From Desulfobulbus propionicus (GTDB lineage: Bacteria > Desulfobacterota > Dissulfuribacteria > Dissulfuribacterales > DYOW01), in contig DYOW01000011.1 in assembly GCA_020720325.1 (NCBI GenBank), positions 1-41,567 of the forward strand: 41,567 nt of DNA. Direction: 5' to 3'. The translations under genes and the position numbers were made by a program. The number at the start of each line of letters is the position of its first letter. Positions within the stretch are counted from its first letter, which is position 1. The notes below the pieces were generated by a model that worked only from the letters and a program-made list of their open reading frames with translations, was not told the DNA's origin and made no database searches. Below are positions 1 through 41,567 of this stretch, piece after piece.

Positions 1-1
1 T

Positions 2-118
2 CTAATACGAGTTTCAAATAAAAAATGGATTATCTTTGACACAACACGGCATAATGTATTAGAATATAATGGGAAAGAAATTTATTTGTTTTTAAATGAT
101 AACTGGATAACTATTTAA
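2..118 (+). CDS. C-terminal fragment of an unidentified protein (5' end outside window)
   Basis: A reading frame is open from the left edge to a TAA at 116-118 and gives the last 38 residues of a protein. The composition looks like real coding sequence, with hydrophobic and aromatic residues alternating with polar ones (it contains WIIFDTTRHNVLEY and ends in NDNWITI). It lies 47 bases upstream of the RNase R start on the same strand, so it may belong to the same operon. I cannot assign a family from so short a tail. The W...DTT pattern is vaguely like the end of a transglutaminase-like domain, but that is a guess. Confidence 0.5.
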   Translation, partial: LIRVSNKKWIIFDTTRHNVLEYNGKEIYLFLNDNWITI

Positions 119-165
119 TTTTTCCAATCTGGAAACAATACAACGGGAGTATATCTTAAATAAAA

Positions 166-2313
166 ATGGCAAAAAAAGAAAAAAGAAGCAGAACCACAGT
201 CTTAACCCCTGATAAAATTATTTCAGTAATGTCCAATGCAGGGAGACCCCTTTATCAGCACGAGATTGCAAGGGAAATTGACATTGACAGAAAAAACAAG
301 GGTCTTCTCAGGCTGATGCTTGATGACCTTGTGGATGAAGGAAAAATTGTCCATATAAAAGGCGACAGGTTCGGAGTCGCACAGTTAATGCATCTTGTCA
401 CAGGAAAAATATCTATTCATCCTGATGGGTTTGGCTTTCTTGAGCCAGAGGTTGAAGAAGGTAAAAAAAAGGAGGAAGATATCTTTATTCCCCCAAAAGC
501 CCTTAAAGGCGCTATGCATAAAGACAGAGTGGTGGTGAGGGTTGAAAAATCCAGGGGAAAACGCCAGGAAGGCTCTGTCATCCGAATTCTTGAAAGAACC
601 ATTGAAAGGCTCGTGGGAACTTTCCATATACATAAATCCTACAGTTATGTTGTTCCCGAAGATGAAAGGCTTGCGTTTGATGTTTTTATTCCACAGGGTT
701 TTACCTTAGATGCAAAACATGGCGATGCTGTTTGGGCTGAAATAACCGAATATCCAGAGGAATCAAGAAATCCAGAGGGAAGAATAGTAGAGGTTCTCGG
801 AGACCCCCTTGACCTTGGTGTTCAGACACAGATAGTAATAAGAAAACACGACCTTTCCCACCAGTTTTCAGCCGCCACAATGGATGAGCTTGAAAAATTC
901 CCTGATGAAATATCAGAAGATGACATAACAAACAGGACAGATTTAAGAAATCTCGCTTTTGTGACCATTGACGGTGAAAATGCAAGGGATTTTGACGATG
1001 CGGTGTATGTTAAAAAGACCAGAAACGGTTATATTCTCTTTGTTTCAATCGCTGATGTCAGCCATTATGTTGTGAGGGACAATCCCATTGACAAGGATGC
1101 CCTTATAAGAAGCACAAGCGTGTATTTTCCAAATGCGGTTGTGCCTATGCTTCCTGAAAAATTATCAAATAATCTTTGTAGCCTTGTCCCAAATAAAGAC
1201 CGTTTGACCATGACAGCTGAAATCTGGTATGACAAAGAGGCAAATATCAGAAAAACCCGTTTTTATTCCTCGGTTATAAAGAGCAAAAAAAGATTCACGT
1301 ATAATGAAGTTTTTAAGCTTATGCAGAAAAAGACCTCAAGGGGACTTGAAGGGGATGATAAAATTTTTTTTAGAAACGTCAAGGATATGGAGGAATTAAG
1401 CGATTTAATCGGCATAAAAAGGACGCAGCGCGGGAGCATTGATTTTGACCTGCCAGAACCTGAGATAATAATTGGTTTAAGCGGAAACATGGAGGATATT
1501 ATAAAAAGAGAGCGCAATAAAGCTCACAAGCTTATTGAAGAGTTTATGATTGCCGCTAATGAGGCGGTGGCAACGTTTTTAAGCTTAAAAGAAATACCCA
1601 CTCTATACAGGGTGCATGATACGCCTGATACGCAGAAAGTTCTTGATTTTATAAGATTTGCCCAGACACTTGGATTTAATGTCAAAATTGAGGATGAGGT
1701 GACGCCTGCATGGTGTCAGCAGGTTCTTAAGATGGTGGTTAATCTCCCGCAGGAATATATTATTAACAGCATTTTGCTCCGCTCAATGCAGCAGGCAGTA
1801 TATTCACCTGATAATATAGGTCATTTTGGTCTTGCCTCATCCTTTTACCTTCATTTTACATCTCCTATAAGGAGATATCCCGACCTTGTCACGCACAGGG
1901 TTTTGCGAGGATTTATTGAGACAAAGAAAAAAGTTTATCAGCACGAGGAATTAAAAAAAATCGGCGAAAATACCTCTTCTCTTGAAAGAAAGGCAATGGA
2001 AGCGGAAAGGGAGATGGTGGAAAGACTCAAGGTCAGGTTTATGGAAGATAAGGTTGGCGCTGAATTTGACGGGGTGATTTCAGGTGTGGCATCCTTTGGT
2101 TTTTTTGTTGAATTAAAAGATGTCTTTGTGGAGGGAGCAGTAAGGCTTGTTGACCTTGCTGATGATTATTATGTTTATGATGTTGAAAACTACCGTCTGT
2201 TCGGACAGAATACCAAAAAGATATTTCAGATAGGAATGCCTGTGAGAGTAAGGCTAAAAGGGGTTAATATCAAGAGAAGGCATGTTAACTTTGAGGTGGT
2301 TGCTGAAAAATAA
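166..2313 (+). CDS. rnr: Ribonuclease R (3'-5' exoribonuclease, RNB family)
   Basis: RNase R degrades structured RNA processively from the 3' end in the cytoplasm. The 715 residues show the expected order: a Lys-rich N-terminus, a winged-helix domain at about 12-75, cold-shock/OB domains at about 80-240, the RNB catalytic domain at about 255-600 and an S1 domain at about 630-712. The catalytic acidic cluster is visible as IDGENARDFDD, with D269, D275, D277 and D278, and the RNB signature SPIRRYPDLVTHR begins near residue 566. The S1 domain carries GVISGVASFGFFVEL. The length is slightly short for the family (about 750-800) because the usual basic C-terminal tail is missing. A weak GGGAG at 145-149 lies 16 bases before the ATG. 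The gene is 30 bases upstream of the nucleotidyltransferase gene. Confidence 0.95.
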   Translation: MAKKEKRSRTTVLTPDKIISVMSNAGRPLYQHEIAREIDIDRKNKGLLRLMLDDLVDEGKIVHIKGDRFGVAQLMHLVTGKISIHPDGFGFLEPEVEEGKKKEEDIFIPPKALKGAMHKDRVVVRVEKSRGKRQEGSVIRILERTIERLVGTFHIHKSYSYVVPEDERLAFDVFIPQGFTLDAKHGDAVWAEITEYPEESRNPEGRIVEVLGDPLDLGVQTQIVIRKHDLSHQFSAATMDELEKFPDEISEDDITNRTDLRNLAFVTIDGENARDFDDAVYVKKTRNGYILFVSIADVSHYVVRDNPIDKDALIRSTSVYFPNAVVPMLPEKLSNNLCSLVPNKDRLTMTAEIWYDKEANIRKTRFYSSVIKSKKRFTYNEVFKLMQKKTSRGLEGDDKIFFRNVKDMEELSDLIGIKRTQRGSIDFDLPEPEIIIGLSGNMEDIIKRERNKAHKLIEEFMIAANEAVATFLSLKEIPTLYRVHDTPDTQKVLDFIRFAQTLGFNVKIEDEVTPAWCQQVLKMVVNLPQEYIINSILLRSMQQAVYSPDNIGHFGLASSFYLHFTSPIRRYPDLVTHRVLRGFIETKKKVYQHEELKKIGENTSSLERKAMEAEREMVERLKVRFMEDKVGAEFDGVISGVASFGFFVELKDVFVEGAVRLVDLADDYYVYDVENYRLFGQNTKKIFQIGMPVRVRLKGVNIKRRHVNFEVVAEK

Positions 2314-2343
2314 AGTTATTTTTTGATATATAAGGGTTAAAAT

Positions 2344-2640
2344 ATGAGATTAACAACTGAAGAAAAAAATAACATTGTAAAATATGCAAAACAATACTTT
2401 GGTGAAGAAATCAGGCTCTATCTCTTTGGAAGCCGCGCAGATGACAGCAAAAAAGGTGGAGACATTGACCTTTATCTTGAAACCTCTAAAAGTGTAGATA
2501 TGCAAACTCAGGTGAATTTTTTAAAAAAAATTTACACAAGAGTAACACAAAGAAAAGTAGATTTACTAATTAAAACCCCTTTCGGGGAAGATAAGTCTAT
2601 TTTTCATACAGCAAAAAAAGAGGGAATCTTGCTATGCTAA
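2344..2640 (+). CDS. Minimal nucleotidyltransferase, MntA-type antitoxin candidate
   Basis: A 98-residue protein of the minimal DNA polymerase-beta-like nucleotidyltransferase group. It carries GSRADD followed by GGDIDLYLE, the GS-x(9)-D-x-D signature (G29, S30, D40, D42), and a third likely metal-binding acid, D73, in RKVDLLI. All three acidic residues are present, so it may be catalytically active. In characterised MntA/HepT pairs the nucleotidyltransferase AMPylates a tyrosine on the HEPN toxin and so neutralises it. Here it overlaps the following HEPN gene by 7 bases (ATGCTAA), which is consistent with translational coupling. Family membership is clear; the antitoxin role is inferred from context. 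Confidence 0.8.
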   Translation: MRLTTEEKNNIVKYAKQYFGEEIRLYLFGSRADDSKKGGDIDLYLETSKSVDMQTQVNFLKKIYTRVTQRKVDLLIKTPFGEDKSIFHTAKKEGILLC

Positions 2641-3083
2641 AAGAGGCAGTTGATACTGCGTATCTGCATTTTAACAGGGCAAATGACCATTATGAAGATA
2701 TCTTAAAATATCCCTTAGATTTGAAGCTTTATGAAAATAAGGAACAAATAAAGAGCATTGATGCCTTTATTTTCAGATTTATTAAATTACAGGACTTCAT
2801 GGGTGATAAGCTATTTAAGGAATTATTGAAGCGAGTAGGGGAATATAAAGATAATATGTCACTTCTCGATGTGTTGGACAGGCTTGAGAAACTTGAGATT
2901 ATTGATAATTCTGACAGGTGGATTGAATATAGAATTATCAGAAATAAATTAACACATGAATATCCCAATAATGAAGCGGATATATTGGAAGGTATTAAAC
3001 TGGCGCTGGTTTATTTTGCTGAAATGGGCAATATCCTGAAAAATATATCAAGTTATCTTAAAGAAAGAAATCTGCATGTGTAA
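2634..3083 (+). CDS. HEPN-domain protein, HepT-like toxin candidate
   Basis: A 149-residue, mostly helical protein ending with the HEPN catalytic motif RNKLTHEY. This fits RX4HXY exactly (R103, H108, Y110), the motif of HepT ribonucleases in which R and H are catalytic and Y is the AMPylation target. It begins inside the stop of the upstream nucleotidyltransferase gene, as expected of a two-gene MntA/HepT toxin-antitoxin module. The related HI0073/HI0074 pairs, where the HEPN partner is called a substrate-binding protein, are the main alternative, and the sequence alone does not separate the two. It is followed after 45 bases by the Rpn-like gene on the same strand. Confidence 0.75.
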   Translation: MLKEAVDTAYLHFNRANDHYEDILKYPLDLKLYENKEQIKSIDAFIFRFIKLQDFMGDKLFKELLKRVGEYKDNMSLLDVLDRLEKLEIIDNSDRWIEYRIIRNKLTHEYPNNEADILEGIKLALVYFAEMGNILKNISSYLKERNLHV

Positions 3084-3128
3084 AATTCAGGGACAATAAT
3101 GAAGAGTGTGTTTTAATTGAGGTAAGGC

Positions 3129-6075
<2,947 letters not shown>

Positions 6076-6109
6076 TTTTTATTGAAAATCTTAAAAATTT
6101 TTAAAAAAC

Positions 6110-6138
6110 TTGCATTTTATAACAAGTCATTTTAATAT
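6110..6138 (+). promoter_or_regulatory. Candidate sigma70 promoter for the triheme cytochrome gene
   Basis: TTGCAT (6110-6115), a 17-base spacer, then TAATAT (6133-6138) stand in the 95-base gap after ligA, 32 bases before the cytochrome start. The position and spacing are good; the -10 element is imperfect. Confidence 0.4.
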
Positions 6139-6170
6139 ACGACTAAGATCATTAAATATTAGGAGGGATT

Positions 6171-6503
6171 ATGAATAAAAGATTTTTTTTTGCCACAATG
6201 TTAACCGGTATTTTTTGTATATCAGGTGTGCTTATCGCAGGGGGAAAAGGCCCTGAGAACATTGATTTAAAGGCAAAATACAAGGTTGAGGCAACAAAAC
6301 CAGCTGTTGTTTTCTCGCATCACAAGCATCAGGCAAAGCTTGAATGCACAAAATGTCATGCAAGCGCCGAGGGTGGAAAGCTTAAATTTGAAATCAACAA
6401 TTTTGCGGGTGTGGGAAATGATTTTCATAAAACAGTATGCTGGCCATGTCATAAAGAAATGAATGTTCCAAAAGGAACTGTTTGCGCAAGCTGTCATAAA
6501 TAG
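6171..6503 (+). CDS. Periplasmic triheme cytochrome c7-like protein
   Basis: A 110-residue secreted protein. The N-terminal MNKRFFFATMLTGIFCISGVLIAG is a signal peptide (positive start, hydrophobic core). The mature part has exactly three CxxCH haem-binding motifs, at C59-H63 (CTKCH), C90-H94 (CWPCH) and C105-H109 (CASCH), and enough extra histidines (H50, H51, H53, H86) for bis-His ligation. This matches the cytochrome c7/class III type used for periplasmic electron transfer in anaerobic respirers. AGGAGGG at 6161-6167 is a strong ribosome-binding site. The gene is monocistronic-looking, with its own promoter upstream and another promoter beginning 22 bases after its stop. The redox partner is not visible here. 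Confidence 0.88.
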   Translation: MNKRFFFATMLTGIFCISGVLIAGGKGPENIDLKAKYKVEATKPAVVFSHHKHQAKLECTKCHASAEGGKLKFEINNFAGVGNDFHKTVCWPCHKEMNVPKGTVCASCHK

Positions 6504-6524
6504 TTTTTTTGTATAAAAATAATC

Positions 6525-6554
6525 TTGACAGAAATATGATATTACGAATATAAT
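6525..6554 (+). promoter_or_regulatory. Consensus sigma70 promoter for the small secreted protein gene
   Basis: TTGACA (6525-6530) and TATAAT (6549-6554), both perfect consensus hexamers, are separated by 18 bases. Transcription would start near 6561, leaving a leader of about 220 bases before the ATG at 6784. Confidence 0.65.
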
Positions 6555-6560
6555 TTTTTT

Positions 6561-6783
6561 ACATTGCAAAAATAAACATAAAAGAAAATATTATAGATTT
6601 TCTGTTGTGTTGTTGGAGCAACAAGGGGTTTTATAAAAGGTTTTTAATGTTTTAAAGGGGAAAGGTTTAGGGTATGGGCGATGTCCTGAATCTGACATAC
6701 ATCCACATTGGCTTTGTTCTGAGATAATTTATATTTTAGAACAATAAGTTATTAAAAATTTAATTTTTTCTAAGGAGAAAAAA
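6561..6783 (+). other. Long, hairpin-rich 5' leader (candidate cis-regulatory RNA)
   Basis: Between the consensus promoter and the next start codon no reading frame looks convincing, but three perfect inverted repeats can be read. TTGTTG-GAG-CAACAA is at 6610-6624, ATGTC-(8)-GACAT at 6681-6698 and TTGTTCT-(17)-AGAACAA at 6714-6744; the last is followed by a T-rich stretch. The ribosome-binding site AAGGAG lies at the end. I do not recognise a known riboswitch class. It could be an mRNA leader or a separate small RNA. Confidence 0.35.
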
Positions 6784-7041
6784 ATGAAAAAAATCTTCCT
6801 TGTTGTTACTCTTGCTCTATTTATCGGCTCAATGACCACCACTGCTTTTTCAGCAAGTGATTTAATGGAATGGTTAGCTACCCCTGAAAACGCAACAATT
6901 AAAGCTAAGTTTGATGGATTATCAAAAGATAAACAGGCCGACCTTGAAAAAAGATATGAAGCATGCAAAAAAGATGTTGCAGATGGCAAACTTCCTAAGG
7001 GTACTTGTAAGCCAAAAGTTAAAGAAGAACTTTCCAAATAG
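6784..7041 (+). CDS. Small secreted protein of unknown function
   Basis: An 85-residue protein with a clear signal peptide (MKKIFLVVTLALFIGSMTTTAFSA, probable cleavage after AFSA) and a mature part of about 60 residues. The mature part is charged, probably helical, and has two cysteines (in EACKK and GTCKP) that could form a disulfide. I do not recognise a family and see no haem or metal motif. A consensus promoter, a strong AAGGAGA ribosome-binding site and a strong terminator make it look like an independent, possibly highly expressed transcription unit. Function unknown. Confidence 0.7.
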   Translation: MKKIFLVVTLALFIGSMTTTAFSASDLMEWLATPENATIKAKFDGLSKDKQADLEKRYEACKKDVADGKLPKGTCKPKVKEELSK

Positions 7042-7387
7042 TTTATCAAAACCTACTTATATAATTAACAAGTTGTGGTGTGTAGTTATGGTTTTTAACA
7101 TCGCGTCTACTCTGTTTTGCACATTGTAATTTACATTAACCCCACCGTTTTAAAGCGGTGGGGTTTTATAATATAATCTATCCGGCGCATTTTTTTCTTC
7201 CTGAATAAGTTTTTATCTATTTTTTTCAATATAATCCAATCATTGCATCAAATAAATCAGATTTAAATAAAATTTATTTTAAATTCACCTATAATCTCAA
7301 AATTCTTTTAATTCCTTATTTATCAAAAATTGAGAGGAATAAATAAAAAATTGAGTTATATTATTAAAAAGATAACCAGATATATTT
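7042..7387. other. Intergenic region between the secreted protein gene and bioF
   Basis: This 346-base gap holds the terminator at 7138-7167. The rest is very AT-rich sequence with no convincing reading frame. I see no clear promoter pair or strong ribosome-binding site immediately before bioF, and no BirA-like operator that I can recognise. Confidence 0.5.
7138..7167 (+). terminator. Strong rho-independent terminator
   Basis: CCCCACCG (7140-7147) pairs perfectly with CGGTGGGG (7156-7163) around an 8-base loop. The stem is extended by AA/TT and followed by TTTT, ending the transcript of the small secreted protein. Confidence 0.9.
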
Positions 7388-8512
7388 ATGAACTATTTTA
7401 AAGAAAAAAATCTAAGAGAACTTTTACCAAAAACCAGCGTTAAAAATTCTATTATCACCATTGCGGGCAAAGAATTAATTGATTTCTCCTCCAATGACTA
7501 TTTAGGACTTTCCCGCCATCCGGAACTCATTGCGCAAAGCCAGAAAATCTCTGAAGAATGGGGCGTGGGAAGCGGAGGATCCCGTCTTATGAGCGGCGAT
7601 ACATCCCTTCACCATCAACTTGAATCTGATATCGCAAATTTTAAAGGGGCTGAAGCCTCCCTTGTATTTGGCTGCGGCTATCTTGCAAACACAGGTATTA
7701 TTGCTTCTCTTATGAAGATTGATGATGTTATTTTTGCGGATAAACTCTGTCATGCGAGCATTATTGACGGGGTAAGGCTTTCAAAATGCAGGTTTTTCAG
7801 ATTTAATCACAATGATATCAACCATCTTGAGGAATTATTAAAACGCCACAGGTCAAATTATAGGAATTGTCTTATTGTTGCGGAAAGCCTTTACAGTATG
7901 GATGGTGACATTGCGCTTATAGAAGAGCTTATCTGGCTTAAAAAACGTTACAGCGCGCATCTTATGGTGGATGAGGCGCACAGTATAGGCGTGATAGGCG
8001 CGGACGGTGAAGGTCTTATTTCAAGGGATATGGCAAAAGATGTGGAGATAATTATTGGAACATTTGGAAAGGCGCTTGGGAGCTATGGGGCTTTTGTCGC
8101 CTGTTCTGAGGATATAAAAAAATTTTTAATAAATAATACAAGAACCTTTATTTATTCCACCTCACTGCCTCCGAATGTTATTGCAGCAAACATAAAAGCC
8201 ATTGAGGTAGTAAAAAAAGAGCCGAATTTAAGAAAAATATTACAGGGCGCATCTTATGAAATAAGAAGCGGCATCAGAAAAAGACTTAATATTGATACCA
8301 AGAGCCAGTCACATATTATTCCAATTGTTGTGGGAAGCAATGAAAAGGCGCTATGGCTTTCAAGCGGTCTTTTTGAAAAAGGATTTTATGTAAAGGCAAT
8401 TTGTCCCCCCACGGTTCCTGAAGGGGCTTCAAGGATAAGGCTTTCTGTGACAGTTCACCATAATTATAATATTATTCAGGATTTATTGAGGAGCCTTGAT
8501 GAGTTGCTGTGA
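7388..8512 (+). CDS. bioF: 8-amino-7-oxononanoate synthase (BioF)
   Basis: BioF condenses pimeloyl-thioester with L-alanine, releasing CO2, in the first step of biotin ring assembly. It is a PLP enzyme of the alpha-oxoamine synthase family. The 374-residue length is normal. Visible motifs include FSSNDYLGL at the N-terminus, GVGSGGSRLMSG, the DEAHSIGVIG segment that holds the cofactor Asp and His, and GTFGKALGSYGAF with the Schiff-base lysine K228. It begins a three-gene run with a BioH-like esterase and BioC, which fits biotin synthesis better than the related Kbl or SPT enzymes. The 3' end overlaps the next start by 14 bases. BioA, BioD and BioB are not in the window. Confidence 0.9.
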   Translation: MNYFKEKNLRELLPKTSVKNSIITIAGKELIDFSSNDYLGLSRHPELIAQSQKISEEWGVGSGGSRLMSGDTSLHHQLESDIANFKGAEASLVFGCGYLANTGIIASLMKIDDVIFADKLCHASIIDGVRLSKCRFFRFNHNDINHLEELLKRHRSNYRNCLIVAESLYSMDGDIALIEELIWLKKRYSAHLMVDEAHSIGVIGADGEGLISRDMAKDVEIIIGTFGKALGSYGAFVACSEDIKKFLINNTRTFIYSTSLPPNVIAANIKAIEVVKKEPNLRKILQGASYEIRSGIRKRLNIDTKSQSHIIPIVVGSNEKALWLSSGLFEKGFYVKAICPPTVPEGASRIRLSVTVHHNYNIIQDLLRSLDELL

Positions 8513-9191
8513 TAATTTTAAATTTATTCACAGAGGTTTTGAAAACAATATTTTATTTCTTTCGGGCTGGGCATTTGATTACAGGATTTTTAAATCTCTT
8601 GATTTACCCTTTAATTACATATTTACCCTGAATTCCTATCTGAAGCCTGATTTTTTTGAAGATTTTTTTTTATTTATTAATGCAAACAAAATAAATAGTT
8701 TTTCAATTCTTGGTTGGTCAATGGGCGGCTTTTTTGTCGCTGAGTTATTGGAAAAATTTCAAAATACCGTTGTTATCCCATCTGTTTATTTGTTAAATAT
8801 CAGGTCTTATTTTTATGAAGATGAAATAGAAGAAAAAAAAATACAGATAAAAAAAGACAGAGTAAACACCTTAAAAGAGTTTTATAAATTTGTTTTTTTA
8901 GGACACAGGAAGCAATACCAGATATTTAAGGAAGAACTTGAAGGGGATTACTTAAAAAATTTTTGCGGGGATGAACTTGCTGACAGCCTTAACTATCTGA
9001 GAAATAAGCCAATAGACCTGTCTTTTGCCGGGCATATTAAAACAATTATAATTCAGGGAAGTCTTGATAAACTGGTTTTACCTGAAATGTACCCCAAAAT
9101 TCCTGAAAACCGTAATATTTCGTCTTATATCCTAAAAACAGGTCATTTATCATTTTTTTCACAAGAATTTAAAGAGATATTATCAAATTGA
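8499..9191 (+). CDS. Alpha/beta hydrolase, BioH/BioG-like pimeloyl-ACP methyl ester esterase
   Basis: A 230-residue alpha/beta hydrolase. The nucleophile elbow LGWSMGG (S74), a late Asp in QGSLDKLV (D190) and a late His in TGHLSFF (H216) give a complete Ser-Asp-His triad. It starts inside bioF (ATG 8499, with GAGGAG at 8488-8493; an in-frame TTG at 8496 is too close to that site) and its stop overlaps the bioC start. In biotin synthesis several non-homologous esterases (BioH, BioG, BioJ, BioK) hydrolyse the methyl ester of pimeloyl-ACP after BioC-primed chain elongation. The position between bioF and bioC makes that role likely. The sequence is divergent, so the exact subtype is not assigned. 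Confidence 0.75.
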   Translation: MSCCDNFKFIHRGFENNILFLSGWAFDYRIFKSLDLPFNYIFTLNSYLKPDFFEDFFLFINANKINSFSILGWSMGGFFVAELLEKFQNTVVIPSVYLLNIRSYFYEDEIEEKKIQIKKDRVNTLKEFYKFVFLGHRKQYQIFKEELEGDYLKNFCGDELADSLNYLRNKPIDLSFAGHIKTIIIQGSLDKLVLPEMYPKIPENRNISSYILKTGHLSFFSQEFKEILSN

Positions 9192-9958
9192 TATTAAAAG
9201 AAAATATAAAAAATTCATTTTCTAAGGCAGCAAAAACATATGATAATTATGCCTTTATCCAGAGAAACATTGCCGAAAAGCTGATTTCCTTTATTAATCA
9301 GGAGGATAAATATAAGAAAATAGTTGAGCTTGGCTGCGGAACAGGTTGCTATTCAGGGTTTTTAAGAAAAAGATTTTTGGATTCAGCTATATTATCCATT
9401 GATATATCACAGGAAATGACAGATATAGCCAGCAAGAAAAATCCGTCAATACAATGTATTAATGCAGATATTGAAACATTGGCTTTGGACTTTTTTGATG
9501 ATTTTGATTTTATCACCTCAAACAGTGTGATTCACTGGCTTAATAATCCCTTTTATTTTATAAAAAGATTTAATGAAATAAGAAAACTGCCCAAATGTCT
9601 GCTTTTTAGCATTTTTGGAAATAATACCCTTGCAGAACTAAGTAAATTTATTCAAGAACCGTTAATATCCGTATCTTTTCATTCTAAAAATGAATGGGAG
9701 TTTTTTTTGCAGGATAATTTTCCTGATAATTTTACACTTATCCCGGAAACAAGCCATAAAACCTATCCTGATTTAATAAGTCTTTTGAGGTCATTAAAAT
9801 ACACTGGTGTGAATGTGAAAGATAATAACAAATTTATATGGAGCAGGAAACTTATTAAAGAGACAGAAAAAAAAATTATTTCAGAATTTAACGAAATAAG
9901 AGTAAGTTACGAGGTCTTTTTTGTAAAAATCAATCTGTCCCCATCAAGAAGTTCATAA
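9188..9958 (+). CDS. bioC: Malonyl-ACP O-methyltransferase (BioC)
   Basis: BioC methylates malonyl-ACP to disguise it as a fatty-acid primer for pimelate synthesis. The 256 residues open with the typical FSKAAKTYDNYAFIQRNIAEKL and then show the SAM-binding motif ELGCGTG (about 47-53) and the BioC-like NSVIHWLNNP. The start is TTG at 9188, overlapping the stop of the esterase gene by 4 bases. The last 52 bases overlap the 3' end of the convergent gene on the other strand, and the final residues (NLSPSRSS) look like a non-homologous extension encoded by that overlap. Confidence 0.85.
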   Translation: MILKENIKNSFSKAAKTYDNYAFIQRNIAEKLISFINQEDKYKKIVELGCGTGCYSGFLRKRFLDSAILSIDISQEMTDIASKKNPSIQCINADIETLALDFFDDFDFITSNSVIHWLNNPFYFIKRFNEIRKLPKCLLFSIFGNNTLAELSKFIQEPLISVSFHSKNEWEFFLQDNFPDNFTLIPETSHKTYPDLISLLRSLKYTGVNVKDNNKFIWSRKLIKETEKKIISEFNEIRVSYEVFFVKINLSPSRSS

Positions 9959-11463
9959 ACATCGCCGCAGGAACTGCATATAAGATGTTCATCAAGCTTG
10001 GCGCCGCATTTGCACATCCAACCCGTTTGTCTTGCGGGATTTCCCATAAAAAGGGCATAATCCGGCACGTCCTTTGTAACCACCGCGCCTGCTCCAATAA
10101 AAGAATATTCACCCAGAGTGACTCCGCATATAATAGTTGAATTTGCCCCGATGCTTGCGCCTTTTTTAACAAGGGTTTTTCTTATTTCATCCATCCTTCT
10201 TATATGCGCCCTTGGGTTATGCACATTGGTAAAAACAACGGACGGCCCGCAAAAAACTTCGTCAGACAGGGTAACACCTTTATAAATACTCACATTATTC
10301 TGGATCTTGCACCGGCCGCCAATAGATACATCCGGGCCTATCATGACATTTTGTCCAATATTGCAATCTTTTCCAATGGTTGAACCAGCAAGGATGTGGG
10401 AAAAATGCCATATCTTTGTGCCTGTTCCAATGCTTGCATTTTTATCAATAAAAGAGCTTTCATGGACAAAAACATTGTTTATCTTGTTTGTAATGTCTAT
10501 GGGATATCCCTTTTCCAGTGATTCCTGGGCAAGATTTAATATTTGAAGAACCTTTACACCTTCTGCTCCGTCAGTGACAGGTTGTGTCCTTGAGTTTATA
10601 CACTTTAAAAATGTCTCACATTCATTAAAAAGCGGCTCTATCTCCTTAAGTTCAACTTTTTCACCTGATGCCTTCACAGGCACAGGCATGCCTTCCTTCC
10701 AGACAATTTCATGGGGATATAAGACAAGTTTTTCACTCCAGTCCAGACAATCATCAAAAACAGCCATTTTTTTATCACCCACTACAACTAATTTCTGTTC
10801 TTTATAGGGATGAAGCCAAGAGACAAATATATGGGCGCGTAATCCGCTTGAAAACTGCAAATGTGTTGTGGTGATATCCGCTATTTTTCTGTGGAGATAA
10901 TTTCCGCCGGTCGCATATATAAAATCAGGATAGTCCCCTGAAAGGGTTAATATCATGGAGATATCATGGGGGGCAAAGCTCCAGAGCGCGTTTTCTTCCC
11001 TTCTTACCTTTCCGAGATTCAGTCTGTTTGAATAGATATAATTAACCCTGCCAAGTTCGCCCGCAGATACTAGTTCTTTTAATTTAATAAAGGCATTATG
11101 ATACTGCAAAAGATGTCCAACCATGAGGATAAGATTATTTTTCACGGAAAGTTCGGTTAGTTCCTGTGCCTCGTCAATATTAAGCGCCAGGGGTTTTTCA
11201 ACAAATACGTCTTTTCCTGATAATAACGCCTCCCTTGCCTGATAAAAATGCATTTCAGCAGGGGTGGAAATCACAACAGCCTTAATGTTTTTATTATTTA
11301 TGACATCTGAATAACTTCGGGTTATATTGATTCCGGGATAATTTTCCTCTATCCATCTGATTCTTACAGGGTCTTTTTCGCAAATAACGGATAATACCCC
11401 AAGTTTATTAAAATTTCTGAGTAAATTTTTACCCCAGTATCCTGCTCCTATTAATGCAATCAT
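9907..11463 (-). CDS. Fused Gfo/Idh/MocA sugar dehydrogenase and left-handed beta-helix acyltransferase (WbpB-WbpD-like)
   Basis: A 518-residue fusion. Residues 1 to about 325 are a Gfo/Idh/MocA oxidoreductase: Rossmann motif GAGYWGKN (7-14), EKPLAL (89-94) and a catalytic-region HD pair (H166, D167). Residues about 331-480 are hexapeptide repeats of a left-handed beta-helix transferase (IGTGTKIWHFSHI..., FTNVHNPRAH). The tail has C484, C486, C496 and C499, which resembles a zinc knuckle. WbpB oxidises C3 of UDP-N-acetylglucosaminuronate and WbpD N-acetylates the resulting 3-amino sugar; the fusion would link the two steps. The usual aminotransferase partner (WbpE-like) is absent here. It is last in the glycosylation operon, 4 bases after the glycosyltransferase gene. 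The substrate is inferred. Confidence 0.82.
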   Translation of the reverse strand: MIALIGAGYWGKNLLRNFNKLGVLSVICEKDPVRIRWIEENYPGINITRSYSDVINNKNIKAVVISTPAEMHFYQAREALLSGKDVFVEKPLALNIDEAQELTELSVKNNLILMVGHLLQYHNAFIKLKELVSAGELGRVNYIYSNRLNLGKVRREENALWSFAPHDISMILTLSGDYPDFIYATGGNYLHRKIADITTTHLQFSSGLRAHIFVSWLHPYKEQKLVVVGDKKMAVFDDCLDWSEKLVLYPHEIVWKEGMPVPVKASGEKVELKEIEPLFNECETFLKCINSRTQPVTDGAEGVKVLQILNLAQESLEKGYPIDITNKINNVFVHESSFIDKNASIGTGTKIWHFSHILAGSTIGKDCNIGQNVMIGPDVSIGGRCKIQNNVSIYKGVTLSDEVFCGPSVVFTNVHNPRAHIRRMDEIRKTLVKKGASIGANSTIICGVTLGEYSFIGAGAVVTKDVPDYALFMGNPARQTGWMCKCGAKLDEHLICSSCGDVYELLDGDRLIFTKKTS

Positions 11464-11467
11464 TTTT

Positions 11468-12415
11468 TTACCTTAATGTTTTATTGTAATCCATGTCAAA
11501 CCACATGGCAAAAAAAAGGGATTGTAACCCGGATATACTTAAAAAAGCTGCAAAAAGCGCGCTTGTCTCTTGCACAGGACCCAAAAAAAGCCTGTAACCC
11601 AAAAGATAAAGCCCGAAAAAAAATCCAAAAGGTGTGAGAAATAACCCAAGAAGATAAAAAAATACAAGGGGATGAAAATCAAGTATTACATATTTGAAAA
11701 AAAGTCTTCTGAAAAAACCTTTTAAAAGTATAACGGGGATTGTAAAAATAACCCTTGAAATTTTTATGCCTGAGACCTCTCCCACATTATAAACCGGCTT
11801 CACAGAAACATCCCTGACCCTCATATTAAACTCATTAAGCCTTATGAGAAGGTCATTTGGCATGCCATATCTTTTATAAATCTTATCAGGGTCAATGGTT
11901 TCAAGGGCAAAAAGATTTATTGCTGTGTAACCGCACTGGGAGTCTGCAATATGCCAGTATCCTGAGGAAATTTTTGTCAGAAGGCTTAAAAACGCATTTC
12001 CGAGGTAACGGTGTTTGGGGATAATCTCCCATGCCTCACCATGATAAAGCCTGTTTCCCTTTGTATAATCAGCTTTATTTTCAACAACAGGCATAATGAT
12101 ATTTATTAAATCAGCAGGGTCCATCTGGGCATCCCCGGCCATTACAGCAGTGACATCAATCTTATTATCCCTTGCCCATTTATATCCTGTTGCAATAGCT
12201 CCGCCAACTCCCTGGTTAAATTCGTGGCTTATAAGAACCACCCTCGTATCAGAAAGACATTTTTCCTTTACAATTGTCTCTGTTCCGTCTGAACTACAGT
12301 CATCAACAACAATAATAAAGTCCACATAATCTGGCATTGTTTCAATAACCCTGCTGATAAGCCTAGCTTCGTTATAGGCCGGAACAACCACGGAAATTTT
12401 TTTATTGTGCAACAT
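11468..12415 (-). CDS. GT2 glycosyltransferase, dolichyl/undecaprenyl-phosphate type, membrane anchored
   Basis: A 315-residue family-2 glycosyltransferase. The GT-A core starts VVVPAYNEA and carries VVDDCSSDGT (D38, D39) for nucleotide-sugar binding, then MAGDAQMDP as the DxQMDP metal site and DSQCGYTAI further on. Two hydrophobic helices near 245-270 and 275-305 would anchor it in the cytoplasmic membrane. This layout is typical of polyprenyl-phosphate hexose synthases or of transferases that extend lipid-linked sugars. The ATG overlaps the end of the oligosaccharyltransferase gene by 14 bases, so the two proteins are probably made from one mRNA. The sugar donor cannot be read from sequence. 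Confidence 0.85.
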   Translation of the reverse strand: MLHNKKISVVVPAYNEARLISRVIETMPDYVDFIIVVDDCSSDGTETIVKEKCLSDTRVVLISHEFNQGVGGAIATGYKWARDNKIDVTAVMAGDAQMDPADLINIIMPVVENKADYTKGNRLYHGEAWEIIPKHRYLGNAFLSLLTKISSGYWHIADSQCGYTAINLFALETIDPDKIYKRYGMPNDLLIRLNEFNMRVRDVSVKPVYNVGEVSGIKISRVIFTIPVILLKGFFRRLFFKYVILDFHPLVFFYLLGLFLTPFGFFFGLYLLGYRLFLGPVQETSALFAAFLSISGLQSLFFAMWFDMDYNKTLR

Positions 12416-14636
12416 CCCCTTTTACCTTCCATATCTGAAAAAAAGGAGTGGAAATAATAACAGGTTCAAAAAATCTTTTATCCACCATTAATCTCAAAAA
12501 AATCTGATTAAAAACCGATCTTGCAATAGGTTCGTCCATTATAGCGCCATACTCAAATTTAGGGATAATTTCCACCCTTGAACCCTCTTGTCTGCCAAAA
12601 TTTATTTCATTGGGCCGCGGTGGTTCAACAATTAAAAGAGATTTTATCGCAGCCTGTTTGTTTTCAATAAAAAACACACCTTTTCTTAAGTCAAGGCTTA
12701 ATCCTTCAGGCGTTTCAAAGTTGTCACCGTTTCTTTTTATATTAAAAAGTGGATAATAATATGGATGGATACCGTCTTTTTTTGAAGGGTCCCATGTGCC
12801 AAGCCAAAACCACCAGTATGCTGTTTGCAGTAATCTTTTGTCAAGCAAGATATATGTTGGAAGGGTTTCACCCGGAAAAAGAAATTTAAGCCACTTTTCA
12901 GTATTAGTTAAGTCATCCACTGGTTTTAAAGGAGATGAAGTCAATTTCTCTCTTGTCTTGTCAGGCCCTGCGGCAAGCAATTCTTTTAGCGCATCATATC
13001 CTTCAGGGACATTGTCATAGGCCTTATAAAATTTATGAATGCCCGGAATGCCGTGGGCAATATAAAAACTGATAAAATTTGCAGAAAGCCTGAAATTATC
13101 CGTTACAAAGGGAAGGGCATTATATGCGGACCTTTCTCCTCCATGAAGTGTGCCGTCCCCGATTGTTCCTCTATTTGCCCAGAAAAGCAAGGGATAGCCA
13201 TGGTCCCACCAAGCCCAGATAACAGCGTTTGCTTCTGTTCGTTTTCCTGCCTCATCAAATGCCATAATAAGGGGGGGATCTTCCGGGGGGAAAAAGGTGT
13301 TGGTTAACACCTTAACCAAAGATGGGTAAACAAGCAAAAAGACCAGTATTGGAGTCACAAAATATATAAACTTGAACTTTTTTTTGTATGACCAGATAAA
13401 TGAAATAAAAAAACCAACTCCAAGCGCTATTACAGGCACCATAAAGATAATAAATCTTTTTGCATAAAATACAGAAAGCGCTCCTAGCACAATCGGGACA
13501 AATAATAAAAGGCCTTCTTTTGATTTTTTTACCAAAAGCAAAACCAATCCTATTAATCCTATATAAAAAGGAAAAGGATGTCCTGCTGATTTCACAATAA
13601 GTTCCATTAATTCCGGACGTTTTTGTTCAGCGACAGTAGCGCCTATTGACGGCCAAATATCCACAGTCTCTTTTACTGATATGTAGGTAAAAACAACTTT
13701 TATGCCGTTTATTATCCGCATAGGTATTTCAAGACCTTTCCATAGAAGCAAAATAAGAACAGGCATGGATAAAATTGAAAAAAAGATTAGGGCTTCTTTT
13801 TTAGAGGGTCTGTAGAAAAACAGGAGGGCAGTTAGAAAAGGTGTCAGGCTAACTACAGTGACAACTTCAGGGGTTGAATCCCACCAAAGTAAAAAAAATA
13901 AATAATTTATAATAATAGCCGCAAAATAAGCATACCGCGTTTTGCCTTTATTTATTGCAAACATAAGGGCAAGTAAAACAGATAAAACAGTCAGCGTGAC
14001 ATTGAGGCAGTCAGTATCATACCAGCCTATATTGCTTCTGTATATGTAATAATATGAAATAACGCTGAAGAGCGCTGAGACAGTTCCCATTGAAGCTCCG
14101 CCGTAATGCCTGCCAAGATAAAAAATCGGGATGCTTATCAGAGGTCCTAAAAAGACAGGTATAAAAACAGCGATCCACATATATGAAAATGGGGTAATTT
14201 TTTTTATAAATGCAGTTAAAACAGATAAAAGAGGCGGAGGAAATCTTCTTTCAACCCCAATGGGAACATCTCTTTTTTCTTCTGTTTTATCGTGATTGCC
14301 TTCAACAATATCTCTGGCAAGAGAGAGGTAGAAATAACTGTCAAAATTTATAAAAAGAGGCTCGCCGTTATAAAAAGCCCTATCAGGCTCTTTTTGCCAG
14401 TCATAAAGATCCTGAACCCTTAAAGACATGCCAATCAGGACAATTATTACCAGAATAGCAATTTCAATATATGTTTTATTTAAAAAGGGTTTTAAAAAAT
14501 CAAGCTGTGAAAAAGAGCTTTTTTCAGAAACTGTCTGTTTATCTGAATCTGAATAAGACACAGTTTCTGAATTTATTTCAGAAACTTTTTCCTGAGTAAT
14601 ATTTTCTTTTCTCTTTTTCTCTTTTTTTTTTGCCAT
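12402..14636 (-). CDS. pglB: Oligosaccharyltransferase, STT3/PglB/AglB family
   Basis: A 744-residue membrane enzyme that would transfer a lipid-linked glycan to asparagine in exported proteins. A Lys/Ser-rich cytoplasmic tail (1-56) precedes a first membrane helix at about 57-72, with about a dozen more up to residue 440 and a periplasmic C-terminal domain. Family hallmarks are present: acidic D99 in the first external loop (NFDSYF), the DxD pair D207/D209 in WYDTD, E337 in the TVAE loop motif and the sequon-binding WWDHG at 476-480. WWDxG is shared by STT3, AglB and PglB. It heads an operon with a GT2 enzyme and a sugar-tailoring fusion. Specificity (N-linked sequon, glycan) is inferred from the family. 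Confidence 0.88.
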   Translation of the reverse strand: MAKKKEKKRKENITQEKVSEINSETVSYSDSDKQTVSEKSSFSQLDFLKPFLNKTYIEIAILVIIVLIGMSLRVQDLYDWQKEPDRAFYNGEPLFINFDSYFYLSLARDIVEGNHDKTEEKRDVPIGVERRFPPPLLSVLTAFIKKITPFSYMWIAVFIPVFLGPLISIPIFYLGRHYGGASMGTVSALFSVISYYYIYRSNIGWYDTDCLNVTLTVLSVLLALMFAINKGKTRYAYFAAIIINYLFFLLWWDSTPEVVTVVSLTPFLTALLFFYRPSKKEALIFFSILSMPVLILLLWKGLEIPMRIINGIKVVFTYISVKETVDIWPSIGATVAEQKRPELMELIVKSAGHPFPFYIGLIGLVLLLVKKSKEGLLLFVPIVLGALSVFYAKRFIIFMVPVIALGVGFFISFIWSYKKKFKFIYFVTPILVFLLVYPSLVKVLTNTFFPPEDPPLIMAFDEAGKRTEANAVIWAWWDHGYPLLFWANRGTIGDGTLHGGERSAYNALPFVTDNFRLSANFISFYIAHGIPGIHKFYKAYDNVPEGYDALKELLAAGPDKTREKLTSSPLKPVDDLTNTEKWLKFLFPGETLPTYILLDKRLLQTAYWWFWLGTWDPSKKDGIHPYYYPLFNIKRNGDNFETPEGLSLDLRKGVFFIENKQAAIKSLLIVEPPRPNEINFGRQEGSRVEIIPKFEYGAIMDEPIARSVFNQIFLRLMVDKRFFEPVIISTPFFQIWKVKGDVAQ

Positions 14637-14694
14637 AAAATAATATAAAATATCCTGTTAAGACAGATGTTTTTTGTATAGTGGTTGCCCAGAC

Positions 14695-14723
14695 ATTATA
14701 TAACTTTCCTGATTAAGTTTAAA
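14695..14723 (-). promoter_or_regulatory. Candidate promoter for the glycosylation operon
   Basis: On the minus strand TTTAAA (14718-14723) and a perfect TATAAT (14695-14700) are 17 bases apart, placing a start near 14688, about 50 bases before the oligosaccharyltransferase ATG. The -35 element matches consensus at only four of six positions. Confidence 0.4.
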
Positions 14724-14886
14724 TAAAAAAAATATAAAAATAAAATCCTTAAAAATTAGTTGGTTAGGTATAATTATAGTTTTTTTAGCGCTTAATATTT
14801 TATTAATTTACTATTTACACATTTGAGAAAGGTATTATTTTAAAAAAAATTAAAAAATTTTATAACTATAATTAAATTTCAGAAAA

Positions 14887-15930
14887 ATGGAAAAAAAAAA
14901 GATTTACAAAACTGTTGAATTTAGGCCTGATACAAGAAACGTATTTTTTCACATCACTACATTTTGCAATCTTAAATGCAAACACTGCTACATAAACCCC
15001 AAAGAACACGGCGACATATCCCTTGATATTGATACCATAAAAAAATGGTTAAGTTTATTTTCTCCTGATAAAAAATTTAAGGAAAACATAGACCCACTAA
15101 AGAGTTGTAACTGTATTTTTCTCGGAGGCGAACCCACTTTAAACCCGGCGCTTCCTGATGCGGTAAAAGAAGCAAAAAATTTAGGCTATACCTCCATAAC
15201 CATTGATACAAACGGTTATATGTTTAATGATGCGCTAAATAAAATAAATCCTGCTGATATCAATTATTTCAGCATTAGCATTGACGGTCATTTACCTGAA
15301 ATTAACGATGCCATAAGGGGAAAAGGTTCTTTTAACAAAATTATTGAATCCGTTAAGCTTGCGCATGAAAAGGGCTTTGCTGTGTCTTCAATTTTTACTG
15401 TGAGTCAAAAAAATCTCCATTCCCTCAGGTTTATGCCGGATTTTTTAAATAGCCTCGGCATAAAACGATTTTTTATACAGGTGATAGGTCTAAGGGGAAG
15501 CGCCAGGAGTTTTGGAGATAATTTACAGGTAAATATCAAAGACTGGCTTGAAATTGTGCCGGACGTTGCCCAAAATGCCTCAAAAAAAAACATATATGTA
15601 ACATATCCAAAGGTATATCTGGATAAAAACGACAAATTCCAGTGCGCTGGCATTGTCGCAGAGAATTTTTTTATTTTTCCTAACGGCAGGGTATACACCT
15701 GTCCGTTATGTGAGGATTATTCGCTCCATTCATATGAGATAAGAGAAGATAAACTTATTGAAATGCCAAAAATTTGCGAAAGGGAGCTTTTTACCCTTGA
15801 TGTGCCCGAAGGGTGTGTTATGAATAAGCTTTTGCATCCCCAAAACATACCCTATGACAATGAAGGCAGGGTTACATCAAGGATAGCTTGTTGTATGCTC
15901 AAAGAAGAAATTGCGCCGATTATTTCATAA
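14887..15930 (+). CDS. Radical SAM protein with SPASM/twitch-like auxiliary cysteines, function unknown
   Basis: A 347-residue radical SAM enzyme. C27, C31 and C34 form the CxxxCxxC site for the catalytic [4Fe-4S] cluster (FCNLKCKHC), GGEP is at 80-83 and the TIM-barrel pattern follows. The C-terminal 95 residues hold seven more cysteines (C253, C272, C275, C297, C310 and the pair C335-C336), suggesting at least one auxiliary cluster as in SPASM or twitch proteins. Such enzymes modify peptides or cofactors, but no substrate peptide gene is evident next door. No strong ribosome-binding site precedes the ATG. It is flanked by AT-rich gaps and looks like a single-gene unit. The substrate cannot be assigned. 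Confidence 0.85.
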   Translation: MEKKKIYKTVEFRPDTRNVFFHITTFCNLKCKHCYINPKEHGDISLDIDTIKKWLSLFSPDKKFKENIDPLKSCNCIFLGGEPTLNPALPDAVKEAKNLGYTSITIDTNGYMFNDALNKINPADINYFSISIDGHLPEINDAIRGKGSFNKIIESVKLAHEKGFAVSSIFTVSQKNLHSLRFMPDFLNSLGIKRFFIQVIGLRGSARSFGDNLQVNIKDWLEIVPDVAQNASKKNIYVTYPKVYLDKNDKFQCAGIVAENFFIFPNGRVYTCPLCEDYSLHSYEIREDKLIEMPKICERELFTLDVPEGCVMNKLLHPQNIPYDNEGRVTSRIACCMLKEEIAPIIS

Positions 15931-15974
15931 TATTATTTTACAAAACCTGATTCTCCTGATTTTGACTTTTTAAC

Positions 15975-16003
15975 TTGGCAAATTCCGCTATAAACTTTAT
16001 AAA
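15975..16003 (+). promoter_or_regulatory. Candidate promoter for the chemotaxis operon
   Basis: TTGGCA (15975-15980), 17 bases, TATAAA (15998-16003). It would start transcription about 135 bases before cheY. No sigma28 or sigma54 pattern fits better: GG and GC are 8 rather than 10 bases apart. Confidence 0.4.
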
Positions 16004-16026
16004 AAAAAATTAAAAAAATAGATAGG

Positions 16027-16051
16027 TTATATTAAAAAATTTTTAATATAA
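16027..16051. repeat. AT-only 12-base palindrome upstream of cheY
   Basis: TTATATTAAAAA (16027-16038) and TTTTTAATATAA (16040-16051) are perfect inverted arms around one base. It lies in the predicted leader between the candidate promoter and cheY and could be an operator or a weak hairpin. Confidence 0.5.
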
Positions 16052-16146
16052 ATAAGAGCATGCTATAAATAATTTTTTTTATTGAAAAAAGTTATAAATT
16101 AAATTAAATTAATAAAAATTCTTATAAAAAACTTGGGGGATAACCT

Positions 16147-16527
16147 ATGAAGGCTCTCGTAGTTGACGACTCTGGTTCAATGCGAAATATTGTTAAATCC
16201 AGCATTTCAAAACTCGGAATATTTGATGAGATTTATGAAGCTGAGAATGGACTTGAGGCGCTAAAAAAATTAGAGGAGAAGGGGCATATTGATCTTGTTT
16301 TGCTTGACTGGTATATGCCCGTTATGGAAGGATACGACTGCCTTCTTCAGATAAGACAGAATTCAAATTGGGAAGATATAAAGGTTATGATGGTTACCAC
16401 TGAAAATCAGCAGGAAAATATTATAAGGGCAGTAATCGCAGGGGCTAATGAATACCTGATGAAACCCTTTACTGAAGAGATGATTCAGGAAAAAGTAAGG
16501 ATGGCGCTCTCTTTATATGATGAGTAA
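16147..16527 (+). CDS. cheY: CheY-like single-domain response regulator
   Basis: A 126-residue receiver domain alone. The acidic pocket D7/D8, phospho-acceptor D54 (LLDWYMP), T84/T85 and K106 (LMKPF) are all present, so it should be phosphorylated by a CheA-type kinase. There is no output domain. It leads a three-gene run with cheB and cheR and overlaps cheB by 11 bases. The ribosome-binding site GGGGGA is at 16135-16140. No CheA, CheW or receptor gene is in the window, so the cognate kinase must be encoded elsewhere. Whether it acts on flagella or on type IV pili is not visible. Confidence 0.9.
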   Translation: MKALVVDDSGSMRNIVKSSISKLGIFDEIYEAENGLEALKKLEEKGHIDLVLLDWYMPVMEGYDCLLQIRQNSNWEDIKVMMVTTENQQENIIRAVIAGANEYLMKPFTEEMIQEKVRMALSLYDE

Positions 16528-17797
16528 AGTTCTTGTAGTGGATGATTCCATTGTTTTCAGAAAAATTCTTATTGAGTCATTAAGCAATCAAAGATGTATA
16601 AGGGTTTTGGAAGCCTGTTCTAATGGTAAAGATGCGCTTGTAAAAATAAGACAGTTAAAACCGGATGTTGTTGTGCTTGATGTGGAAATGCCTGAAATGG
16701 ATGGAATGCAAACCCTTCAGGAAATAAAAAGACAAAAACTTGATGTAGGCGTTATTATGTTCTCTGGTTTGACTCAGGAAGGAGCTCAGATAACATTTGA
16801 TGCGCTTTCAAAAGGCGCTTTTGATTTTGTTCCCAAACCCTCTGGCTCTGGAAATTTTTATGAAAGTGTTCAAAAGACCCGCAGAGAGTTAACCGATAGA
16901 ATCACAGCATATATGGAGACCAAATCCTCCTTTGTTCAGATAAAAAGACCTGCGCAGCCGCCACCATTAATAAAACAACTTGAGCCTGAAGAGCAGAAAC
17001 AACAAGAAGAGATGCCTTTAAAAAATATTAACACACCTGTTCAACAGCCATTATCCCCCAGACAGGAAATCCCACAAACACAAAAAATCATGACACCACC
17101 AAGACATAATATTATTAAAATACCCAAACAACCATCAGAAAGTCCTGCTGCAAAAATAGCAGCGCAAAAAACTGTAGATAGACCCCGCCCTGCCCCCAAG
17201 GTTTTTTTTCCCGGAAAAATAGAGGCGGTTGGAATTGGCATATCCACAGGGGGACCAAATGCATTAAATGAGATGATCCCTAAAATTCCCTCATCATTTA
17301 CAGTTCCTGTATTTATTGTGCAACATATGCCTCCTGTTTTTACCACCCAGCTTGCAAAAAGACTTGATGAAAAATCTCCGTTAAAAGTTGTGGAGGCTCA
17401 GGATAATATGCCTGTTGAACCTGCAACAGTCTATCTTGCGCCAGGAGATTTTCATATGACCGTAAGTATTGTAAATAGTCAGAAGATAATCAAATTAAAT
17501 CAGGATGCGCCTGAAAACAGTTGCAGACCTGCTGTAGATGTGCTGTTTCGTTCCCTTGCTTCTGTGTATGGAAGTAGGGCGCTGGCAGTTATTATGACAG
17601 GAATGGGGCAGGACGGTTTAAAAGGCGCGGTGTTAATGAAAGAAAAAGGAGCCTACATTTTTGCGCAGGACAAAGAAACTTCGGTTGTCTGGGGTATGCC
17701 AAGGTTTGTTACAGAGGCAGGTCTTGCGGATAAGATATGCCCTTTAAGTGATATAGCAAATTGTATTCTACAGATTTCAGGAGTGTTAACCAGATGA
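16517..17797 (+). CDS. cheB: Chemotaxis protein-glutamate methylesterase CheB
   Basis: CheB removes methyl groups from receptor glutamates (and deamidates glutamines) to reset chemosensory receptors. The 426 residues comprise an N-terminal receiver (phospho-acceptor D55 in VLDVEMPEMDG), a long Pro/Gln-rich linker at about 145-230 and the C-terminal methylesterase with catalytic S243 (GISTGG), H270 (VQHMP) and D366 (TGMGQDG). The linker is much longer than in E. coli CheB (349 residues in total), which accounts for the extra length. Two consecutive ATG codons are possible starts. It overlaps cheY and meets cheR in an ATGA. Confidence 0.93.
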   Translation: MMSKVLVVDDSIVFRKILIESLSNQRCIRVLEACSNGKDALVKIRQLKPDVVVLDVEMPEMDGMQTLQEIKRQKLDVGVIMFSGLTQEGAQITFDALSKGAFDFVPKPSGSGNFYESVQKTRRELTDRITAYMETKSSFVQIKRPAQPPPLIKQLEPEEQKQQEEMPLKNINTPVQQPLSPRQEIPQTQKIMTPPRHNIIKIPKQPSESPAAKIAAQKTVDRPRPAPKVFFPGKIEAVGIGISTGGPNALNEMIPKIPSSFTVPVFIVQHMPPVFTTQLAKRLDEKSPLKVVEAQDNMPVEPATVYLAPGDFHMTVSIVNSQKIIKLNQDAPENSCRPAVDVLFRSLASVYGSRALAVIMTGMGQDGLKGAVLMKEKGAYIFAQDKETSVVWGMPRFVTEAGLADKICPLSDIANCILQISGVLTR

Positions 17798-18600
17798 TTA
17801 CACAGGAACAATTTAAATATTTTGCGTTATTGGTTAAAAGAGAAAGTGGTATTTCCCTTGCTGACGGCAAAGAATATCTTGTTGAAAGCAGGCTAAATGA
17901 ACTGGCAAAGATTCTTGGTTTAAGGGATATAAATGATCTTTATAATTCCTGTAAGAATAATCTCACTTCAAAGTTAAAAGATCAGATTGTTGACGCAATG
18001 ACAACAAATGAGACATATTTTTTCAGGGATCAGCACCCGTTTGATTGTCTTAAAAAAGAAATAGTTCCGGAACATGTCCAAAAAAACGGCGCTAACCTTA
18101 AAATCTGGTGCGCCGCATGTTCAACCGGTCAGGAACCATACAGCATAAGCATGTTGTTTTCTGATTTTTTTCCGTCATTAAACGCAAAAATTATTGCGAC
18201 AGACATCTCACCCCAGGTACTTAACAAGGCAAAACATGGAAAATACTCTCAAATTGAAGTGAACAGGGGGCTTCAGATCACCCTTCTTATCAAACATTTT
18301 AAACAAGCCGGGGCTTTTTGGGAGATTAATGATTCAATCAAAAAAAGGATAGATTTCAAAAGCCTTAATCTCATTGGCTCATGGGGGATGGATTTATCAA
18401 ATCTTGATATAGTTTTTTGCAGGTATGTTTTAATATATTTTGAGCAAGATACTAAAAAACAAATACTCGAAAAGATTGAAAGGTCATTAAATCCTGGCGG
18501 TTGTCTGTTCCTTGGCGCCACAGAGACCCCAATAGGATTAAGCCCGAATATGAAAAAGGTTATTTCAGGAAAAACTACTTATTGGGTAAAGGAAAAATAG
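17794..18600 (+). CDS. cheR: Chemotaxis receptor methyltransferase CheR
   Basis: CheR methylates glutamates on chemoreceptors with S-adenosylmethionine, opposing CheB. The start used here is the ATG at 17794, which overlaps the cheB stop (ATGA) and gives 268 residues beginning MITQEQFKYF. A longer frame from a TTG at 17761 would lie inside cheB and is less likely. The N-terminal helical domain runs to about residue 75, TTNETYFFRD marks the junction, the SAM-binding loop is CAACSTGQEPYS (about 106-117), and FCRYVLIYF near 210 is the typical methyltransferase motif. It is the last gene of the trio, followed by a repeat element. Confidence 0.92.
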   Translation: MITQEQFKYFALLVKRESGISLADGKEYLVESRLNELAKILGLRDINDLYNSCKNNLTSKLKDQIVDAMTTNETYFFRDQHPFDCLKKEIVPEHVQKNGANLKIWCAACSTGQEPYSISMLFSDFFPSLNAKIIATDISPQVLNKAKHGKYSQIEVNRGLQITLLIKHFKQAGAFWEINDSIKKRIDFKSLNLIGSWGMDLSNLDIVFCRYVLIYFEQDTKKQILEKIERSLNPGGCLFLGATETPIGLSPNMKKVISGKTTYWVKEK

Positions 18601-18618
18601 GCGTTGTTACTTTTTTTG

Positions 18619-18690
18619 TGTTCGCTTCGCTCGTAATGACAAACCAACCCTATCATTGCGAGGAACGCAGTGACTAAGCAATCTAATTTT
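18619..18690. repeat. Dispersed-type inverted repeat (ATTGCGAGG...AGCAATC family)
   Basis: Between convergent cheR and cbiB, GTTCGCTTCGCTCGTAATGA (18620-18639) is an imperfect inverted copy of TCATTGCGAGGAACGCAG (18653-18670), followed by TGACTAAGCAATCT. Sequences of the form TCATTGCGAGG..GAAGCAATC occur as short intergenic repeats in many bacterial genomes. Their GC content contrasts with the AT-rich surroundings. It might also act as a hairpin between the converging transcripts. Confidence 0.6.
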
Positions 18691-18735
18691 TAGAGGTTGC
18701 CTTAATTAACAAAGCCGAAAAATAAACAAAAAAAA

Positions 18736-19707
18736 TTATTTATATAAAAAAGCAATCATAAAAGAAACAGCAATAAAAGTCCCGTAAAGTATCATAGCAG
18801 ATAAAAAAAGAAGTTTTATTCCTTCTTTTATCTCTTCTGTTTCCGGGAGTCTGCCTTTTTGGTTAATAAATTCCCTTTCCACCCGGACACCTTTGTAACT
18901 GGATGGCCCTGAAAGTTTTATATCAAGACAATAGGCAAAGCAAGACTCTGGGATTCCTGAATTAGGGCTGCTATGATGCCTGCTTTCAAGATAAACGTCT
19001 TTTAATATTCCCAAAATATTTTTTTTCCCAAGTATAATTGAGGCAATCGCAATAAATATTATTGACAGCCTTGCAGGGATATAATTTGCAAAATCATCGA
19101 GTTTTGCGCTGAAAAATCCAAAATCTTTATATTTTTCGTTTTTATATCCAACCATTGAATCCATTGTATTTATTACCCTGTAAATCACTGCTCCGGGCGG
19201 GCCTCCGAGAAAGGCATAGAAAAAAGGAGAAATAATCCCGTCAACAAAGTTTTCTGATATTGATTCTATTGTGGCCATTGAAATCTGGCTCTTATCAAGA
19301 TTTTGGGTGTCCCTCCCAACAATTCGGGAAAGATTATGTCTTGCAAGAATAATATCATCTTTTTCCAGCGCCGCTAATATCTGCCTTGCCTCGTTCATGA
19401 GGCATTTTAAGGAAATAGTGGAATAAATCATCAACGATGATATGAAAACAAAGACAATTTCATTAAAATTTATGAACTTTATTATGAAAGAACTTATAAC
19501 AGCCCAGAATAATATATTAGATATATTAAATAAAGAGCCTGATATTTTAGGGTTTAAAGGAAATTTTCTGAAAATTTTTTCTGTAAATTCAATAGTTTTT
19601 CCAAAAAGCCTAACGGGATGAAATGCATGGTCAGGATCACCAATCAACAAATCAAGGATAACTGCAGATAAAAGTATGCAAGCAGGATAGTATGTATTAA
19701 ATATCAT
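18736..19707 (-). CDS. cbiB: Adenosylcobinamide-phosphate synthase (CbiB/CobD)
   Basis: A membrane enzyme that joins the aminopropanol-phosphate arm to adenosylcobyric acid in cobalamin synthesis. The 323 residues show the family hallmarks: an early LLIGDPDHAFHPVRLFG, then a central ESISENFVDGIISPFF segment followed by YRVINTMDSMVGYKN. Several hydrophobic stretches (about 5-20, 60-95, 160-180, 215-235, 300-320) are membrane helices. The ATG overlaps the cobQ stop by one base, so the two successive enzymes of the pathway are coupled. The 3' end faces cheR across a repeat-containing gap. Confidence 0.92.
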   Translation of the reverse strand: MIFNTYYPACILLSAVILDLLIGDPDHAFHPVRLFGKTIEFTEKIFRKFPLNPKISGSLFNISNILFWAVISSFIIKFINFNEIVFVFISSLMIYSTISLKCLMNEARQILAALEKDDIILARHNLSRIVGRDTQNLDKSQISMATIESISENFVDGIISPFFYAFLGGPPGAVIYRVINTMDSMVGYKNEKYKDFGFFSAKLDDFANYIPARLSIIFIAIASIILGKKNILGILKDVYLESRHHSSPNSGIPESCFAYCLDIKLSGPSSYKGVRVEREFINQKGRLPETEEIKEGIKLLFLSAMILYGTFIAVSFMIAFLYK

Positions 19708-21197
19708 TAAATATTAATAAGATTACAAATTGATTCAATATCGCAATTATCTGAAAACCATTTGGCAAGATAATCAATTTGTTTATTTTTTATTTCTTTG
19801 TAAGAGATTGAGCGTTCAATTTTTTTTAATCCTTTTTTACTACGGATATAATCAAGAAAAGCTGATCTGAAATCATCATTATCAAATATGCCGTGTAGAT
19901 ATGTTCCGGCTACAGGTTTTGTATCGCTGTATGCAAAAATATGTTCATGGTTTGAGCATTCACCTGTTTCAGAATGACTTAAGCCAATATGTATTTCATA
20001 ACCTTCAACATCAAATTCAGAATGTGAAAGAAAAGGTATTTTTATATTATGTCTGGCAATCTTCAGTATTTTTTCTTTTTGCATTACTGTTTTAACAGGA
20101 AGAAGGCCTAATCCCTTTATTTCCCCTATTTTACCGTCATATCCTTCGTGGTCTGATATTAAATTCCCAAGTAGCTGATATCCCCCGCAAATACCAAAAA
20201 TCAGTATATTTTTTTCTGAAAGCCTGATAATTTTTTCTGCCCAGCCTGTTTTTATAAGAAAATCCATGTCGCTTATTGTGGATTTAGTGCCGGGAATTAT
20301 CATGGCGTCAATATTATAAGCATCATCAGGATTTTTGATAATTTTGATAATTACGTCATCTTCTATTAAAAAAGGATTAATATCTGTAAAATTGCTTATT
20401 TTGTCAAGGGATAAAACGCCTATAATCACTTTATCTTCATTGTTATTATCTGAATCATATTTTTTATTGAGGCTATTTAGGGACAGGCTGTCTTCCTGGT
20501 CAATAACACTTTCCTTAAAGTATGGAAGCACGCCAAGACATTTTAAGTCTGAGTATCCCTTAAACATATTAAGGGCAGGGGTCAGAAGTGATAAGGTTCC
20601 CCTGAATTTATTTATTAAATATCCTTTGATAAGACCTCGCTGATTTAGGGGAATGAGGTCAACAGTGCCCTTTAGCCATGCAAAAACTCCTCCTCTGTCA
20701 ATATCACCTATTAAAACACAAGAGGCATTTGCATAATTTGCCATTTGCATATTAACAAGGTCAGTTTTCTGTAAATTAATTTCAGCAGGACTTCCGGCGC
20801 CCTCAAGGATAATCACATCAAAATCATTTGATAATTCATCAAAGGTTTCCCGGACAACTTTAAGATATTCATCATAATTTTTATAATACTCTTCTGCAGA
20901 ATAGTTTCCTGTAGAAATCCCCCTTATAATTACCTGTGACCGTGAGTCGCCTGTGGGTTTTAGCAGAATGGGATTCATCCTCACATCCGGCAGTAATCCG
21001 CAGGCCTCTGCCTGATATGCCTGTGCCCTTCCTATTTCATAGCCATTAGGGGTGACCGCAGAGTTAAGAGCCATGTTTTGCGCCTTGAATGGAGCTACTT
21101 TTATGCCAATATTCTTCAAATAGCGGCAAAAAGCAGCGGTTAAAACGCTTTTTCCCACCCCTGAACCTGTTCCAAGAAACATCAATGATTTTGCCAT
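19707..21197 (-). CDS. cobQ: Cobyric acid synthase (CobQ/CbiP)
   Basis: A glutamine amidotransferase that amidates four carboxylates of adenosylcobyrinate a,c-diamide. The 496 residues are normal for the family. The N-terminal half is a dethiobiotin-synthetase-like ATP-binding domain with GTGSGVGKSVLT at 9-20, and the C-terminal half is a class I glutaminase domain with nucleophile C337 (GICGGYQLLG) and H435 (TYLHGIFDN). It is transcribed just ahead of cbiB. I see no cobalamin riboswitch in the 110-base divergent gap that separates it from the DedA gene; only AT-rich sequence is present. Confidence 0.94.
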   Translation of the reverse strand: MAKSLMFLGTGSGVGKSVLTAAFCRYLKNIGIKVAPFKAQNMALNSAVTPNGYEIGRAQAYQAEACGLLPDVRMNPILLKPTGDSRSQVIIRGISTGNYSAEEYYKNYDEYLKVVRETFDELSNDFDVIILEGAGSPAEINLQKTDLVNMQMANYANASCVLIGDIDRGGVFAWLKGTVDLIPLNQRGLIKGYLINKFRGTLSLLTPALNMFKGYSDLKCLGVLPYFKESVIDQEDSLSLNSLNKKYDSDNNNEDKVIIGVLSLDKISNFTDINPFLIEDDVIIKIIKNPDDAYNIDAMIIPGTKSTISDMDFLIKTGWAEKIIRLSEKNILIFGICGGYQLLGNLISDHEGYDGKIGEIKGLGLLPVKTVMQKEKILKIARHNIKIPFLSHSEFDVEGYEIHIGLSHSETGECSNHEHIFAYSDTKPVAGTYLHGIFDNDDFRSAFLDYIRSKKGLKKIERSISYKEIKNKQIDYLAKWFSDNCDIESICNLINI

Positions 21198-21307
21198 ATT
21201 TTTATTATTATTATTTAAAATCTAACTTTTAGTATGTATAAAATTTTTGTATTGTTTATAATAGATTTTAATATTAATGCAACGGGGAAAAATACAAAAC
21301 AATTAAA

Positions 21308-21958
21308 ATGGAAATTATAAATTTTATATTGCACATTGAACAATATCTCAGACAATTTATCACTGATTATGGAATCTGGGTTTATATGATACTTTTTTTA
21401 ATAATTTTTTGCGAAACTGGTCTTGTGGTGACACCTTTTTTGCCAGGCGATTCATTGCTGTTTGCCCTTGGAATGCTTGCCACAGAAAATCTACTTAATT
21501 TAACAATTTTGTATCCTCTTTTGTTAATTGCTGCGATTTCAGGAGACACCCTTAATTACTGGATTGGCAAATGGATAGGTGAAAAGGCTTATAATTATGA
21601 CAATAAATATTTTAAGCGTGAATATCTCTTGCGCGCCCATGAATTTTATGAAAAACACGGAGGAAAGGCGATTTTTATTGCACGATTTGTGCCTATAATA
21701 AGAACCTTCGCGCCTTTTGTTTCAGGAATCGCAAATATGAACTATCCCCGTTTTCTTTTTTATAATGTCTTTGGCGCGGTTGTCTGGATAACTCTTTTTA
21801 TGTTTGGCGGATATTTTCTGGGAAATTTGCCAGGAATTAAAAGCAATTTTAAGCTAATTATTATTCTTATCATAATAGTTTCAATACTTCCCATTATTTA
21901 TGAGTGGTGGAAGTCCAAGAAACAGCTTAAAAAATACAAAAAATATGCAAAGTCATAA
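21308..21958 (+). CDS. DedA-family membrane protein
   Basis: A 216-residue inner-membrane protein of the DedA/VTT family, whose members are thought to move undecaprenyl phosphate or phospholipids across the membrane. The essential residues known from E. coli YqjA/YghB have clear equivalents with identical spacing: E36 and D48 (in TPFLPGDSLL), and R126 and R132 (in IARFVPIIRTFAPFVSGI). Four or five hydrophobic stretches are followed by a Lys-rich C-terminal tail. It is transcribed divergently from cobQ. A lipid-carrier flippase role would suit the nearby lipid-linked glycosylation genes, but proximity is the only support. Confidence 0.9.
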   Translation: MEIINFILHIEQYLRQFITDYGIWVYMILFLIIFCETGLVVTPFLPGDSLLFALGMLATENLLNLTILYPLLLIAAISGDTLNYWIGKWIGEKAYNYDNKYFKREYLLRAHEFYEKHGGKAIFIARFVPIIRTFAPFVSGIANMNYPRFLFYNVFGAVVWITLFMFGGYFLGNLPGIKSNFKLIIILIIIVSILPIIYEWWKSKKQLKKYKKYAKS

Positions 21959-22340
21959 TTTTTTTTATAATATAATTACTTGTTTCTGTTTTTAAATTAT
22001 CTGCTTTAACAAAAGCATCAGTTCATTTATAATCAAAAATTTAATATTATCCTTAATATTTAACAAATTTTAATTAATTACTAAAAAATTTTTGTTGACA
22101 AATCTAAAAATAAGGTTAAATAGTTAAAATAGTATTTTAATTTCTGTTAAACTTAAAATAATGGTTTTATTTACTATAAATCAAATATTTCTAATATTTT
22201 TATAATATAATTCCCAAAAAACAAAAAAAGGAGGACTTGGCTAAAAAACAGGTTAGGCTCTTTTGCAAAGTTAATAAAAAGTTTTATCAAAAAATAAAAA
22301 AAATTAAGATTTTACATAGAAACACAATAAGGAGGTCTTA
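21959..22340. other. AT-rich intergenic region upstream of the molybdoenzyme operon
   Basis: This 382-base gap is very AT-rich. It contains a perfect TTGACA at 22095-22100 with only weak -10 candidates downstream. There are two Shine-Dalgarno-like AAGGAGG sequences, one at 22228-22234 before a possible 34-codon TTG-initiated frame (22237-22341) and one at 22331-22337 that serves the molybdoenzyme ATG. No RNA gene or known riboswitch is recognised. Confidence 0.45.
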
Positions 22341-24455
22341 ATGAAAAAGACAGCGTGGAGTCTTTGTTCTATGTGTTCCGTCAGATGTCCTATAAAAGTT
22401 GAAGTTGAGGACAATGAGGTTACATGGATTGAAGGAAACCCCAAAATATTAAAAGGCGCTCTATGTGCCAAAGGTTCTGCAGGAACAGCATTAAGAGATG
22501 ATACTGAAAGACCGCAGCAGCCTCTTATAAGAAAAGGCCCCAGAGGCGGCGGAAGATGGGAGCCTGTCACATGGGAGCAGGCAGCGGATTATATTGCCGA
22601 CAAATTAAAAGGAATTATTGAAAAATACGGCGCAAAAGCCATTATGTTAAGCGACAGAGGCGGCCCTTTTCCTGACCTTCACAAGGCATTCATTCATGCG
22701 CTTGGCTCACCGAATTATTCTAACCATGACAGCGGATGCGGAAGAAATGTTCATCATGCAAGCCTATCTGTTTATGGTCTTGGAAGAAAGGATTTTGTCT
22801 ATGACATAAAAAATTCCAAACACCTTGTGCTTTTTGGAAGAAATATTCTTGAATCCTTAAGAATAGCCGAGGCAAATCAGGTGCTTGATATGCTTGATGC
22901 AGGCGGCAGAATGACATATGTTGATGTCAGACAGACAATAACAGGTCTGAAGGCAACAAGATTTATTCAGGTTCGTCCCGGCACAGATTATGCGCTTCTT
23001 CTTGGACTTATTCACGGTCTTATTAAAAAAGAGGCATATGACAAAGAATTTATTGAAAAATATGTGACAGGTTTTGATGAGCTTGTAAAATTCATTGAAC
23101 CTTATACTCCTGAATGGGCAGCCACTGAATGTGGTATAAAACCAAAGGCAGTCAATGATTTTATAGCAGAAATCATTCAGGACATGCCTAAAATTGTCTT
23201 CCACCCCGGCTGGATGCTTGCCCGCTACAGAGATTCATTTTATGCAAGCAGGGCAATCCAGATATTAAATGTGTTGTGCGGCAATGTAGAGGTTAAAGGC
23301 GGACAGATATTTGCAAAAGGAGCTGGTGACTGCGGCAAAAAAGGTCTGAAGAGCCTTGACGCCCAGATTCCAAAACCAACTGACCCAAGGGCAGATGGAG
23401 TTGGAACAAAATATAAACATTTTGACAAGGGACCAGGGCTGTTCCATCTTTTCTATGATGTTATGAAAACCGGCGAACCCTATCCTATAAAAGCGCTTTT
23501 CTGTTACAGGCATGACCCATTAAACTGTTTCCCTGATCCTGAGGCGCAAAAAGCAGTCCTTGACAATTGTGATTTATTAGTTTCAATAGATGTTCACTAC
23601 AGTGAATTTGGCTGGTATTCTGATGTTATACTTCCTGAATCAATGTATCTTGAAAGGGAAAGCATTCTTGCTGTGGCAAAAGGACCTTCTCCAAGGATAC
23701 AGATAAGACAAAAGGCAGTTGAGCCAAAATTTAATACAAAACCTTCATGGGAAATTTTTAAACTTCTTGCTGATAAAATGGGCGTTGGACAGCGCCTGCC
23801 CTATAACACAATAGAAGAGCTCTGGAACTTCCAGCTTGAGCCAACAGGATATAAAATAGAAGATTTCAATGAGAAGGGATTTATTTCCCTTTCAGACGGA
23901 CCTGTTATGTATGACAGAAACAATCTTGACGGAAAATTCAAAACCCCAAGCGGAAAAATAGAGATAATAAGTCAAAAATTAACAGATGCCGGACTTCCTT
24001 CATTAAAACCATATGAAAGCCCGGCTAAACCTGAAAAAGGAAAATTCAGGCTTGTATTTGGAAGAACAGCAGTAAACGCACATGGTCATACCATTAACAA
24101 TCCTCTTCTTTTTGAATTGTTTCCAGAAAATTCCCTCTGGATTCATAAAAGAGAAGCAACCAAACTTGGAATAGAAGACGGCGACTGGGTTGATGTTATA
24201 TCAGATGGCGCAAGCGGCACACTCAGAGCCACTGTCACAGAATTTATTCATCCTGAAGCAGTTTATACCTGTCATGGTTTTGGTCGTCAGATACCTGCGC
24301 AAACCAGGGCATATGGAGCAGGCGTAAGCGATTCAAGATTGCAGACTGGTCTTTTGATGGACATGGATGTTGCGGGAGGCGGATTAAATCTGTGTGAAAA
24401 ATTTGTGACAGTTAAAAGAAGCTCCAAAAACATGAAGAGGAGGGTTGAACTATGA
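22341..24455 (+). CDS. Molybdopterin oxidoreductase catalytic subunit (PhsA/PsrA-like, DMSO reductase superfamily)
   Basis: A 704-residue bis-MGD enzyme. The N-terminus binds a [4Fe-4S] cluster through C9, C12, C16 and C42, the molybdopterin domains follow, and the C-terminal dinucleotide-binding domain starts near 560 (RLVFGRTAVNAHGHTINNP). C133 in DSGCGRNVHH is a likely metal ligand, as in thiosulfate/polysulfide reductases. There is no twin-arginine signal: the protein starts MKKTAWSLC, with cluster ligands from residue 9. It therefore appears cytoplasmic, unlike PhsA or PsrA. Its stop overlaps the FeS subunit start by 4 bases. No NrfD/PsrC-type membrane anchor or maturation chaperone is encoded next to it. 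The substrate is not determined; a sulfur compound is a guess. Confidence 0.87.
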   Translation: MKKTAWSLCSMCSVRCPIKVEVEDNEVTWIEGNPKILKGALCAKGSAGTALRDDTERPQQPLIRKGPRGGGRWEPVTWEQAADYIADKLKGIIEKYGAKAIMLSDRGGPFPDLHKAFIHALGSPNYSNHDSGCGRNVHHASLSVYGLGRKDFVYDIKNSKHLVLFGRNILESLRIAEANQVLDMLDAGGRMTYVDVRQTITGLKATRFIQVRPGTDYALLLGLIHGLIKKEAYDKEFIEKYVTGFDELVKFIEPYTPEWAATECGIKPKAVNDFIAEIIQDMPKIVFHPGWMLARYRDSFYASRAIQILNVLCGNVEVKGGQIFAKGAGDCGKKGLKSLDAQIPKPTDPRADGVGTKYKHFDKGPGLFHLFYDVMKTGEPYPIKALFCYRHDPLNCFPDPEAQKAVLDNCDLLVSIDVHYSEFGWYSDVILPESMYLERESILAVAKGPSPRIQIRQKAVEPKFNTKPSWEIFKLLADKMGVGQRLPYNTIEELWNFQLEPTGYKIEDFNEKGFISLSDGPVMYDRNNLDGKFKTPSGKIEIISQKLTDAGLPSLKPYESPAKPEKGKFRLVFGRTAVNAHGHTINNPLLFELFPENSLWIHKREATKLGIEDGDWVDVISDGASGTLRATVTEFIHPEAVYTCHGFGRQIPAQTRAYGAGVSDSRLQTGLLMDMDVAGGGLNLCEKFVTVKRSSKNMKRRVEL

Positions 24456-24904
24456 AAAAATATACCTTACATCTAAATTCAAAACGCTGCATAGGCTGCC
24501 ATGCCTGTGAGGTGCATTGCAAGACCAATAAAAAACTCCCTGTTGGTCCAATACTTTGTGAAATTAGCCATCCACCGCTTAAAGCTGCCAAAGGTTTTCC
24601 AATGACAGAATTTCAGTTCAGATCATGCTATCATTGCGAAGACCCGAGCTGTGTTCCTGTATGTCCTACAGGCGCAATGAAAAAAAGGGAAGACGGCATT
24701 GTATATGTTGATCAGGAAAAATGTATTGGCTGCCTTGCATGTATAAGCGCATGTCCATGGAGTGTTCCACAGTTTAATCCTGCAACCGGAAAGGTTGTTA
24801 AGTGTGATTATTGCATGGACAGGGTTGATTCAGGACTAAAACCAGCATGTGTTAGCAAATGTACTACATATGCCTTAAAATTTGTTGAGTTAAAAGAAAT
24901 ATAA
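24452..24904 (+). CDS. Four-cluster ferredoxin-like FeS subunit of the molybdoenzyme
   Basis: A 150-residue electron-transfer subunit of the DmsB/PhsB/PsrB type. Sixteen cysteines form four [4Fe-4S] sites: C13/16/19/23, C59/62/67/71, C91/94/97/101 and C118/121/133/137. It would pass electrons between the molybdopterin subunit and a cytoplasmic or membrane donor. It is shorter than most relatives (about 190 residues) and has no membrane segment. The ATGA overlap with the upstream gene points to coupled translation. It is followed by a hairpin terminator. Confidence 0.92.
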   Translation: MKKYTLHLNSKRCIGCHACEVHCKTNKKLPVGPILCEISHPPLKAAKGFPMTEFQFRSCYHCEDPSCVPVCPTGAMKKREDGIVYVDQEKCIGCLACISACPWSVPQFNPATGKVVKCDYCMDRVDSGLKPACVSKCTTYALKFVELKEI

Positions 24905-24933
24905 GATATATTTAATTCAGCTAAAATATAAAG

Positions 24934-24958
24934 AAGGGGGGAATTTCTCCCCTTTTTT
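24934..24958 (+). terminator. Rho-independent terminator after the molybdoenzyme operon
   Basis: AAGGGG (24934-24939) pairs with CCCCTT (24949-24954). The stem can extend inward with a G-T, G-C and A-T pair, and a run of T residues follows (24953-24958). It ends 24 bases before the most likely start of the next gene. Confidence 0.75.
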
Positions 24959-24982
24959 ATGTTCTATAATACAATCAAATAT

Positions 24983-26119
24983 ATGAATTCTCTTACAGAT
25001 ATAATAAAAAACAGAATTTTGTTTGAAGGACCAATTGGTTTTGACAAGTTTATGGATATGTGCCTCTATTATCCTGAACTAGGTTATTACTCAAGACCAG
25101 ACATGATAATAGGCAAAAGCGGGGATTTTTTTACAAGCTCCCATCTCCATTCCTTATTCGGCGCAATAATTGCTAAACAAATCATAGAAATGTGGGAGCT
25201 AATGGGTAAACCAGATGATTTTTCCATTGTTGAAATGGGCGCTGGCATGGGTTATCTTGCCCTTGATGTTTTTAGTTATTTGTCAGCGATAAATAAAAAA
25301 CGAGAAATATCTGCGTTTTATAATGCTTTAAGCTATAAAATAATTGAAATAAGCCCGTATTTAATTGATAAACAGAAAAATTTATTAAATAAATATTCTG
25401 ATAAGATGACCTGGCATCCTGATATTGAGTCTTTGCCTGAATTTACTGGCTGCTTTCTTTCAAATGAGCTTCTTGACGCATATCCTGTGAAAATTATAGA
25501 GCAGAATGAAAAACTCTCGGAAATTTATGTTGACCTTAAAGATGAAGTGTTTACTGAGATTAAAAGGGATGTTGGAAGCGAAATCCTGGAATATCTTAAT
25601 GAATTTAATATTAAACTAACTACGCCTTTTAGAACGGAAATAAACCTTTATATAAAAAAATGGATAGAAACACTTAATAGTAAATTAAAAAAAGGCTTTA
25701 TATTAACAATAGATTATGGCTACCCAACAAATGATTATTACGGTGACCATCGCAATAGGGGCACATTAATGTGCTATCACAGGCATACGGTAAATGAAAA
25801 TCCCTATTTAAACATTGGCGAACAGGACATAACAGCGCATATTAATTTCTCTGCATTAAAAAAATACGGTGAAAATCTTGGAATGAATTCAATTGGTTTT
25901 ACAAATCAGAGCACATTTCTGATTTCATTGGGTATTGAGGAGGTTATAAAAGAGATATATCAGGAAAGTGAATATCCCCAGGTTATGTCTAAAATTAAAG
26001 GGTTGTTTTTGCCTCAGGGATTAGGTGAGACGCATAAGGTTTTTATACAATGTAAAAATATTGATGAAATACCCAAATTAAACGGATTTAAGATAAGAAA
26101 CAGGCTGCATTGGTTATAA
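24983..26119 (+). CDS. SAM-dependent methyltransferase, MidA/NDUFAF7 family (COG1565)
   Basis: A 378-residue class I methyltransferase. The N-terminal IKNRILFEGPIGFDKFMDMCLYYPELGYYS pattern is diagnostic of the MidA/NDUFAF7 family (only key parts quoted: GPIGFDKFM, LYYPELGYYS). The SAM loop EMGAGMGYLALDV, then SNELLDAYPVK and IDYGYP follow. The eukaryotic relative NDUFAF7 dimethylates an arginine of a respiratory complex I subunit; bacterial roles are poorly known. An in-frame ATG at 24959 would add 8 residues but abuts the upstream terminator, so 24983 is preferred. It is convergent with the pilB operon, with which it shares a terminator. Confidence 0.88.
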   Translation: MNSLTDIIKNRILFEGPIGFDKFMDMCLYYPELGYYSRPDMIIGKSGDFFTSSHLHSLFGAIIAKQIIEMWELMGKPDDFSIVEMGAGMGYLALDVFSYLSAINKKREISAFYNALSYKIIEISPYLIDKQKNLLNKYSDKMTWHPDIESLPEFTGCFLSNELLDAYPVKIIEQNEKLSEIYVDLKDEVFTEIKRDVGSEILEYLNEFNIKLTTPFRTEINLYIKKWIETLNSKLKKGFILTIDYGYPTNDYYGDHRNRGTLMCYHRHTVNENPYLNIGEQDITAHINFSALKKYGENLGMNSIGFTNQSTFLISLGIEEVIKEIYQESEYPQVMSKIKGLFLPQGLGETHKVFIQCKNIDEIPKLNGFKIRNRLHWL

Positions 26120-26157
26120 AATTTTATTGCTAACTACTAAAAAAAATTTAATCATAA

Positions 26158-26190
26158 AAAAAGGGTTATGTTTTTGGCATAACCCTTTTT
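26158..26190. terminator. Bidirectional terminator between the MidA gene and the pilB operon
   Basis: AAAAAGGGTTATG (26158-26170) is the perfect inverse of CATAACCCTTTTT (26178-26190), with a 7-base loop. A and T tracts on either side let it work for both converging transcripts. Confidence 0.85.
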
Positions 26191-26220
26191 ATTTTCATTC
26201 GTTATGTATATTTCAAAAAA

Positions 26221-28770
26221 CTACTTAATACAGACAGCCCTTACCTGATTGATATCTGTCAATCCTTTTAGAACCTTTTGGATGCCGTCTTGTTTAAGGG
26301 TCATCATGCCGTTTCTTTTTGCAGCATCAAATATTTCAAAAACAGGGGATTTTCCTTGGATTAGCTTTCTTATTTCATCATTATTTGTAAGTAGTTCATG
26401 GATACCAAGCCTTCCTTTATAGCCTTTATTATCACATTTTTTGCATCCAACAGACTTAAACATTGTTGCTTCCTTAAAACTGTCATATGTTAAAGGATAA
26501 ACGGGACTGTCACCATATTCTTCAATTAATTCATCCATTTGTTCCTTTGTTGGCTCATACTGTTCTTTACAATTTGCGCATAATCTTCTTCCAAGTCTCT
26601 GGGCAAGAACTCCGATCAGGGCATCAGAAAAGTTAAAAGGATCCATTCCCATACCAAGAAGCCTTGTCAGTGTTTCAGGCGCTGAGTTGGTATGAAGGGT
26701 TGAGAAAACAAGGTGACCTGTTAATGACGCCTCAATAACTGTATGGGCTGTTTCTTCATCCCTTGTTTCACCGACCATTATTATGTCAGGGTCAGCCCTT
26801 AGAAATGCTCTCATAACTCTGGAAAAGTTTAGCCCTATTCCAGGCTTTACCTGCACTTGTCTCAGACCTTTTTGAACAATTTCAACAGGATCTTCCGCAG
26901 TCCAGATTTTTTTGTTTTCCCTGTTTACATAATTTAGGGCAGCATGAAGAGTTGTGGTTTTACCAGAACCAGTAGGACCAACAACAAATACCAGACCATA
27001 TGGAAGAGCAAGCATTTTTTCAAATTGCTGGTACACATGGTCAAGAAGACCTATTTTATCAAGGGGCATAGCGCCGGCGCTTGCAAGTATTCTCATTACA
27101 ACATCTTCGTTATCACCAATAGTAGGAAGAGTTGCCACACGAAGTTCAATAGCCTGACCTTTTCTTGTTTTAAACTTTATCTTACCGTCCTGAGGCAGTC
27201 TTTTTTCAGCAATATCAAGACTAGACATTATTTTTATCCTTGATACAAGGGCTTTTTTATAAGTAACAGGAATTCTCTGATATATCTTACAATCTCCGTC
27301 AATCCTGAATCTTATTAAAGCGCCCAGCTTTTCAGGCATGCATTCTATGTGGATATCAGAGGTATTCTGGTTAAAAGCATCATCAATAATCGTATTTGCA
27401 AGCTTTACAACAACGTTATCAGTTTCAGAATATCCTGTTGTTTCTTTTTCATCAACTTCTTCTTCAACAGCATTGCCTAATTCCTCAAAAATTTCCTCTG
27501 ACGCATCTTTTTTGATCTTATCATAAAAGAAATCAATAAATTTTTCTATATCATCCTTAAAAGAAACCGCATATTCAATCTTTTTATTCTTTTTATTGAC
27601 TGATTTTTTTATCAGGTCGCCTTTCTGCATGTCATGGGGATTGTCAATAGCAATAATAACAGTGCCTTCATCCTCATAAATAGGCACAAAACCGCTTGAT
27701 CTCAAAAAATGTTCACTTATATGCTGAACACATTCTGGTTTTGCTTCAAGCTCAAGTTGATTATATTCCTTAAAGGGAACTTTGTAATATTCACTTAATG
27801 ATTCACCAAGCTGGAATTTATCAACACCAAAATCAGAAAGAAGGACTGTTTCAACTGATTTTCTGTCATGTCTTGCTTTTTCTCTGGCTTCATCAAGCTT
27901 TTCAGGGGTGATCATCTCATTTTTTATTAAATAATAAAATTGACCATATTTTTGTGTGGTCTTGGTAAGGGCTTCAAGCCTGATTCTTACATTTCCATAA
28001 TTGGGATCAATTCTGTTGATTCTTTCGTATTCGGCTATTGCCTGGGGCATGGAACCGTTTTTTTCATACGTGATTGCAAGCTGATAAAGAATTTTAAGAC
28101 GAACTTCCCTGTTGAGTTTATTATCCTTTAATGCCTCAGTAAAGTAATCTATGGCATCATAAGGTTGATCAATGGAAATATACGCTTCACCTATTTTTGC
28201 ATAAATAAGACCATGATGATGACCGCTGTCAATTATTGATTTTAATTCTGAAATTGCCTCAGTAAAAAAACCTGCCTCCATGAGACCGGTTGCATTTTCA
28301 AGGGATCTTTTAATATCAAATTGAGCTGTTGACGCCGCGGCAGTAAAAGATTCCTCAAGAAAATTTGTTTCAAGTTGTTTTATCCTGTCTCGCAGTTTGT
28401 CTGCAAATGGGTGAGACTCCTTAAAAAAATCCTGGGGAAGGGTTTTATAAATATTGCTTGCTTCTTTATATAAACCCTGATTTGCATAATACTCAGCTTC
28501 TTTGAATATCTTATCAACATTTGAAGGCTTAGTCTCTGGTTTTACTTCTTTGACCGGAGGAGGTTTTATCTCTTTTTTTTCATCAAGATAAACATATTTT
28601 TTTTCAGTTTTTTTGGCAGTTAATGTGGTTAATAGTTTTTGTGCCTTCGCCTGAATTTCTTCTTCTTTCGCTGGATTTTTAATTATCTCTTCAAGGATTT
28701 CTATGGCTTCTGCGCTTAAACCTTGTTGAATGTATAAATTCGCTTCCTTTAATCTTTCTGCTAAGTCCAT
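26221..28770 (-). CDS. pilB: TPR-fused type IV pilus assembly ATPase (PilB/GspE family)
   Basis: An 849-residue protein with an unusual N-terminal extension. Residues about 1-50 and 85-265 are helical, TPR-like repeats (for example AKIGEAYISIDQPYDAIDYF) separated by a Pro/Lys linker. Residues about 285-410 match the MshEN/GspE N-terminal domain (typically c-di-GMP binding), and 450-849 are the secretion ATPase. The ATPase has Walker A GPTGSGKTT (598-606), a Walker B region ADPDIIMVGE (659-668) and a tetracysteine zinc site (C731, C734, C776, C779). PilB powers pilus extension at the inner membrane. It lies 10 bases after the adaptor gene and is last in the roadblock/GTPase operon. No pilC, pilT or pilin gene is present here, and a GspE role remains possible. 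Confidence 0.9.
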   Translation of the reverse strand: MDLAERLKEANLYIQQGLSAEAIEILEEIIKNPAKEEEIQAKAQKLLTTLTAKKTEKKYVYLDEKKEIKPPPVKEVKPETKPSNVDKIFKEAEYYANQGLYKEASNIYKTLPQDFFKESHPFADKLRDRIKQLETNFLEESFTAAASTAQFDIKRSLENATGLMEAGFFTEAISELKSIIDSGHHHGLIYAKIGEAYISIDQPYDAIDYFTEALKDNKLNREVRLKILYQLAITYEKNGSMPQAIAEYERINRIDPNYGNVRIRLEALTKTTQKYGQFYYLIKNEMITPEKLDEAREKARHDRKSVETVLLSDFGVDKFQLGESLSEYYKVPFKEYNQLELEAKPECVQHISEHFLRSSGFVPIYEDEGTVIIAIDNPHDMQKGDLIKKSVNKKNKKIEYAVSFKDDIEKFIDFFYDKIKKDASEEIFEELGNAVEEEVDEKETTGYSETDNVVVKLANTIIDDAFNQNTSDIHIECMPEKLGALIRFRIDGDCKIYQRIPVTYKKALVSRIKIMSSLDIAEKRLPQDGKIKFKTRKGQAIELRVATLPTIGDNEDVVMRILASAGAMPLDKIGLLDHVYQQFEKMLALPYGLVFVVGPTGSGKTTTLHAALNYVNRENKKIWTAEDPVEIVQKGLRQVQVKPGIGLNFSRVMRAFLRADPDIIMVGETRDEETAHTVIEASLTGHLVFSTLHTNSAPETLTRLLGMGMDPFNFSDALIGVLAQRLGRRLCANCKEQYEPTKEQMDELIEEYGDSPVYPLTYDSFKEATMFKSVGCKKCDNKGYKGRLGIHELLTNNDEIRKLIQGKSPVFEIFDAAKRNGMMTLKQDGIQKVLKGLTDINQVRAVCIK

Positions 28771-28780
28771 AGCTTATATA

Positions 28781-30697
28781 TTAAGAACCTCTTTTGAGAG
28801 AAATAATTTTGATTTTTTCGTCATCCTTTTGGAGATAACCTATAAAATCTCCTTCTTCAGCAGGAACCCATTTATAATCCAGGGTACTCTTAACCTGTAG
28901 CGTATGGTCGGTAAAGAGAAAGCATCCTTCATTCTCCTTAAAAAGAATAAGCACATTTGGATTTTGAGAAATACCAAGGGGATGATTAGGAGATTTTTTA
29001 AGAGGCAATGACATTGCAGAAAGCTTTTCTTCAGGGAGAGAAGACATTCTTCCTCTTAGTAAAGGACTAATTTTTGACCATGGCCATTGTTTAAGGTATT
29101 TTAAAGGTATATTTGTCATTCTTATTACCTTTTGACGATACCATATTGGAAGATTTCCGTCAAATGAAATTTCATCAGGAATAAAACCAACCTTTTCTCT
29201 TCCCCAAACAGTGATATATATTTCAGGAAGGCTGAATTCATCAGATACAACAGCTTTTTCAAAAGTTTTATGCTCAGTTGAAATTTTTTCTTTAACTTCT
29301 TTTTTTTCTGCAGTTTTGACATCCACTTTGCCAATATGTGTAGGCTCAGGAAAGGGTTCCCTTGCAGGCGCTACATCTGAAGGTATTTCTCCGGTAACAA
29401 ACTGACAAATCCACTTTTTATCATTTTCTATCTCATTTCTTAAGGTTTGAGCAAACATACACAATTTATTTAAAGATGGGATTCCACAACACACAGTCTC
29501 CAGATTTTTAATTTTTTCAATATAACTGTTAAAATGTCTTATCTGTGTTTTTATAATTTCATCAGGGTCATGAGCAAATTCCATTTTTAATGATGAAGCA
29601 GGTAAGGAAGGTTTTTTTGTTTCAGGAGGCGCAGGGGGTGGAGTTGGTTTTTCTTCAAATTCCTGGATTGAAAGCTGCAAGCCCTCTTCGTGTTTTGTTT
29701 CTTGCTGTAAAGGGATATCGGTTTGTTTTGTTACAACAATTGTTTCAACTTTTCCCTTGGGAGCGTCAAACATTTCAGTTGTTTCTTCAATTACTAGTTC
29801 AAGGTGAATAACAGGAAGTGGTTCTTCAGTTGTTATTTTTTCTTCAACAGGAGCGCTTGCTTTACCTGTTAAACTTGCAGAAAGAGACTGTTCCAAAGCC
29901 ATGTCAAAAGAATCAAAAGTTTGCTCATCTTCAGCAGGTTTTACTGATTCGGAAGATTCAGTCGTGGTAAATTCTGCGCTTTTTTCTTCTGTGTCTTCAA
30001 GGATAGCAATTTCAAAATCTGGTATTGCTTCTTCTTCAACTGCTGGTTCTAAAGCAATTTCAGTAATTACAGCTTCTTTTTCAACTGGCTCAGGCGTCGC
30101 TGATATTTGTTTATAGCCTCTTGCAAAGGATGCTTTAATATCTTCAAGAAGGGTAAGAGTTGAACTGACACTATCGCCTGCCATGAGTATAGCGTCATCA
30201 CCTTTTTCAATATATAAAATAATAATGTCAAGACCTCTTTGTATCGCGATAGGTCCTTTTGCAGGAATTTTTAATGGATTTGCATGCATTAATTCGAGAT
30301 TGTCCTGAATAAAGGTATAAATACTTTTTGCAACAATGTTATCAAGTTTTACCTTTGATGCCAGTTCATTAACATAATTTTTAACAGCTAAAATATTTTT
30401 ATCAGTAATTTCCCATTCAAATGTTAATACTGCCTGGTTCAATTCTTCTAAAAATACCTGTAAATCATCTTTGGGTTTTGAGGCTTGGGGCGGAGCCTGG
30501 GCAGCAGGTGGAGGTGGTGTTGCAGGAGCAGGAGAGGGAGCTGGCGCTGGAGCAACAGTAACTTGTTCTTCAAGTTCTTTGATTTGGTTAGTAAGTGGAT
30601 CTATCTCAATTGCTCTTTTGGGGGTAAAAAGGGAATCAATTGAACTTTCCATTTCATCAGAAAAAAAATCAAAATCCTTTTTTTGATTATCTGCCAT
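28781..30697 (-). CDS. Large Pro-rich/acidic adaptor-like protein, function unknown
   Basis: A 638-residue soluble protein with no signal peptide. After a charged N-terminus comes an Ala/Pro-rich linker (about 49-75), a helical region at about 77-195, a long Glu/Thr-rich low-complexity region at about 200-390, a second helical stretch at about 395-450 and a beta-rich C-terminus at about 500-638. The last part (VLILFKENEGCFLF, then FIGYLQKDDEKIKIISL) faintly resembles a CheW-like fold; this is inference only. The gene sits between the MglA-like GTPase and TPR-PilB with gaps of 20 and 10 bases. The domain layout suggests a scaffold linking the switch to the motor. I do not recognise the family. 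Confidence 0.75.
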   Translation of the reverse strand: MADNQKKDFDFFSDEMESSIDSLFTPKRAIEIDPLTNQIKELEEQVTVAPAPAPSPAPATPPPPAAQAPPQASKPKDDLQVFLEELNQAVLTFEWEITDKNILAVKNYVNELASKVKLDNIVAKSIYTFIQDNLELMHANPLKIPAKGPIAIQRGLDIIILYIEKGDDAILMAGDSVSSTLTLLEDIKASFARGYKQISATPEPVEKEAVITEIALEPAVEEEAIPDFEIAILEDTEEKSAEFTTTESSESVKPAEDEQTFDSFDMALEQSLSASLTGKASAPVEEKITTEEPLPVIHLELVIEETTEMFDAPKGKVETIVVTKQTDIPLQQETKHEEGLQLSIQEFEEKPTPPPAPPETKKPSLPASSLKMEFAHDPDEIIKTQIRHFNSYIEKIKNLETVCCGIPSLNKLCMFAQTLRNEIENDKKWICQFVTGEIPSDVAPAREPFPEPTHIGKVDVKTAEKKEVKEKISTEHKTFEKAVVSDEFSLPEIYITVWGREKVGFIPDEISFDGNLPIWYRQKVIRMTNIPLKYLKQWPWSKISPLLRGRMSSLPEEKLSAMSLPLKKSPNHPLGISQNPNVLILFKENEGCFLFTDHTLQVKSTLDYKWVPAEEGDFIGYLQKDDEKIKIISLKRGS

Positions 30698-30717
30698 GTT
30701 CCATCTCCATAAAAAAA

Positions 30718-31344
30718 TTAGACTTGTTTAGATTGGGAAAATATATGTTTATTAGCGACCTGTCTTACTGTTAGCTTGCTTATTTCCCTTAATGTTTCAA
30801 AAACTCCTGTACCCTTGGTGGCTGATACCTCAAACTGAGAAAATCTTTTTATCTTATTAAGGTCATTTTCCATTTCCTGAACGCTTAAGATAGGAATTGG
30901 AGATGATGCAAGATCTCTCTTATTATATTGTAAAACCACGGGTGTTTCAGTAATAGGTTTGTTTATTTCAAGTAAATTCCTTTCAAGTTCCTTAAAACTC
31001 TCAATATTTTTCTGCTGTCTCACCCTCAGAGAATCAGCGACGAATACTATGCCGTCAACGCCTTTTAATACAAGCTTTCTTGTTGCTTCATAAATACTTT
31101 GTCCGGGAACGGTATAAAGCTGTATTCTGATATCAAAGCCCCCGACCTTACCTAAATTTACGGGGAGAAGATCAAAAAATAAGGTTCTGTCACCCTTTGT
31201 TTCAATGGTGAGCATCTTGCCCCTTACATTATCAGTCATTGAATTGTAGATGTAAAGGAGATTGGTGGTTTTACCGCACCTACCCGGACCGTAATAGACA
31301 ATTTTGCAATTTACTTCTTTTTTACTAAGATCTATTAATGCCAT
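30718..31344 (-). CDS. MglA-like small Ras-family GTPase
   Basis: A 208-residue bacterial GTPase. The P-loop is GPGRCGKTT (G19-T27), the switch-II region reads TVPGQ (T78-Q82) rather than the usual DxxGQ, and the G4 motif is NKRD (141-144). TVPGQ is the signature of the MglA group. MglA-GTP marks the leading pole and controls type IV pili and gliding in Myxococcus; MglB, a roadblock protein, is its GAP. The neighbouring roadblock gene 9 bases upstream and the pilus ATPase downstream make a similar polarity or motility switch likely here. The C-terminal extension (HIFSQSKQV) is short and polar. Confidence 0.9.
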   Translation of the reverse strand: MALIDLSKKEVNCKIVYYGPGRCGKTTNLLYIYNSMTDNVRGKMLTIETKGDRTLFFDLLPVNLGKVGGFDIRIQLYTVPGQSIYEATRKLVLKGVDGIVFVADSLRVRQQKNIESFKELERNLLEINKPITETPVVLQYNKRDLASSPIPILSVQEMENDLNKIKRFSQFEVSATKGTGVFETLREISKLTVRQVANKHIFSQSKQV

Positions 31345-31353
31345 GTTTTTTTC

Positions 31354-31743
31354 CTAATCACCAAGGATTTCTTGAAGGCTTTTAATAAGCTCATTTACCC
31401 TGAGTCTTATTATGCCCAAGGAAACTTCTTCGCCAAAAATGGTTATCATAATAAATTCCTGATTTATCTTGGAAAAATGAACACTATCTTTTTTGCCTTT
31501 ATGAAAGAGCAATGAAAAATCTTCTTCACCAATCATTTTCGCAATTTGCGAAGTGGCAGCAAAATTAGCGGCAGTCAAGGCTGCCAGAGAAATGGAATCA
31601 GGGATATCTTTCCCGCAATTTATTACAACATTTCCAGCTGAATCTACTATAAGAACAGAGCCAACACCGGCTGAAATTAATGTTCCTTCAATTCTGTCTC
31701 TTATTTTTTCAAAGGTGGCAGCCGTCAATACTATGTCCAGCAT
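31354..31743 (-). CDS. Roadblock/LC7-domain protein (MglB-like)
   Basis: A 129-residue single roadblock/LC7 domain: VLIVDSAGNVVINCG in the first beta-hairpin, then LAALTAANFAATSQIAKMIGEEDF in the helix (key parts only) and IMITIFGEEVSLGIIRLRV near the end. Such proteins dimerise and act as GTPase-activating or nucleotide-state partners of MglA-type GTPases. It is the first gene of a four-gene operon, with GGAG in its leader and a TATAAT-like box (minus strand, 31788-31793) about 45 bases before the ATG without a good -35. The GAP activity itself is inferred from the family and the gene pairing. Confidence 0.85.
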   Translation of the reverse strand: MLDIVLTAATFEKIRDRIEGTLISAGVGSVLIVDSAGNVVINCGKDIPDSISLAALTAANFAATSQIAKMIGEEDFSLLFHKGKKDSVHFSKINQEFIMITIFGEEVSLGIIRLRVNELIKSLQEILGD

Positions 31744-31835
31744 AACTTTTTCTCCAATTTTTTTTCTCTTAAACTTTATCGTACATAATTATACACAAAA
31801 TTAAAAAAAAACTGTAATAAAAAAACAATTCAATC

Positions 31836-33074
31836 TTAAAAAGATATTGTTTCATTTTTATGTATTTTTTTTGTCATTTTGTCTTCAATAACATCCCATG
31901 TTATTTTAGCAAGCTTTTTCTTAAACATCAAAGGAATATTTAAAATATTTTCATCCTTTGAAATTATTGAAACCTTATTTTTTTCCGAATAAAACCCCCT
32001 GTCATTTCCGGAAACATCATTTGCAATAATCATATCAACTCCTTTTTCAAGGAGTTTTTTTCTTGCATTATCAATAAGATTTTCTGTTTCAGCAGCAAAA
32101 CCGACAATAAATTTTTTATCAGGGATTTTTTGAAGATTTTTCAATATATCTTCTGTTTTTTTTAGCTTTATCAAAAATTCTTCGTTGCTTTTCTTTATTT
32201 TTTGTCCCTGAACCTCTGAAGGTGAATAATCCGCGACTGCGGCAGCCATAATAATTATATCAGCGCCAACCGCTTTTTCCAATACCTCATTTAACATATT
32301 TGCAGCGCTATTTACAGAATAAAATTTTATATTATATGGTTTTTTTAAGCATGTATTTCCGCTTATAAGAGCCACATCGCCGCCTCTCCTTGCCGCTTCC
32401 TTTGCAAGCGCATAACCCATCTTGCCAGATGAATGATTTGAAATAAACCTTACAGGGTCAATTGCTTCCCTTGTTGGGCCGGCAGTGACAAGTATTTTTA
32501 TATCTTTAAGGGTCTGTGGGGTAAGCTCTTTTATTATTTCTTCTTTAACCACATCAAAGGCAGGAAGTCTTCCCCTGCCCTTTTCACCGCAGGCAGTTTG
32601 TCCGCTCCCGCATTCAACAACAATATGACCAAACTCCGTTAATGTTTTTATATTTCTTTGAGTTACAGGATTTAATAACATTTCGGGATTCATTGCGGGA
32701 AAAAATACAGTCTTTTTATTAAAGGCAAGAAAAAGAGTGGATAAAAGGTCATCAGCAATGCCGTTTGCAGCCTTTGCAATAAAATTTGCTGTCGCAGGCA
32801 ATATAACCATTAAATCCGATTTCCTTGCAAGATTTATATGATTAATCTTCCATTCCTCATTGTCATTAAACATAGCAACATATGTTTTTTCCCCTGTCAG
32901 GGCGGATATTGTAAGGGGAGTTATAAATTTTGTCGCGTTTTGAGTCATCACAGGAATAATCCTTGCGCCAAGTTTTTTTAGTTTTCTAAGATAATGAGCT
33001 GCCTTGTAGGCTGAAATACCTCCGGTTATTCCTGCTAAGATTGTTTTTCCTGATAATGGAAGGTATTTGTCCAT
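31836..33074 (-). CDS. coaBC: Bifunctional phosphopantothenoylcysteine decarboxylase/phosphopantothenate-cysteine ligase (CoaBC)
   Basis: CoaBC makes 4'-phosphopantetheine in two steps of coenzyme A synthesis. The 412 residues split into the flavin-dependent CoaC decarboxylase (1 to about 185) and the CoaB ligase (about 190-400). CoaC motifs are H79 in INHINLAR, LPATANFIAKAANGIADD, PAMNPEM (N129) and the reactive C162 in GQTACGEKGRGRLP. CoaB begins ILVTAGPTREAIDPVRFISN and contains SSGKMGYALA and the KKSNEEFLIKLKKTEDIL segment. It follows the nitroreductase gene by 6 bases. The length and domain order are normal. Confidence 0.94.
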   Translation of the reverse strand: MDKYLPLSGKTILAGITGGISAYKAAHYLRKLKKLGARIIPVMTQNATKFITPLTISALTGEKTYVAMFNDNEEWKINHINLARKSDLMVILPATANFIAKAANGIADDLLSTLFLAFNKKTVFFPAMNPEMLLNPVTQRNIKTLTEFGHIVVECGSGQTACGEKGRGRLPAFDVVKEEIIKELTPQTLKDIKILVTAGPTREAIDPVRFISNHSSGKMGYALAKEAARRGGDVALISGNTCLKKPYNIKFYSVNSAANMLNEVLEKAVGADIIIMAAAVADYSPSEVQGQKIKKSNEEFLIKLKKTEDILKNLQKIPDKKFIVGFAAETENLIDNARKKLLEKGVDMIIANDVSGNDRGFYSEKNKVSIISKDENILNIPLMFKKKLAKITWDVIEDKMTKKIHKNETISF

Positions 33075-33080
33075 ATTTTT

Positions 33081-33593
33081 TTATTTTTCCAGAACAATTA
33101 GTTCAGAGATATTTTTTCTCATTGATTTCTGATCCCTGTTTTTTGGAGCGCCTAATGCTATAACAGCCATAAGATCAAGATTTTCTTCCAATCCCAAAAT
33201 TTCATTTACCTTTGCCGCATTTTTAAGGATTTCTCCAAGCCATACACCGCCGTAGCCAAGCGAGTGTGTCGCAAGGAGCATATTTTGCAAACATGCCCCC
33301 ATTGACTGGTGATCCTTGGTGGCATTATACATGGCGTCCTTATCAACAAACACAACAATAAGAGCCGGGACATTTTTTATTATATGTCCATATCTTGTGC
33401 ATTCGGCAAGTTTGTTTTTTAAGTCAATATCCCTTACAATCGCAAACCTCCAGGGCTGATTGTTCAATCCTGACGGGGCCCATGTTCCAGCCTTTATTAT
33501 CTCTTTTATTGCCTCATCAGAAACAGGCTCCGGAAGAAAATTTCTTACGCTTCTTCTTGCGTAAATTGCGTCCAATACGGGATTTTTATCCAT
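33081..33593 (-). CDS. Nitroreductase-family flavoprotein
   Basis: A 170-residue FMN-binding oxidoreductase of the nitroreductase superfamily. RRSVRNF at 13-19 and WAPSGLNNQPWRF at 38-50 are the FMN phosphate and ring-binding regions, and YGGVWLGEI plus VIALGAP near the C-terminus are also typical. These dimeric enzymes reduce a range of electron acceptors with NAD(P)H. The natural substrate cannot be predicted. It is in a minus-strand run with the oligopeptidase upstream and coaBC downstream, at 12- and 6-base gaps. Confidence 0.9.
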   Translation of the reverse strand: MDKNPVLDAIYARRSVRNFLPEPVSDEAIKEIIKAGTWAPSGLNNQPWRFAIVRDIDLKNKLAECTRYGHIIKNVPALIVVFVDKDAMYNATKDHQSMGACLQNMLLATHSLGYGGVWLGEILKNAAKVNEILGLEENLDLMAVIALGAPKNRDQKSMRKNISELIVLEK

Positions 33594-33605
33594 TTTTATT
33601 TGTCA

Positions 33606-35390
33606 TTATAAATTATCAGAAAGATTTTTTGCATCAATAACCATATCATTTATTAAATCAAGACCGTTAATCCAGAACTCAGTGTCCTTAAGATTAATTC
33701 CAAAAGGCTCAAGGAGCTTGTAGGGATTATCAATGCTGCCTGCGCTTAATAATTCAATATATTTGGGGACAAAATCCGCAAGCCCCTTTTTATAGAGCGA
33801 ATAAAGGGAAAGCACAAGTATTTCGCCAAATGCATACGCATAAACATAGCCTGGCAAATGCACAAAATGCCCTATATATGACCACCAAACCCCGTAATTT
33901 TCAGTTAATGTCACGCTGTTTCCAAACATTGCCTTCTGGGTTTCAAGCCAGTAATTAGAAAGGTCATCAGGAAATAATTCGCCTTTCTGCCTCCTGTGCG
34001 TGTGTATCTTATCTTCAAAACGGTTCATGGAAATCTGCCTGAATACTGTGGCAAAAACAGATTCTATCTTTGAGCAGATATGTTTTAGCTTTTTCTTTGG
34101 GTCGTTTATATTATTTTTAAGCCTGTCATAAACAAGAATTTCTGCAAAAACCGATGCTGTTTCAGCAAGGGTCAAAGGATGCTGAGAGTTTAAGCAACCT
34201 CTTGGAGCGGACAGATATTGATGTATTCCGTGTCCCAGCTCATGCGCCACTGTCTCCACATCCCTTAGATTTCCGGTATAATTTACAAGTATATACGGAT
34301 TTTTTGAAGGAACGGTTGGATGTGAAAAGGCTCCGGACATCTTTCCTGTATAAACAGGGGCATGTATCCAGTTATTATCAAAAAATAATTTTGCGGTGTC
34401 CGCCATTTTCCCTGAAAATTCGCTAAAGCAATCTAAAATAATCTCTCTGCAATTTTTCCAGTGAATCTCATCCTCATCGCCAAAGGGAAGCGGGGCATAT
34501 CTGTCATAATCATAAAGCGTTTCATATCCAAGGATTTCTTTTTTCGTGTTATAGAAACTCTCAACAATATCAAATTTGGATGTCACCGCAGAAATCAGGG
34601 CATCAACGGTTTCATCGTCAATTTCATTATACAGGTTCATCTGGCTAATCCAATTAGGATATTTTCTCAGCCTGTCGTCAATATTTTTTGATCCAAGCGT
34701 TGTGTTAAAAATATGGATTGAAACAGGAAGGTCTTCTTTTAATCCCTCGGTAAATTCTTCGGATGCAATCTTTCTTTTGTCCCTGTTCGCAAGATATAAG
34801 TCAGAAAGCACATGCTCCTCACTCCTTTTGTCCTTGCCGTAAAGCCTCTGGGAGCGTATCTTATCAAAAAGACCAATCCATGAAGAAATGGTGACCGGTG
34901 AAAACTCAATTAATATTCTTTCTTCAGCCTCGGAAAGCAGATAAGTTCTGAATTTCCTAAGCGCCGCAAGATAATGCCAGTATTCTTTTAATGCCTCCGC
35001 AGTTAAAAATTTATTGGCTGTTTCATCGTCAAGATTTGTCCACTGATGTTCAAAGAAAAAGGTGTTTTTAGCTATCTGGCTGTTAAATTCCTTGACGGAC
35101 TGGTAAAAAGCCCCAAATTTAGGTTCGTTTGTGTTAATTGAAAAAAGCAAAAAGGCAAAGGAGCCAATAGCGCCTGTCTTATCATAAATGTCTTCAAGCT
35201 CTTTGATTGCATTACATAAGGCATCAGGGGTTAATTCTGATATTTTATTGTTGTAGTTTTCAAAAAATTTTTTTGAGTTTTCAAAACATGCATCCAGATC
35301 TTGTTTAATAGCAGGATCGTCAATATCATTATAAAATTTTTTTAGATCCCATAGTATGTCCTTGGTTCCCAGTTTATCGTTATCATCCAT
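33606..35390 (-). CDS. pepF: Oligoendopeptidase F-like M3 metallopeptidase
   Basis: A 594-residue cytoplasmic zinc peptidase that trims short peptides. The zinc motif is H383-ELG-H387 (VAHELGHGIHQYL), with the third ligand E410 in LAETASVFAE. The helical N-terminal part at about 50-200 and the GYETLYDYDRYAPLP segment are typical of the M3B (PepF) subfamily. The length is normal and there is no signal peptide. It is transcribed with dgt upstream (17 bases) and the nitroreductase downstream. Peptide specificity is unknown. Confidence 0.9.
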   Translation of the reverse strand: MDDNDKLGTKDILWDLKKFYNDIDDPAIKQDLDACFENSKKFFENYNNKISELTPDALCNAIKELEDIYDKTGAIGSFAFLLFSINTNEPKFGAFYQSVKEFNSQIAKNTFFFEHQWTNLDDETANKFLTAEALKEYWHYLAALRKFRTYLLSEAEERILIEFSPVTISSWIGLFDKIRSQRLYGKDKRSEEHVLSDLYLANRDKRKIASEEFTEGLKEDLPVSIHIFNTTLGSKNIDDRLRKYPNWISQMNLYNEIDDETVDALISAVTSKFDIVESFYNTKKEILGYETLYDYDRYAPLPFGDEDEIHWKNCREIILDCFSEFSGKMADTAKLFFDNNWIHAPVYTGKMSGAFSHPTVPSKNPYILVNYTGNLRDVETVAHELGHGIHQYLSAPRGCLNSQHPLTLAETASVFAEILVYDRLKNNINDPKKKLKHICSKIESVFATVFRQISMNRFEDKIHTHRRQKGELFPDDLSNYWLETQKAMFGNSVTLTENYGVWWSYIGHFVHLPGYVYAYAFGEILVLSLYSLYKKGLADFVPKYIELLSAGSIDNPYKLLEPFGINLKDTEFWINGLDLINDMVIDAKNLSDNL

Positions 35391-35407
35391 TTTGTTTACA
35401 TCCTTAT

Positions 35408-36580
35408 CTATTGGGAATTTATCTGAAATTTATGCGGCAATTCCTTTGGAAACAATAAATTTTTTGTCTGCCTTATAAAATAATCATCTGTCATGCCCGC
35501 GATAAAATCCCTGACAATAACAGGTTTTGGCGTGTCAGATATATATGCTTGCGGCATATCTTTCAGATATTCATTAAATATAATAGATGATTGGTTATTA
35601 TTTTCAAGATCATTCAGATATAAATTAAAAAGAAGTGAAAAAAGCCACTCTATCTTTTTTTCCTCTGTTTTTATAATGGGATTTTTATAAATCCTCTCGT
35701 AATTAAATCTTTTAAGCCCTGATAGAGCCTGGGAAACATCAGCGCTGAAACATACCTCATCCTTATCAAGGCTGTTTAATATCAAATCATTTACAAGCCT
35801 GTAAACAATCTTTCCATTTGTATCCCCCAGAACCTCCGCGCATTCTTTGGGTATCTCCTCCCTTGAAATTATCCCAACCCTTATGGCATCCTCAATATCC
35901 CTTCCAATATAGGCGATCACATCTGACATCTTAACAACGCAGCCCTCAAGGGTCATTGGCGTGAGATTTATCTTGCGGTCTTCCTGTTTTGCCTGCATTT
36001 CAGCTTTAAGCGTATCAAAGGATTTATTTCTCATTGGTTTTACGCAGGTAAAGTGTGTCTCGCCATCGTGACAGAGAATTCCGTCAAGAACCTGTAGGGT
36101 AAGGTTTAAGCCTTTGCATTTTTTTTCTAGAAACTGAAGATTTCTTACGCTCTGAACCGAATGAACAAATGTGTGCAAACCGATTTTTTTTGAAATATCA
36201 GAAAGATAAGTTTCACCGTCATGTCCGAAAGGCGGATGTCCTATGTCATGACCCATGGCGATCGCCTCAATAAGGTCTTCATTTAGCCTTAAAAGCCTTC
36301 CGATTGACCTTGCGATCTTTGAAACAAGCTGCACATGTAAGGCGCGGTGTGTGATATGGTCGTTTGGGACAAGGGAAAAAACCTGTGTTTTATCAATGTA
36401 GCGTGTATAGGAAAGGGAATGTAAAATCCTGTCCGCATCTGCAAAAAATTCCATCCTGATCCCAATAATATCGCTTTCTTCCCTTTCTCTTATGGCATCT
36501 CTTGTTCTTGTGGCAAAAGGGGACAGCATGGAATCTTCAAGATTATTAAGATTTTTTTTGATTTCTTCTATTTTGTTCAT
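35408..36580 (-). CDS. dgt: dGTPase-like HD-domain triphosphohydrolase
   Basis: A 390-residue HD-superfamily enzyme of the dGTP triphosphohydrolase family, which cleaves dNTPs to nucleoside and triphosphate. RILHSLSYTRYIDKTQVF matches the family opening, H82 in ALHVQLVSKIARSIGR is the first metal ligand, and H111/D112 in MGHDIGHPPFGHDGE form the HD pair. Further along is a conserved DVIAYIGRDIEDA segment. The length is in the range of the shorter, deoxyguanosinetriphosphatase-like group. It lies between a small membrane-protein gene and pepF on the same strand. Confidence 0.9.
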   Translation of the reverse strand: MNKIEEIKKNLNNLEDSMLSPFATRTRDAIREREESDIIGIRMEFFADADRILHSLSYTRYIDKTQVFSLVPNDHITHRALHVQLVSKIARSIGRLLRLNEDLIEAIAMGHDIGHPPFGHDGETYLSDISKKIGLHTFVHSVQSVRNLQFLEKKCKGLNLTLQVLDGILCHDGETHFTCVKPMRNKSFDTLKAEMQAKQEDRKINLTPMTLEGCVVKMSDVIAYIGRDIEDAIRVGIISREEIPKECAEVLGDTNGKIVYRLVNDLILNSLDKDEVCFSADVSQALSGLKRFNYERIYKNPIIKTEEKKIEWLFSLLFNLYLNDLENNNQSSIIFNEYLKDMPQAYISDTPKPVIVRDFIAGMTDDYFIRQTKNLLFPKELPHKFQINSQ

Positions 36581-36614
36581 GATAATTTTTTCCCGTTTAT
36601 AAAAATATAATGAA

Positions 36615-36908
36615 TTATTTTTTTAATAAAATACCATAAATGATAATGTTTATTAGACCACAAACTACGCTGAATAAAAAACATATAAACTGCATTAAAA
36701 AAAATGCGTACAAAAAATTTAATTTTTTATATTTTATAATTAAAAATGAAAAACCCGAGCCTATAAAAACACCCAGCGCCATCCCAATAACAACAAAGCC
36801 TAAACCAAGATTATCCGGCTTTTTTTTGTAGGTGTATTGGCATAAAAAATAATATGAAAAAATCAGGGATGCAAATAAAGTTAACCATATAATCTGATAA
36901 GATTGCAT
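36615..36908 (-). CDS. Small membrane protein of unknown function
   Basis: About 97 residues, almost entirely three hydrophobic helices (roughly 5-25, 37-58 and 63-92) with a Lys-rich loop after the first. No conserved catalytic residues are seen. A GTG at 36920 could extend the N-terminus by 4 residues; neither start has a good ribosome-binding site. It lies between alaS and dgt on the same strand, 34 bases before dgt. A distant AtpI-like resemblance was considered but is not supported. Confidence 0.55.
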   Translation of the reverse strand: MQSYQIIWLTLFASLIFSYYFLCQYTYKKKPDNLGLGFVVIGMALGVFIGSGFSFLIIKYKKLNFLYAFFLMQFICFLFSVVCGLINIIIYGILLKK

Positions 36909-36981
36909 TGTTTTTTGCACTATTACGTTTTCTGTTTATGTTATTTCATAGACTTTTCAAAATTTAAATCAATAAAACTCC

Positions 36982-39582
36982 CTACACCAACTCCTTTATC
37001 CCCTCAATAGCCTGTTTCAGACCTTCCACATTGGCGCCGCCTGCCTGAGCAAAATCAGGTCGTCCCCCGCCGCTTCCCCCAATATGCTTTACAAGCTCCT
37101 TCACCATATTACCGGCATTGTATTTTGATGTTAAATCCTTTGTGATTGCCACAAGGATATGCGCCTTGTCATCCGCCTTTGTCCCGATAACAACAATGCC
37201 TGACTGGAGTTTATCTCTAAGTTTATCAGAAATATCCCTTAGCGCTTTTGGCTCTGTTCCTTCAATTTCAGTGTAAATCACCCTTACATTGTTGATTGTC
37301 TCAGCATTATTTACAAGCGCTTCATAATCAATGTCTTTTTGCGCTGCTCCGCCTTTTTCAAGCTGTTTTATCCTATCCTGAAGTTTTGATATCCTTGTTG
37401 AGATATCATTTTTCGGGCATTTAAGAGACTGGCTCAAATTATTAAGGATTTCTTCAATATCATTAACATAATTAATAGCGTTTCTTCCTGTTATTGCCTC
37501 AATCCTTCTGAATCCAGCTGAAATCGCGCTCTCTGAGACAATTTTGAATAATCCTATATCTCCTGTTCTTTGACAGTGTGTGCCTCCACAAAGCTCCATG
37601 CTGAAATCCCCTGCTCGCACAACCCTGACCTTATCACCGTATTTTTCACCAAAAAGCGCCATTGCGCCCATTTTTTCAGCATCAATTTTAGCTACTTCAC
37701 TGGTCTTTACCTCAAGGTTTCTTAAAATCTCATCATTCACTATCTTTTCAATTTTATTTAATTCTTCCTTTGTTAATGCCTGAAAATGGGAAAAATCAAA
37801 TCTTAATCTCTCATCAGTGACAAGCGAGCCTGCCTGTTTTACATGGTCTCCAAGAACAATCCTTAATGCCCTGTGCAACAGGTGTGTGCTGGTATGGTTT
37901 CGCATTATGTCATTGCGTCTTTCAGTGTCAACTTCAAGGGTGGCTTTTTGTCCTTTTTCCATACTGCCTTCAAGAATCTCAACAACATGAAGAAAGACAT
38001 TTCCTGCCTTTTTGGTATCATTTACAACTGCCAGACCTGTATCTGTTTTTATAATGCCTTTATCACCAATCTGTCCGCCGGATTCCCCATAAAAAGGTGT
38101 TTCAGAGGTGATTATCTGCCCCTGCCAGCCTTTGTTAACAGATTCATTTTCACTGCCATCTTCAAGAAACGCTATTATTTCAGATTCAGCTGAAAGCCTG
38201 TCATATCCCAAAAAGTCTGTTTGTGGATACTCATAACCTTTTGCGCTTTCCATAATATATGTTTTATGAGCGCCTTTTGAACGCTCCTTCTGTGCCTGCA
38301 TCTCCCTTTCAAATCCTTTCATGTCAACGGATATGCCATGCTCAATAGCCAAATCCCTTACAATATCCGGGGGAAATCCGTAGGTATCATAGAGCTTAAA
38401 TGTAAAATCACCGGGTATAATATCTTGATTATCTGATTTTAGCCTTAAAATCTCGCTTTCAAGTATGGTTAGTCCGTTATTTAATGTCTCTGAAAATCTT
38501 TTTTCCTCGGACTGCACAATATTTTGGAGGAATTTTGCCTCAACTATTTCAGGATAGGTTGTTCCCATAACATTAATCACACTGTCACATATATCAGATA
38601 AGAAAATATCAGTGAGACCCAGCGCCCTTCCGTATCTTATCGCTCTTCTCATTATTCGTCTTAAAACATATCCCTGCCCCTCATTTGAAGGAATAAGCCC
38701 CTCTGATATCAAAAAAACCGCTGTCCTTGCATGGTCTGCGATAACCCGCATCGCCACATCGGATTTCTCATTATCCCCATACTTAACCCCGCATATTTTT
38801 GATATTTCAGAGATAATGTCCTGAAAAATATCAGTGTCGTAGTTGGTGTAATGTCCCTGACATACTGAGGCTATTCTTTCAAGCCCCATGCCCGTGTCAA
38901 TGCAGCGCATGGGAAGGGGATTTAATTTGCCGCCTGCATCCCTGAAAAACTGCATAAAAACAAGATTCCAAATCTCAAGATACCTGTCACAGTCACATCC
39001 CACAGCGCAGTTTGGGCTTTTACAACCAACCTCATCCCCCTGGTCAAATATAATCTCAGAACATGGGCCGCAAGGGCCTGTATCTCCCATTGCCCAGAAA
39101 TTATCCTTTTCTCCAAGCCTTACAATCCTGTCAGGACTTATTCCTGTCACAGACTTCCAGAGCTGTTCCGCCTCATCATCATCGCGAAATACAGTGACCC
39201 ATAATCTGTCAACGGGAAGTTCCAACGCTTTTGTCAAAAATTCCCATGCAAAACCAATAGCTTCTTTTTTGAAGTAATCCCCAAAAGAAAAATTACCCAG
39301 CATCTCAAAAAATGTATGATGCCTTGAGGTGTAGCCAACATTTTCAAGGTCATTATGCTTGCCGCCTGCCCTGACAGATTTTTGACAACTCACAGCCCTT
39401 GTATAGTTTCTTTTTTCTTCGCCAAGAAAAACTTGCTTAAACTGCACCATGCCGGAGTTTGTAAATAGCAGTGTAGGGTCATTTTGTGGGAGAAGCGGTG
39501 AACTTTTAACAATTGTATGGTTTTGGGACTGGAAAAAATTTAAAAATAAATCTCTTATCTCTGATGTTTTTAGGTTTTTCAT
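36982..39582 (-). CDS. alaS: Alanyl-tRNA synthetase
   Basis: AlaRS charges tRNA-Ala and edits mischarged Ser and Gly. The 866 residues have the class II core with NDPTLLFTNSGMVQFK, GGKHNDLENVGYTSRHHTFFEMLGNFSFGDYF (in parts) and GMGLERIAS. The editing domain has HTSTHLLH and CGGTHC as zinc or substrate ligands, and the C-terminal C-Ala/DHHA1 domain has GGSGGGRPDFAQAGG. The length and order are standard. It lies 24 bases downstream of recA on the same strand, a recA-alaS arrangement found in a number of bacteria. Confidence 0.96.
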   Translation of the reverse strand: MKNLKTSEIRDLFLNFFQSQNHTIVKSSPLLPQNDPTLLFTNSGMVQFKQVFLGEEKRNYTRAVSCQKSVRAGGKHNDLENVGYTSRHHTFFEMLGNFSFGDYFKKEAIGFAWEFLTKALELPVDRLWVTVFRDDDEAEQLWKSVTGISPDRIVRLGEKDNFWAMGDTGPCGPCSEIIFDQGDEVGCKSPNCAVGCDCDRYLEIWNLVFMQFFRDAGGKLNPLPMRCIDTGMGLERIASVCQGHYTNYDTDIFQDIISEISKICGVKYGDNEKSDVAMRVIADHARTAVFLISEGLIPSNEGQGYVLRRIMRRAIRYGRALGLTDIFLSDICDSVINVMGTTYPEIVEAKFLQNIVQSEEKRFSETLNNGLTILESEILRLKSDNQDIIPGDFTFKLYDTYGFPPDIVRDLAIEHGISVDMKGFEREMQAQKERSKGAHKTYIMESAKGYEYPQTDFLGYDRLSAESEIIAFLEDGSENESVNKGWQGQIITSETPFYGESGGQIGDKGIIKTDTGLAVVNDTKKAGNVFLHVVEILEGSMEKGQKATLEVDTERRNDIMRNHTSTHLLHRALRIVLGDHVKQAGSLVTDERLRFDFSHFQALTKEELNKIEKIVNDEILRNLEVKTSEVAKIDAEKMGAMALFGEKYGDKVRVVRAGDFSMELCGGTHCQRTGDIGLFKIVSESAISAGFRRIEAITGRNAINYVNDIEEILNNLSQSLKCPKNDISTRISKLQDRIKQLEKGGAAQKDIDYEALVNNAETINNVRVIYTEIEGTEPKALRDISDKLRDKLQSGIVVIGTKADDKAHILVAITKDLTSKYNAGNMVKELVKHIGGSGGGRPDFAQAGGANVEGLKQAIEGIKELV

Positions 39583-39606
39583 AAAAATATTCTATTTTTT
39601 TTTATT

Positions 39607-40680
39607 TTATTCTGTGATTTCCGCTGGCATTTCCTCTTCTGATGAAGAAAATTTTAATAGCCCGCTTTTTGCAACATATATTTCTTTTATCTTCTTTTCA
39701 ATATCGCTTGCGATTTCAGGATGGGTTTTAAGAAATTTTCTGACATTTTCCTTGCCCTGACCTATTCTTTCATTATTATAGGAATACCATGAACCGCTTT
39801 TGTCAATAATATCAACCGCGGCGCCAAGGTCAATTATTGTGCCTTCCCTTGATATGCCTTCACCGTAATATATGTCAAATTCTGCCTCCTTAAACGGCGG
39901 GGCAACCTTATTTTTTACTATCTTTACCTTTATCCTGTTTCCTATAATGTCTGTTCCTTCTTTTAATGGTGAGGTTTTTCTTATCTCCATACGCATAGAG
40001 GCATAAAATTTTAGGGCATTTCCGCCTGTTGTTGTCTCTGGATTTCCAAACATAACGCCTATTTTCTGTCGTGTCTGGTTTATAAAAACAACAGAGGTAT
40101 TAGTCTTGCTTACATTTGCGGTTAATTTTCTAAGAGCCTGGGACATTAATCTTGCCTGCAAGCCCATATGGGAATCGCCCATTTCCCCTTCAATCTCTGC
40201 CTTTGGAACAAGAGCTGCGACAGAGTCTATGACAACTATATCAACGGCTCCGCTACGAACAAGCGAATCAACAATTTCAAGGGCCTGTTCGCCATAGTCT
40301 GGCTGGGAAATCAAAAGATTTGCTGTGTCAACGCCGAGTTTTTCTGCATAAAGCGCATCAAGCGCATGTTCCGCATCAACAAAAGCAGCTATTCCGCCCA
40401 ATTTTTGAGCCTCTGCTATCATGTGAAGCGCAAGGGTGGTTTTGCCGGATGACTCTGCGCCATATATCTCTATTACTCTTCCCCTCGGAATGCCTCCAAC
40501 GCCGGTCGCAAGATCAACCGCAAGAGAGCCGGTTGGAACAATTGGAATATCTTCGGCTTTTTTTTCGCCAAGCTTCATTATTGAGCCATGACCAAATTGT
40601 TTTTGAATTTGTTGTATAGCTATATCAACAGCTTTTTTTCTGTCTTTTACATTTCCCTCGGCAATTTTTGATTCAGCCAT
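39607..40680 (-). CDS. recA: RecA recombinase
   Basis: RecA drives homologous recombination and SOS derepression by forming filaments on single-stranded DNA. Starting at the ATG at 40680 ([10 protein letters not shown]) it is 357 residues, and GAGGAG in the minus-strand leader gives good spacing; a frame extending to 40803 lacks this and is non-homologous. Walker A is GAESSGKTT (74-82), Walker B ends IVVIDS (148-153), and loop L1 ([13 protein letters not shown]) and L2 ([17 protein letters not shown]) are intact. The C-terminus is acidic ([13 protein letters not shown]). A consensus-like promoter lies upstream; no recognisable LexA box is seen near it. Confidence 0.97.
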
Positions 40681-40749
40681 TTTTTTCTCCTCATAGATAA
40701 AATTTTGGGGATTGGATAATAAGATATTTGCACATAAAAGTTTATAAGG

Positions 40750-40778
40750 ATTATATAGATTATAAAAAATAATTTCAA
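40750..40778 (-). promoter_or_regulatory. sigma70 promoter of recA
   Basis: On the minus strand TTGAAA (40773-40778), a 17-base spacer and a perfect TATAAT (40750-40755) precede recA, placing the start near 40743 and a leader of about 60 bases. Confidence 0.65.
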
Positions 40779-40899
40779 TGAAAAAATATAAAGGCAACTT
40801 CAAAAAATTGTTTTTGTTTGATGAGTTGCTTATTGTTTAAAAAAACAATCACATATAAAAACTATAATATTATTTTGAAAAACTCTTAGTCACTCAATC

Positions 40900-40908
40900 T
40901 GTGGATAA
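40900..40908. promoter_or_regulatory. Single consensus DnaA box
   Basis: TGTGGATAA is the exact complement of the consensus DnaA box TTATCCACA. It is isolated, about 220 bases upstream of the recA start. It might be a DnaA regulatory site or chance. Confidence 0.35.
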
Positions 40909-41035
40909 TCAACAGAACAATTTATTAAATGTTGCTCTTTTGCTAAATTTAGTATTCTTATTCCGTATTCAGGCAAAATTTATAAATTTTAGATACTATT
41001 TAATTTTTTTTTAATAAGATTACTAAATTAAATAC

Positions 41036-41112
41036 CAAAAAGTCCATAATTTACTTTAACATAAAATTTTGCCTTTATATAGTCTATTATGGGTAAAATA
41101 ATCGACTTTTTG
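41036..41112. repeat. Nested inverted repeat downstream of the patatin-like gene
   Basis: CAAAAAGTC (41036-41044) pairs with GACTTTTTG (41104-41112). Inside it CCATAAT (41044-41050) pairs with ATTATGG (41086-41092), giving two stacked stems with an asymmetric bulge. It begins 43 bases past the stop of the minus-strand phospholipase-like gene and could be its 3' structure. Confidence 0.5.
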
Positions 41113-41154
41113 ACTACTTAAATTATAGCAAGAACTATTAGAGAGATTATCAAT

Positions 41155-41567
41155 TTATAAATCAAGCGCTTCGTCAAGTTTTGCTCCTATAAATTGATTT
41201 ATTGCTATTTTTATACCAGTCTTAGTGAGCCAGCCTTTTTCAATGCAATCAACCTGTTCACAAATAGTATTAAGCATAATTTTTTTAAGCTTTTTACGCA
41301 GAACTTCAGGTATGGCGCCAAAGTTTGCAGAACCCAAAGAACTATCAATCTTAGGCAAATTATTTTCATCAAAATTTTTGAGAACAAGAGGCTTTTCCTC
41401 ACCAGCGCCAGATGGAATGGTCTTAAGCTTTCCAAGAAAGTTAATTGCATTCCGATGTCCCACATTATAATCATGCAAACGAAATTTTTTGTCAAAAAAA
41501 CCTAAAAAAGAATGGAATTCATCACCTGCAAGCTCATCTTCATCGGCTGTTATTGTGTATGTCTTCA
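41155..41567 (-). CDS. C-terminal part of a patatin-like phospholipase (5' end outside window)
   Basis: The frame is open from the right edge of the window to a stop at 41155-41157, giving about 136 residues. A TTG at 41478 is not the true start, because the frame continues upstream with sensible sequence. The stretch SFLGFFDKKFRLHDYNVGHRNA resembles in outline the C-terminal GFLxxxFRxHDxxLGRRN region of patatin-like proteins (shown here only by its key residues F, FR, HD, G and RN). Patatin-family enzymes are Ser-Asp lipid acyl hydrolases; the catalytic part lies outside the window, so activity cannot be judged. No recognisable partner gene is next to it. Confidence 0.6.
   Translation of the reverse strand, partial: KTYTITADEDELAGDEFHSFLGFFDKKFRLHDYNVGHRNAINFLGKLKTIPSGAGEEKPLVLKNFDENNLPKIDSSLGSANFGAIPEVLRKKLKKIMLNTICEQVDCIEKGWLTKTGIKIAINQFIGAKLDEALDL

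Follow-up and report, generated by a model that had tools for sequence, protein, structure and literature searches.

In Myxococcus xanthus, MglA-GTP on the C-terminal TPRs of SgmX brings the pilus ATPase PilB to the pole (PMC7519303, PMC7668184, PMC11580455). Specifically, three C-terminal TPRs of SgmX (TPRs 12-14) bind MglA-GTP (PMC7668184), and polar PilB requires SgmX (PMC7668184, PMC11580455). Direct contacts between SgmX and PilB or between SgmX and PilM were not detected in that species (PMC11580455). Here we describe an operon in which an MglA/MglB pair stands beside a PilB that carries a TPR region of its own, together with an adaptor that resembles chemosensory proteins.

The window, by which we mean the whole stretch of 41,567 nucleotides that was analysed, is contig 22 of a 2.44 Mb draft genome. 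From position 31743 to 26221 its minus strand carries genes for MglB, MglA, a 638-aa adaptor and an 849-aa TPR-PilB, in that order. As the first-pass annotation had described, the four genes lie on one strand with gaps of 9, 20 and 10 bases. A strong stem-loop with a T-run downstream of them marks the end of the transcription unit. The features of the operon are as follows.

31354 to 31743, minus strand: mglB-like gene for a Roadblock/LC7 protein of 129 aa (Pfam Robl_LC7, 38.1 bits against a cut-off of 23)
30718 to 31344, minus strand: mglA-like gene for a small GTPase of 208 aa (P-loop G19-T27, R53, T78VPGQ82, NKRD at 141-144)
28781 to 30697, minus strand: adaptor gene, 638 aa, a putative CheA-like scaffold without a kinase domain
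26221 to 28770, minus strand: TPR-PilB gene for a type IV pilus extension ATPase with an N-terminal TPR region, 849 aa (TPR, MshEN and T2SSE domains)
26158 to 26190, no strand assigned: stem-loop with T-runs on both sides, a terminator-like operon end

Elsewhere in the window, a gene with a weak match, far under the cut-off, to PglB/STT3-like oligosaccharyltransferases (12402-14636) lies near a sugar dehydrogenase-acyltransferase fusion (9907-11463), and the two may form a protein glycosylation locus.

The GTPase and its partner were readily recognised. The M. xanthus and Thermus MglA structures were by far the best PDB matches of the window GTPase (E down to 7.5e-60), which has the features that define MglA, namely the P-loop, Arg53, Thr78 within TVPGQ, Gln82 and NKxD. 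These elements (P-loop, R53, T78VPGQ82 and NKRD) are invariant among 14 sequences from several orders, and only five of the 46 genomes in the window's GTDB order lack an MglA of this type; where present it is mostly 67-77% identical. The 129-aa protein has the Roadblock/LC7 fold, its gene adjoins mglA, and its best PDB match is MglB (E 8.6e-18). It lacks the C-terminal extension seen in M. xanthus MglB, the alignment stopping at query residue 125 and, in the 167-aa chain, at residue 127. Pfam domains and PDB matches thus agree with the identities that had been proposed for the MglB-like, MglA-like and TPR-extended pilus proteins.

The first-pass annotation had suggested a search for the four-gene order in other genomes and had named an adaptor gene not kept beside the others as the outcome that would count against its reading. 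Among the 38 loci that were read in the window's GTDB order, MglB, MglA, adaptor and TPR-PilB are contiguous and on one strand in 32, and the adaptor gene is present in every locus save one, a paralogous cluster (L095). The outcome named as adverse was thus not observed. The remaining exceptions are three loci cut by contig ends (L085, L101 and L104), one with only mglA and the adaptor (L094), and L034. The identical order also occurs in three further Desulfobacterota families (f79, L039; f97, L230; f68, L231-L233). Because it is kept in 32 of the 38 loci and in these families, the four-gene order is not a product of chance. Compact four-gene loci appear to cluster in a GTPase tree (FastTree, midpoint root), for which many loci were too short to be scored. 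The genes flanking the operon vary among loci of the order, and divergent genes for HDOD and receiver-CheB proteins are found in many.

Two kinds of variation within the order are worth recording. At L034 (7626-7856, genome G029) the roadblock gene looks degenerate, with only a C-terminal remnant that matches, and mglA, adaptor and TPR-PilB are kept. In addition, two genomes contain second, diverged MglB-MglA clusters (L095 and L096), the latter with an adaptor and a TPR region that runs to the contig end.

The last gene of the operon encodes a PilB with an addition at its N terminus, and its parts can be placed as follows.

27934 to 28521, minus strand: TPR module, residues 84-279, kept in the order and elsewhere beside mglA
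27520 to 27783, minus strand: MshEN domain, residues 330-417 (Pfam)
26242 to 27426, minus strand: T2SSE ATPase core, residues 449-843 (Walker A GPTGSGKTT at 598, GETRD at 667)

The protein has the makings of a PilB, including MshEN and the T2SSE core, the Walker A motif and two CxxC pairs. PDB structures of PilB/PilF match only residues 280-847, so residues 1-279 are an addition. Could the operon serve something other than twitching, such as pilus-related secretion by another PilB-family machine? In favour of such a role, TPR-PilB reaches 517.8 bits where the NCBIfam PilB equivalog cut-off is 675.65, and no pilC or pilin gene adjoins it, but its best PDB relatives are PilB/PilF, followed by GspE, and the T2SS-type ATPase of this genome is a separate gene adjoining gspG. 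The genome also has a type IV pilus core, with a gene run that starts with PilM on contig C96 and two PilT-like ATPases. We therefore regard a non-twitching role as very improbable. Other PilB-like ATPases exist in the genome, however, so it is not certain which of them drives the T4aP machine. One further PilB-like ATPase (contig C7 of genome G000, L107) lies with genes for a PilC/GspF-like protein, an XrtA/PEP-CTERM-type ATPase, an HDOD protein and a hybrid kinase.

Two readings of TPR-PilB were set aside. The c-di-GMP receptor form of MshEN consists of two RLGxx(L/V/I)2xxG...LxxxLxxQ motifs (PMC5013675). This motif is not kept in the window just before and within MshEN (27520-27954, QFYYLIKNEMITPEKLDEAREKA), nor in the relatives compared, and we rejected control by c-di-GMP through this domain. 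The loss is consistent with a possible change from c-di-GMP control to control by a GTPase. Membership of the TPR region in the SgmX family was likewise rejected on score, at 28 bits where the cut-off is 1800. The SgmX model aligns weakly through its C-terminal part (947-1018) with residues 202-273, and other TPR proteins score about alike; moreover, an SgmX consists solely of 14 TPRs, and the TPR region of the window is fused to PilB.

Beyond the order, the TPR module accompanies mglA. In one draw of 297 genomes of the phylum, 29 had a full-length TPR match in a PilB-length open frame and were counted as TPR-PilB genomes; in those lying outside the window's order, the sequences were all TPR plus PilB. 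We found mglA in 27 of the 29 (MglA was not found in TPR-PilB genome G074) and in 138 of the 268 others (Fisher p 6e-6, kinship ignored). Proximity is a stronger argument than this count, with mglA lying within 10 kb of TPR-PilB in 15 of the 16 mglA-positive TPR-PilB genomes outside the order. TPR-PilB directly follows mglA in two genomes (G208 and G288); directly adjacent genes are seen at loci L244 and L245.

Furthermore, the module exists without PilB. Among 80 mglA loci of named genomes, 31 encode it as a protein of its own, some 220-380 aa long, directly upstream of mglA, the place that is held by MglB at 33 other loci of the 80, with no overlap between the two sets. The match of these proteins to the TPR profile is in register over about 130-150 positions, and no Pfam TPR was found in the example tested. 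At four other loci, the module is joined to a predicted Ser/Thr protein kinase domain in a gene that follows MglB, MglA and adaptor, which is PilB's position in the operon (at L124, mglB is only partly covered at a contig end).

L119, 10484 to 12121: TPR-Ser/Thr kinase gene
L122, 10393 to 12039: TPR-Ser/Thr kinase gene
L124, 2581 to 4161: TPR-Ser/Thr kinase gene
L126, 10529 to 12115: TPR-Ser/Thr kinase gene

Because the module recurs beside mglA as a separate protein and as a kinase fusion, this domain-fusion evidence suggests that its partner belongs to the MglA system, with PilB as one output among several. An argument can be made that the operon reflects co-regulation only, that is, MglA/MglB and PilB share an operon for motility and the TPRs bind another part of the pilus machine, such as PilM. 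TPRs are indeed generic binding repeats. Nevertheless, co-expression by itself does not explain why the module is tied to mglA in three architectures (standalone, with PilB and with a kinase), and we consider this explanation improbable. As for distribution, replacement of mglB by a TPR-module protein of about 300 aa directly upstream of mglA is seen in many Desulfobacterales (31 loci, L127-L180), and at the one locus scanned (L134) a gene for a PATAN (DUF4388) and cNMP-binding protein comes next.

The adaptor had been described as uncharacterised. This holds in so far as no Pfam or NCBIfam family was found for the window protein, whereas its folds could be recognised with AlphaFold and Foldseek as CheW/CheA-P5 and P1. 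AlphaFold2, with 35 orthologues, gave four confidently folded parts (residues 9-24, 78-199, 378-435 and 492-638) with disordered Pro-rich/acidic linkers between them.

30626 to 30673, minus strand: N-terminal helix, residues 9-24, with an (E)xxIDxLF motif whose F persists in over 90% of sequences, those from beyond the order included
30101 to 30466, minus strand: CheA P1 (Hpt)-like helical bundle, residues 78-199, with an LTLEWE motif (pLDDT mostly above 90)
29393 to 29566, minus strand: two-helix hairpin, residues 378-435, in the place of CheA P3 by position only
28784 to 29224, minus strand: CheW/CheA-P5-like beta domain, residues 492-638, assigned by Foldseek and a chain of hhalign comparisons

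Adaptors of the order are only about 20-26% identical to that of the window, and conservation is strongest in the N-terminal helix and in an LxLEWE motif, the W of which is invariant in the wider set. When the window model was compared with the PDB by Foldseek, the best 16 matches were all CheW/CheA, and CheA P1 chains were among the next. The other model, built for a compact homologue of 434 aa in family f68 (mean pLDDT 83), had CheW/CheA as its best 18 matches and CheA P1 chains, including R. sphaeroides CheA3, lower in the list. By this measure the C-terminal domain has the CheW fold in both models. The profile comparisons run through intermediates: hhalign gave 99% (E 8e-18) between the C-terminal domains of the order's adaptors and of the wider set, and 87% (E 4e-6) between the latter and CheW/CheA-P5. 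The direct profile match between the order's beta domain and CheW was negative (2%), so the CheW-like assignment is carried by the folds and the intermediate homologues. Similarly, no match at the Pfam CheW cut-off was found in the window adaptor; of the 26 wider homologues, 6 gave a Pfam CheW match (best 1e-14). For the N-terminal bundle, hhalign gave 88% against CheA P1 (E 2.8e-6), with controls at or below 1.4%, and the bundle profile matched the P1 (residues 15-115) of a CheA encoded in the same genome (E 9e-5). We rate this P1 match as moderate.

The adaptor is nonetheless not a CheA. All CheA homologues in a published survey contain P1, P3, P4 and P5 (PMC10782961), and a P4 kinase (HATPase) domain is absent from the families found in 35 adaptors, and the folded portions of the models leave no room for one. 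The P1-like bundle has no conserved histidine of the kind that is phosphorylated in CheA. We accordingly rejected the candidate of a full CheA, which would have both kinase domain and histidine, and at the other extreme that of a protein with no homology to anything, which the structure and profile comparisons contradict. Equation of the hairpin with CheA P3 was also dropped; it has position but no sequence support, the hhalign comparisons made being negative. With a CheW/CheA-P5 fold at its C terminus and a P1-like bundle without phospho-histidine, the protein is best called a putative kinase-less CheA-like scaffold. Its N-terminal helix and bundle may be the docking parts.

What, then, would the adaptor dock on? 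One alternative, close to what the first-pass annotation had proposed, is that it serves as effector of MglA and forms a bridge between MglA and the TPRs, which would bind its N-terminal helix and never be touched by MglA. In f44 genomes (L235, L239 and L243) the adaptor gene comes directly before TPR-PilB and mglA is several kb off, and the helix and LxLEWE, its best conserved motifs, resemble docking surfaces. Yet at the 31 loci where the separate TPR protein adjoins mglA there is no adaptor match, and these loci, together with the two genomes in which mglA directly precedes TPR-PilB, argue for a link between the TPR module and MglA that is independent of the adaptor. We consider the bridge unlikely. 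Short homologues of about 200-250 aa, which consist of the N-terminal part only, adjoin mglA at L157, L160 and L238, so the adaptor may bind both MglA and the TPR region. It is more likely that the direct link from MglA to the motor is the TPR region and that the adaptor would be an input scaffold, or that it does both.

The source of such input probably lies outside the operon. Two CheA proteins and separate CheW are encoded in the genome, and the models suggest that the CheW-like domain of the adaptor could dock on one of its chemosensory complexes. Together with that domain, the HDOD and receiver-CheB neighbours point to possible chemosensory input from outside the operon. Possible partners are also present in the window, outside the operon:

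16147 to 18600, plus strand: CheY-like receiver, receiver-CheB and CheR genes

These genes are on the opposite strand, 7.6 kb from the operon. The first-pass annotation had proposed a self-contained switch-to-motor module. That it is a conserved module is upheld, in that its order is kept across families and TPR-PilB occurs almost always in genomes that have mglA, mostly in one cluster with it, but ‘self-contained’ is doubtful because of the CheW-like domain of the adaptor and the divergent HDOD and receiver-CheB neighbours in many members of the order.

Taken together, we lean towards a reading in which an MglA/MglB polarity switch is wired to the type IV pilus motor and the adaptor joins chemosensory input to it. 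Its binding steps are what we infer from gene content, operon conservation, domain folds, the association of TPR module and mglA, and the exchange of PilB for a Ser/Thr kinase as output domain. MglA-GTP would bind the TPR region fused to PilB, and in this bound form would place or license PilB at the pilus machine of one pole. With TPRs and ATPase in one chain, the simplest reading is that MglA-GTP acts on the motor directly. MglB, as a GAP, would clear MglA-GTP elsewhere. The adaptor would dock on a chemosensory array by its CheW-like domain, and its N-terminal helix and bundle would convey the state of the array to the complex of MglA and TPR-PilB. More tentatively, as a generalisation that we find attractive but would not yet call probable, MglA/MglB and a kinase-less CheA-like scaffold could be a common front end, with one TPR module plugging into exchangeable outputs, whether pilus motor or Ser/Thr kinase. 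If true, this would be an undescribed signalling architecture that joins chemosensory arrays directly to Ras-like GTPases without phosphotransfer on the scaffold. There is a real chance that such an adaptor-centred, output-swapping architecture forms a class of its own.

These findings have implications for how the MglA pathway can be studied. Here TPR and PilB are one polypeptide and the pathway comes to four genes, some of which are available in complete single-contig genomes. How MglA reaches PilB thereby becomes a matter for a two-protein binding assay or structure. The operon would offer a compact version of the link from MglA to the pilus motor that the Myxococcus model still lacks. A fast-evolving adaptor without any family now has a domain reading, which suggests that bacterial Ras-like GTPases may couple to chemosensory scaffolds.

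The operon is a variant of the MglA-to-pilus pathway, and we found no published description of the four-gene set, of a TPR-PilB fusion with MglA or of a kinase-less CheA beside MglA in the open-access literature. Like the actinobacterial conservons (MglA group 2), it joins MglA-like and MglB-like genes in a four-gene operon that is conserved (PMC4316618), but the other two genes of conservons encode a histidine kinase and CvnC, with no pilus ATPase (PMC4316618), in place of the adaptor and TPR-PilB. PATAN (DUF4388) neighbours of MglA have been described (PMC4316618) and were also seen here at loci of other desulfobacterial orders, whereas Pfam revealed none beside mglA in the window. As in Frz/Chp-type control, chemosensory proteins would act on MglA or on type IV pili, a link that genes and folds suggest for the window; the differences are that the adaptor is devoid of a kinase domain and that its gene lies inside the MglA operon. 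Hpt domains without histidine are known from ChpA (PMC10782961). R. sphaeroides CheA3 resembles the adaptor in that P1 and P5 are parted by a long stretch without a working kinase, but its P1 keeps a histidine that is phosphorylated (PMC10782961), which the adaptor lacks. Finally, the operon shares with the MglA-MglB-SgmX-PilB pathway of M. xanthus an MglA/MglB switch, a TPR protein region and PilB as output. In M. xanthus, SgmX is a separate protein of 14 TPRs, whereas the TPR region of the window is part of PilB itself, and the genes of the window are gathered, CheA-like adaptor included, into one operon.
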